A stretch of DNA of 49,326 bases, taken from NCBI GenBank assembly GCA_027365485.1, contig DAHXNH010000264.1:1-49326 (forward strand), written 5' to 3'. The DNA comes from Clostridiales bacterium (GTDB lineage: Bacteria > Bacillota > Sulfobacillia > Sulfobacillales > Sulfobacillaceae). Every line of letters begins with the position of its first letter. Position 1 is the stretch's first letter. The position numbers and the translations under genes were made by a program. Below are positions 1 to 49,326 of the stretch, in pieces. The notes beneath the pieces were generated by a model. It was not told the origin of the DNA. It made no database searches and saw only the letters and a program-made list of their open reading frames with translations.

Positions 1-674
1 CGGATATCAGGCTGCCGCTATCGACGGCATGGCTGGCCGGCGAGCGTTCGGCTTTTTTGGGGGTTTTGTGCAGACCTAGCGCCAACCGCACCTGGGCGGT
101 TTCCCAACCGTGCCGGGGTTCGAGCGGCAAGAGGACGGCGAATCGGTCCATTTGCCATTGTTGACCAACCATGACGGGACTGAAGGACTTGGTGCCCCTG
201 GCTTTGACGACTTCATAAACCACATGGGTAATCGGACAAATCTTGCGGAGTTCCTGAAGCACCCGCCATTCGAGTTCGCGGTTGGCTTTAATGCTGGGCG
301 GAATCTTATGCCCGGTCCGATGCAGAAAGCGCATCGGGCGTTGGGGCGTTTTGCGATAACGACGAAACCGACGCGAGCGCCATCGGCGTTTCATGGCTTG
401 CTTGACAACGGAGAACGCTAACACCAAGTGCCCTATCCATAGGGTGCCTTGGGGGGGGTTGCACACCGACACCAGAGTCCCGTGTGCCGGGATCGATCCC
501 GACGCTGGTCTCATGCGCAATGGTCTCGCCGGTCGGAGTGGTGAGTTGGAGGTAAAACGTACCGAGCGTATCCCGGTTGGGAATCGCGCCTCCGCTTTGG
601 ATCAGCTTGCGCGCTTTCGCAGGAGTCGTCGGACTCAGGGGGGTGCCGTGCATAGAAACGACCGCAATTCTCAT
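1..674 (-). pseudogene. IsrB/IscB-like RNA-guided nickase, frameshifted, cut by window edge
   Basis: Starts at the ATG at 674 behind an AGGAGG site. The N-terminus has the PLMP-like domain (here GTPLSP, then ARKLIQSGG), followed by a RuvC-I motif GIDPGTRDSGVGV. The frame breaks in a run of eight C (coding strand; 451-458). In the next frame the protein continues with an arginine-rich bridge helix (RRWRSRRFRRYRK), a RuvC-II-like block (HVVYEVVKARG), FSPVMVGQQW, and a RuvC-III-like SHAVDS near position 15. Only about 55 residues separate RuvC-II and RuvC-III, so there is no room for an HNH domain; this points to IsrB or the related RRXRR-domain proteins rather than HNH-bearing IscB. The family uses an RNA encoded just upstream to guide cutting of DNA and is carried by IS200/IS605-type elements. 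No transposase is seen beside it. Family assignment is firm, the subtype less so. Confidence 0.8.
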
Positions 675-941
675 GAGGATAATCCTCCTGCTTGCGAAGT
701 GTGTGCGGACGATGCCACGTCCCATCGACCGTGCGACGCCGGGGTGTGTCGTCCAGCCAGGGCTGAACCGGACGCGGGCACTCGCGCCCCTTCGGATCGC
801 GGAACTTGGGAAAGATTCCGTGGCGTTGGTCCCGACGGGCCGATGAAAAGGGTCTAGTACAATGCTTGCGTCGTGAAAGTCTCTTCACAAGCCCCCACCT
901 CGGGCCGGAGGCTCAGGTGGGGGTCATTGACTAACGTCTAG
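675..941 (-). ncRNA. Candidate omega-RNA upstream of the IsrB-like gene
   Basis: About 265 nt directly 5' of the IsrB-like start has no convincing protein but several hairpins. These are CCCCCACCT/AGGTGGGGG (892-923), a nested stem GCTT-GTGAA/TTCAC...AAGC (864-892), CAGCC/GGCTG near 755-770, GGACG/CGTCC near 705-725, and GGGC/GCCC near 780-795. In IscB and IsrB loci the guide RNA scaffold lies at this position and its 5' end reads the DNA flanking the element. The guide would then correspond to DNA just above about 924-945. Placement and structure are read from the sequence; function is inference from the family. Confidence 0.55.
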
Positions 942-1170
942 TCGCGCAAATCTATGCCAGAAGCAATGGACTATATACTCGGCATTAAAGATCTGATACT
1001 GGCGCCGACCAGGTTTGAGTGCCATAGCCTTCTTGATCAAGGAGTACGTTTCAATTCTTTAGTGCCGAAAATATAGTTGACAGTATCGTAGTGAAGGCTC
1101 GCTCTCATTTACATCGCCTCCTAACGGGCGTCGTCGACTCCCATTCGACGCCAAACGTCCTAAAATGTCG

Positions 1171-2160
1171 TCAAGGGCCTTTGTTGACCACCGCTTTACA
1201 TTCCATCACCGACGCCCGGGGGATTAAAACCGGGGCAAACACCTCAATGGGTTGACGTTCGCGTCCCTCGATGAGGGCGATAATGGCGTCAGCGGTGACG
1301 TCCGCCACCTCCTCTAAAACAGGACCTACGGTCGTCACCGGGACCTCCGCGAACTGCATATCGGGTAAGTTGTCGTACCCCACCAAGGAGACATCACTGG
1401 GTACTCCATATCCCATTTCAAGCAAGGCTCTCAGCGCACCTTTAGTGACCAAGTTATTCAATCCCACGAAGGCAGTAGGCAAGAGCTTATCGGGACGGGC
1501 GTAGCGGAGGGCGCGATACCCGCCTTCAAAAGTGGGCTCAGAAGAGAATAAATAGTCGGGAGACATTTCCAAGCCCAACCGTACCAGAGCTTCCATGAAG
1601 GCTCGAACTTTAATTTCTTGGGAATTGCCGACAAATCCGATATGCTGGTGGCCAAACGATTGCAGATATTGAACGGCTTCGGAGATTCCAGCTCGGCGAT
1701 CGAATTGCAGCGATGGCAAAGGCAAAGCTTCATCCGCGCCCAACACCAGGGCATTGGTATTCCACGTCTTCACCTCATCCAACAACATGGGATGGGTGCG
1801 GACCACATCGCTCCACAAGATCAACCCGTCGACTCGCAGTTGGTTTAATAGCTCCGCCTCGTCGCCAGAAATGGCCAAGATCATGCGATAGTCTCGTTCC
1901 CGCAACGCACGATGCAGGTATTTGGCTAAGGTGGAAAAGGTCGGATTGCTAACGTCGTCCAACACCAACCCAATCAAGCGAGTCCTTCCCGAAACTAAGT
2001 GGCGGGCCAAGAGATTTCTTTGATAGCCTTGGCTTTTAGCAATCTCCAGAATGCGTTTTTTGGTTTCAGGTTTGACCAGCGGGCTGTCATTCAAGGCCTT
2101 GGAGACCGTGCTGTAACTGACTCCGGCCAACCCTGCAATATCCTTTATGGTCACCACCAC
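1171..2160 (-). CDS. LacI-family transcriptional regulator
   Basis: A 329-residue repressor-type protein of usual LacI/GalR length. The N-terminal helix-turn-helix (residues about 4-24, IKDIAGLAGVSYSTVSKAL) is followed by the hinge helix region ending in GYQRN, then a periplasmic-binding-protein-like sensor domain (RTRLIGLVLDDVSNPTFSTL onward, and GLNNLVTKGALRALLEMG) that would bind a sugar or sugar acid. The start is one of three consecutive GTG codons behind a GGAAAGGCGG purine stretch; I use the first. It lies 73 bp downstream of the tagaturonate reductase gene on the same strand, probably in one operon, so control of hexuronate use and self-regulation are likely. The effector is not readable from the sequence. 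An AACGTT-centred palindrome upstream of iolB (5390-5398) is a possible operator. Confidence 0.93.
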   Translation of the reverse strand: MVVTIKDIAGLAGVSYSTVSKALNDSPLVKPETKKRILEIAKSQGYQRNLLARHLVSGRTRLIGLVLDDVSNPTFSTLAKYLHRALRERDYRMILAISGDEAELLNQLRVDGLILWSDVVRTHPMLLDEVKTWNTNALVLGADEALPLPSLQFDRRAGISEAVQYLQSFGHQHIGFVGNSQEIKVRAFMEALVRLGLEMSPDYLFSSEPTFEGGYRALRYARPDKLLPTAFVGLNNLVTKGALRALLEMGYGVPSDVSLVGYDNLPDMQFAEVPVTTVGPVLEEVADVTADAIIALIEGRERQPIEVFAPVLIPRASVMECKAVVNKGP

Positions 2161-2233
2161 ACGAAACCGCCTTTCCTGAAATGCTTGCTTCCCACTTTTG
2201 AATAACGCGCTTAACGAAACTACACTCAGTATA

Positions 2234-3805
2234 CTATATCGAAAATATGGTCTGTATCGCCGTCTCTACTCCATTTTGCCTGATGGCTTGGACACCAGCC
2301 ACTACTTGGTCAAGCAGGCCTGCTACATTCGTCAAGTCTTCTCCCCACACTGCGGCCTGAGCAAGCCAAAGAGCAACCGGGTCGACAACCCTCCGAGCGC
2401 CCTCCTCCTCCATCGTCGCTACTAATTGGCTGGCGCGGGGGACCGTCTGGCCACCCTTCGACACCTCGTCGGTATCTTGAGCCACGATCCAATGCGCGGC
2501 AAGCGATAGGGCCAACCTCGGGGGTGCCGAACCGAATCGATCGGCATAATCATGAACGGTTCCCAGCAAACGGGCTCGAATCTTTGCCTGGTTGTTGAGC
2601 CCTAACGCCGACACCTGATGGTGCAAGAAGGGATTACGAAACCTTTCAAAGGTGGTCTCGGCGTATGCCTGCAACACCGGTAGGGCCAACGGCTGGTCCA
2701 TGGCCTCATCTGAGCCGTCCTCTTCGGCGGGCTCGCTGGCAGCCATTGTGCTCTCTTGCGAACCGGGCCAGGGGTCAGCAAGCGCTTGAATAATTTCATC
2801 CATCACCAAGTGTTCGACAAAAGGCCCCAATACCTTGTCATTCATGGCTTCGGCCACGGTTGAGATCCCCGCCAGACAAGCCAGTGGATAGAGCGCGGTA
2901 TGAGCCCCATTCAAAATCCGAACTTTGGTCAGTTGAAAGGGCGTCACGTCCTCGACAAAACGAATGCCCTGCGGAAGGCGATCGGCAGGCCACAAACTTC
3001 GCAAACGCGCATCTGCCTCAATGGCCCATAAATAAAACGGTTCAGCCACCGTATAAAAGGCGTCTAAATACCCTAGCCGTTGGGCTAGCGTTTGGGCATC
3101 GGTTCCTTCGGGGTAGCCCGTCACAATCCGATCGACCAGCGTATTGCAAAAGCGATTGGCCGTCATCAGCCAATCGATAAATGAAATAGGTAATTCCCAA
3201 TCTTGGGCGTGGTGACGCACGATAGACCGCAATTGGTCTCCGTTTTTCTCCACCAATTCGGTGGGCAATACGGTCATTCCCCGGGTTGGGTCGCCGAAAA
3301 AATATTGGTAGCGATGGTAAAGATACGCCGCTAGTTTCGCGGGAAAGGAGGTGGGACACCGCCCGGTCTCAAATACTTCGGGTCGGTACTCAATTCCAGC
3401 CTCGGTGGTATTTGAAATGACCAGAGCCATCTCTGCATTTTCCGCAGTGCTTAAGACGGTACTCCATTCGCTGACAGGATCTAAAGCACGGCTGACCACG
3501 GTAATAACCTCGTCTCGATCGACAATCCGGCCTTCGTCCAGGCCTTGCAATTTGACCGTAAACCGTCCATCCTGCTCGCGGAGTTTTCGAATATTCTCGC
3601 CTCCGCTGGCTCTCGGCGCTATCACCACCACTCGCCCCTGAAAGACTTCTCGCTGATTCAATTGTTGAATCAGCCAATCGGCAAACCCTCGAAGAAATCT
3701 ACCCTCGCCGATTTGAAGGACGCGCTCCGGATATTGGGTCGGATCTGGCGCTACCACACTCGGATCCATCCCATCCCGTTTGAGCCGTCTGGGATCACTC
3801 GTCAT
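2234..3805 (-). CDS. uxaB: Tagaturonate reductase (altronate oxidoreductase)
   Basis: A 523-residue member of the polyol/mannitol dehydrogenase family, closest in pattern to UxaB. It would reduce D-tagaturonate to D-altronate with NADH in the galacturonate branch of hexuronate catabolism, in the cytoplasm. The N-terminal nucleotide-binding start is PERVLQIGEGRFLRGFADW, followed by SNTTEAGIEYRP and, in the C-terminal domain, LTKVRILNGAHTALYP, where K and N..H belong to the family's catalytic signature. It is somewhat longer than the usual 480-500 residues because of an acidic insert around residues 350-370 (PAEEDGSDEAMDQ). The start ATG is preceded by GGCAGGAG. It is followed by the LacI-type gene. 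Mannitol or fructuronate dehydrogenase is the main alternative; the FLRGFADW and SNTTEAGI patterns favour UxaB. Confidence 0.87.
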   Translation of the reverse strand: MTSDPRRLKRDGMDPSVVAPDPTQYPERVLQIGEGRFLRGFADWLIQQLNQREVFQGRVVVIAPRASGGENIRKLREQDGRFTVKLQGLDEGRIVDRDEVITVVSRALDPVSEWSTVLSTAENAEMALVISNTTEAGIEYRPEVFETGRCPTSFPAKLAAYLYHRYQYFFGDPTRGMTVLPTELVEKNGDQLRSIVRHHAQDWELPISFIDWLMTANRFCNTLVDRIVTGYPEGTDAQTLAQRLGYLDAFYTVAEPFYLWAIEADARLRSLWPADRLPQGIRFVEDVTPFQLTKVRILNGAHTALYPLACLAGISTVAEAMNDKVLGPFVEHLVMDEIIQALADPWPGSQESTMAASEPAEEDGSDEAMDQPLALPVLQAYAETTFERFRNPFLHHQVSALGLNNQAKIRARLLGTVHDYADRFGSAPPRLALSLAAHWIVAQDTDEVSKGGQTVPRASQLVATMEEEGARRVVDPVALWLAQAAVWGEDLTNVAGLLDQVVAGVQAIRQNGVETAIQTIFSI

Positions 3806-4523
3806 TATGGCTCCTGCCTTTCTTAATTAATGGGTCTTAACGATACTGCGCGCGGGTTACATTGGAGGGGTTGTACCCAAACCTGTGCACATCTCAACAC
3901 CTGGCTGCCTAATGCTCCCCAAACACTCTGGCGGGTTGCCTAAAACGGAACCTACGACCCGCACACCCTATATATCTCAGATGATCCTTGGTTATGGCGG
4001 AGCACGCCCGAAAGAGGTCTCCACCGGGCTACGCAACAACGCGATACGTTTGCGACCGAAAGCTTAACTGACAACGGGTCCGGTCAAATAGCTGACGATA
4101 GGCCCTTTTAGCTCCGATTTGCCGCGAGAGCCTCTTGCGGGCGATAACTGCCACTGCAGTGGGACACAGTCCACCCGTGATTAAGCCCTCCGACGATTCA
4201 TGGCGAAGCCGCCGACCCTCTCAAAGGGTCGCGTTAATCCAACCCCAAAACCCTCTACTGTCTGGCCGACCCGGACCATTCATTTTCTTTCGTTGACCAG
4301 AGAGCCGCCTTACAAAGGGTTGGAATTAGGCAGGGCCCCGGTACCTGGCGAGCGAACTCGTTTTCAACCTCTCCCATGTCCGTCCAATACCCATCACGCG
4401 AATAAACACCGCCGATTGGTCACCAAGAGCGGCAGGCCTTCAAAATCTTCCTTCAGCCTGCCGCTGTGACCTGGCTACGACCGTTTCGGACTACGTCCCA
4501 ACCGGTTCCCGATCGTCCGTCGC
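3806..4523. other. Long intergenic stretch, possible decayed DNA
   Basis: About 720 bp between uxaB and iolB with no convincing gene. The part next to 3805 must hold the uxaB promoter and leader. On the minus strand near 4395-4450 a short open piece reads LKEDFEGLPLLVTNRR, faintly like DDE transposases of the IS4/IS1634 type, then meets stops. I could not extend the similarity, so this is only a hint of an old insertion sequence. Confidence 0.35.
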
Positions 4524-5324
4524 TTAGGCGTCGAGCCAACGATGTTGTTGCTCGGTATAAGGCATTAATCGCCGACCATGCGCTCCACCCATAAACCAGA
4601 GATAATAGACTCGATATCCTCCCGCACTGACCACCGGATGATACCCTTTTTTGATACCGAAGCTATCGCCTTGACGAACGATATGCGCTTCATCGATCGA
4701 GCGGTCTTCGGTATAAAGCAACTGGATGGCAAACCCGTTGACGGGATCGAGTTGAAAGAGATACACCTCTTCCATCGACGTTTCGCCGTCCCGGACCTCA
4801 TCATGCTTGTGCGGAGGATAGCTTGACCATGCCCCCGCATCGCCGTAGGTCTCGCCAATCACAATGCGGTGAACCCTACCATCGCCGTTATCACCAATAA
4901 TGTCATATACGTCACGCTGCCACGTCTTTTTGCCCCGATGTTGCGCCAAGACGTCATCTTCGGAGATTAAAAAGGGCGCATGCTTTTCTTCCGCCTTGAC
5001 TCCGGCCACAGCGACCTTGGCGTTCTCCGTCACAGCCGCCACCGTATACTCGCTGTCTATCGGTACATAAACCGAAGCCGCTTTGCCATCAAACACATTC
5101 TTACGCTGACCCACGTGGTCCCACGTCGTGTCTCCTACGGAAATTCGTACACTACCCTCAAGCACCACCAACGCCCACTCATGAGGGCCTGTTTGACCAT
5201 GATAACTTTGACCGGCCTTCAAGTCTAAAAGACCCAATTGACAATACTCGAGTTCGGGACAGGTCTTGGCGTCGATCACCGAATGATATCCGGGAGTCGT
5301 TGGGGCAGGAAATACCTTGGCCAT
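4524..5324 (-). CDS. iolB: 5-deoxy-glucuronate isomerase
   Basis: A 266-residue IolB protein, usual length, with two cupin domains. It converts 5-deoxy-D-glucuronate to 2-deoxy-5-keto-D-gluconate in myo-inositol breakdown. Family marks are PGYHSVIDAKTC near the N-terminus, GPHEWALVVLEG in the first cupin, and in the second cupin the metal-binding region SSYPPHKHDE...MEEVYLFQL followed by GYHPVVSAGGYRVYYLW. The start ATG follows AAAGGAG with an 11-nt gap. No other iol gene is in the window, so it is either a lone inositol gene or part of a scattered sugar-acid regulon with uxaB. Upstream direct repeats (5374-5398) suggest dedicated control. Confidence 0.93.
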   Translation of the reverse strand: MAKVFPAPTTPGYHSVIDAKTCPELEYCQLGLLDLKAGQSYHGQTGPHEWALVVLEGSVRISVGDTTWDHVGQRKNVFDGKAASVYVPIDSEYTVAAVTENAKVAVAGVKAEEKHAPFLISEDDVLAQHRGKKTWQRDVYDIIGDNGDGRVHRIVIGETYGDAGAWSSYPPHKHDEVRDGETSMEEVYLFQLDPVNGFAIQLLYTEDRSIDEAHIVRQGDSFGIKKGYHPVVSAGGYRVYYLWFMGGAHGRRLMPYTEQQHRWLDA

Positions 5325-5373
5325 ATGATTTCGCTCTCCTTTAGTTTATCTCGTTTCCGCAAAAATTCTAACC

Positions 5374-5398
5374 GATCGCAAATAGATCGCAAACGTTG
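5374..5398 (-). promoter_or_regulatory. Two GATCGCAAA repeats and AACGTT palindrome upstream of iolB
   Basis: GATCGCAAA occurs at 5374-5382 and 5385-5393, a spacing of 11 bp or one helical turn. The second copy runs into CAAACGTTG (5390-5398), whose CG-centred AACGTT core is like LacI-family operators. It lies about 50-75 bp upstream of the iolB start. A regulatory site is inferred; the LacI protein at 1171-2160 is the local candidate. Confidence 0.35.
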
Positions 5399-6024
5399 TT
5401 ATTTATGGTAGCAAAACTCAAGCGATTGTCAATCCAAACGGCCCACTCATGGTTCCACCCCCAGAGCAACAATAATTGGACACGTTCTATGCGGTGGCGT
5501 CACTGAAGTCACCGCATTCGGTCGTCTCAATAAAGGAGAATAGGCTAGAGACGCATCTAAGGCCGCCGTCTCAACCCTCTGCCAGCGCGCGAGGGCATGG
5601 CCACACCCTCCGCTCCACCTTGTTGGAAGCGAAAGAGATTCTCATTCGATGTCGTACGCTGACAAATTCAATACGCCTTTCAACCCGTCCAAAGCCTCTT
5701 GCATGTTCATCGCTTACCGGATCCGAGGCAATCAATCGAGTCCATTGTTCCCGGCACACTAAGAACAAATACGCGTAAAATGCCTAACCTGGCGACATGG
5801 GCATGCGTCCGATGATGCCACTGACTTTTGACGTGCCCTCGGAATTGGTAGCCGCGCTTTAGAGTGAGGCGCGCACCACCGAGTTTAAATTCTTTCGTGC
5901 AAGATCTTTAGGTGCCCGTCATCGCCACCTTCAAAAACGGCTCCGAATAGATACATCCTGGCTTCTGGCTCCACAGGTGAGCTTGATTCATCCGTGGCTA
6001 ATCACTAGACTCCCGCTTCCCTAT
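5399..6024. other. Intergenic stretch between iolB and the MFS gene
   Basis: No gene could be supported. Short open frames here have no ribosome binding site or recognisable family. The piece near 5800-5850 gives a short open run, PLTFDVPSELVAAL, ending in a stop; it may be a relic, but I cannot name it. Confidence 0.4.
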
Positions 6025-6074
6025 CTGAGAAGGTTCCTATGCCCCGACGGTAAAGGGCATGGGGACCTTCTCAG
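6025..6074 (+). promoter_or_regulatory. Strong hairpin in the leader of the MFS gene
   Basis: CTGAGAAGGTTCC-ATGCCC pairs with GGGCAT-GG-ACCTTCTCAG around a loop of about ten bases, giving roughly 19 base pairs. There is no T tract after it, so it is not a plain intrinsic terminator. It lies about 105 nt upstream of the exporter start. Downstream, TCAAGTATAAT and TCAAGTATTAT form a direct repeat (about 6107-6133), the first containing a good -10 box (TATAAT, 6112-6117). If that box is used, the hairpin is an upstream DNA site rather than an RNA leader. Confidence 0.5.
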
Positions 6075-6180
6075 CAATCAACGGTTGGTGCGGCTGCCCA
6101 CTACTATCAAGTATAATGGGCTCAAGTATTATAGGTTAAATTGGCAATGGTCTTCATACTCTGACCCACGAAGGAGTCGC

Positions 6181-7419
6181 ATGAACAACGCTCTGAAACA
6201 TCGAAATTTCCGCTGGCTGTTTGGTGGTCAACTCACCTCGAATATCGGCAATAGTTTATTTGTCTTAGCCCTGTTTTGGTACGTTCAATCGTCCACACAC
6301 TCCCCGGCCAAAGTCGCCTGGCTCGGGTTCGCGATGACTATACCCAGCCTCGCTGGCTTTTTAACCGGAGCCATTGTCGATATCGTGGACCGTCGCCGAC
6401 TGCTCTGGCTGACGGACAGTATACGATTTTTCTTGGTGGTCGGAGTCACCCTGATGGTTGCAATGCATATGGTCAACCTTTGGTTAATCGCTGCGGTGGT
6501 GTGCTTAGTCAGTATTGGAGGCAATCTGTTTTGGCCGGCGAGCAATGCCATCTTACCCAGCCTGGTTCCCGAAGAAGACTTGGTTAGTGCGAATGGCTGG
6601 CTGCAAGGGTCCGGCCAGTTTGCGCAAAGTTTTGGAGCGCTTTTGGGCTCGATCATCATCGCATCCGTGGGTGTGGTCGTCGTCTTCGGCTTTGATTCCC
6701 TGACATTCTTAGTGTCCGTCAGCACGCTATTGGTATTGCGGATTCCACCAAGCTCCCGCACCTCTGTTAACCTTCAATCCTATCGGATCGGCAATTGGTT
6801 CAATGACACCCTGGAAGGGATCGTCACGTTATGGCAATGGCCAATGATTCGTTGGATCTTGCCAGGAGTGGCGCTGATGAACTTAGCCTACGCTCCTTTC
6901 TTCGTGATGACGGCAGCCTGGTCCCAAGAAATACTACATCACGGAAGTTTTGGATATAGTATGTTAGTACTCGCCGAATCGCTAGGCAACCTTATCGGCG
7001 GACTGGGTGCAGCATCCGTTCAACGCCGGTTTCCAGGAAGATTGCCCTGGGTGTTCAGTATGGTCTTAACCCTAGCGGTCGCCGCTTTTCCCTGGTTTCC
7101 TCATCTGTGGAGCGATTTTTTCGCCTTACTAGTTTTCGGTGTGGGCACCGGGCTGATCAACACGCTGTTTCTTACCTTGCTGCAACAACGCATTCCCGAG
7201 CAGCAATTGGGCCGAGTCTTCGCTTCCATCGGCACGATCTTTGGCGCTGCGCTCCCGCTGGGTACGGCTCTTGCCGGTCTAGCGGTTAGATCTTTCGGCC
7301 TCATCACCCTGTTTTGGACCGCGGCTCTGGCCATCGTTGCTGCCGCCGCCTACCTCGGATCGACGATCACATGGCATCCCGATGTGCGCTCAGAGGCTTC
7401 ACTTTCGGTAAATCGTTAA
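6181..7419 (+). CDS. MFS exporter, macrolide-efflux/enterobactin-exporter-like
   Basis: A 412-residue membrane protein with about twelve hydrophobic segments. Its N-terminus (ALKHRNFRWLFGGQLTSNIG) is typical of the MFS_3 drug or siderophore exporter group, and the cytoplasmic loop VDRRRLL after the second segment is also typical. The chosen ATG follows AAGGAG by five bases; the frame stays open 68 codons upstream, but that part is not membrane-protein-like and runs through the hairpin at 6025-6074. It probably exports a drug-like or amphipathic compound by proton exchange; the substrate is unknown. It stands alone. Confidence 0.88.
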   Translation: MNNALKHRNFRWLFGGQLTSNIGNSLFVLALFWYVQSSTHSPAKVAWLGFAMTIPSLAGFLTGAIVDIVDRRRLLWLTDSIRFFLVVGVTLMVAMHMVNLWLIAAVVCLVSIGGNLFWPASNAILPSLVPEEDLVSANGWLQGSGQFAQSFGALLGSIIIASVGVVVVFGFDSLTFLVSVSTLLVLRIPPSSRTSVNLQSYRIGNWFNDTLEGIVTLWQWPMIRWILPGVALMNLAYAPFFVMTAAWSQEILHHGSFGYSMLVLAESLGNLIGGLGAASVQRRFPGRLPWVFSMVLTLAVAAFPWFPHLWSDFFALLVFGVGTGLINTLFLTLLQQRIPEQQLGRVFASIGTIFGAALPLGTALAGLAVRSFGLITLFWTAALAIVAAAAYLGSTITWHPDVRSEASLSVNR

Positions 7420-8035
7420 CAAATTTACAATAAAATGCGCGTCAACTGGCGTCAGCCTAGAGATTTTTTCGCAGGATGGTACGCAATATTTCTCATAAGC
7501 TTGTGTGGATTGTTCACTCGCCATCATCCCCTCAGCTTGTCACGCCAAGCGAGATTTCTGAATTCCTTTCCCACCTGCGGGGCGGTCCATTTGTCCACCT
7601 TGCACGCCGATACATGATTGTCGAGTCTCACGGTATTTGGGCACGATTCGGCAGTAACTTCCCACAGCCTCTGTCCTGGTAAATTCTAACAGTTCGTGAG
7701 GTACGCGCAAACAGGTTTGTTCATGGATTGAGCGACTGATGTGGCTATCGGTGCTAGCCGATGGACGAGAACGAGGCGATCCAGGCAGCGGTCGAAGCAT
7801 GCTGAGAGGGGCGGATGCCGTGGGTGTTCAGGGGTATCAATCAGCGAATCCCAGTCCTTTGGGCTGATCTCGCCGAATCGTCCGTAAATGTGATGCCAAC
7901 AAGCCCCCCATGGCCAGCCGCTACAAGAACGCCATTGGGCCAATGGGAGGCATTTCAGAGCGCTTCCACTTCCTGTCGTAGCGAAGCGGTGACCATAATG
8001 TCCGCGCCAGCCAGGCCCTTTTAGTCTGCTTGGCT
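7420..8035. other. Intergenic stretch, no recognised gene
   Basis: About 615 bp between the MFS gene and the convergent aldo/keto reductase gene. Several short frames on both strands lack ribosome binding sites and recognisable motifs. No clear terminator hairpin was found. It may be decayed coding DNA; I cannot identify it. Confidence 0.4.
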
Positions 8036-9016
<981 letters not shown>

Positions 9017-9124
9017 CCATCAACACCTCCACTGCCTATCATAGCCAACCACGATGCAAGATATCAACATTCTGCTATAAAATCGGTGCGCCATGGTGCC
9101 CCCCGACTTCTTCCTGCCCCGAAA

Positions 9125-9142
9125 CCGCTGGTCAGCCAGCGG
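9125..9142 (-). ncRNA. Hairpin at the tnpB 3' end, possible part of its guide RNA
   Basis: CCGCTGG/CCAGCGG with a four-base loop overlaps the tnpB stop codon. TnpB guide RNAs overlap the 3' end of tnpB and run into the flanking DNA, so this stem is at the expected place. Assignment rests on position only. Confidence 0.3.
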
Positions 9143-10374
9143 GTCTCGCTCCGTATCTGACAAGCGTGACTTTCCCGTCGATCCCGTCCTTTGACGGAAC
9201 CGTCGCCACAGGTAGAGCAGTTGGGGTTGCCAGCCCTTTGAGAGTAATCGCCGCGTTGATGTCGCGATCGTGGGTGATACGGCACGAAGGACAGGTCCAC
9301 ACGCGATCTTTTAAGGTGAGGTCCTTCTTGGTCTTGCCACAGCCTGGGGTTGAGCAACGTTTACTGTTGGGAAACCAACGGTCGGCTTCAACCAATTGCG
9401 TCCCGTACCGTTGAGCTTTGTATTGCAACAGCGCAAAGAACTGGCCAAATCCCTGGTCTGCGACGCTCCGCGCCAACCGATGATTCGCCATCATCCCTCG
9501 CACCGATAAGGTCTCGATCCCCATCGCCTGGTTTTCGCGACAGAGACGGGTGGACGTTTTGTGGAGGAAATCCTGGCGAATGTTGGCCACACGAAGATGG
9601 GTCCGGACGACACGAATTTTGGCTTTGTCCCAATTTCGGCTGCGTGGCCACCTCGTTCCTTTGGGCAGCGGATCTTGGGGAGCCAGGCCTATGTTCACTT
9701 TAGCGGCCTGCATTTTCCGGGTAATGGCCCGCTGGCGCATTGTTTAGGCGGTGCAAAGCTCGCCGATGGGCTTTCGGCCCCGCGAGCTTTTCCCCCGTGG
9801 AAAGCGTGGCAAACGTTTTAACGCCGACATCCACCCCTTCGAGACGCTCGCCCGTGCGACTCTGGTAATAGACGGCATCGGGCACGTTGACTGATACCGC
9901 TAAAAACCAGTGATCGGCCTCGCGGACCACACGGATACCCAGGATTTTGCCGGGGAACCGTAACGATTCCCCCAAGCGCACCCAGCCTAGTTTCGGCAGT
10001 TTCAGGCGGCGTCCGGCGATCTGAAACTTATCGTTCGCCACATAGACACTGTCGAGCATTCTCCCCTTTTTCTTAAACACCGGACGATCATTTTGTCCCG
10101 TAAAGAAGCGCTGCCAGGCATCCGCCAAATCGGCGAACGGTTGGGCATGGGCATCCCGATGCACGTCATGCAGCCAGGGAAATTGCTCATACTTCAGCGC
10201 ATTAAACTACTTCTTCAGGGCAGCGGCTTGGGGTTTTTGTCTCGCCTCGGATTGTCGGTTCCATTCGGCCAGCGCCCAATTCCACACGAAACGGGCGGTC
10301 CCCGCCGCTTGCTTAAAGTACCGAATCTGGTCCGGCGTCGGATCGAGTCGGATCTTGTGGGCTAACGTCGGCAT
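9132..10374 (-). pseudogene. tnpB: tnpB, RNA-guided nuclease of the IS607 element, broken
   Basis: The coding frame starts at the ATG at 10374 (MPTLAHKIRLDPTPDQ, the usual TnpB opening). It meets an in-frame TAG near 10209 (after AAALKK). It then continues with RuvC-I (EGVDVGVKTFATL), shifts frame near 9740 (after RALHRLNNA), and continues with RuvC-II (GIETLSVRGMMANHRL), the zinc ribbon (CSTPGCG...WTCPSC), and RuvC-III (HDRDINAAITL). All catalytic acidic residues and the zinc cysteines remain. TnpB cuts DNA at sites chosen by an RNA made from the element's end. With two lesions a full-length protein is not expected. Confidence 0.88.
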
Positions 10375-10967
10375 GCAGAGCCTCCTTTAACGTTTTGCGG
10401 TAATTCCGCAATCCGTACAATCGTGCCGAAAAACCATGGGTAATGGTCAGTAAATCCTGAACGAGTTCTTGTTCCGGCCATAGATGCTCCTGATTGAGCA
10501 CCATAATCTCGCATCCATGTTGTTGGCAGAACCGCTCGAACCACTCGTCGCCAAACCGGGTCAACCGGTCTTCGTGCGCCAGCACAAAGGCACCTACGGT
10601 GCCGGCCTCGACGGCATTCATCAGGGCGAGAAACCTTTTTTGATGAAAGTTCATCCCCCCCACCGACTTCCTCCACAGACTCGACATTAGCGAGTCCACG
10701 GGCGGCACAACACTCTTCTAAGATTCGCCGCTGATTCTTTAAGTCCGGGCGCTGACTTTGACAGTTCACGCGGCAATAGGCAACGATCTTTCGAACTTGC
10801 GGCGGTTCGGGCCGTTGATGGCGGAAGACTCGAATCTGATCTTCCGTATAGTAGCGGCGGCCCGTTGCCGTTCGACCGGCAGGCTTGAGTCGTCCCTCCC
10901 GATCCCAACGTTGGCTGGTCTTGATGTTGACGCCGAGCAGATGGGCAACCTCATGACTGGTTAGTAT
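10313..10967 (-). pseudogene. tnpA: tnpA, IS607 serine recombinase, broken
   Basis: An N-terminal MerR-like helix-turn-helix (LTSHEVAHLLGVNIKTSQRW) is followed by RRYYTEDQIR, then the resolvase domain. The motif that normally reads YxRVSS reads AYCRVNCQSQ, so the catalytic serine is an asparagine. The frame then breaks in a run of seven G (coding strand, near 10655-10661) and continues with FHQKRFLALMNAVEAG, LAHEDRLTRFGDEWFE and GLRNYRKTLKEAL, all typical of IS607 TnpA. No ATG precedes the helix-turn-helix; the codon at the expected start is ATA. It overlaps the tnpB start by about 60 bp, as is common in this family. It cannot be active. Confidence 0.88.
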
Positions 10968-11172
10968 GCGTTCGATGACCCATATTTTACATTTTTATCC
11001 CTGAGCAATGAATCTAGCGCATAACTCCCTCACACCGCGCAGACCGGGTGCAACGTTAAAATGTGGCGGCGAGCGGGGTACGATACGACAATTCCCAGGT
11101 ATTAGCAAAAGACTATCCCCGGACCTCACCGCATAAGATGAGCCAAGCTTTCGCAGTTTGGGGGCCAGCCAG

Positions 11173-11907
11173 ATGTGGACGATTTTGTTTCTAAGTTTTT
11201 TGTCTGGGCTCTGCACGCCGTTCGGAGCCCTCTTGGTGCTCCATTTTCGAACATTGTCTCAACCCGTTTTGGCCTTCATCTTAGCTCTAGCCTCCGGGGT
11301 GATGCTCACTGTGGTAGCAATCGAACTGCTACCCGCTAGCATTAAGAGTGGCGGATGGTGGTGGTTTGCGCTGGGATGCAGCTCGGGGCTTTTGCTCATG
11401 TCGGCTCTCGGCGATCTCTGGCGGCATCGCCAGGGAGAGCCTAGCGCTTTCGACCACCACAGCCGACTTAAGCATACAGGACAATTCGTCGCGCTCGCCA
11501 TTGCCGTCCACGATCTGCCCGAAGGCATGGCTATCGGAGCCGCAGACGCTGTACACGCCCAGTTGGGAATAGTCATTGCACTCGCGATGGCCCTTCACAA
11601 CATGCCCGAAGGCATGAGTATCGCTGCCCCGCTTCATGCCGCCAGGACGCCTCGTCGCAAGATACTAGGCCTCACCGTGCTGATTAGCTTGGTCACTCCT
11701 CTGGGGACGTTGCTCCCTTTGATCGGAGGAAAGATCTCACCCACATTCAGCGCTTTTGTCCTGGCCTTCGCCAGCGGCGCCATGCTCTACGTAGTAGCCC
11801 ACGATACCTTGCCTGAGTCGTGGCAAGAGGGAAGGAAGGCTGCTGGGTTGGGCCTCCTGGCCGGGGCAGGCTTGATGGCAGCCATGGCCAGATTACACAG
11901 CGGATGA
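11173..11907 (+). CDS. ZIP-family divalent metal transporter
   Basis: A 244-residue membrane protein with about eight hydrophobic segments. The two ZIP signatures in the central helices are clear: AVHDLPEGMAIG and ALHNMPEGMSIA, which supply the metal-binding His and Glu residues. ZIP proteins bring Zn, Fe or Mn into the cytoplasm. A histidine-bearing loop (FDHHSRLKH) between segments 3 and 4 is also usual. I use the ATG at 11173 with GGGGG eight bases upstream; a TTG five codons earlier is in frame but has no ribosome binding site. No metal regulator or site was seen nearby. It is closest to the ZupT/GufA-like group. Confidence 0.93.
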   Translation: MWTILFLSFLSGLCTPFGALLVLHFRTLSQPVLAFILALASGVMLTVVAIELLPASIKSGGWWWFALGCSSGLLLMSALGDLWRHRQGEPSAFDHHSRLKHTGQFVALAIAVHDLPEGMAIGAADAVHAQLGIVIALAMALHNMPEGMSIAAPLHAARTPRRKILGLTVLISLVTPLGTLLPLIGGKISPTFSAFVLAFASGAMLYVVAHDTLPESWQEGRKAAGLGLLAGAGLMAAMARLHSG

Positions 11908-12055
11908 TGGTGGGCAGGACGAGAGTGCTCTTTGTCCTTCTTCGCGAGCCGATCCCCATCGACGTCAATCCCGCGACGCTCGGTCTCGCCTCGGAGGTTA
12001 ATCCTGGCTCTAATCGTCGCCTCGCGTCGAGACTCAATTCACTCGGTCGTGGCAG

Positions 12056-13453
12056 CTATCCGGGCCGCATCACGATTTGGTAGCATCCGTGGACTTGAGA
12101 GAGATCCAAGAAAATGCGCCATCCATGAACGTCTGGTACCGAAGGATAGGCCAAATGTTCAATCGTCGATACCACCGGAGCCCTTCTCGCACTCATCATG
12201 ACCTCAAACACCGGAGGAGACTCATAAGCAAATCCAGAGGCGTAAAACACAGCCTCGGCCGGAGCGCCACGGCCTAGGCGACCACGCACTGTCAGGGTTT
12301 TGCGATCGACATCGTAGCGCACCCCCTCTACCCTGCCACCCATCGCCAGCACTCGAGGCTCTGCCAAGATTTGAGCTCTTTTGGTCTTGGTGCGCAAGCT
12401 GCCGTCGGGATGCACGACTCCCCACCCGTAAAAGCCCGGCCGTTGTTTCCATACCCAAAAAGCGCCACCTACCCCAAATTGATGCTGAAATCGCATCTGA
12501 TCCTGAATCCAACCATCGCCCGCCGGTGTGGCATCAATCCCGAACTCACCAAACAACCATGGAGTTCCAAATCCTTTGGCTTCCATCGCTGCCGTCAAGT
12601 AACAGGCATAAAGACAGGGGTTGGTTCGACGGCCCACGGGCCGAAATGGCAAAGAGGCCACCTCGGTATAGCAATGAGGTCCATAAATAAGATTCGGGTC
12701 GTTAGAAAACGGCCGCGAACATTGGATGGCGACATTGGTGGCATCGCGAATCACTGAGGGCTCGAACAAAATCAGATGATGGCAGTCCACGGTTCTCAGT
12801 CGGGCGATCGCTCGCGTGTACCAGGGAAAAAGATAGCGGGCCTCAAAATATCCCGGTATCGCCCAACCGGGGTCGGGCTCGTTCATCAAGTCGTAGGCAA
12901 GCACTCCCGGTTCGCCAACCAATCCCTTAACGACAAATAACACCGCATCGAGATAGTGATCTTCAAGCCCCTTGCCATGCACTGGGTCATTGTGCCAAAA
13001 GTGGCTCCAAGCTGTTTCAACCGCAGGATTTCCACTCATCTTCCAGTTCCAATGCCAGTCCGTGACGACCGCCCAAAGCGGAGCCCCATCACTTTCGTGA
13101 GCCGGGGCCAAATTTCTCGCGTAGTTATCCTGATGAAAATCGACTATCACATATATCCGATGATTTCGGGCCATCGCGATCACTGCCTGAATGTGCTCAA
13201 GATAGGCGTGGCTAGGATTGTCAGGCTCGGGCATGATCCGGCTCCAACTCACCGGCAGTCTCAGCAAATTCAAACCCAAGGCTTCCATTTCGACGAAGTC
13301 GTCTTCGGCCAAAGGCACTTCCTCCTGATAGTCTGACGCATATTGAATCAGACCATTGGCGTTAACCCCCCGCAAAAACAGGCGGCGACCGTCCGGGTCC
13401 AATAAATGCGGGTCCCCATCACTTCGTCCGATGGAAACGTATTTCTGATCCAA
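12056..13453 (-). CDS. Glycoside hydrolase family 5, endoglycoceramidase-like
   Basis: A 465-residue enzyme with a GH5 barrel followed by a beta-type C-terminal domain from about residue 365. The general acid is Glu192 in LMNEPDP and the nucleophile is Glu303 in LFGEFGID. The opening (LLDPDGRRLFLRGVNANG) and VIVDFHQDNYARN, HCYTE also match endoglycoceramidase-related GH5 enzymes. No signal peptide is present, so it should act in the cytoplasm, probably on imported beta-glycosides or glycolipid-like substrates; the true substrate is unknown. The start is TTG behind AGGGGGA. A terminator-like hairpin lies only about 30 bp upstream (13481-13513), so expression may be attenuated. Confidence 0.9.
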   Translation of the reverse strand: MDQKYVSIGRSDGDPHLLDPDGRRLFLRGVNANGLIQYASDYQEEVPLAEDDFVEMEALGLNLLRLPVSWSRIMPEPDNPSHAYLEHIQAVIAMARNHRIYVIVDFHQDNYARNLAPAHESDGAPLWAVVTDWHWNWKMSGNPAVETAWSHFWHNDPVHGKGLEDHYLDAVLFVVKGLVGEPGVLAYDLMNEPDPGWAIPGYFEARYLFPWYTRAIARLRTVDCHHLILFEPSVIRDATNVAIQCSRPFSNDPNLIYGPHCYTEVASLPFRPVGRRTNPCLYACYLTAAMEAKGFGTPWLFGEFGIDATPAGDGWIQDQMRFQHQFGVGGAFWVWKQRPGFYGWGVVHPDGSLRTKTKRAQILAEPRVLAMGGRVEGVRYDVDRKTLTVRGRLGRGAPAEAVFYASGFAYESPPVFEVMMSARRAPVVSTIEHLAYPSVPDVHGWRIFLDLSQVHGCYQIVMRPG

Positions 13454-13480
13454 TGGACATTCCCCCTACCGCTCTCATCT

Positions 13481-13513
13481 AAAAAAGCCTTGCCTTATCC
13501 TATTCGCAAGGCT
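13481..13513 (-). terminator. Terminator-like hairpin just upstream of the GH5 gene
   Basis: On the minus strand AGCCTTGC pairs with GCAAGGCT around a 12-base loop and is followed by TTTTTT. It ends 28 bp before the GH5 start. No intact minus-strand gene lies directly upstream for it to terminate; an IS3 remnant begins 230 bp away. It may end old IS transcription or act as an attenuator for the GH5 gene. Confidence 0.6.
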
Positions 13514-13746
13514 CAAAAGAGGTCTTAGGGTGGGCGGCCGCATTGATCCAGGACCCCCAAAGACGAATCTCGCCGCGAGGGCAGCTAGTTAAAATCTCAG
13601 CCGGTGTCCCGTTGGCCGCTAAAATATCACCACGCCTCGACTCTGCCCGTTTGACTTTGAACACACTGCCTCGCGGCCGGGTGCCACGAGACCCAGGAAC
13701 TATTGGAAGTGATTCTGGCCGCTATGCCTCGCGGCCTATCCAGGCG

Positions 13747-14040
13747 CTAAAAGTTCATACTCCCCTCCCCTGGCAGAAGCCACTCGAGCGGAGCGATGAG
13801 TTTCCCGATTGGGCGTTGAGTTCGGCGAGTTCCTCCTCGTGTTCGCAATCTTGGCGCTCGAGATCGTGGGATTTGGTGAGTTGGTGAAGACTTTGGTCCA
13901 AGGCTTGGCGGTTCCAGCGATGCCATGGCCTCGGATGAAGGCTGTGCTCGGCCGCGACCTCGGTCACGGTGGTTTCTTCTTTGTGGAGTTCTAAGGTTAC
14001 TTGCGCGTTCAACGTCGGAGTATGTGGTTTCCATCGCGGA
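13747..14040 (-). pseudogene. IS3-family orfA remnant
   Basis: A degraded frame reads RWKPHTPTLNAQVTLEL, then EETTVTEVAAEHSLHP and RWNRQAL, the helix-turn-helix of IS3 OrfA. An acidic coiled stretch with EEELAELNAQSG follows, and after a frameshift LIAPLEWLLPG, which matches the OrfA C-terminal leucine zipper (usually QLEWLKKK). There is no start codon in frame and no orfB. The flanks 13514-13746 and 14041-14190 hold nothing I can name. Confidence 0.72.
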
Positions 14041-14190
14041 TCCAGAGCAACCCGCGAGGGCGTCGCAGACTATCTGAATTTCTGGCGCCACCGTAATCAG
14101 CCTGAGTCAGTTTAGGTCAGTTTTCCTGTAACAGTAAAGGCTTCCATCGCATTTGGCAGCAAAAGCTCCGCGATCAGACCGACGACGAGT

Positions 14191-15429
14191 TTACAAAGCT
14201 CGGTGGGGAGTATCTGACCGCTCAGCACGTACCAAGACTAGGGCGACGGCCAAGCCTCCAACAATCATCGCAGTCATGGACAGATATGAAATCCTAGCCC
14301 CAATGCCCAAGACCAGAGGGGTTCCCAAGAGTGGTCCCAGCACTCCGCCCACGTCACCAAACAACTGCAACACGCCGACCGCGCTGCCACGCCGTTGACG
14401 ATCGACAAAGTCGCCAATCAGGGCCAAGAGCGGCACGTTGGCAGTCCCCATTCCGGCACCGACTAAGATGAGGCCCATGATTAATCCCCATAACTGATGC
14501 GTTTCGGCGAGCACGAGGTACCCAGGGATCATCACCGCCAAGCCCTGAACGGCAATCACCGCCCTCGTCTTGGTGCGGTCTGCTCGTCGTCCCGCCCACA
14601 GCACGGATATCGCTCCTGCCACCAACAAAAGGGCCAAAGTCAATCCTGACATCGTCTCCACGGGTAGTCCGTAAAGGCTAAAATGGCGATTCCTGATAAC
14701 GTACACCAATGTCGACAACAAGAGTCCTTGCACAGCAGCGAACGATACAAAGTTGACCACCACCACCATGACTACCCGGCGGTCCCGAAGCGTCCCTAAG
14801 ATATCTAGCCAGCGAGCCGATGGCCTGCCCCCGCCGCGTAAATCCGGCACCATCCTAAAGGCGGCAGCGGCCGCCAACAACGCCGCTCCGGCACCAATCA
14901 AAAAGGCGGGTCCGTTACCCAACCAACCCGCGATGATCCCGCCGAACACCATCCCCGCCGGCGTGCCTAACGACTGCGCCGAGCGAACGATCCCTGCCGC
15001 CGTGCCTCGAGATTGAGGGGGGCCCGCGTTCAGAGCCAGCGTCTGCCCTCCAATCAGAATCAACGCAGAAGCCGGGCCCCATATTAGTCGGCAAGCCAAA
15101 AACAACGGCCCAATCCATCCGGTGCGAAGCGCAAGCCAATAGCCCACCATAATCAAGGATTCGGCGAAAAGGCCCAAAGTGAGCAGGCGTTTTCCTCCCA
15201 AGCGGTCAATGAATGCCCCCACCCAGGGATTAAAAAGCACCCGGGTAATTCGATTGCCAGCAAGGATGAGACCAATCAATACCGGTGCCAGGCCTGCCTG
15301 GAGTCCTATAATCGGCAAAATGGGAAAAACCATACCGCCCCCAATGCCCGCCAAAAATACCCCAGGAGCGATGGCATAGGCGGTTCGACTGGAATCTGTC
15401 TTCGTAGAAGCGGCGGCGTGTTGACTCAT
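14191..15429 (-). CDS. MFS transporter, probable efflux protein
   Basis: A 412-residue protein with twelve predicted membrane segments. The motif after segment 2, FNPWVGAFIDRLGGKRLL, is the MFS motif A, and the N-terminal half (GIGGGMVFPILPIIGLQAGL) resembles multidrug exporters of the TetA/Bcr type. An Arg/Gly-rich cytoplasmic loop (PDLRGGGRPSARW) divides the halves. I use the ATG at 15429; a TTG three codons earlier is also in frame, and neither has a strong ribosome binding site. The gene stands alone between degraded DNA segments, and its substrate is unknown. Confidence 0.87.
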   Translation of the reverse strand: MSQHAAASTKTDSSRTAYAIAPGVFLAGIGGGMVFPILPIIGLQAGLAPVLIGLILAGNRITRVLFNPWVGAFIDRLGGKRLLTLGLFAESLIMVGYWLALRTGWIGPLFLACRLIWGPASALILIGGQTLALNAGPPQSRGTAAGIVRSAQSLGTPAGMVFGGIIAGWLGNGPAFLIGAGAALLAAAAAFRMVPDLRGGGRPSARWLDILGTLRDRRVVMVVVVNFVSFAAVQGLLLSTLVYVIRNRHFSLYGLPVETMSGLTLALLLVAGAISVLWAGRRADRTKTRAVIAVQGLAVMIPGYLVLAETHQLWGLIMGLILVGAGMGTANVPLLALIGDFVDRQRRGSAVGVLQLFGDVGGVLGPLLGTPLVLGIGARISYLSMTAMIVGGLAVALVLVRAERSDTPHRAL

Positions 15430-16862
15430 TTCGCCCAATAAATGACCCGCACAGTGCTGCTAAGGTCTTGTCTACAGGGGTGTATCAATCTCCGATAACT
15501 TAACATCATCGCGGCAGGGACTGCTTCCCACCCGTGAACATGCTCCATCTTCATAGCCACGCCTCCCCTGATGATTATAGCTGCAATCCCATCATCGAGA
15601 GAATCGGCAGTCGTGGACTTCAAGATGCCAACCACCTTCCCGGGGCAGCAGAGCGTTTCCTTCCAATCATCGATAGCGCTGCGCTGGACGCTTTGCGCGT
15701 CTTCCATAATTTTGGCTGAATAAGCTTAGGTGGCCTTCCCGCCGGAACTGATAGCGAAGCCACGCCCAAACACACCCGGAAGACCCGAGCCACGACGATC
15801 GGGCGCTGTTGCTCGCGCTTTATTCCGAGAACGGTAATCCGCGCTCAAGCCTGGGCGTAGTCGAAATCGAAACCAACTCATGCGAGCCCCAGGGGGCAAA
15901 GGGTTCGTCCTGATGCGTGGAGTACTGGTACCGTCTTCAGCAGGTTGGTATCCGAAGAGTCCGCAGTGGCAAAAACGTAGATAGCAATAGATCTCACCGC
16001 CTTCTGCCCGCTTTGGTCGCACTCCGAAGAATGGAGCCGGGTTTTGGCTAGTTCCGCCCGAGTCGAGCCACGCCAACCGAGGTCTTGCGGAGCGGGTCAC
16101 AGCCTTCGAGTCAGCTTGGTCTTGGGTCAGCCGTTGACCGGTGTCAAAAGGCGATGTTCGCCAGTCATTCACTTCCGGCTTTAAGAGAGTCAGCGGCGGC
16201 CGGGGAGCCATCGGGTTCGCTCACCGGTTCAGACGAAAACGCGCTTTTTCTCCGCGTGTTCATCGCTCAGATTGGCTCAGAGCCAAAAGACGGCAGAACC
16301 TCCCCTAAAACGGACGGATCGATGATGAACCCGCACCGGGTAGGCATCGGAACAGTTCGACGTTCTATCCGCCCTGGGGTCCTTCGGTTGGTGTTAAACC
16401 GAGTGGTCGGTAGATTCGAACACGGCGTTCAGCGGCCTGTCCCATTTCATCCCATTCCGTAAAGATGGCCCCACCAGAGTCGAAGAGCATCGTGTTCTCA
16501 CGCATCGATACTGCCCCTAGGTCACGCGGCTGACTCGGGCTCAAGTTTTTATTTTTCTCCCTACCTTCGAACTCGGGACTCAATGGATCCGACCGTTTTA
16601 GGAAAATGAACGGTTTAACTCGACGGACAATATCGTCCAATGCCGGTTTTCGGCCTCCGTAGACGACTTGATAGTTTCTCTGATTGTCAAGGCTTTTTAG
16701 CGCGACAAAGATTATAATAGCGTTCGAATACCCAGTGACGTTCGAAGATGCGGGACGTGGGAGACTCTCGTCCAGCCGGCAGAGGAGAAACGCTGGACCG
16801 TCAATCAGCGGCTGCGAGTCCGTCTCTCTTAGAACGGCGGTTTGTCATCAAAGGAGTGACCT
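15430..16862. other. 1.4 kb without a supported gene
   Basis: Open frames on both strands (for example minus 15726-16211 and minus 16365-16640) are rich in Arg, Pro and Ser, lack ribosome binding sites and match no family I know. The stretch looks like decayed DNA. The last 180 bp may be the leader of the acetyltransferase gene: a TATAAT box lies near 16711, and several stems can form between 16750 and 16850, for instance TCCAGC/GCTGGA. I cannot assign a riboswitch class. Confidence 0.45.
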
Positions 16863-17360
16863 ATGGAGTATTTCATTCAGGCAATGGATCAACGCGCGGC
16901 CGAGCAAATTTCCCTATGGACGTATCCTAAGCCTTATGACCTGTACGATGCCACTTTCGGTCCAGAAACGACGGCAGAACTCTTAGATGGGACGTACTTT
17001 CGCGTGATTGTGCAAAATGGTGACGTAGTCGGATTTTGCTGTATAGGTGCTTCAGCGCAAGTCCCGGCGGGTCTTGCGGTCGGCGCTTATTCCCACCCCA
17101 CATTGCTAGACATGGGCTTGGGGATGCGCCCCGATCTAACCGGACATGGTCTGGGATATGCGTTCGTTGGCTCGGTGATTGATTTTCTATCGAAATGGCC
17201 AAACACCTCGGGTTTGCGGCTGACCGTAGCGACCTTTAACCAGCGCGCGATCTCAGTCTACCAGCATCATAGATTCGTTCCTGCTCAAAGATTTTTCAGT
17301 CAAAGGACCGCATTCATGACCATGGAACGCCCCAACCAAACCCTCTCTCCGGCGACTTAG
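16863..17360 (+). CDS. GNAT-family N-acetyltransferase
   Basis: A 165-residue single-domain acetyltransferase of usual size. The acetyl-CoA binding motif A is seen at about residues 84-100 (GMRPDLTGHGLGYAFVGS, an R-x-x-G-x-G/A type loop). It is followed by LRLTVATFNQRAISVYQHHRF, the beta5-alpha4 region with the N-x-x-A-x-x-x-Y pattern of the family. The start ATG follows AAAGGAG. It probably acetylates a small amine or a protein N-terminus; the substrate cannot be told. It is an isolated gene between degraded regions. Confidence 0.9.
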   Translation: MEYFIQAMDQRAAEQISLWTYPKPYDLYDATFGPETTAELLDGTYFRVIVQNGDVVGFCCIGASAQVPAGLAVGAYSHPTLLDMGLGMRPDLTGHGLGYAFVGSVIDFLSKWPNTSGLRLTVATFNQRAISVYQHHRFVPAQRFFSQRTAFMTMERPNQTLSPAT

Positions 17361-17891
17361 CCGAGAGTCATGAAACCCAAGCGAGGCCGCCTAGACTTCT
17401 CGTCTGCTGTGCATATCCCCGCCTCCTGGGATTGGTCGTGGGCCAGAAATCCGAAAGGTTGTGCGTTCGTCCGCTCTTTTCTTAGTCGTCGTTTCACGAG
17501 CAGGCGTCCTCAGCGCATCCAGGGAGTCGAACCCAAAGACAATCATGCGGTTCGGCTGACTCTCGCCCCGGTTGATGCCGTTTCCTGATATGAGTCTAAG
17601 CGACAGCGGTCTAATTTTTTCAGCGTCATTGCTGTTTTGACTAGCGCCCACGACGTCGGACTAAGTCGCGCGATCCTCCCCGCGGTAGGTTGGGTGGTCG
17701 TTTGCGTCACCGCGCCTCACCATCCTCCACAAGCCAGCGAAAATTCTATGACATTTTACATGTGGAACTCACATGTTGATATTATCATTGATCCATTATG
17801 TGATATTGAGAAGGATTTTTTCGATTATTATCCAAGCCATGCGTTTTAGAGATTTTATCAATTAGTTTGTTACCTGAGGTGGACGTCTGAG
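17361..17891. other. Intergenic stretch upstream of the peptide-binding protein gene
   Basis: No gene was supported. An inverted repeat ACATGTG-gaact-CACATGT lies at 17758-17776, 115 bp upstream of the start, in AT-rich DNA (17745-17870) unlike its surroundings. This is probably the promoter region of the following gene, with the palindrome a possible operator. Confidence 0.45.
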
Positions 17892-19941
17892 ATGGGTTTA
17901 CAACAAAAGCTTCCAGCTGCGCTTACGGTGGGTTTGGCGGCGATGGCACTGGCGGCGACCAGCCGGATCGGCTATGCCGATCCGGTGGCTAACGCGGCGT
18001 CAAGTACCGTGACCTACCCGGCTGATTCGCTAACCAGCCTTGACCCCATTGCCTGGGGTGGACAAGTTTTGCCCGACCAAGGCACCTTATTTGAAGGATT
18101 ATTTGGCTATAATAGCAAAAATCAAATCGTGCCCAAGATCGCGGATAAATGGAAAGTCTCGGACCATGGTTTTGTCTGGACCATTTGGATGCGGCACAAC
18201 GCCCGCTGGTCCAATGGCAAGCCCGTCACAGCTCAAGATTTTGCGTACGCTTGGCTTCGTAACGCAGCTCCGTCGAATACGGTCGATGACACTTGGGCGA
18301 GTGTAGTCAGCGACGTGCCGAATGAATCGGAATACCATGCCGGAGGCGTACCAGCCAGCGCTGTCGGAATTAACGTAGTCAACGATTACGAACTCAAAAT
18401 CACCCTAAGTACTGCGGTAACTATTGAAGGCTTGTTGGCTTTGGCGGGATCCATGCCGCTCTATCCGCAGGATGTTGAAGCCCATTCCTCGAATTGGTAT
18501 CTACCACAGTACTTTGTCGGTGACGGTCCATACGTTGTGCATTCCTGTGTGACTAACGGAGAGCTCGAAATGATCCGCAATCGGGACTATGTGGGTGCCA
18601 CTGGGCAGGAAAACGTCGGCAACGTACAGCAAATTGACTTAATTCCAGAGCCTCCGGTACCCGTCGAAGACGTTGAATCCAATGCCCTCGACGCTGCCGT
18701 GGTTACTTCCCCATCGGACTATCAATACGCTGAAGAGCACCTCAAGAGTGAGATCCACAAGGCGCCAGAGGCTAACATTATGTATCTAGGCTGGGACCAT
18801 TCGGTCGATGCGTCCCCACTCAACAATTCGTGGGCACGCGATGCGATCGCCATGGCGATTAACCGGGCCCCCATATCCGATCCGGTGCTTAACAACATGG
18901 CCGGGCCGACGTCGATCTTTGGTTATCCTGGGTTTCCCACCGACGCCAATCAAAGTAATCCGTTTGGATTTAACCTGGGCCAAGGACGAAAGCTCCTAAC
19001 CAAGGCTGGCTATCCCGATGGCAAGGGGATAGGCACGCTCTATCTAAACTGCCAAACCACGACCAACTCTCCGCAATCGGTATTGATCGCTGAGTCGGTG
19101 GCACAACAATTGAAGACCAACCTCAACATTCACTTCAAAGTGGAACCGGTCAACTCCACCTTGTGAGGCAATATGGATTACGAAGGGCTGACCAAAGGCA
19201 TTCTGCCTGGCTACAACGTCGATTTAGGCGTGGCCAACCGGAATAACACTTTGCAGTGGGCGCTCCAGCGCGACCAGTGGATGGACCTAGAAAATACCGG
19301 AGTCATTGGCCCGCAATCCTTTCGACAGTACGCCGAAAACTGGTATTTCTCTTCCTACGACCCCAATGACGTCAAGGCTTGGGGCTCGCCCACCGATACC
19401 AAACTCGGCGTCTCCTACGCTACGTGGCAGCCGATCATCAAAGCAGCCACATCAGACATTCAGTATATTAATGCTTGGACCGCCAAACAGCCCTTGAAGT
19501 ATCGAGAGTCCGTGGATCCTCCGGGGACCTTAAGCATGACGCAGCAACTGAAGGATTTCGAAAAGACTTACACCGAAGCCAAGACCCCCACGGCCAAGCC
19601 CGCTGCCTGGACCGCCTTTTGGCAATGGGTTGGAACCTACGCCGCGGGCACTGCCGGAATGGTTCCCGGCCTGAATGCGCAAGTACATGCTGACAAGTAT
19701 GAGCTCTCGTTAGAGTATCACATGCGAATTTGGGAGGGAGAGTTAGATGAAACTTCTAGCGCCAAGCCAGGCTGCCCAGTTGGTTGGGAAGATCGACGAT
19801 GGCATGATCCATTCCGCTTACGATATTCCCATCGCCTACGGGGAAAATGTGTATCTGGTAAAGCCTGATCTCACTGGAGTCCAGGCCAATCCCTGGCAGT
19901 TCCAATATCTGTATCAATTTCAGTACATGAAACTGAAATAG
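17892..19941 (+). pseudogene. ABC peptide-binding protein (OppA/SBP family 5), broken
   Basis: The gene starts at an ATG behind GAGGTGG with a signal peptide (hydrophobic to about residue 25, likely cut after IGYA); no lipobox cysteine is present. The family-5 pattern is clear: YPADSLTSLDPIAWGGQV, LFEGLFGY, VWTIWMRHNARWSNGKPVTAQDFAYAW, and a C-terminus ending PIAYGENVYLVKP and GVQANPWQFQY. An in-frame TGA at 19164-19166 splits it after VNSTL, and a +1 frameshift near 19750 precedes the last 60 residues. Full length would be about 680 residues. No permease or ATPase genes lie nearby. A perfect 10-bp inverted repeat with a 3-base loop covers the signal-peptide cleavage region (17963-17985). Confidence 0.88.
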
Positions 19942-19943
19942 GC

Positions 19944-20168
19944 AGTCTCAGCGCTCTGAGTCAGGCGCAAAACGACCCCAAAACGCCATGGGGGGATCTT
20001 GGATCGGAGATATTGCCCGATGGACTTTGGCCTCGGCTAATTAGCCAAGACGCTTTTTGGCAGCCGGGGCCCCATCAAGTCCCCCCTCTTCGTTCCCCAA
20101 CCGCCCTGGCCACGCACCAGCATTTGCGCCAAGTCCGACGCTGGACGCGTGAACTACCTAGGAATTGA
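19944..20168 (+). other. Open frame without a start, possible gene remnant
   Basis: Seventy-four codons are open, with a protein-like composition (PWGDLGSEILPDGLWPRL, then DAFWQPGPHQVPPL, ending RRWTRELPRN), directly after the broken binding-protein gene. No start codon or ribosome binding site was found, and I do not recognise the family. It could be the tail of a gene once upstream of the ATPase operon. Confidence 0.25.
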
Positions 20169-20265
20169 CCTCTCGTCCAAGATCACGCATATTTTGACAG
20201 GAGGATTTTGGCGAATTGAAGCGAAATCGGTTAAACAGAGACAACATGGTGGAGGTGGGATATCG

Positions 20266-21069
20266 GTGGATGACAGGGAACTCAACGAGACATCTGGAGT
20301 CAGCGCCTATGCTGAGGCCTATGGATCTTCTTTTGCGAATTTGACTAAAGCCGTCAAAAGGCTAGGCGCCTTAAAAAACGTCGACGTCCAGGTCGGTCAG
20401 ATGAATATGGTCACGCTCAAAAAACAGCTGGAAGACATTCAGAGACTGAGCGAGGAGAGCTTGCGCTTAGCCAATTTTCTGGCTCAAAGGACTGCGGCCC
20501 ATCGCATGGCCGTGTCCGAAACGGACCAGCGTGAATGGACGGACCTCTTTCGTGCCAACCTTTCGACTCAGCGGACCGTGGAAGGGGATTTTCCGCAGTT
20601 TCTGGTGTTTCCTATCGAAATTCGGGTCGATTTTGCCAACGACCAAGTGTTGATCAACAAAAAGATCACCCGAAAACTCCATCCGAAGGCGGTAGCCGAC
20701 GCCGTAGAACGCGAACTCAACCGACTTTACGCGGAACGATTTAATCCTCAGCAATTCATGAAAGTGCTTTTGCGTGCCTTTGACCTATTGGTCGCGGAGG
20801 CTGGGACCAATAACGTGAAAACGCAATCCGTCCCCTTGACCGAGGTGTATAAGCTCTTAACTCTGCGCGCCGGCTCATCGAGTTACAGCGCAGTGCAATT
20901 TGCTTTCGACATCTATCGCTTCCGCCGCCAAGAAGAGCGTAGTCTCAACGGACGTCACGTCACCTTTGGTGCGTCTAAGAATCGATCGGGCTACATCATT
21001 CCTCGACAAGGCCGCGATCCTGAGGTATTAGGGTCGTTGGAAGTCACGGGGCCTGAGTCGGCGCCATGA
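20266..21069 (+). CDS. First gene of the twin-ATPase operon, unrecognised protein
   Basis: A 267-residue soluble protein that I do not recognise. The start is GTG at 20266 because GGAGGTGG lies seven bases upstream; the frame stays open 39 codons further, but without a ribosome binding site. Residues about 45-80 form a likely coiled coil (LKKQLEDIQRLSEESLRL). A mixed alpha/beta segment follows (PQFLVFPIEIRVDF), then helices (LHPKAVADAVERELNRLY) and a basic C-terminal part (YRFRRQEERSLNGRHVTFG). No signal peptide, membrane segment or enzyme motif was seen. Its TGA overlaps the next start (ATGA), so the two are translationally coupled. It may be an adaptor or DNA-binding partner of the ATPases; this is inference. 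Confidence 0.8.
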   Translation: MDDRELNETSGVSAYAEAYGSSFANLTKAVKRLGALKNVDVQVGQMNMVTLKKQLEDIQRLSEESLRLANFLAQRTAAHRMAVSETDQREWTDLFRANLSTQRTVEGDFPQFLVFPIEIRVDFANDQVLINKKITRKLHPKAVADAVERELNRLYAERFNPQQFMKVLLRAFDLLVAEAGTNNVKTQSVPLTEVYKLLTLRAGSSSYSAVQFAFDIYRFRRQEERSLNGRHVTFGASKNRSGYIIPRQGRDPEVLGSLEVTGPESAP

Positions 21070-22271
21070 CCCATCAGGACGCTTGGCGTATATTTAGTGC
21101 CCATCCGGGGGCAGAAATGCTCGCTGACAGTAGTATTCAAGAAACGTTCTTGGATGTCGGCGGCTTGGAGGCATTTTGGCGCAAGTGGTATCTTGAAGAC
21201 TTTATCTCTAGCGGCTATGGCAAGGTCAAATTTTTGTTTGGCGGTATGGGTGCAGGCAAAACCCATTGGCTTCGCCGTTTGGCAATCACTAGCGACCAAC
21301 TGGGCTACTTAGTCGCTTTCATCGATGCTCGCCTTGTTCGCCTCTCTGACATCGAAGAACTTTATCGCGCAGTAGTCGCTGCCATTCCCCTCGCCGCGGT
21401 GGTCGATCGCGCCTGCCGAAAAATCATTGTCGACGACCTCGGGTATCGTGAATTTGACGGTGACGTGGTCGAGTTCTCCTATTGGTTAGAACATGATCGC
21501 GAACTGGATCCGGCGCTTTTTCGCCGCGACATCCGTGAAGCGGTGGACCGATGGCTCCATCCTCAGGATTTAGCCACCGATTTTCTGCTAGCCATCCGCT
21601 CTTGGATTCATCAGCGATTGATGAACGAGACCAATCAACACGTCCCCGAGGGATGGATTTTGGGCGAAAAACTGATGGCACCCGAACGCAAGAGTCTTGG
21701 TGTGAAATCAAGCATCAACCGCCGAAACGCCCGAGCCGTGCTCTCTTCGCTAGCGGTTTTTAGTCATGCAGCGGGGTTTCCAGGAATTCTGGTGGCAATC
21801 GACAACTTCGATTCCGTAGCCAAAACGACGCGCACCGAAGGCGAGATCTACTACACGCGGGGCAAACGCGATCAAAGTTATGAAATGATGAGGCAACTGA
21901 TTGACGAAAGCGTACATACGCCGTTTTTGATGCTGGTATTAGGGGGAGATCGACAGCCGCTGAGCGATAGCCGGTCGGGATTCCCATCCTATCCTGCGCT
22001 TTGGGCCCGGATCGAAAATGAGATCTCCACAGATAGAGTGAACCGATTCGCTGACGCCATTGTCTTGGACGATCTTTGGCAAGAAGATATGGAAAACGTC
22101 AAACGCTTAGCGAGCGTGTGGTCTCTGCATCATCCCGAGATCACCCCTCCGGCCACCCGCGCGGAGACCGAGACCGCCGTCGGGCTAGAATGGTCGTTAG
22201 CTCGAAGAGTCGTCTTGGCGGTCATGTCGGATCGGAATCTCGACATTGGGGAGGGCGATCTGGATGAATAA
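21066..22271 (+). CDS. P-loop ATPase, first of two in the operon
   Basis: A 401-residue protein with Walker A at residues 59-67 (GGMGAGKTH) and a likely Walker B at about 240-249 (GILVAIDNFD). After a helical stretch comes FLMLVLGGDRQPLS (about 286-300), a likely sensor strand. The GKTH ending and overall order resemble the BREX BrxC/BrxD type of AAA-like ATPase, but the match is weaker than for the next gene. A conserved-looking FLDVGGLEAFWRKWYLEDFISSG precedes the P-loop. It is tightly coupled on both sides: ATGA overlap upstream and an 8-base overlap downstream. It probably works in a complex with the next ATPase, perhaps on DNA. Confidence 0.83.
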   Translation: MTHQDAWRIFSAHPGAEMLADSSIQETFLDVGGLEAFWRKWYLEDFISSGYGKVKFLFGGMGAGKTHWLRRLAITSDQLGYLVAFIDARLVRLSDIEELYRAVVAAIPLAAVVDRACRKIIVDDLGYREFDGDVVEFSYWLEHDRELDPALFRRDIREAVDRWLHPQDLATDFLLAIRSWIHQRLMNETNQHVPEGWILGEKLMAPERKSLGVKSSINRRNARAVLSSLAVFSHAAGFPGILVAIDNFDSVAKTTRTEGEIYYTRGKRDQSYEMMRQLIDESVHTPFLMLVLGGDRQPLSDSRSGFPSYPALWARIENEISTDRVNRFADAIVLDDLWQEDMENVKRLASVWSLHHPEITPPATRAETETAVGLEWSLARRVVLAVMSDRNLDIGEGDLDE

Positions 22272-23496
22272 AGAGCGGGTCATTATCGAGGGACTGCGTT
22301 CGGGTGTGCCCTTTCGAGAAACAGCCCAGGCATTCACTGTGGGCCGAACTCAAAATCTGACGACCATCGGTCGCCTGATGGAAGCGGTCGAGCAGGGACG
22401 GCAAACGCCGGCCCAAGGCATGATCATTCGTGCCCAGTACGGAGAAGGCAAAACCCACCTCTTGCATGCCTTGGCGGCGATGGCGGAAGAACGGAATTGG
22501 TTGGTCAGCATGGTCACGCTCAGCAAGGAAACCCCGCTTGACCGACTCGACTACCTGTATCCCAAGATTATGCAAAACGTGTACCGTCCTGGCAGCCATC
22601 AACCCGGATTCGAGGCCGTCATTCGTGAAGCGCTGAGGGCGCCTCATCTAGGTCCCGACTCGCGCCTACTGCAAGCCTCCGACCGCGTTCATGCCGTTTT
22701 GGACAATCTGATTCATCAAGACAATGGCTTTGACGTCCTGCTCGATGATGTCTCTGGGAACTTCGTGACGTTGGCCGATATCAAGCGTTTTACGCGTGAC
22801 AATTTTTCGCGGCGCCTGCCCATAGCCTCGTCTCGAATCAAAGATGAAATTCCCCACTATTTTCAACTGGTCAACTGGCTCATTTGGCACACCGAATATG
22901 AAGGCCTGTTGATTTTGTTCGACGAAGTCGAACTCATCGGCAAGTTTGGCCGCGGTGGTCGAGCCCGCAGCTACGTGAATATGGGCCGCTTTCTGAACGG
23001 CATGGGCGATCATCTGCTGAGCATCTGGGCGGTCGCAGGCAACTTTCAAACGGATGTCATCCTGCCCCGCAAGGACCACGAAGTAATCGAGCAGTGGCTC
23101 TCGTCCCGGCCTAAAGAAGCCGAAGGCGTGGCGTGGTCTAACGCTGCGCTCGATGAATTGTCGTCGGCCAGGCCTCTCGACCCGCTAACCCCAGAGCAAA
23201 TCCGCGACATGCTAGGAGAAATTGCCGCGCTGCATCAAATCGCCTACGAGTGGGATTGCGGTCTCGACGGCGCCGCCTTCTATCAACTGGTCCGAGAGCA
23301 CATGGACGTGCTCGACGCTCGTCTGCGCACCTGGATTCGCATGGCCATCAGTCTCTTAGACATGCGCTGGCAATTTGGCGATGAGGCGTCGGTAAAGGCT
23401 CACGATATCGAAGAAGTCGACTTGTCAGAGGATCGGAGTTACGAAGAAGCACCGGATGCAGACGAGGACTCAGAGCATCCCTGGCGAAGCCATTAG
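22264..23496 (+). CDS. BrxD-like ATPase (BREX ATP-binding domain, DUF2791)
   Basis: A 410-residue ATPase. The start is the ATG at 22264 behind GGGGAGGG, inside the end of the previous gene. The opening (ERVIIEGLRSGVPFRETAQ) is typical of BrxD-type proteins. Walker A (AQYGEGKTHLL, about 57-67), SKETPLDRLDYLYPKI, and Walker B (GLLILFDEVELI, about 214-225) follow in the DUF2791 order. A polar acidic tail ends the protein (EEAPDADEDSEH). BrxD is known from type 2 BREX, where it sits with PglX, PglY, PglZ and a helicase; none of these is here. The operon therefore represents a separate use of this ATPase type. Role in defence or DNA transactions is inferred. Confidence 0.87.
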   Translation: MNKERVIIEGLRSGVPFRETAQAFTVGRTQNLTTIGRLMEAVEQGRQTPAQGMIIRAQYGEGKTHLLHALAAMAEERNWLVSMVTLSKETPLDRLDYLYPKIMQNVYRPGSHQPGFEAVIREALRAPHLGPDSRLLQASDRVHAVLDNLIHQDNGFDVLLDDVSGNFVTLADIKRFTRDNFSRRLPIASSRIKDEIPHYFQLVNWLIWHTEYEGLLILFDEVELIGKFGRGGRARSYVNMGRFLNGMGDHLLSIWAVAGNFQTDVILPRKDHEVIEQWLSSRPKEAEGVAWSNAALDELSSARPLDPLTPEQIRDMLGEIAALHQIAYEWDCGLDGAAFYQLVREHMDVLDARLRTWIRMAISLLDMRWQFGDEASVKAHDIEEVDLSEDRSYEEAPDADEDSEHPWRSH

Positions 23497-23575
23497 AGGC
23501 TCCCGCGGGGTTTCTGCTACGTATCCAGACTCAAGGGTAGGGTTCCTCGGTGTTTTAGGGATCATATGGCCATAA

Positions 23576-23610
23576 GACGCCCCGCCGGATGCCATCCACT
23601 GCGGGGCGTC
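23576..23610. terminator. Hairpin between convergent ATPase operon and aldo/keto reductase gene
   Basis: GACGCCCCGC pairs perfectly with GCGGGGCGTC around a 15-base loop, midway between two converging genes. No long T tract follows on either strand, so it is a weak match to an intrinsic terminator, but position favours this role. Confidence 0.6.
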
Positions 23611-23630
23611 GACCATCCTTCACCAAAGAA

Positions 23631-24461
23631 CTAGAAGTCGAAGTGATCGGGATCGGGTCCAAATCGTTGGTTGCGATTCATGTCGTCGATAGCTTGCATG
23701 TCTTCGTCGTCCAATTCAAAATCGAAAACCTGAGCATTTTCGATAATCCGATCTTGATGGACCGACTTCGGGATGGTAACAATCTGACGCTGCAGATCCC
23801 ACCGCAAGACAATTTGTGCTGGTGTCTTTTGATATTTCTGGGCCAAGGTGGTGATCACTGGCTGATCGAGGTGGCCTTGCATCAAAGGACTCCAGGCCTC
23901 GATTTGAATATGGTGGCTGCGACAATACTCCGCCAACTCGGTCTGGCTCAGCAGCGGATGCAACTCCACCTGATTGACCATGGGGACGACGTTAGCCTCG
24001 GCCAAGAGGGTGTCAATGTGATGGCCTTGAAAGTTCGATACTCCAATCGCGCGCACTCGGCCTTCTTCGTAAATGCGTTCAAGCGCCCGCCACGTTTCCT
24101 GATACTTGCCAGCAACCGGCCAGTGAATAAGATACAAATCCAACGTCCCCAACTTCAGTTTCTCCTGGGTCGCATCGAACGCCTTTAAGGTCTGATCATA
24201 GCCTTGATCACTGTTCCATACCTTACTGGTCACAAAGATTTCGTTGCGAGGAATCCCCGAGGCGCGAATGGCATTGCCGACTCCGACCTCATTGGCATAC
24301 AAAGCAGCGGTGTCAATGTGCCGATATCCTGCCTCCAACGCATAGCGCACGGAATCTTCAACCACCTGCCCTTCCGGCGTTCGCCACACCCCTAATCCAA
24401 ACCACGGCATGGCCACCCCGTTGTGCAGGGTAACGGTGTCGCTCAAATGTTTGGCCGTCAT
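23631..24461 (-). CDS. Aldo/keto reductase (AKR5-like, YvgN/diketogluconate reductase type)
   Basis: A 276-residue NADPH-dependent reductase of usual length. The catalytic residues are Asp and Tyr in HIDTAALYANE, Lys in FVTSKVWN, and His in DLYLIHWPV. IGVSNFQGHH, NQVELHPLLSQ and TIPKSVHQDRIIENA (cofactor phosphate binding) are typical of the 2,5-diketo-D-gluconate or methylglyoxal reductase group. The ATG at 24461 follows AGGAGG with a short spacer. It is unlike the other reductase at 8036-9016 and so is not a recent duplicate. The likely role is detoxifying reactive carbonyls; a role in keto-sugar-acid use would also fit the region. Confidence 0.94.
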   Translation of the reverse strand: MTAKHLSDTVTLHNGVAMPWFGLGVWRTPEGQVVEDSVRYALEAGYRHIDTAALYANEVGVGNAIRASGIPRNEIFVTSKVWNSDQGYDQTLKAFDATQEKLKLGTLDLYLIHWPVAGKYQETWRALERIYEEGRVRAIGVSNFQGHHIDTLLAEANVVPMVNQVELHPLLSQTELAEYCRSHHIQIEAWSPLMQGHLDQPVITTLAQKYQKTPAQIVLRWDLQRQIVTIPKSVHQDRIIENAQVFDFELDDEDMQAIDDMNRNQRFGPDPDHFDF

Positions 24462-24573
24462 CTTGTTCCTCCTATGTGTTGACTCTGCTCAAAGTCTATG
24501 TTGCCTTCGTACCCTTTCATGGTACCATATCATCCCTTCGAACCTGGGAACTCCCGCCCGTCGCCGAATCCGA

Positions 24574-25560
24574 TCAAATCTTCGCGGTTTCTCCGCTCTT
24601 TAACGGCTTCCACCAGGTTTCGTGTCGGCGGTACCATGACACGGTCTCGTCTAGGGCCGAGAGCCAGGCATGACGAGCATGCCATCCTAGTTCCGTCTCT
24701 AACCTGGTTGGATCGATGGCATAGCGCCGATCGTGGCCCAAGCGGTCGTCCACCGGCACAATCACCGTTTCGGCCAACCCCATCTGTCTCAGCAGTTCCA
24801 GAGCCACCTCTCGATTCGAATGTTCATTTCTCGCCCCGACGTTGTACACCCGACCCGCCTGACCTCGGGTCAGGACTTCCCATACCGCTTCTACATGGTC
24901 CATGACGTAAATCCAGTCGCGAATGTTGTTCCCATCCCCATACAGCGGCCAGGGCTTGCCCTCCATGCCATTGGTGATGAACAGAGGAATCAGTTTCTCT
25001 GGATATTGATACGGTCCATAGTTGTTCGAACAGCGCGTAATCACCACATTCTGGGCGTAGGTATGGTGGTGAGCCAAGACCAAAAGGTCGGCAGAAGCCT
25101 TGGACGCCGAATAGGGACTCGAAGGATCGAGCGGGCTTTCCTCAGTAAAAAAACCGTCAGACCCGAGACTGCCATAGACTTCGTCGGTGGACATCTGTAA
25201 ATATTTGCCGACACCGTAACGCCGCCCGTAATGCAACAAAACTTCCGTGCCTAACACATTGGTCGAGATAAACGGTTCAGGGTCCGCAATCGAACGATCC
25301 ACATGGGATTCAGCTGCACAATTGACGATCGCGTCTACACTCTCGCTGGCTAGCAGGGTCGATACGGCAGCGGCATCTTGAATCTTAGCCTCAACCCATC
25401 GATATCGAGGACTTTTTTCATATCCGATCAAATTGGCTAGGTTGCCGGCATACGTCTGGCAATCCAGGTTAATCACATCCACGTCCGGCTGAGTGTCAAG
25501 AATCCAACGAATCAACGCCGATCCAATAAAGCCCAGACCGCCGGTTACTACGACGCGCAT
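24574..25560 (-). CDS. rmlB: dTDP-glucose 4,6-dehydratase
   Basis: A 328-residue extended short-chain dehydrogenase. It makes dTDP-4-keto-6-deoxyglucose, the second step of the dTDP-rhamnose path. The Rossmann motif is VVVTGGLGFIGSALI at the N-terminus. The catalytic region shows STDEVYGSL (Thr-Asp-Glu) and SPYSASKASADLL (Tyr-x-x-x-Lys), and then RCSNNYGPYQYPEKLIPLF. I start at the ATG at 25560 because GGAGGAG precedes it; the frame is open 23 codons further up but overlaps rmlC. It is 25 bp downstream of rmlC, in one operon. Confidence 0.95.
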   Translation of the reverse strand: MRVVVTGGLGFIGSALIRWILDTQPDVDVINLDCQTYAGNLANLIGYEKSPRYRWVEAKIQDAAAVSTLLASESVDAIVNCAAESHVDRSIADPEPFISTNVLGTEVLLHYGRRYGVGKYLQMSTDEVYGSLGSDGFFTEESPLDPSSPYSASKASADLLVLAHHHTYAQNVVITRCSNNYGPYQYPEKLIPLFITNGMEGKPWPLYGDGNNIRDWIYVMDHVEAVWEVLTRGQAGRVYNVGARNEHSNREVALELLRQMGLAETVIVPVDDRLGHDRRYAIDPTRLETELGWHARHAWLSALDETVSWYRRHETWWKPLKSGETAKI

Positions 25561-25585
25561 CCCAACTCCTCCGTCTCGCGGCCTG

Positions 25586-26056
25586 TCATCGAGGCTTAGT
25601 CGTCCAATCGAACCCAATCGTGGGATCATCCCATTCTAGACGCTTTTCGTCAGGATCTTCAGCTCGATAGGATTCGGTGGTGAAATAAACAATCATCAAA
25701 GGCTTGGCTCCGAGTACCCGGTAGCCGTGAACGACCCCGACAGGGATGACGATCAGTAACGGATTGTCTTCGCCGGGGTAGAGCACTTGGGTGATCCCGG
25801 ACGAGAGCGTGTCCTGACGAGCGTCATAAAGAACTACCTGGGCCGAGCCTATGGGGAAAAACCACAAATCATCCTGGCGTTCATGGTAATGGAAGGCTTT
25901 GATCACCCCGGGGTAGCTCATCGACAATGAGGCTTGACCAAAACGACGCAAAAGCTCATCGTCATCTCGCAAGATTTCCTGAAAAAATCCGCGATCGTCA
26001 GGATGACGAACCAACCGTTTAATTTTGACTCCTTCAATGGTACCCATGCGACTCAT
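25586..26056 (-). CDS. rmlC: dTDP-4-dehydrorhamnose 3,5-epimerase family protein
   Basis: A 156-residue cupin of the RmlC type, slightly short (usual 175-185). Family signs are HPDDRGFFQEIL, QASLSMSYPGVIKAFHYHERQDDLWFFPIG and VIPVGVVHGYRVLG. The catalytic His in the KAFHYH region is present. It lies between rmlA and rmlB and would epimerise dTDP-4-keto-6-deoxyglucose. The start ATG follows AAGGAGG. Short members of this family can be 3-epimerases or keto-isomerases making other deoxysugars, so the end product may not be rhamnose. Confidence 0.85.
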   Translation of the reverse strand: MSRMGTIEGVKIKRLVRHPDDRGFFQEILRDDDELLRRFGQASLSMSYPGVIKAFHYHERQDDLWFFPIGSAQVVLYDARQDTLSSGITQVLYPGEDNPLLIVIPVGVVHGYRVLGAKPLMIVYFTTESYRAEDPDEKRLEWDDPTIGFDWTTKPR

Positions 26057-26227
26057 AAATCATCCTCCTTCATTCATGGATCCCTAGATTCGCAAATCCC
26101 GGGTTCACCGTCAAGGGGCTATTCCCTGACAGCAAACCCCTACTGATCGGGATATCGAGCCCGAGGATATCTCGTTCATGGAGCCATCACACACTGTTAG
26201 CTCGGGGGTCCCCGATGGTCTCTTCAT

Positions 26228-27289
26228 CTATATTTCGATCCGGCTGTGATCACCTAAGACTAACCGCACCGTCTTTGGGCGCCCCTGGCGACCGCGAACG
26301 TCTACACCTTGGCCGATCAAACTTTGGTCAATTCGCTCGCCAATATTTTCCAGGCGGCTGTCGGGAAGCACCACGCTTAGTTCGATCTCAACGCTGCGCA
26401 AGTGAACCCGGGGGCCTATCGAGGTGTAGGGACCAATATAGCTATCAATAATGACTGCTCCCTCGCCAATCGTCGCCGGTCCTCTAATCGTACTGTGCTC
26501 AATGATAGCTCCAGTGGCCACCGCCACTCTCCCCGTCAGTTGAGAGTCGGCGTCGACGCTGCCATCGTTTTGGGATTTTAGGTCATCGAGGATTAAACGG
26601 TTCGCGTCCAACACATCCTCTGGCCGACCGGTATCCTTCCACCACCCGGTCACTTCAGCGGCGTCCACCGGCTCATTATGGTCGACCAACCATTGGATCG
26701 CATCGGTAATTTCTAATTCTCCCCGACCCGATGGCCTGAGGCTAGAAACCGCTTCGTGGATTCGCGCGTCAAAACAATAGGCGCCCACTAAGGCCAGGTT
26801 CGATGGAGGATGTTCGGGCTTCTCCACCAGCCTCACGACTCGGCCCTCTTCTACGACCGCCACGCCGAATTGACGCGGATCTTCAATCTGAGTCAAAAGC
26901 ACGGCTGCCGCTGGATGTTGTTGTTGAAAACGTTGCACCAAAGGCGCCACCCCGCCGCGCAGAAGGTTGTCGCCCAGCACCATCAAGAAAGGGTCCGTGC
27001 CCAAAAACAGTTGTGCAATTTTTACCGCATGGGCCAAGCCCAAGGGCGCTTCCTGAGGAATATAGGTGAAGTGGCATCCAAATTGAGTGCCATCTCCCAG
27101 CGCTGCCTCGATCAACGGAGCCGTTTCCCCGACGACCACGCCAATGTCGGTGACTCCCGCCCGAACCATATCGTCGACGGCATAGAACAAAATCGGACGA
27201 TTGCCCACCGGGAGGAGTTGCTTGGCGCCTGTATAGGTCAGCGGTCTTAGCCGCGATCCTGTACCCCCAGATAAGATCAACCCTTTCAT
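26228..27289 (-). CDS. rmlA: Glucose-1-phosphate thymidylyltransferase, long form
   Basis: A 353-residue nucleotidyltransferase. It makes dTDP-glucose from glucose-1-phosphate and dTTP. The nucleotide-binding signature is GGTGSRLRPLT with KQLLPVGNRP at residues 8-32. MVLGDNLL holds the metal-binding Asp, and WWKDTGRPEDVLDANR marks the sugar-binding end. From about residue 250 the protein carries hexapeptide repeats (left-handed beta-helix), which marks the long archaeal/Gram-positive form. I use the ATG at 27289; the frame is open 37 codons upstream but with no family similarity there. It is first of rmlA-rmlC-rmlB, with a 171-bp gap before rmlC that contains short inverted repeats (GATATC pair near 26150-26175). 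Confidence 0.94.
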   Translation of the reverse strand: MKGLILSGGTGSRLRPLTYTGAKQLLPVGNRPILFYAVDDMVRAGVTDIGVVVGETAPLIEAALGDGTQFGCHFTYIPQEAPLGLAHAVKIAQLFLGTDPFLMVLGDNLLRGGVAPLVQRFQQQHPAAAVLLTQIEDPRQFGVAVVEEGRVVRLVEKPEHPPSNLALVGAYCFDARIHEAVSSLRPSGRGELEITDAIQWLVDHNEPVDAAEVTGWWKDTGRPEDVLDANRLILDDLKSQNDGSVDADSQLTGRVAVATGAIIEHSTIRGPATIGEGAVIIDSYIGPYTSIGPRVHLRSVEIELSVVLPDSRLENIGERIDQSLIGQGVDVRGRQGRPKTVRLVLGDHSRIEI

Positions 27290-27586
27290 TTCCAAAAGCC
27301 ACCTTCCATTCTCGTTTTTCTCCAGTTCCCACTCCACACAGAGCGATTCACACTGATTGGATGGACTTCGGCATGCTCGGCTAAAACTCCTCCCCAACAT
27401 TCCTTGCGGTCAGTACTTCTTTTCAGGGATGGCAAGTCCGCCGCCCACGCCGACAGTGGCTTCACCCAGTAAGAGAGAAAACGCCTCCACGAAAGAGTCA
27501 GGCGGCGAGTAGCCTTCTCTACCTTCCTAAGCGATAATAAGCGAAGAATCACAATCCGCAAAGCTTGCATCGATGGGAGTTCACAG

Positions 27587-28780
27587 GTGAAACCAGTCAC
27601 TCGTCTTTTCTTAATTACGACCAGTTGGACCTTGGCCATGTTTGTGGCCTCAAATTTTCTCTCGGCTTGGTTTTGGGACATTGGCACGGGCCTCATTCCC
27701 ATCATTGGTTTTTACTCTATCTTTTTTGTCATCATGATTGCTAGTTTTGGCACGGCCTCCAAGCTTCGCAAAGCGCCTCCCAGTGTGACCTTGATGGCGC
27801 TGGGGATTATCCTAAACGCGGTGTTTTTAGGTCTGTTGCTAGTAATGCGAGGAGCGTCTCGACATTACTACATCCCGCTCGCGGTGCTTGACGGCACCTC
27901 CGCCAGTTTCTATTGGCTGGCTCTATATGTGCTGGCTTCTTCCTGGGTCCGTTCGGACCAAGCGCGTTGGTACAATAGTTGGACCGGTACCTTAGAAGCC
28001 ATTTTAGGGCTCCTGGCTCCCCCGCTCAGTGGTTGGCTGATCGCTTCTTTAGTAGGATTGCAAGGATATCGCCTGGTGTTTGCTATTGCTTTCGTGAGTC
28101 TCCTGGGAGCATTCGTTTTGATTCTCGGTGCGGTGAAGGCTCCCGATACCAAGGTCGCTCCGCTGCCCCCCGATCGACCGTCCGGCGATCCCGCCCCCTA
28201 TCGCTGGCGATCTCTGCTCTGGAGCTTTGCCGCCCTCGGCCTGCGTGATGGCATCTATCTGTTCTTGCCGAACTTGTTGCTCTTCATTGTTAGTCATAGC
28301 ACGATCTGGTTGGGAATCTTTTCCGCCACCGAATCCGGTCTCATGGGCGCTGTGTTTTGGGTACTGGGCCGTTGGCCTCAATTAAATCATCGCTCCCAGA
28401 GCCTTTGGCTGGCTGCCGCATTATCCCTGCCAGCCCTGGCTCTGGTCGTGCTCCCGCTTACCACATCGACCTTGTTTGCTTTGGGCATAGTGGTATCGCT
28501 GGCTTACCCGCCGTTTAAAATCTCGCTGGAATCGTCGGCCTTGGTAGCCATCGGAGGGCATCATCGCACGGAGAGCGCAATGATTCGCCGCACCGGCGAA
28601 AAAGAGGTCTGGATTAACAGCGGACGTTTAATCAGCCTGATCTTCGTACTTAGTTTGGTTTTGTGGCTTCCCCACTTTCACCTCGGGGACTTTCGGTTCG
28701 TGCTCGCTCTGTGGGGGCTGACTCCGATCGCGATTTTACTCACCTTCAGACAAACCCTCAGCGAATCAGATCCAAGCTGA
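27587..28780 (+). CDS. MFS transporter of unknown substrate
   Basis: A 397-residue protein with about twelve hydrophobic segments. Likely start is GTG with GGGAG seven bases upstream. It has GTASKLRKAPP in the loop after segment 2, a weak form of MFS motif A, and a central basic/proline-rich loop (PLPPDRPSGDPAPYRWRS). It diverges from the rmlA operon with 297 bp between, so a shared control region is possible. The fold is clear but I cannot name a substrate; a polysaccharide or peptide-related exporter role would be speculation. Confidence 0.83.
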   Translation: MKPVTRLFLITTSWTLAMFVASNFLSAWFWDIGTGLIPIIGFYSIFFVIMIASFGTASKLRKAPPSVTLMALGIILNAVFLGLLLVMRGASRHYYIPLAVLDGTSASFYWLALYVLASSWVRSDQARWYNSWTGTLEAILGLLAPPLSGWLIASLVGLQGYRLVFAIAFVSLLGAFVLILGAVKAPDTKVAPLPPDRPSGDPAPYRWRSLLWSFAALGLRDGIYLFLPNLLLFIVSHSTIWLGIFSATESGLMGAVFWVLGRWPQLNHRSQSLWLAAALSLPALALVVLPLTTSTLFALGIVVSLAYPPFKISLESSALVAIGGHHRTESAMIRRTGEKEVWINSGRLISLIFVLSLVLWLPHFHLGDFRFVLALWGLTPIAILLTFRQTLSESDPS

Positions 28781-29196
28781 GCCCTGATCGCGCCGATTGA
28801 GGAAGGTCTATGCGCCTTCACCATCATCACACCGTGCCCCACCAAGGCTCAATTTTCATGCGCCCGACATCGGCAAGCAGTTCCCGCGCCGGATCGTTTC
28901 TGCCCGGTCAGATCAGCCCTCGCCGGCGGCTAGCCGATCGATCCTTAATCCCGGGGTCCCTCGCTCTGATGCTTCGATTCCGTAGGCTTCCCAACCTTTT
29001 GATACCTATGACACGTATAATGATAGAGTTATCGATCCACTTGGTAATTCCCGTTTGATTTCTCTGGCAGAATTTTGGCTGAGGTCGTAGTGCTCTGAGT
29101 TTACGGATAGATCTTTGGGTCGAACGATTGGGCGACAACCGATTCTCATTGCTTTTTTGGATTGACAAGAAAACTCGTCAAAGGAGCACCACCGCC
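28781..29196. other. Intergenic stretch before the ABC exporter genes
   Basis: No gene was supported. A TATAAT box lies at 29016-29021 with only a weak -35 partner, a plausible promoter for the following ABC genes. Short open frames lack ribosome binding sites. Confidence 0.4.
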
Positions 29197-30162
29197 ATGG
29201 GTCTGGCAGTCGAAGGCTTAGTCAAATACTTTGGCCCGAAGATCGCGGTCAACCAACTCAACCTTAGTCTTTCCAACCAAGTGATCCACGGCATAATCGG
29301 CCCGAACGGTGCGGGCAAAACCACCACCATGCGCATCGTCTTACGCATGATGGATTACGACCAGGGCGACATTCGGTGGAACAATTTGCCTTTGGCCAAT
29401 GTTCCGCGGGAACGCTTTGCCTATGTTCCCGAAGAACGGGGCCTTTTTCCTAAGATGGGATTAGAGGAGCAACTCGTGTTTTTTGGAACACTCTGGGGTT
29501 TGACTCGCCACGACGCTTCCCAGAAAGCCAAGGAGTGGATCGACCGGCTCGAACTGGGGCCATATCGGCAGCTCAAGGCCGCCGAATTAAGCAAAGGCAA
29601 CGCGCGCAAAGCTCAGATTGCGGTGGCCTTGGTAGCCGAGCCCGAGCTCTTGATTTTGGACGAACCGTTTGAGGGATTAGATCCCGTAAACGTCCGTTTG
29701 TTAAAACAAATCCTGGCTGAAGCTAAGTCGGCAGGCTCCACGGTGCTGCTTTCGAGCCACACCATGGAATTCGTAGAGGATTTGTGTGAAAATATTACCT
29801 TAATTGCCGGAGGAACCGATGTCCTCCAGGGATCGATCCAAGATGTCCGAGAAACCAGCCGTTTCAGAATCTTGCAGGTGCGCTATCAAGGGGCTGCGGC
29901 TGTTCAGGCCTATACGGCTTTCGAGAACCAATATGCGCTCCACCCAATCCGCATCCTTTTCGACAGGAGTCGCTGGTACCAAATTTCCCGCCAGGAAGCT
30001 TCCTTGCCTTGGTTAGAGCGCGTGCAAAAATGGGGGCAGTTATCTTTATTTTCTGTAGCGGCTCCCTCGCTGGAAGATATTTATGTAGAAACCGTGGTGG
30101 ATGTGGCCCGGCGCGAAAAGCCAGTGTCAACCATCAGCCCCGCTGGGCGGTATGATGCTTAG
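29197..30162 (+). CDS. ABC exporter ATP-binding protein, NatA-like
   Basis: A 321-residue ATPase subunit. Walker A is GPNGAGKTT at 35-43, signature LSKGNARKAQIAVAL, Walker B LLILDEPFEGLDP, and switch His in LLSSHTM. The signature lacks the usual LSGGQ and shows LSKGN, as in NatA-type proteins. A C-terminal extension of about 100 residues ends in SLEDIYVETV, also typical. The ATG is chosen for AAAGGAG and for the family start (LAVEGLVKYFGPKIAV). It pairs with the permease 50 bp downstream. NatAB exports sodium; drug or peptide export is equally possible here. Confidence 0.92.
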   Translation: MGLAVEGLVKYFGPKIAVNQLNLSLSNQVIHGIIGPNGAGKTTTMRIVLRMMDYDQGDIRWNNLPLANVPRERFAYVPEERGLFPKMGLEEQLVFFGTLWGLTRHDASQKAKEWIDRLELGPYRQLKAAELSKGNARKAQIAVALVAEPELLILDEPFEGLDPVNVRLLKQILAEAKSAGSTVLLSSHTMEFVEDLCENITLIAGGTDVLQGSIQDVRETSRFRILQVRYQGAAAVQAYTAFENQYALHPIRILFDRSRWYQISRQEASLPWLERVQKWGQLSLFSVAAPSLEDIYVETVVDVARREKPVSTISPAGRYDA

Positions 30163-30212
30163 GAGGACACTTTGGCCACACTGACCCTCACCCTAGTCTA
30201 GAGGAGACGGTA

Positions 30213-31412
30213 ATGAACCCCTTCGTCATTCTACTTCGCCGCGATATCTTAGAAGGAATACGCTCGCGGGCCTTTATCGCCACGACGGTCGTAGCCATCG
30301 TCTTGGTTGCAGCCATGCTGGTGGCTTTGCCGTTTCTAGGAAGGATCGGTCAAGCTCCGACTTCGCTGGTTGTCACCGGGCAACCGAACCCTCTGGTCTC
30401 TCAGACGTCCAGGGACCTGACGTCAATTCTGTCGAACCAAAAGCTCCCATTCGTGGTGTTGACCCAGGGACGCCGGGAAGACGCCAATGTAGTAGTCATG
30501 GTGCATCAATCCACCCATCAATCCATTCCTGATTATCGCATTCGAGTCACCAATGGAGGCACCGAGACCGCCGCCAGTATTCTTGAGGGCGTCCTTCAGT
30601 CCCTCATACGCAGCGATCGTCTGCGCCAGGCTGGTATTTCGCCGACCGTCTTGGCGCAAAGTTCCGTGCCCGCCGTCATTCCCATTATAAACCCTTCGAA
30701 CTCGACGCACTCCAACCTGCCTGCGATTAGTGCCATCTATGCAGTGATGATTTTTCTGTTCATGACCATCCTTATGTATAGTCAAATGGTTCTCATGGGG
30801 GTCAGTTCGGAGAAGGCGTCTCGGGTCAGTGAGGTTCTCCTAACCCGCGTGCCCACGACTTCGCTGCTGGCCGCCAAGCTGGCAGGGACTGGGTTGGCGG
30901 GTTTGTTGCAAGTCATGGCGGTCTTGGTATCGGCCCTCTTGGTCTCTCTGATTGATCCGCGCATTCGCCCCCTGGTGGAACGCTTTCACGTGGAGGGCAT
31001 CAGCCCTGAGGCATTGGCCCTATTAGTCCTATTTTTTGTCCTCGGCTTTTTGATTTACGGGGCTATCTTTGCCGCAGTCGGCGCAACCATTGCTCGTCCC
31101 GAGGATGCTCGAAATGCGGTGACCCTGCCCATGATGATGGCCATGGTCGGTTACGGGCTAGCCTTGGTGGGTATTGCTTCCCCCCATTTGCTGATCATCA
31201 AGATTGCCTCGGTTTTGCCTCCGTTCTTCCCGCTATTGATGATGGAGCAGGTGTCTCTTGGTGCTGCCACGGTTTGGCAATGGGTGCTGGGCCTCTGCCT
31301 GGCGCTGGGTTCGATTTGGGGTCTGATGCAGTGGGCGGCCATCATTTATCGCAAGAACCTCATCGTGGAACAACCTTTTCACATTGGCTTGCTCAATCCT
31401 CGCCAGCGCTAA
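30213..31412 (+). CDS. ABC-2 type exporter permease, NatB-like
   Basis: A 399-residue permease. One membrane segment near residues 20-42 is followed by a large external domain (about 43-180), then five to six segments in the C-terminal half. This is the NatB/ABC-2 layout (ABC2_membrane_3). Between them lies SSEKASRVSEVLLTRVPTTSLLAAKL, the conserved cytoplasmic helix seen in NatB and YhaP. The ATG follows GAGGAG. It forms an operon with the ATPase gene upstream. The substrate is unknown. Confidence 0.9.
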   Translation: MNPFVILLRRDILEGIRSRAFIATTVVAIVLVAAMLVALPFLGRIGQAPTSLVVTGQPNPLVSQTSRDLTSILSNQKLPFVVLTQGRREDANVVVMVHQSTHQSIPDYRIRVTNGGTETAASILEGVLQSLIRSDRLRQAGISPTVLAQSSVPAVIPIINPSNSTHSNLPAISAIYAVMIFLFMTILMYSQMVLMGVSSEKASRVSEVLLTRVPTTSLLAAKLAGTGLAGLLQVMAVLVSALLVSLIDPRIRPLVERFHVEGISPEALALLVLFFVLGFLIYGAIFAAVGATIARPEDARNAVTLPMMMAMVGYGLALVGIASPHLLIIKIASVLPPFFPLLMMEQVSLGAATVWQWVLGLCLALGSIWGLMQWAAIIYRKNLIVEQPFHIGLLNPRQR

Positions 31413-31461
31413 CCCAAGGAGATGCACTCAATACGAAGCACTTCCCTCTCTGCGATCAATA

Positions 31462-31480
31462 GTCTATATTCCATATAGAC
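31462..31480. promoter_or_regulatory. Palindrome upstream of the ATP sulfurylase gene
   Basis: GTCTATAT-tcc-ATATAGAC is a perfect 8-bp inverted repeat, 50 bp downstream of the permease stop and 50 bp upstream of the sat start. It lies in AT-rich DNA that may hold the sat promoter. It looks like an operator for a dimeric repressor; the regulator is unknown. Confidence 0.45.
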
Positions 31481-31529
31481 ATTATGTTATCATGTTCGTG
31501 AATAGTTAGGTTACAGGAGGTAATGTTCC

Positions 31530-32666
31530 ATGGATACCCAAGCCCATCGCCCAGAATCCACGGTTGAACGATTCCATTCCACCATCGATCTGCCTGAGCC
31601 AGTGGTGGCCGATCTTCTTTTGCTGTGCTGGGAGGCTTACGCCCCACTCACTACGTTCATGAATCGCGATGACTACCAGTCGGTCCTTGAGCGCGGCCGC
31701 CTCGCTGGCGGGGACCCGTTCCCTTTACCCATTGTCCTGCCGATACCTGAAAGCGCCGCCCACTCGTTGTCTGCTGGTGATGTGGTTCATCTCAAAAGTT
31801 TCGACGGCTTGCGTGCACGCATGATCGTCCGCGAAACGTTTCGTCGGCTCCACGAGTTCGAAGCGTTACAGGTCTACCATACCAAGGACGAGCATCATCC
31901 CGGCGTGGCCGAACTATTCAACACCCCTAATTGGTGCCTGTCAGGGACCATAGAGCTCCTTGAGGAACCCCGCCGGCTCTTCACTGAACCGTCTAAGCCC
32001 TCGCTGGTGCGCGCGATCATCGCTCAACGCGAATGGAAGAGCGTGGTCTTCTTCCAGACCCGAAACCCCATCCATCGAGCCCACGAGTATCTGCACAAAG
32101 TAGCGCTTGAGATCTGCGATGGGTTAGTCTTGCACCCTTTAGTCGGTTGGACCAAATCTGATGACATTCCCGCCCCCATTCGGATGGCATCGTATCGCGT
32201 GTTGCTCGAGCACTATTATCCAAAAGAACGCACCGCGCTTGCCGTTTTTCCCGCGGCCATGCGGTATGCAGGCCCGCGCGAAGCCTTATTTCATGCTCTG
32301 GTGCGGAAAAACTATGGAGCGACTCACTTCGTGGTCGGACGCGACGCGGCCGGTGTGGGCGACTTCTATGGCCCTGACGAGGCCCGGGAGCTCGTCGAAG
32401 CCTGGGCTGATGAAATCGGCATCATTCCTTTGACCTTCGAGGCCGCCGCCTATTGCCCACATTGCCGACAGGTCGCCTCCGGGCGTACGTGTCCCCACAG
32501 CCAACACTGGTTTTCCTTATCGGGGACAGAAGTTCGCCGGCGCTTATCCCACGGTGAGGCGCTGCCACCGGAGTTCATGCGACCCGAAGTGTCCGATGTG
32601 CTCACCCGCGCTTTGACTAACCTATCAGAAGATGACTCGTCGGTCCCAAGAGAAAAGTCATCCTGA
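31530..32666 (+). CDS. sat: Sulfate adenylyltransferase (ATP sulfurylase)
   Basis: A 378-residue dissimilatory-type or assimilatory homo-oligomeric Sat. It joins sulfate and ATP to adenosine-5'-phosphosulfate, or runs in reverse during sulfur oxidation. The active-site motifs are QTRNPIHRAHEY (residues about 177-188) and GRDAAGVGDFYGP. A zinc-binding-like set of cysteines (AAYCPHC...GRTCPH) and LSGTEVRRRL close the protein as in bacterial Sat. The ATG follows AGGAGG. No APS kinase or APS reductase gene is adjacent. In a sulfur-oxidising acidophile the ATP-making direction is plausible but cannot be told here. Confidence 0.95.
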   Translation: MDTQAHRPESTVERFHSTIDLPEPVVADLLLLCWEAYAPLTTFMNRDDYQSVLERGRLAGGDPFPLPIVLPIPESAAHSLSAGDVVHLKSFDGLRARMIVRETFRRLHEFEALQVYHTKDEHHPGVAELFNTPNWCLSGTIELLEEPRRLFTEPSKPSLVRAIIAQREWKSVVFFQTRNPIHRAHEYLHKVALEICDGLVLHPLVGWTKSDDIPAPIRMASYRVLLEHYYPKERTALAVFPAAMRYAGPREALFHALVRKNYGATHFVVGRDAAGVGDFYGPDEARELVEAWADEIGIIPLTFEAAAYCPHCRQVASGRTCPHSQHWFSLSGTEVRRRLSHGEALPPEFMRPEVSDVLTRALTNLSEDDSSVPREKSS

Positions 32667-33000
32667 CGATTCACCTGGTGGAGCAGGCGACCCCAGGTAG
32701 CGGGCCGGCTGGTCCGCCTACATGTTTGACCTTTGAGAATTTATATTGACTGCATGGGCAGAGGGTTCAGCAACCGCGTCAACGGGTTATTTGAAACCCC
32801 ATCAATATACGCTGAACCACTCATCGGAATCAGCAAAGCTCCGAAGACGTTCAAACCCTTCTGATTTGCTGTACCAACGAGAAGCCAAAGCCTGGAAATT
32901 TGCTCGCGTTTCTCAAACATCAACCCAGCATATGGCGCTCGCATGATTACCGGAAAGTTCTTTAACATTTCAAAGAACACCTAGTGATATAATATATAGG

Positions 33001-33193
33001 TAAGTTGGTGAATGAGAGCAAGCCGCTTGTTTTTTCAACCATCTGCCGGCACCAGCCGCCTAGAGCGCTGAACCCCGCAGCAACCGGGTAAAGGACGGCT
33101 ACACGCTATGGTTAGTACAATGGTTCAATGAGTTCGAGAGTGATCTGGTTTGGCCTACCCAATTTTGTAGGGTCTGAACCTAACCCTATTGGG
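33001..33193 (+). promoter_or_regulatory. Structured RNA leader, candidate riboswitch of unknown class
   Basis: A nested fold can be drawn at 33037-33113. The closing stem is AACCAT/ATGGTT, and inside it are AGCCG (33054-33058) with CGGCT (33096-33100) and CCC/GGG around CGCAGCAACC. AGCG and CGCT could form a further helix. It is preceded by CAAGC/GCTTG (33019-33029) and followed by a hairpin at 33158-33193 (CCCAA...TAGGGT with ACCCTA-TTGGG). GC-rich, loop-conserved-looking sequence (CTGAACCCC, GGGTAAAGGACGG) suggests an aptamer plus expression platform in front of the cell-wall enzyme gene. I could not match a known class fully. Confidence 0.45.
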
Positions 33194-33440
33194 ACGACGG
33201 GCTCCCCCTTTGGCGTCATTCGATGGTCTCGTTGAGTTCACAAGTCGCGTATCTTGTTTCGAGGAGAAGCTTCCCCGGCGCTTCTTCTGGTTGTTGATAC
33301 CCGCTCACGAACTTTCGCGGGCTCAGGCGGCAGGTCGATACCTTTCGCATTCGTCTCGAATGGACCCGCCGATGGCCATTTGGGCCCGACGTATTAAGGC
33401 ACCGGGCGCCAGCCCAAAATCTATGGTTAAGGGAGTTCGG

Positions 33441-34271
33441 TTGAAGATGCGTATTCGTCCTTGGTTATTAATGGCATCGATAACGTTGCCATTGGCACTC
33501 AGCTTGGGCACCCAAGTCCAAGCCGCTCCGGTTCCAGTTTCCTTTCCCTTGATCCGCGCGCAGCAGCTTCTCGCTCGACTCGGCTATCTTCCCTTACACT
33601 GGAAACCCCTTTTAACAGACGCGAAGGTCACCCTGGCACAAGCTTGGCAATCGCCGCCTCGGGGCACCTGGACGTGGCGCCAGCAGCCAGAGATGCTTCG
33701 CACCCTCTGGGCCTCCCCTGGAATCGATACCGTGGTGACTCGTGGCGCTCTGATGACCTTTCAGCGGGTGAGCGGATTAGTGCCTACCGGGTCTGTAAAT
33801 CTAGCCACGGAACGGGCCCTGGACTCGGCCTGGCTAAGACGCCAACGCGATCCCCACGGCTATAATTACGCGCTGGTCGACGAGTATTTGGGTTCAAACC
33901 ACCCTGAGACGATCACCTTGTGGCACAATGGCAAGGTCGTATTAAAATCACTCTGCAATACCGGCATCCAGCAAACTCAAACTCCGCTGGGAACGTATCC
34001 CGTCTATCTGCGCTATTATTCCCAAACGATGTCAGGAACAACCCCTTGGGGGACCTATTACAACGACCCCGGCGTGCCGTATGTGAACTATATCGACGGC
34101 GGAGTGGCCGTTCACGGATTTCCGCGAGCGGCTTATGGCTTCCCTCAGAGTCTTGGCTGCATCGAACTGCCCATTCCCAACGCCGCCATCGCCTGGCTCT
34201 ATCTGCACATCGGCACCCTGGTCACCGTGGTCACCAATGCCCCTAGTGGAGCCACTACGGTGAGCGCGTAA
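33441..34271 (+). CDS. Secreted L,D-transpeptidase (YkuD domain)
   Basis: A 276-residue exported protein. A signal peptide (basic start, hydrophobic to about residue 25, cut after VQA) leads to a peptidoglycan-binding-like helical domain with ALMTFQRVSGLVPTGSVN. A YkuD domain follows from about residue 135. The catalytic region shows VHGFPRAAYGFPQSLGCIEL, with His and the nucleophilic Cys in S-x-G-C. These enzymes cross-link peptidoglycan stem peptides outside the membrane. The start is TTG with AAGGGAG five bases upstream; an ATG two codons later is the alternative. A long leader with a folded RNA lies upstream, so the gene may be controlled by a metabolite or wall-stress signal. Confidence 0.88.
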   Translation: MKMRIRPWLLMASITLPLALSLGTQVQAAPVPVSFPLIRAQQLLARLGYLPLHWKPLLTDAKVTLAQAWQSPPRGTWTWRQQPEMLRTLWASPGIDTVVTRGALMTFQRVSGLVPTGSVNLATERALDSAWLRRQRDPHGYNYALVDEYLGSNHPETITLWHNGKVVLKSLCNTGIQQTQTPLGTYPVYLRYYSQTMSGTTPWGTYYNDPGVPYVNYIDGGVAVHGFPRAAYGFPQSLGCIELPIPNAAIAWLYLHIGTLVTVVTNAPSGATTVSA

Positions 34272-34444
34272 GGATGCCCGATCGCCCTCGTTTGCGTCCC
34301 CGGGCCGAGTCGAGTCGCCACCACTGGAGATCCCGGGCTTTGTCTCCCCTGAGACAGATTCCGGGGCCTCATATCGACCGCCAAGGGCACCTCTGCTAAG
34401 TAAAGGCACACCACCGCATCATTTCGGACCGTCCCACCCCCATG

Positions 34445-34486
34445 AAGCCAAGAAATCTCTTGCTTTGTCAGGAGGTTTCTTGGCTT
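34445..34486. terminator. Bidirectional terminator between ldt and msrA
   Basis: AAGCCAAGAAA pairs perfectly with TTTCTTGGCTT, with an extra CTC/GAG inside the loop. It lies between two converging genes. No long T run follows. The rest of 34272-34615 holds no gene. Confidence 0.65.
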
Positions 34487-34615
34487 AGAGATCTCCCTTA
34501 GCCCCGAGATGCCGGAGACTCAGGGGCCAGCTTATTTCGCCGGCATCCTGGCCAGAGCCGGAGATCCGGTACTCATGGTTTTAGCGCTCACCCGGATCGA
34601 ACAACCTTCCACTGA

Positions 34616-35158
34616 TTACTTTTTCTCAGGCCAATGCTGTTGAATAAATCGATCGCGCCCCGATCCTTGACGATATCGTTGGTAATGACCGGGGTTTTTT
34701 TGATAGTAGTTTTGATGATAGGCTTCTGCCGGATAAAAGGGCCCCGCCGGTAGAATCTTGGTGGCAATCGGACGGTCAAAACGCCGGCTGGCTTCTAACG
34801 CCTGCATCGAGGCTAAGGCTTCGCGGTGTTGGTCCTCTGAATGATAAAAGATGGCGGTCTGATAGGAACTGCCGCGGTCGGCAAATTGCCCTCCCGCATC
34901 GGTCGGATCGATTTCTTGCCAAAAGCGGTCGATCAAGGCTCGATAGCTGGTCAGTTTGGGATTGAACACCACCTGCACCGCTTCCAAATGGCCAGTGGTC
35001 CCATTACACACTTCTTCATACGTTGGCTTCGGCTGATGTCCGCCGGTATAGCCAGACGTCACCTGAATCACGCCTGGCCAGGTATCAAACGGGTGCACCA
35101 TGCACCAAAAACAGCCCCCCGCCAGTGTCGCCGTCTCTGTTTCGCTCAATTCTGCCAT
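34616..35158 (-). CDS. msrA: Peptide-methionine (S)-S-oxide reductase
   Basis: A 180-residue repair enzyme. It reduces S-methionine sulfoxide in proteins using thioredoxin. The catalytic motif is GCFWC near residue 15, followed by SGYTGGHQPKPTYEEVCNGTTGHLEAVQV, and YHQNYYQKNPGHYQRY near the C-terminus, all diagnostic. No MsrB domain is fused. I use the ATG at 35158 with GGGGGA upstream; another ATG five codons earlier is possible. It is a single gene, fitting an organism under oxidative and metal stress. Confidence 0.95.
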   Translation of the reverse strand: MAELSETETATLAGGCFWCMVHPFDTWPGVIQVTSGYTGGHQPKPTYEEVCNGTTGHLEAVQVVFNPKLTSYRALIDRFWQEIDPTDAGGQFADRGSSYQTAIFYHSEDQHREALASMQALEASRRFDRPIATKILPAGPFYPAEAYHQNYYQKNPGHYQRYRQGSGRDRFIQQHWPEKK

Positions 35159-35173
35159 GCGATGTTCCCCCAT

Positions 35174-35656
35174 TTCCGACTTGCTGACTATGGCTTTTTG
35201 ATCGGGCCCGATATCTTAAGCGTCAGTGCACTGCCCGACCATCTTATTGTAGACTACGTCGCCGCCATCGGGACCACCCGTCCTTTGGCGCTCATGCCAG
35301 ATCGTGCTCGCCCCCCGGATCCACAATTTTTCACCCTTTAGGCGGCGTCTAGAGAGCGGGGGGCGTAAGTCTTACCCAGGCCGGACCGAGAGCCCTAATC
35401 CCCGCGTGGTTTTAATCCCTCAAAGACCACGAGGCGTCGGATCTCGCCCCCATTCTCTAGCGCCCTCGCCATCGCTCACGATGCATCCCACGCTAGTTCC
35501 CATACGCACCCGACGATTTGATTTGACCCAACCGGCAACCCTTCACCTTACCTTCTAAATGGGATAAGCGGAGGAAGAAGCGTACCGGAGGTCAATCATC
35601 GGTCACGGGCAGCACGATTGCACCCAAAAAAGCCGCCGCATTGCTGCCAACCGGGA
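35174..35656. other. Intergenic stretch, one hairpin, no gene
   Basis: A hairpin CGTGGT-TTT/AAAG-ACCACG lies at 35404-35431; it could end transcription. A plus-strand frame ending at 35341 (reading HLIVDYVAAIGTTRPLAL) has protein-like composition but no ribosome binding site and overlaps msrA on the other strand; I do not call it. Confidence 0.4.
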
Positions 35657-36826
35657 TTACGCTGACGTTCTAATACGCCCCCGCATTGGCATCGCCCAGA
35701 TCGTCGGAATCGTGATAATGGTTAGGATGATGAGAATCCAAATGGCAATGTCGGCATGCCAATGGGCGGCGACGTAGGTTAACGGCAAGACCATGACTGC
35801 GCCTAAGCCGTTGGACAAGCCCAGTGCGACGCCCGACCCGATTCCCGGATTTTCGGAAAAAATATCCTGCCCGATCAACATGGTGGTCGCAGACGATCCA
35901 AAAAGGCCAATTCCCATCACTCCTAAGATGGGCCAGACCCAAGCCCCACCTAAGTTAATGAAGGCATAGAGCGAGACCAGAGCCAAAAGGCTGGTGACCA
36001 TAAGGACCACGCGCTTGCCAATGCGATCGGTCACCACCCCTCCGAATAGGTTGCCCACGATCCCGACCCCGATGAGCGTACTCACCAACGCTGACCCAGT
36101 GACCAAAGATCCTCCCCGTTGATGCCAAATCAGCGGTGCTAAAGTCACCATTTCATAAATGGTGGCAGACCGCACCAGGCTATATCCCAACATAGCGGAG
36201 GCGGGTTTGAAATGCTTCCGCCACACGATTGGTGGAGCATTGCGATGGGTCATAGGCTGCCTTGGCATCACTCGCAGCACCACGGGCAAAGAGATCAAAA
36301 ACGGCAAGGCCAAAAGCCACACCCAATCTAAGCCAAAGCGGCTGACCACTAAGCCCGCTGCTAGCGGTCCCAAACTTCTCCCAATCTCACCTCCCACTAA
36401 AAAGACCGACGTTCCAATGCCTTGCCGCTTCCCCACCAAACCCCGGGTAATCGCCAGTGCCTGCGGGTGAAAAGCCGTGTTGCCAATGCCGGTCAAGAGC
36501 AGCAAAGACAGCACCAGCCACACCGGATGAGCAAATCCAAAAAGGGCCGCACTGACGGTGCTCAGAGCCACTCCGCCTAACACCAAAGATCGTCCACCGA
36601 TGTGATCGGCGAGCCAACCGGACAAGGGCTGCAATCCCTGACCAAGAAGCAAGGCAGTCATCAGTGAGCCAGCTAGTGCGACCGGTACATGCCGTGCGAT
36701 GATGACTAAGGGCAAAATACCGGGAAGATAGTTCACAATGCCGTCATTGAGAAAGTGTGTCCACGTCAACCAACCCAAGGCTAATCGCGGTCGGGGCGAT
36801 GCTTGCGGAGAAACTTCGTTGACCAT
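35657..36826 (-). CDS. MFS exporter, fosmidomycin-resistance (Fsr)-like
   Basis: A 389-residue protein with about twelve membrane segments. The start region THFLNDGIVNYLPGILPLVI and the motif PLSGWLADHIGGRSLVL are typical of the Fsr group, as is GIGNTAFHPQALAI in the fourth segment. Proton-driven export of a phosphonate-like or other drug is the family role; the real substrate is not known. The ATG follows GGAGGCG. It is monocistronic, with a promoter region shared or abutting that of the divergent SMP-30 gene. Confidence 0.88.
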   Translation of the reverse strand: MVNEVSPQASPRPRLALGWLTWTHFLNDGIVNYLPGILPLVIIARHVPVALAGSLMTALLLGQGLQPLSGWLADHIGGRSLVLGGVALSTVSAALFGFAHPVWLVLSLLLLTGIGNTAFHPQALAITRGLVGKRQGIGTSVFLVGGEIGRSLGPLAAGLVVSRFGLDWVWLLALPFLISLPVVLRVMPRQPMTHRNAPPIVWRKHFKPASAMLGYSLVRSATIYEMVTLAPLIWHQRGGSLVTGSALVSTLIGVGIVGNLFGGVVTDRIGKRVVLMVTSLLALVSLYAFINLGGAWVWPILGVMGIGLFGSSATTMLIGQDIFSENPGIGSGVALGLSNGLGAVMVLPLTYVAAHWHADIAIWILIILTIITIPTIWAMPMRGRIRTSA

Positions 36827-37172
36827 GTGATCATCGCCTCCATCGTCATGAGTCTGGATAATCCTTAAAAGTTACTTTACCACAGTGCTCAATATCCATT
36901 CTGTCGACCGCTGGCAGTGTTGGTGCAAATGCCCGTCGACGCCCTAACTCGTGCGCTCCTGGCAGCGAAACGCAATCCACCGGAGGCCCGGTCGAACAAA
37001 ATTTCCGGTGACAACATCGACGCAGAAGAACAGATTCACAGGGTTCGACCATCCAAGAGAGGTTCGCTTCGAGTGTCCGTCAGATTAATCGACTGGGACC
37101 AAAGCACAAGCGACCAATATCTCCGCAGGTGGTATGATAGAAAAAACTCTCGAATCGAAATGAGGACTTGCC
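36827..37172. other. Divergent promoter region, Fsr-like and SMP-30 genes
   Basis: No gene was supported. A TATGAT box near 37133 is a plausible -10 for the SMP-30 gene. On the other side an AT-rich patch near 36865-36885 may serve the MFS gene. Confidence 0.4.
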
Positions 37173-38033
37173 ATGCAATCGCTTTTGCCAGTTCAAGCAC
37201 GACTCGGTGAAGGTCCACATTGGGACGTGGACTCAGGATGTTTATGGTATGTCGACATTCTCGGACACACGATTCATCGCTATCATCCTGCCAGTCGCTC
37301 GAGTGCCGCATTGATCCTTCAAGCCGATGTCAGCACGGTCGTGCCTCGCCTGCGTGGTGGGTTGGTAATCACTCTCGGTCGCGGTTTTTATGCGCTAGAT
37401 TGGGATAGCCACGCACTTACCCTCTTGGCCGAAGTAGAAAACGATCGGCCAAACAACCGATTCAATGATGGAAAATGCGACGCCAAGGGAAGATTTTGGG
37501 CAGGCACGCTTGATCGCGGAGAAAAAGAGCCTTTAGGTGGATTATACTGTCTCGACCTCGACCTCAGTGTTCACAAGATGTTGGACGGGGTCACCGTGTC
37601 CAATGGACTTGGGTGGAGCCCGGACAATCAAACCATGTATTACATCGACTCCGCCACTAAACGGGTCGCCGCATTCGACTACGATCTGGACCGAGGCCGT
37701 CTTAGTCATCAGCGAGAGATTATCGCCATCGACACGGGTACGCCCGACGGAATGACCGTGGATGCGGAAGGAATGCTTTGGATTGCTCACTGGGACGGCG
37801 GGCGCATCTCTCGTTGGGATCCAGTGAGGGGAACTCAGTTAGCGGAGTATTTGCTGCCTGTGGATCGGGTGACCTCGCTCACCTTTGGTGGCCCCGATTT
37901 AACTGAACTGTTCATCACCTCTGCACGGCATGGCATCTCGGCCGAGGCTTTATCGAGACAACCATTGGCTGGCAATGTATTTTCCTTGATGGCCCCTGTC
38001 GCAGGACTGCGTTCGTATGGTTTTGCCGGTTGA
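37173..38033 (+). CDS. SMP-30/gluconolactonase family protein
   Basis: A 286-residue six-bladed propeller lactonase. Metal-binding and catalytic signatures are seen in order: ARLGEGPHWD (Glu), NNRFNDGKCDAKGRFWAGT (Asn), VSNGLGWSPD (Asn) and GTPDGMTVDAEG (Asp). Members open aldonolactones such as gluconolactone, galactonolactone or arabinonolactone, consistent with the sugar-acid genes at the start of the window. The ATG follows GAGGA by seven bases. No signal peptide is present, so it acts in the cytoplasm. The sugar cannot be told. Confidence 0.92.
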   Translation: MQSLLPVQARLGEGPHWDVDSGCLWYVDILGHTIHRYHPASRSSAALILQADVSTVVPRLRGGLVITLGRGFYALDWDSHALTLLAEVENDRPNNRFNDGKCDAKGRFWAGTLDRGEKEPLGGLYCLDLDLSVHKMLDGVTVSNGLGWSPDNQTMYYIDSATKRVAAFDYDLDRGRLSHQREIIAIDTGTPDGMTVDAEGMLWIAHWDGGRISRWDPVRGTQLAEYLLPVDRVTSLTFGGPDLTELFITSARHGISAEALSRQPLAGNVFSLMAPVAGLRSYGFAG

Positions 38034-38750
38034 AAGATAGGGGTACCTCGCTCTCGCTCCGTGTGCTTCATGCAGTGTACGCTCACTATCCTCGGTCTCT
38101 CCAGAGCCCGTAGGCGCTGAGAGACCGACGGGGGCTCCATTATCAACGGTGAGGCAATCCCTCCCATGGCTTCTTTATTGGTTTGAGTGCGTCAGGCATA
38201 CCAGCGAGCGACGATGGGTCATTCCGGATGCCCATAGCCACCCAAGGCGCCTGACAGGAGTCATGCCCCTTGGCATCACCCCACGGCAAACGGGAAAACC
38301 CTCGTAGATTCGAATTCGACTTGTCCAATTCATCATGTAGCAATCCTGCATCGGCAAAGAATCGTTCTATCCTGAGCCTCGGAGAGTTTAACGCTCTAGA
38401 GAGCTGATGCATAAGTCCCCAAAAGCAGGATCTTAGGATTCTGAAACCCGCAAGGTTCCGGTCCTCGAAGGGCAATTTTTCGAGTTTTGCGCCAGGTCCC
38501 CTGGGCGCATCGTTCTTGCCCCCTGTCGGTGCGGTCATCCCACCTCCACTTTGTCGTAGCGAGACCACCGCTGGCCATTCCGATGTTTTGCTTTTTGCCG
38601 TACTGCCCAGGGCTAAAACTGTTATTCCATTTTCTTCCATTTATGATATATTGACGTTAACCACCTAGAGACAGTGAATGCTTCTCGGTAGTCATCACCC
38701 CCATGCCATCGCACGTTGTCATTGATTCTGATTCAGGAGGCCAAGAAATT
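38034..38750. other. Intergenic stretch with a doubtful minus-strand frame
   Basis: A 165-codon minus-strand frame (38143-38640) is open but has no ribosome binding site. Its sequence (RALNSPRLRIERFFADAGLLHDEL, LPWGDAKGH) matches no family I can name; it could be a decayed transposase. TTGACG near 38651 is a possible -35 for the kinase gene, without a clear -10. Confidence 0.35.
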
Positions 38751-39512
38751 ATGCTCAAACCCCCTTCCATGCATACCGAGGATGCCACCCGTCAATCAAG
38801 GTGCAGCGGCGATCAGGATTTTAGCATCCGAGGTATTGTCCACGATTTCTTCAACTTAATTCAGATCACTCGAGGAACCATCGAGCTATTGCAACACGAT
38901 ATCGATTCCGAACCCCATGCTCGACGTCTGCTAACTGCGCTGCAAGCTCTCGACAAAATGGCTGAGTTAGCATTCGACCTCCGAAACGGATTTCGACTGG
39001 TTGCAGTGAACTGGCCCCAATTGAAACATGCAATCCAAGACGCGCTTTGGCTCGGTTCAGAAACTCAACCGGTATCATGGACGATTATTGAACAGCCAGG
39101 GTTGCCCACGATTTTAGGAGACATTCATGAGATCGGACGTATTTTTCTTAATTTGACTTGGAATGCATGCGATGCTCAGTCGACGGCACCCAACATCCAG
39201 GTCGTAGCCGAGGTGTGTTCGATGGAAACCGCCCCTGGGCAGGATGCATCTTCAGCCTTGGCTGACGAGGCCAAAAAGTGGCTTCGCATTGATTTCACCG
39301 ATAACGGTGCCGGCATGTCCTTACCTCAGCAGGCCCATCTCTTTGAACCTAATTTCAGTACCAAGGGTGCCGGTCGAGGGCTTGGTCTTGCGACTGTGCG
39401 ATCGCTCATGCACGGCCACGGTGGTGAAATTACTGTGCAGAGTCAATTGGGGCAGGGCAGCACTTTTCACCTTTACTTCCCAGTCCCCGGTCCGCGCTTG
39501 CCAAAACATTAA
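38751..39512 (+). CDS. Soluble orphan sensor histidine kinase
   Basis: A 253-residue kinase core. The phosphoacceptor region is IRGIVHDFFNLIQITRG with His31, like the H-box of NtrB-type kinases. The HATPase domain follows: N-box FLNLTWNACDAQ, G1 box DFTDNGAGM, F-box LFEPNFSTK, and G2 box GRGLGLATV. There is no membrane segment, PAS or GAF domain, and no response regulator gene beside it. The start is the ATG at 38751 because AGGAGG lies ten bases upstream; another ATG 16 codons earlier has none. It probably takes its signal from a partner protein. Activity is plausible since all boxes are intact. Confidence 0.9.
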   Translation: MLKPPSMHTEDATRQSRCSGDQDFSIRGIVHDFFNLIQITRGTIELLQHDIDSEPHARRLLTALQALDKMAELAFDLRNGFRLVAVNWPQLKHAIQDALWLGSETQPVSWTIIEQPGLPTILGDIHEIGRIFLNLTWNACDAQSTAPNIQVVAEVCSMETAPGQDASSALADEAKKWLRIDFTDNGAGMSLPQQAHLFEPNFSTKGAGRGLGLATVRSLMHGHGGEITVQSQLGQGSTFHLYFPVPGPRLPKH

Positions 39513-39849
39513 GCCCGCCTCATCGCGCTCGGGCCTTGCACTAAGACCCTTCAATCCCTCGTCGCAACCGACGGCAGGGCCCATAAGTCTTCCATTTTTT
39601 GTCCCATTGACTCGAAGTGTCGTAGCATGCTAAAAATACGTATCAAAGGTTGGCTCTTCAGCGAATAAAATGGCGAAAATCTCGGACTTAGTAGCCGCTA
39701 TCGTCTGATATTCGCTGATCCCAGTCGCGCTGCGTTCCTAACCAAGTCTGTTTTAGCAAGATGCCATCCCCCTCTTATTTGGTCGCAACCGCGCCACCAT
39801 GGCATTGGACAATCGTCATCATGAAGGGATATGGAGAAGGGGAGGATCC
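39513..39849. other. Intergenic stretch, no gene seen
   Basis: No gene or clear terminator was supported. The last bases (39838-39845) are the GGGGAGGA ribosome binding site of the next small gene. Confidence 0.4.
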
Positions 39850-40158
39850 ATGGAACACGATACGCTGACTCAAGAAGAATTTGTGGCCATGTTGCAAGCC
39901 AATCGTTCACTCGGACCGGACTACGATCAAGAGACCGCTCGCCAAATTTTGGACCGGGTGCGTTCGTCCTCCGATGCATACAGCATCGAGAATCCATCTT
40001 CTCTTAATGTACCCCGAATTCGCGGCCTCAAAGAGGGAGGCTTGGGAAAACCGCAAAATTCCGACCTGGGAGGTTTGCACTTCACTAAATTCTCCGCCTT
40101 CTTCCCCCGTAAACTCACGCTTGGTGACTGCACAAAGCCCAGGCCCCCTGCTCCCTAA
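39850..40158 (+). CDS. Small protein, probably truncated
   Basis: A 102-residue frame starting at an ATG behind GGGGAGGA. The first 35 residues (LTQEEFVAMLQANRSLGPDYDQETARQILDRV) look like a real, conserved-style helical opening seen in various small membrane-associated hypothetical proteins. The rest is low-complexity and basic and ends inside the loop of a terminator hairpin (PRPPAP), so a frameshift after about residue 40 is likely. No membrane segment remains. Function unknown. Confidence 0.5.
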   Translation: MEHDTLTQEEFVAMLQANRSLGPDYDQETARQILDRVRSSSDAYSIENPSSLNVPRIRGLKEGGLGKPQNSDLGGLHFTKFSAFFPRKLTLGDCTKPRPPAP

Positions 40159-40172
40159 GCGGGGGGCCTGGG
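40138..40172. terminator. Terminator hairpin between convergent genes
   Basis: CCCAGGCCCCC pairs perfectly with GGGGGCCTGGG around a 13-base loop. It lies between the small plus-strand gene and the minus-strand adaptor gene and overlaps the stop of the former. The T tract is weak. Confidence 0.7.
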
Positions 40173-40184
40173 GCTCTGGCCCGG

Positions 40185-41273
40185 TCAGAATCCGCTGAAT
40201 CCTCCTCCACCGCCAAACCCTGCACCACCGCCAAACCCGCCATACGCTCCCGAACGTCCGGCAAATCCCCCGAAACTTGGCAACACTTCAACAGTCACTT
40301 TGCCCGTGGTTGTCCCCACGTTCGGCGCCAAGATAGACTCTCCCTGACGTAACCCCTGAGTCACCACCACCGAATTCGTACTAGTCAGTCCCAAATGCAC
40401 CGGGACCATCTGTCCCGAGCCTAAGCGGACACCCCATCCAGATCCCATCGTGTGCACCGCATCCACCGGCACCACCAGTCCTGATTCCGACCCGGTTTCG
40501 ACTTCCAGCTCGACTGACATCCCGAGCCAAGGACTTGCCTCACCCGACCCAATCGGCAAGGTCACCGACACCGGGTACGTAACCGAACTCGACGAAGAAG
40601 ATGATGAGGTGCTTGGAACATCACTAATTGCCGAGACCACCCCGTGGTAGCGGTATCCGGGTTCGCCCTGAGTCCCCATCGTGACCTTTTCGCCCACGTG
40701 TACCGCATGAATGTCCATTTCTGACACGTCAGCCAATACTGAAACCTTTTTCACGTTCGCTACCGTAATCGACAGTGGCGACCCTGCCGTCACCACCGCC
40801 TGCGTGGCCACGACGGCCCCCGCCCCGCCACCGAATCCACCCCCGCCAAAATGTCCACCAAACGATGCCCCCGAACTAACCGTGGAACTCGGGGGTGCTG
40901 AGGTCGAACTAGAGGTCGCTGGCACCAAGTCACCGGCATCTAAGGTCGAGGCCACCACCCGTCCAGCAAAAGGAGCGGTGATGGTAGCGCCGTTGGCCAT
41001 GGTCGCCAAAGTTTGCCCAGATTTCACCGCCTGCCCGACTTGAACGGCCACACTAGACACCGTAGTGGGATTACCGCTGTATTGCAGCGTCACCGATTGA
41101 TTCGAGACCACACTTCCTGCCATGGCCAATGTATGAACCACCGTACCGCGGTTGACAGTAACCGCCTCTACCGTCTTAGCTTCGACCGGTTGCGGCGCGT
41201 TAAGTGCCGTCATGCCCCAAATTCCTGCCATAATCAACACGATTCCGCCGCTGGCCGCGTACCGCCGTTTCAT
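40185..41273 (-). CDS. HlyD-family periplasmic adaptor, glycine-rich (second)
   Basis: A 362-residue membrane-anchored adaptor. One N-terminal segment (GGIVLIMAGIWGMTAL) is followed by the split lipoyl domain (VGQAVKSGQTLATMANG and ITAPFAGRVVAS) and beta-barrel domain (VSVLADVSEMDIHAVHVGEKVTM). In place of the usual coiled hairpin there is a Ser/Gly-rich insert containing FGGHFGGGGFGGGAG. The C-terminus ends in another glycine-rich tail (FGGGAGFGGGGGFSGF). Such proteins link an ABC transporter to extracellular steps or cargo. It is the last gene of the MacB-like cluster, 131 bp after the permease gene. The glycine-rich parts are unusual and shared with the other adaptor and the peptidase nearby. 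Confidence 0.9.
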   Translation of the reverse strand: MKRRYAASGGIVLIMAGIWGMTALNAPQPVEAKTVEAVTVNRGTVVHTLAMAGSVVSNQSVTLQYSGNPTTVSSVAVQVGQAVKSGQTLATMANGATITAPFAGRVVASTLDAGDLVPATSSSTSAPPSSTVSSGASFGGHFGGGGFGGGAGAVVATQAVVTAGSPLSITVANVKKVSVLADVSEMDIHAVHVGEKVTMGTQGEPGYRYHGVVSAISDVPSTSSSSSSSSVTYPVSVTLPIGSGEASPWLGMSVELEVETGSESGLVVPVDAVHTMGSGWGVRLGSGQMVPVHLGLTSTNSVVVTQGLRQGESILAPNVGTTTGKVTVEVLPSFGGFAGRSGAYGGFGGGAGFGGGGGFSGF

Positions 41274-41404
41274 TTCACCACTCCCTTGCTCACATCGACC
41301 CTCTTGAGAACACCATAGCCACGGCTATCACCGCATGCCGCCCGACCTTCATCCCGAAGTTCTCCCCTTGCTGGTTGGCTCCACACTTTGTCAGCGGCCA
41401 TGGT

Positions 41405-42628
41405 TCACTCCACCCGCAAGGCGTCTACGGGACGCAGGCCCGCGGCGCGATTGGCTGGCCAGAGTCCGAAGACCAAGCCGACTGCCAACGCGAAACCAAA
41501 TGCCAGCAATGCAATCCCGGTATGAAAGCTAGGCTGATAGCCAAAGCTCTTGCTGAGCAGCACCGAGGCGGCAGCTCCTGATCCGACCCCCAACAGGCCG
41601 CCAATTCCAGACAGGACTAAGGCTTCGATTAAAAACTGTCCTAAAATGGCACCTCGCGACGCGCCAACGGCCTTTCGAATTCCAATCTCACGAGTGCGTT
41701 CACTAACCGACACCAGCATGATATTCATAATACCGATGCCGCCTACAATTAAGGAAATCCCGGCAACGCCAGCCAACAGCAAAGTCAGAGAATTCTGTAC
41801 CGAGGTCAAGGTGGAAAGAATTTGGGATTGCGCGGTGACCGAAAAGTTCTGGCTGGTGCCGATCCAGCTTAACAACTTTTGATCGAGGCGTGAGATCACG
41901 GCGGTCACATTGCTTTGACTTTTGGCCGAAAGATAGACCGTGGAAAGCGAGGTGCTGCCTAAGAGGCTTTCGGCCCGATCAATCGGAATGGCCGCGAAGC
42001 TATCCTCACTCTGACCCAAGCTGGTCCCTTTATTGGCTAAGACCCCTACCACTTCAAAGGGCACGCCGTTCACAGTGACGGTGTCTCCCACCGGGTTGAT
42101 GGCTCCGAAAAGTGTCTGAGCTTCGGTAGACCCCAAGACGATGACGTTTTCTCCGTCCGTTTCGTCCAAAGGCGTTAAGAAGCGGCCTTCCTGCAGCTTG
42201 TAGTTCATGATGTTCTGATACTGAGGAGTCGTCCCCACCAACCCGACACTAGCGGTGGTGGTCCCCACGCCCAGCGTTCCCGACCCTGCCACGACCGGTG
42301 CTACCCCGGCCACCCCGGCAATATTCCCTAACTTTTGCGCCTCACTGAGGGTAAGATTGGGCGGAGGAGCCAATGAGGTATTGCTCACGGTCGTGGCTCC
42401 GCTAGTCCCGCCAAAACTTTCACCGACACCGGTCCCTACATCGACCACTAACAGATTGGATCCCAGACCCTCAATGTTTTTGGTCACTGAACTACTGGCT
42501 CCATGACCCAGCGTCACCAACGTGATGACTGCACCTACGCCAATGATGATGCCCAGCATGGTGAGAATGGAGCGCAGCTTTTGTTCCCAAACTGAACGCA
42601 GGGCAACCCCAATCGATTGGCTGATCAT
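41405..42628 (-). CDS. MacB-like ABC exporter permease (FtsX type)
   Basis: A 407-residue permease with four membrane segments. The first is at residues 17-40 (SILTMLGIIIGVGAVITLVTLG), then a large extracytoplasmic MacB core domain (about 45-280), then three segments in an FtsX domain with ERTREIGIRKAVGASRGAIL between the first two. It uses a mechanotransmission mechanism and typically exports peptides or small proteins. Its start overlaps the ATPase stop (ATGA). With the two adaptors it forms a complete MacAB-like exporter. Confidence 0.93.
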   Translation of the reverse strand: MISQSIGVALRSVWEQKLRSILTMLGIIIGVGAVITLVTLGHGASSSVTKNIEGLGSNLLVVDVGTGVGESFGGTSGATTVSNTSLAPPPNLTLSEAQKLGNIAGVAGVAPVVAGSGTLGVGTTTASVGLVGTTPQYQNIMNYKLQEGRFLTPLDETDGENVIVLGSTEAQTLFGAINPVGDTVTVNGVPFEVVGVLANKGTSLGQSEDSFAAIPIDRAESLLGSTSLSTVYLSAKSQSNVTAVISRLDQKLLSWIGTSQNFSVTAQSQILSTLTSVQNSLTLLLAGVAGISLIVGGIGIMNIMLVSVSERTREIGIRKAVGASRGAILGQFLIEALVLSGIGGLLGVGSGAAASVLLSKSFGYQPSFHTGIALLAFGFALAVGLVFGLWPANRAAGLRPVDALRVE

Positions 42629-43314
42629 GCTGTCACCTTCCTATCTTCCACGACCGCACCGTCGTGAATCGCCACGATGCGCTGACTGCGACTAGCGACT
42701 GCGGGATCGTGAGTAATCACCAAAAAGGTTCGTCCCTCGGCGTTCAGTTCAGCGAACAAGTCCAAGATCTCTTCACCAGAATGACTGTCGAGGTTTCCTG
42801 TCGGTTCATCCGCTAGAATTAAGGGCGCATCGGCCACGAGCGCCCGGGCAATGGCCACTCGCTGTTGCTGCCCTCCGGAAAGTTGATTGGGTCGGTGATG
42901 CATGCGTTCTCTCAACCCCACTCGTTCCAATGCCGCCTCCGCACGTTCCTTTTGCTGAGTCACCGGGATGCCTTGGTACATCAACGGCAAACTCACATTT
43001 TCGACCGCGTTTAAACTAGGCAGTAAGTTGAAACTCTGAAAAATGAAACCGATGCTCTGCCGACGTACTTGACTCAGTGCAGCCTCGCTCAATCCAGTCA
43101 AATCCCGGCCATCGAGAACATACCGGCCTTGGCTGGGAACATCCAAACAGCCTAAGATGTGCATCAACGTCGATTTTCCGGAGCCCGATGGACCGATGAC
43201 GCTCAAATATTGGCCGCTGGGAACCGACAGCGAGATCTCGTGCAATATCTTTAACTCTTCACCGGCCATTCGGTACGACTTGCCTAGACGCTCCAACTCG
43301 ATAAACTGGTCCAT
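42625..43314 (-). CDS. MacB/LolD-type ABC exporter ATPase
   Basis: A 229-residue stand-alone ATPase. Walker A is GPSGSGKST at 41-49, Q-loop [18 protein letters not shown], signature [15 protein letters not shown], Walker [12 protein letters not shown] and switch VITHD. The start is the ATG at 43314, with AAGGA upstream; the frame is open further but runs into the adaptor gene. It lies 16 bp after the first adaptor gene and overlaps the permease start, so all are one operon. Confidence 0.95.
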
Positions 43315-43330
43315 CGCCCTATCCTTTCTC

Positions 43331-44377
43331 CTAGCCACCGAAGCCACCGAAGCCGCCACCAAAACCGCCAAAACGTGCCGCGCCCGGGGTCGTGGTGGAC
43401 GTGCTAGTTGCAGCCGGGTTAGCCACTAGGACCTGTTTAGATCCATCCAATCCGGACAGAATCTGCGTATCCGTGCCATTCGAGAGGCCTACGGTCACCG
43501 TGACCGAGGCCGGAATCGTCTTATCGATCTTGGCCGCTTCCGAACGAAACGCACTAGCACCAGAAGAACTACCAAACCCGCCGCCTCCGCCAAAGCCGCC
43601 TCCACCAAACCCGCCGCTCCCGAAAGGTGAACTAGGTTCAGGCAAGGCTGATCGCGGAATCATGACTTCGTCGGTGCCGTTGATGTTTTCGATGGCCGAA
43701 GTTGGCACATAGGTGGCGTCGCTCAAGGACCCGGTGTCTATGGTCACACTGACACTCATCCCCAACAAAATGCCGGTGGGATTCGTTACCTGCACCGTGA
43801 CGGGATAACTGACGGTATCGGACGATGACGTGCCCAGTTGTCCCACCGCGGTCACGGTGCCATCGAAAGTTTTCCCAGGCAAGGCCGAAACTGTGAGCTT
43901 CGCACTTTGACCGACTTTGACTTGCGTCACTTCTTGTTCGGGCACGGTGATATTGGCATAGAGGGTCTTCATGTCGGCAACCGTGACCACAGTCTGCCCT
44001 GCACTGACGTAATCCCCACCCACAACATTTACGCCGACGACCGTACCGGCTATAGGGGCGGTCATCTTCGTGCCGTTGGCCATCGTAGCCACCGTTGCCC
44101 CTTTGGCCACTACTTGACCCAGGTGCACCGCCACTGAGGAAATAGCCCCTTGTGCCGGGGCCTCGATGGTGGCCTGGTTAGCCGCCCCAATCGAGCCGGT
44201 TCCGGTCGCCGTCCCTTCAAAGGAACCGGTTTCCACCGATTCGGCTAGATACTGGGCTACCGCCGTAGTTTTGGCTTTGGAAGCGGCCATCACCCGCGGC
44301 ACAATAATGACTGCGGCAACGAGGACAACCACAACCCCTCCTACCCAATACACCCACTTACGCATCTTCTTAATCAT
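43331..44377 (-). CDS. HlyD-family periplasmic adaptor, glycine-rich (first)
   Basis: A 348-residue adaptor with an N-terminal anchor (VYWVGGVVVVLVAAVIIVP). Lipoyl-like halves are HLGQVVAKGATVATMANGT and MTAPIAGTVVGVNV, and the barrel domain includes VPEQEVTQVKVGQSAKLTV. A glycine-rich insert (GSGGFGGGGFGGGGGF) sits where the second adaptor keeps a Trp/Ser stretch, and the C-terminus is FGGFGGGFGGFGG. The ATG follows AAGGAG. It opens the operon adaptor-ATPase-permease-adaptor. It is only distantly like the second adaptor, so the two probably have different jobs or form a hetero-oligomer. Confidence 0.9.
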   Translation of the reverse strand: MIKKMRKWVYWVGGVVVVLVAAVIIVPRVMAASKAKTTAVAQYLAESVETGSFEGTATGTGSIGAANQATIEAPAQGAISSVAVHLGQVVAKGATVATMANGTKMTAPIAGTVVGVNVVGGDYVSAGQTVVTVADMKTLYANITVPEQEVTQVKVGQSAKLTVSALPGKTFDGTVTAVGQLGTSSSDTVSYPVTVQVTNPTGILLGMSVSVTIDTGSLSDATYVPTSAIENINGTDEVMIPRSALPEPSSPFGSGGFGGGGFGGGGGFGSSSGASAFRSEAAKIDKTIPASVTVTVGLSNGTDTQILSGLDGSKQVLVANPAATSTSTTTPGAARFGGFGGGFGGFGG

Positions 44378-44609
44378 CGTTGGCTCCTTCACTGATTGAG
44401 TGGTGATACCGATATAAATGAGAAATTGATGAGAACAAGATCGAACTGGTCTCAGCCTAGTCGACAATTGTTTCCAAACCTTTGCGTCGGCGCGAAAAAA
44501 ATATTATGATGTTGCCGTATTCTTCCGCGGTTGGCAATACCCCCGAAACAATTTCTCGATATAACTAAGGTGAACCGATTCAATTCTGACCGAAAGGAAG
44601 GACGTTAAA
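44378..44609. promoter_or_regulatory. Divergent promoter region of exporter operon and G1 peptidase
   Basis: The 232 bp between the two outward-facing genes must carry both promoters. AT-rich patches (AATATTATGATG near 44500 and CGATATAACTAAGG near 44555) are candidates. TTGCC/GGCAA near 44510-44540 forms a short inverted repeat. A shared regulator is possible but none was identified. Confidence 0.4.
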
Positions 44610-45806
44610 ATGCGAGCAATGATACGGATGGGAATGGCTTTGGCAGGGCTGACTGGGATGTCGCTATGGATGGCGGGACCGACTGCGGCTGCAGTAGCGA
44701 GTTCCCAGTTTGCTACGACAAATCAAGTGGCCTCGACCAAGTCCAGTGCTCATCCCTTAGCTTTGGCCTCGAACACGCTCATTTCGGTGGCCACCTCGAG
44801 CAAGTCGAGTGGCACCGCACTTCCTATCACCAACTCGGCCTCGAGTAACTGGGCCGGGCTTTCGACGACAAACGTTTCTACCACGTCTGTCAAAGCCAGC
44901 TGGGTAGTCCCCAACTGGAGCAATGCCGAGCCTGGGAGTTCAGTGGGTAACTGGATCGGCCTCGGAGGCTCGACCAGCAAACATCTGATCCAAATTGGAA
45001 CCGTCACTACCACCAATAACCAAGGTAATGCGGTCACCCAAGCTTTTTGGGAGCAACTGCCCAATAACGCCACCATGGGGGTAACTATTCCCACAGGAAC
45101 GAAAGTGACTGCTAAGATTGTCCCCGAAGGCACCGACGTCTGGAAGCTGGAACTAGTCAACTTCACCACTGGGGCCGTCTTGATGCAAAAAACGCTCACC
45201 TTAAGCGCCAGTCAAGCCAGTGGAATCGAAACCTCGGCCGACATCATTACCGAGGACATTAGCGGATCCAACGGTCTCATTCCCTTGGCCCCTTTCACCC
45301 AAACGACGTTTACCGGGGTGTATGTTAACAACACAGCGCTCGAAAATATGCCCATCACTGAACTCACCGGCGACGTGTTGGCCGATCAATTCGGCCAGGA
45401 GGTTGCTGGGCCTTACTACTCTACGTCGAAACCTGATGCGATGACCGTCGAGCAAACGGCGACCACGACTTCCGTTCCCACCCAGGTCAACTTCCCTGGT
45501 GGCGGTGGTTATGGTGGCGGGGGAGGTTACGGAGGTTACGGCGGCGGGGATGGCTATGGTGGCGGTTATGGTGGCATCAGCGGGTTTGGCGGAGGATTCG
45601 GAGGTGGATTTGGCATTGGCATTAGTGGCGGGCTCGGCCAGGGGTTTAGCATCGGCATTAGCAGCAGTGGGCTAGGGAGCGGACTGGGATCTGGGTCTGG
45701 AGCCGGACTCGGCGGCGGATTGGGTGGCGTCTACAGTAACGTCGGCGGTTCTGGTGTGAACTATGCCTCGAACAACAGCGGCTACTATGTTGAGATTATT
45801 CCCTAG
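44610..45806 (+). CDS. Secreted G1-family (glutamic) endopeptidase with glycine-rich tail
   Basis: A 398-residue exported protein. A signal peptide of about 28 residues is followed by a Ser/Thr/Ala-rich propeptide, then the G1 (eqolisin-type) fold from about residue 75: SSNWAGLSTT, KASWVVPNWS, NWIGLGG, HLIQIGT, AFWEQLPN, and ADIITEDIS. The catalytic pair Gln128 (in LIQIGT) and Glu215 (in IITEDI) is present. These proteases work at very low pH. From about residue 295 the protein becomes a glycine-rich tail (repeats of GGYGGG, FGGG, GLGSG) up to YYVEIIP. The ATG follows GGAAGGA. It diverges from a MacB-like operon whose adaptors have similar glycine-rich parts. Confidence 0.9.
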   Translation: MRAMIRMGMALAGLTGMSLWMAGPTAAAVASSQFATTNQVASTKSSAHPLALASNTLISVATSSKSSGTALPITNSASSNWAGLSTTNVSTTSVKASWVVPNWSNAEPGSSVGNWIGLGGSTSKHLIQIGTVTTTNNQGNAVTQAFWEQLPNNATMGVTIPTGTKVTAKIVPEGTDVWKLELVNFTTGAVLMQKTLTLSASQASGIETSADIITEDISGSNGLIPLAPFTQTTFTGVYVNNTALENMPITELTGDVLADQFGQEVAGPYYSTSKPDAMTVEQTATTTSVPTQVNFPGGGGYGGGGGYGGYGGGDGYGGGYGGISGFGGGFGGGFGIGISGGLGQGFSIGISSSGLGSGLGSGSGAGLGGGLGGVYSNVGGSGVNYASNNSGYYVEIIP

Positions 45807-45896
45807 CCACATATCGGTGCCGCACTTTCGAGAGTCGAAGGGTAAACCACTGGGTACGTCCCTTCCCAAAAAGAGTCGCTACCATCCTCTCGTTAA

Positions 45897-45947
45897 AACA
45901 TCACGGTGGATCTCCATTTAGGAGATCCACCGTGATGTTATTTTTTT
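45897..45947 (+). terminator. Strong intrinsic terminator after the G1 peptidase gene
   Basis: A perfect 19-bp stem (starts AACATCACGG, ends CCGTGATGTT) with a 5-base loop is followed by TTTTTTT. On the minus strand it is followed by TTTT, so it can also end the convergent exporter operon. Confidence 0.92.
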
Positions 45948-46004
45948 GCAACAAAGCTCTCTACGCCAGATTTAGTTGTTCTACCTGTGTTATCGATTAT
46001 CGGA

Positions 46005-46946
46005 TCAGCTATAGGACACGTCCCGCTTGACAAAAATCCACCAGGACAACCCCAACATAACGATGAAGTAGGCAATCATCATCTCAATGGAAAATCCAAG
46101 CGTCATGCCCGCAATGCGTGGTCCGCCTACGAAATATTGGGTCAAATTGGTGTTGGCAAATAAAATATATTTCACCCAAGAAAATCGACTCAAGGCTTCG
46201 ACCAACGTGCTTCCTACCAAAAAAGTTAGGATGGCGACGGTGATGGAAAGCGCACTGCTGCGAAAAATCGTCGACAGCATGAAAGCAATCGTGGCCGTCA
46301 CGATCATTTCTACTAAGAAGAAGCCATAGGTCATCAATAGGTAGGCGATCACGCCCATCTGTTCGACATGTCCGGTCGCGTTTACGTACGTCGTTGGTGC
46401 CCCGGCACCTTGTGCTCCAAACACGGCCGCGCCGATGGCAATCGAAAAAACCCCCAGAACGAGAGTGGTGGCTAGACCAAACAGTAGGGTCGCCAGGTAC
46501 TTCGACACCAAAATACGGGTGCGGGTGGCGGTTTGGGTCAAAAGCATCTTAATCGTACCGGTGGCGTATTCACTCGCTACGATATCGCCAGCAATGACCA
46601 AGATGAAGGCCATGGCTAACACGTCTAAGTTTGCTGCCGTACTCGCGAACTTCCAGGCATCAGTACGAAACGGATCGAGGTTATGCTTGAGATCGTACCG
46701 GTCACTCAGCAGTTGTTCACGTAGTTGCTGCACCGACGCTCGAGGAAGACCCTTAGTATGAGCCAAAGCGGTCTGAAGGCTCTGAACATTGGTGATTAGT
46801 TGCGGCCTCCAGGCTCCAACGTGAGGCTGACTGCTCAACGTCGTCCAAGCCACCAGGCCGATGGCCACCACGAGAAGAGCCCATAATATCCAGGTTCGGC
46901 TTCTCAGATAGATCTTGAGGTTTTCGTTTATGAGGAGATTAATCAA
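46005..46946 (-). CDS. ABC-2 exporter permease, BcrB-like
   Basis: A 313-residue membrane protein. It has one segment near the N-terminus (TWILWALLVVAIGLVAW), a 60-residue soluble loop, then five segments. GDIVASEYATGTIKMLLTQTATRTRILVSKYLA is the cytoplasmic coupling region typical of BcrB-type permeases. The start is TTG, inside the end of the ATPase gene and seven bases after AGGAGGG, which makes this start very likely. It forms a two-gene operon with the ATPase; export of a lantibiotic- or bacitracin-like peptide is the family role. Confidence 0.92.
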   Translation of the reverse strand: MINLLINENLKIYLRSRTWILWALLVVAIGLVAWTTLSSQPHVGAWRPQLITNVQSLQTALAHTKGLPRASVQQLREQLLSDRYDLKHNLDPFRTDAWKFASTAANLDVLAMAFILVIAGDIVASEYATGTIKMLLTQTATRTRILVSKYLATLLFGLATTLVLGVFSIAIGAAVFGAQGAGAPTTYVNATGHVEQMGVIAYLLMTYGFFLVEMIVTATIAFMLSTIFRSSALSITVAILTFLVGSTLVEALSRFSWVKYILFANTNLTQYFVGGPRIAGMTLGFSIEMMIAYFIVMLGLSWWIFVKRDVSYS

Positions 46947-47868
46947 CCGAACGCCCTCCTGTCATCGCCAGGAACTGATCCTCAAGGCTGCGTTTTAGCG
47001 CGCGCACGCCATAGACTTTGGCTCCCGCGCCGACCAGCGCCGCCACTAGCTCGGGAATCTGCTCTCGACTTAAGGTCAGCACTAATTCGTTCTCTCGGGT
47101 CTTCACCTCAATCCCTTCAAATCGCGCAGCAATGACCGCGTTCGCCGCACTCGCGTCATCTACGTCGAGGCTTACTTCTGATACGCCGTCCGCAGTCGCC
47201 GCGATTTCTCCCATGGTTTGAATATCGACCAGCTTCCCCGACTGAATAATGGCCACGCGATCACACATCAATTCCATCTCGGACAAAAGGTGGCTGGAAA
47301 CGACTACGGTCAGACCCTCGCTCTGAGCCAGTCGCCTGAGATAGTCGCGCAACTCGCGGATGCCAGCCGGATCCAGACCGTTGGTCGGCTCATCTAAGAG
47401 CAACACATCAGGCCGTCGCAGCAGGGCCTGCGCCAATCCCAAACGCTGGCGCATGCCTAGCGAATAGGTTTTTACACGGTCGTTGATTCTAGCCTCGAGG
47501 CCGACCTGTTGCACGACTTCCTCGATACGGGCTTCGGTCACTCCTTGACACATGCGAGCAAAGTGGCGAAGATTTTGACGTCCGCTGAGAAACCCATACA
47601 TTTCCGGGTTTTCCACAATGGCTCCCACGTGTTGCATCGCTTGCTCAAAATGTTTGACGACATCAAGTCCGTTAATCTCTACGGTACCCGATGACGCCGC
47701 GATTAAACCGACCATCATCCGAATCGTGGTCGTTTTGCCAGCGCCGTTGGGTCCCAACAGTCCAAACACCTCGCCCGCTGGAATTTGGAAGGATAAGTCG
47801 TCGACAATCGCCTTGCTACCAATTCGTTTGGTTAAATGCGCAATTTCTACCCGTGGTGCCAAAGCCAT
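46939..47868 (-). CDS. ABC exporter ATP-binding protein, BcrA-like
   Basis: A 309-residue ATPase. Walker A is GPNGAGKTT at 39-47, signature YSLGMRQRLGLAQAL, Walker B VLLLDEPTNGLDP, and switch VVVSSHLL. The C-terminal 80 residues (SEVSLDVDDASAANAVIAARF onward) resemble the BcrA accessory domain, ending SLEDQFLAMTGG. The ATG at 47868 follows GAGGG; upstream codons are in frame but not family-like. It overlaps the permease start by eight bases. The upstream 270 bp to 48139 hold the promoter and no gene. Confidence 0.94.
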   Translation of the reverse strand: MALAPRVEIAHLTKRIGSKAIVDDLSFQIPAGEVFGLLGPNGAGKTTTIRMMVGLIAASSGTVEINGLDVVKHFEQAMQHVGAIVENPEMYGFLSGRQNLRHFARMCQGVTEARIEEVVQQVGLEARINDRVKTYSLGMRQRLGLAQALLRRPDVLLLDEPTNGLDPAGIRELRDYLRRLAQSEGLTVVVSSHLLSEMELMCDRVAIIQSGKLVDIQTMGEIAATADGVSEVSLDVDDASAANAVIAARFEGIEVKTRENELVLTLSREQIPELVAALVGAGAKVYGVRALKRSLEDQFLAMTGGRSVD

Positions 47869-48139
47869 CCGCATCCCTCGTTTCTTAACGTTATATTTTC
47901 TAGATAATTTTAGGCAAAATCCACCCGATTTTACCATTTCACATTCGCTTGATTTCGTCAAGAGTGTGGGCGCAACATCAGTGCTGACGGATCAAAATTG
48001 ACACGGCACAGGCTAAGGTGATCGGGAATTTTCGGAAAATATTCGACCTGTACGGTTGCTCAGATTGGCAGCCTACCGGCACCTCGCCAAAGCATCAGGC
48101 CACCCCAATTCTCCGTCCGTGCACCAACGGTCGAACTCA

Positions 48140-48694
48140 TGATTGCAAGATCCAGACAAACACGCCCACTACATCATGGAAGTCAAAAAGAACCAACCCA
48201 GCTTATACGAAGCTATCGAGGCGGTGCCCTTGGAAGACTATTCCCGGCCGATGGTCACCCTCAATAAAGGGCATAATCGCATCGAACAACGGGTGGTGCG
48301 CACGTCGACCGTGCTCAATACGTATCTGGATTGGCCCTATGTGGGCCAGATCTTTCGAATTGACCGCCACGTGACCGACCTTTTGGGTGAACGCCCCCGC
48401 GATGAAGTCGCCTTCGGCGTGACCGATTTGCGACCGAAATTCGCTTCGGGCCAGCGAATCGGGAAGCTCGTGCGCGGGCATTGGCGCATTGAAACCCGGT
48501 TGCATTATGTTCGAGACATGGCCTTTGATGAAGACCGAAGCCAGATCCGGACCGGGTCCGGTCCGCAAGTCATGGCGACACTCCGCAATATCGCCATCGG
48601 CTTAATCCGACGCATGAAATTACCCAATATCCAACGCACGCTCGAGCATCTCGGACGTCGGCCTGACCAAGTGTGTGCCTTACTCTTGAGCTAG
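48140..48694 (+). pseudogene. ISAs1-family transposase, C-terminal remnant
   Basis: The frame HAHYIMEVKKNQPSLYEAI, HNRIEQRVVRTST, WPYVGQIFRIDR and RGHWRIETRLHYVRDMAFDED matches the C-terminal half of ISAs1 transposases, including the last acidic catalytic residue region (E in HWRIET). About the first 180 residues are missing, and a frame change is seen where the upstream part should join (about 48130). It is a truncated, inactive relic. Confidence 0.85.
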
Positions 48695-49179
48695 CTCATT
48701 CGTCGACTTCATCCATCGCGGCCTTCATTGTCCCGGCATCGCGGCGGGCACTGTGCCATGCTCTCAACGCATAGACCACCGGACCTCATTACCAATACGG
48801 GGCCCAAACACCCCTCCATTCCGACGCCAAAGCCAAATAGTCGCAATTGAAAGATAAATACTTTGACGGGACCTTGGTCGGCGTGCAAAGTCCCAACCAG
48901 TCAGTAAGAAAGGTTCTGAACATGAGTCAGATCCAGAACCCTTCTTACTTTAAGAGACTTTGAGCCCGCCAACCACGACCAATAGTTAAACCGATTCTAG
49001 CAATGCTTAAGTCGGGTGTCTAGTAATTTGTGTATCGTCACAAACGTTGCTAAATTGCTCAATACGCTTGTTTTGATAGTTTGTGTAGTGCTCACAATCT
49101 AGAAAGTCTGTCTAGAAAGACTGTCATGCACTCTCGCTCCTTGGTACAGATAATTATCTCTATACACGAAGTTGTCCGG
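48695..49179. other. Intergenic DNA with a large inverted repeat and two TTGTG-CACAA sites
   Basis: An inverted repeat at 48886-48962 has an inner stem AGTAAGAA-GGTTCTG/CAGAACC-TTCTTACT (48903-48949) and an outer stem CAAAGTC/GACTTTG. Further on, TTGTG-N6-CACAA (49028-49043) and TTGTG-N7-CACAA (49081-49097) lie 53 bp apart, followed by a short direct repeat TCTAGAAAG. No gene was supported. These look like protein-binding or transposition-related sites. Confidence 0.5.
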
Positions 49180-49326
49180 TGTTACGGCGTTAACGGGCAG
49201 TTGCGACACGAGGGTCCACGGATGGAGTGGGCGCGTAGATTGGAGGCCTGAGTGCGACACGAGGGTGCTCAAAGTCATGTGGTTAGAATCCACCCACTCT
49301 GAATGGTGAGTGCGGGCCTACTGTGG
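49180..49326. mobile_element. Possible end of an IS21-like element
   Basis: A TGTTACGGCGTTAACGG terminus-like sequence is followed by two copies of TGCGACACGAGGGT (49202-49215 and 49253-49266). IS21 elements begin with TGT-type ends and carry several internal repeats of the same kind. The window ends before any transposase gene, so this is unproven. Confidence 0.3.

What the first reader, a model, noticed from the sequence alone, without database searches (positions are those of the whole stretch)
20266..23496. Stand-alone three-gene operon: unknown protein plus two P-loop ATPases, one BrxD-like
Seen: three plus-strand genes joined by overlaps (ATGA; 8 bases), with strong ribosome binding sites, two Walker A motifs (GGMGAGKTH; AQYGEGKTHLL) and an unrecognised first protein with a coiled coil. 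Known: DUF2791 (BrxC/BrxD) ATPases occur in BREX phage defence with PglX, PglZ and helicases. Inference: here the twin ATPases work with a new partner and no methylase, PglZ or helicase, so this may be a separate defence or DNA-handling system. It is the only intact, compact operon of unknown function in a region full of decayed mobile DNA.
Basis: partly seen in the sequence, partly recalled or inferred. Interest (0 to 1): 0.78.

Follow-up and report, generated by a model that had tools for sequence, protein, structure and literature searches.

The report
Orphan loader-like ATPase trio, probable defence
Three overlapping bacterial genes, always found together in the same order, encode a probable DNA-binding protein and two ATPases related to those that load DNA helicases, one of which has usually lost a key catalytic residue; the set is separate from the known BREX phage-defence system, and in many relatives a fourth gene encodes a ring-shaped helicase-like partner, so it may be a small, testable new member of that defence kin.

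Summary
The operon is real. A (20266-21069), B (21066-22271) and C (22264-23496) overlap as described, with both Walker A motifs. Its host lies in the Sulfobacillus lineage (Bacillota).

A has no family in Pfam, NCBIfam or PADLOC. AlphaFold gives a coiled-coil hairpin plus a probable winged-helix domain. B and C are divergent BrxC/BrxD (ORC/Cdc6-type) AAA+ ATPases. C keeps Walker A and the catalytic 'DE' almost always. B has lost the Walker B glutamate in 43 of 45 homologues, and its P-loop in six.

A-B-C occurs in that order in 46 of 46 loci with room for it, in 20 of 34 family genomes and 18 of 398 sampled phylum genomes. It is under purifying selection (dN/dS 0.05-0.14). In 16 loci BrxL, an MCM-like AAA+, follows immediately, as one clade separate from BREX BrxL. 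Elsewhere SNF2, SF1 or Cas genes adjoin, or nothing. The window's genome has no BrxL and no second copy; genomes that also hold BREX hold it on other contigs.

Best reading: an undescribed, probably anti-invader DNA module working like an ORC/Cdc6-type helicase loader. The trio and the BrxL partnership are shown; defence and loading are inferred.

The parts
20251..20259 (+). ribosome-binding site GGAGGTGGG of gene A
   Evidence: sequence
20266..21069 (+). gene A, 267 aa, start GTG; no known family; helical hairpin then alpha/beta and winged-helix-like C-terminal part
20299..20499 (+). codons of A residues 12-78: antiparallel coiled-coil hairpin
   Evidence: AlphaFold model; coiled-coil matches
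20734..21066 (+). codons of A residues 157-267: probable winged-helix domain
   Evidence: model and VIA-align rows dominated by winged helices (kleisin, ORC1, RepE), Z at most 6.8
21066..22271 (+). gene B, 401 aa, BrxC/BrxD-type AAA+ ATPase with degenerate Walker B (D-N)
21240..21266 (+). Walker A of B, GGMGAGKTH
21801..21806 (+). Walker B Asp-Asn of B (no catalytic Glu)
22250..22255 (+). ribosome-binding site GGAGGG of gene C
   Evidence: sequence
22264..23496 (+). gene C, 410 aa, BrxC/BrxD-type AAA+ ATPase with intact Walker A and Walker B
22432..22458 (+). Walker A of C, AQYGEGKTH
22921..22926 (+). Walker B Asp-Glu of C

Best explanation
A-B-C is a complete, selected, BREX-independent accessory module that acts on DNA, most likely against invading DNA, and works like an ORC/Cdc6-type helicase loader. 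B (structural, at best weakly hydrolysing) and C (active ATPase) form a mixed AAA+ assembly. A joins it through its coiled-coil hairpin and brings a winged helix to the DNA, in place of the winged helix that ORC/Cdc6 proteins carry themselves. Loaded on foreign or abnormal DNA, the complex recruits or activates a motor: a dedicated MCM-like BrxL ring in many relatives, possibly SNF2 or SF1 helicases where these adjoin. In the window's lineage BrxL has been lost or was never gained, so either the loader complex itself blocks DNA, or it uses a helicase encoded elsewhere (for example the SNF2 helicase/PglZ pair on contig C323). Shown: operon, conservation, order, selection, degenerate and intact ATPase pair, BrxL subfamily, no BrxL in this genome. 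Inferred: complex formation, DNA binding by A, loading, defence.
For: B and C both match PF10923 BrxC_BrxD and PADLOC BrxD and SngB models. The two plasmid relatives of C (found with a homologue) that were opened and carry annotation are the ATPase of TerB-N/ATPase/helicase (Shango-type) operons; another hit is annotated brxD. Literature: BrxD is an ORC/Cdc6-clade AAA+ proposed to load a helicase, and BrxL is MCM-family (PMC12839542); the BrxL structure paper itself suggests unknown loading factors (PMC10164562). A-B-C order in 46/46 loci, BrxL directly after C in 16. The trio's BrxL forms one clade apart from BREX BrxL (split support 0.993). Walker B after the Asp: B N26/D9/H4/G2/I2 against E2; C E41/41. 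A's C-terminal model aligns best with winged helices, including ORC1, kleisins and RepE. Purifying selection. Patchy presence, 20/34 family genomes, and different chromosomal sites: in two relatives the orthologous reductase/rml locus lacks the trio, which sits elsewhere in them. Neighbours in other genomes include SNF2, SF1 and XPB-like helicases, Cas3d, Cas6, TM1802 and BrxC; PADLOC models matched by 112 neighbours 161 against 74 for 122 control proteins.
Against: No experiment and no co-fold. The window locus has no motor, nuclease or clear defence neighbour and its genome has no BrxL. All structural matches of A's C-terminal part lie under Z 8, where common arrangements also score, and Foldseek gave nothing at E below 0.001. 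The neighbour comparison is not a formal test: several models hit one protein and matches are not listed per member. No match of A in phage or plasmid collections, so mobility is inferred only from patchiness and position.
Confidence: 0.5

Rival explanations
1. The trio is a non-defence DNA-maintenance or replication/segregation module: an initiator- or kleisin-like winged-helix protein with an ORC-like ATPase pair that handles host DNA (repair, replication restart, chromosome or element maintenance).
For: A's winged helix resembles ORC1, RepE and kleisin domains; strong purifying selection; in the window it sits beside metabolic genes, not a defence island.
Against: Patchy even inside genera (14 of 34 family genomes lack it) and at differing chromosomal sites, unlike housekeeping genes; neighbours in some relatives are Cas genes and helicases; the partner BrxL is a phage-restriction factor family (PMC10164562).
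Confidence: 0.25
2. It is a reduced remnant of a four-gene A-B-C-BrxL system that has lost its effector and is on the way out in this lineage.
For: The trio's BrxL clade follows the trio tree roughly, and lineages without BrxL are scattered among those with it, suggesting repeated loss; no BrxL trace remains by tblastn.
Against: All three genes are intact with dN/dS 0.05-0.14 between congeners; the whole clade window+G001+G010 and its sister (L020, L021) lack BrxL yet keep the operon; Clostridia-type relatives have the trio with no BrxL beside it.
Confidence: 0.15
3. An ancillary part of BREX acting in trans.
For: B and C belong to the BrxC/BrxD family, and five of the family's genomes with the trio also hold a BREX-like cluster with a PglZ of about 830 aa.
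Against: The window's genome shows only a low-scoring 597 aa PglZ next to an SNF2-type helicase; most trio genomes lack the large PglZ; the BREX-like cluster lies on other contigs where present.
Confidence: 0.06

Closest known systems
Shango (SngA TerB-N protein, SngB ATPase, SngC helicase)
   Same: compact operon with a BrxD-like ATPase of about 400 aa; both B and C match SngB (6.8e-12, 3.3e-9); plasmid relatives of C that were opened are SngB-type genes; proven anti-phage (PMC10250203)
   Different: two ATPases instead of one; A has no TerB match; no helicase in the window
BREX Type 2 BrxD (with BrxHI helicase)
   Same: ORC/Cdc6-clade AAA+ of this family; proposed helicase loader (PMC12839542)
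   Different: scores 73 and 54 bits against a curated cut-off of 350; no PglX, PglZ, BrxC, PglW or BrxHI at the locus
BrxL of Type 1 and 4 BREX
   Same: a BrxL is the next gene in 16 related loci, PF13337 about 1e-92
   Different: separate clade from BREX BrxL; absent from the window's genome
Eukaryotic and archaeal ORC/Cdc6 with MCM
   Same: mixed AAA+ assembly with inactive and active members, winged helix, ring helicase partner (analogy)
   Different: winged helix in a separate protein; no evidence for origin function

Membership tests
BREX | PglZ, BrxC and (except Type 4) PglX/BrxX encoded in the same cluster | tested here: not met
   no such gene beside the trio in the window; only a low-scoring PglZ on another contig, C323
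BrxD (NCBIfam NF033438 equivalog) | score above curated cut-off of 350 bits | tested here: not met
   B 73.2 bits, C 53.6 bits
Pfam PF10923 BrxC_BrxD superfamily | score above gathering cut-off 22.2 bits | tested here: met
   B 99.8, C 81.4 bits
Shango | TerB-domain protein | tested here: not met
   A matches no Pfam or PADLOC family
Shango | adjacent DEAD/DEAH helicase SngC | tested here: not met
   next gene downstream is an aldo/keto reductase on the other strand
Shango | SngB-type ATPase | tested here: inconclusive
   both B and C match the SngB model but score higher against BrxD
ORC/Cdc6-type loader | AAA+ with intact ATPase site in at least one subunit | tested here: met
   C Walker A 41/42 and DE 41/41
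ORC/Cdc6-type loader | winged-helix domain | tested here: inconclusive
   in A, not shown to be fused to the ATPases; winged-helix matches at Z at most 6.8
ORC/Cdc6-type loader | loads a ring helicase | not testable with these tools
   MCM-like BrxL partner exists only in relatives

The most novel reading that the evidence does not exclude
A distinct, undescribed defence system whose core is a three-part ORC-like loader (winged-helix coiled-coil protein, degenerate ATPase, live ATPase) that is paired with an exchangeable motor (its own BrxL clade, SNF2 or SF1 helicase) and restricts invading DNA without modification-based self-marking.
Probability: 0.35. Interest if true: 0.8.

Novelty: new variant of a known kind. 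Interest (0 to 1): 0.6.

Why it matters
BREX has been hard to dissect because six or more proteins and methylation are entangled. The BrxL structure paper suggested that unknown loading factors may place the BrxL ring on DNA (PMC10164562). Here nature offers a minimal set, one probable DNA-binding protein, a degenerate and a live ORC-like ATPase and a dedicated BrxL, without methylase or PglZ, plus natural versions without BrxL. This makes the loader idea directly testable. It also raises the question of how such a system would tell self from non-self without methylation.

Tried and rejected
A against plasmids and phages by tblastn: no match. A in viral contigs: one weak locus (L017), in which a later HMM search found no trio, and nothing with the alignment. 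An over-diverse alignment could not be used for locus search. C of the window against plasmids: no match at 1e-5; a homologue reached distant BrxD/SngB-type genes. Structural search with whole A returned mostly coiled coils; the C-terminal part was then folded alone and gave no Foldseek match under E 0.001 but winged helices in the second look. A profile against PDB sequences gave coiled coils, taken as composition. BREX membership rejected (see table). A BrxL remnant downstream of C was sought by tblastn and not found. A search centred on another phylum through a plasmid locus was not possible, so no other phylum was scanned with A. That all five family genomes with a large PglZ carry the trio was not pursued: with 20 of 34 genomes carrying it this is about 6% by chance (own calculation).

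Full report
Observation. The three genes are as described, on the plus strand: A 20266-21069, B 21066-22271, C 22264-23496. Overlaps are ATGA and 8 bases. Strong ribosome-binding sites precede A and C; B is probably translationally coupled. GC content of the trio (0.544) equals that of the window (0.545), so there is no compositional sign of recent foreign origin.

What the proteins are. A matches nothing in Pfam, NCBIfam (only noise) or PADLOC. B and C both pass the Pfam gathering score of BrxC_BrxD, lie far below the NCBIfam BrxD equivalog cut-off and match PADLOC BrxD and SngB. B and C are barely alike outside the P-loop region (28% over 47 residues, E 0.004).

Distribution. A was found in 28 of 101 relatives, 20 of them in the own family, which holds 34 genomes, and in 18 of 398 genomes drawn from the phylum. 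Named hosts include Sulfobacillus harzensis, S. benefaciens, an Alicyclobacillaceae strain and a Limnochordaceae MAG. Fifty loci were read in six frames (window, L018-L044, seven named contigs, L090-L104). In 46 of them A, B and C lie in this order on one strand; the four others are three contig ends (L041, L044, L055) and one fragment (L104). L042 has an additional B. In L044 (S. benefaciens AMDSBA4) A is broken into two frames.

A fourth gene. In 16 loci the next gene is a BrxL (PF13337 about 1e-92), overlapping or within a few tens of bases of C. The BrxL proteins of the trio form one clade, separated with support 0.993 from BrxL proteins encoded near PglZ in the same class. The order of branching roughly follows the trio's own tree, so BrxL probably accompanied the trio early in this class and was lost several times. 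The window's genome has no BrxL and no remnant downstream of C. Elsewhere the neighbours are an SNF2 helicase (L035, L102; homologue L103), an SF1 Mokosh-like helicase (L036; homologue L041), an XPB-like helicase on the other strand (L097; homologues L099, L100), Cas3d (L090), Cas6 (L095), TM1802 (L062) and BrxC/DUF6079 (L091). The trio often stands alone.

ATPase state. After the Walker B aspartate, C has glutamate in all 41 sequences with data and keeps Walker A in 41 of 42 (in the exception, L034, C is split between two frames). B has glutamate in only 2 of 45 (N 26, D 9, H 4, G 2, I 2), and six Clostridia-type B proteins have lost the P-loop altogether while C remains intact. A degenerate/live pair is therefore a conserved property of the system. 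Such pairing is known from ORC (own knowledge).

Structure of A. The AlphaFold model (pLDDT 86.7) shows a helical hairpin (12-78) followed by a small beta sheet, two long helices and a wing-bearing end. The C-terminal part folded alone (pLDDT 84.2) has no Foldseek match under E 0.001. The second look is filled with winged helices: condensin and cohesin kleisins, ORC1, RepE, forkhead, with Z of at most 6.8. I take this as moderate support for a winged helix, not for descent from any of these.

Selection and position. Between the window and its congener (L018) dN/dS is 0.099 (A), 0.050 (B) and 0.139 (C). Downstream, the aldo/keto reductase and rml-type genes are shared with G001 and G010, which also have the trio here. 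In G004 and G013 the orthologous reductase, RmlB and RfbC genes are followed instead by an ORF that reads as a PIG-L-like deacetylase (by eye), without the trio, while these genomes carry the trio on other contigs. This is presence/absence at one site, as expected for accessory genes.

BREX. Five family members with the trio (G008, G010, G013, G018, G024) also hold a BREX-like cluster on another contig, nearly whole in some and cut by contig ends in others (gene identities there judged by size and order, except PglZ). The window's genome has only a low-scoring PglZ of 597 aa beside an SNF2-type helicase on contig C323. The trio is thus not encoded as part of BREX.

Mechanism. Published work places BrxD in the ORC/Cdc6 clade and proposes that it loads a helicase, and places BrxL in the MCM family (PMC12839542). 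The BrxL structure paper raises the possible need for loading factors (PMC10164562). The simplest reading of the anatomy is a loader: B and C as AAA+ assembly, A as DNA-binding and bridging subunit, BrxL or another helicase as client. Every step beyond sequence is inference. Defence is favoured because of patchy presence, kinship to Shango (proven anti-phage, PMC10250203) and BREX, the BrxL partner, and defence genes beside the trio in several other genomes. The comparison of neighbours (161 PADLOC models hit by 112 proteins against 74 by 122 control proteins) points the same way but is not a formal test.

Novelty. The 2026 survey of BREX and related systems does not mention Shango or 'BrxD-like' and 'BrxL-like' proteins in its text, and the passages read describe no BrxD pair with BrxL (its supplements were not readable). 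No paper found describes this trio, within an open-access library only. I file it as a new variant of a known kind.

Noticed in passing
window 17892-19868: A family 5 solute-binding protein gene (SBP_bac_5) is split into two ORFs directly upstream of the trio, and its homologue in G001 (L018) also aligns in several broken pieces: probably an inherited pseudogene.
   Followed up: partly
window, two of the ORFs scanned: Two proteins match Cas12f/TnpB models, so IS605-type TnpB genes or remnants are present.
   Followed up: no
L105:6354-11574 (own genome, contig C323): SNF2-type helicase (902 aa), small PglZ (597 aa) and a 242 aa protein in a row; in G021 (L112) a similar pair lies beside an N6/N4 DNA methylase: possibly another BREX-related system.
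   Followed up: partly
L042:4313-11385: A locus with A-B-C plus an additional separate B-like ATPase.
   Followed up: no
L091:10464-11717, L094:8988-10058, L098:10761-11798: A conserved protein of about 350-420 aa with a helix-turn-helix (tested in L094) lies directly upstream of the trio in three related genomes, possibly its regulator.
   Followed up: partly
L102:12858-15271 and L103:12898-15221: In two distant relatives C is followed by a 186/193 aa protein of no known family and an SNF2 helicase, forming a five-gene run.
   Followed up: partly
L044:1275-2112: Gene A of Sulfobacillus benefaciens AMDSBA4 is broken into two frames, so the system can decay.
   Followed up: no
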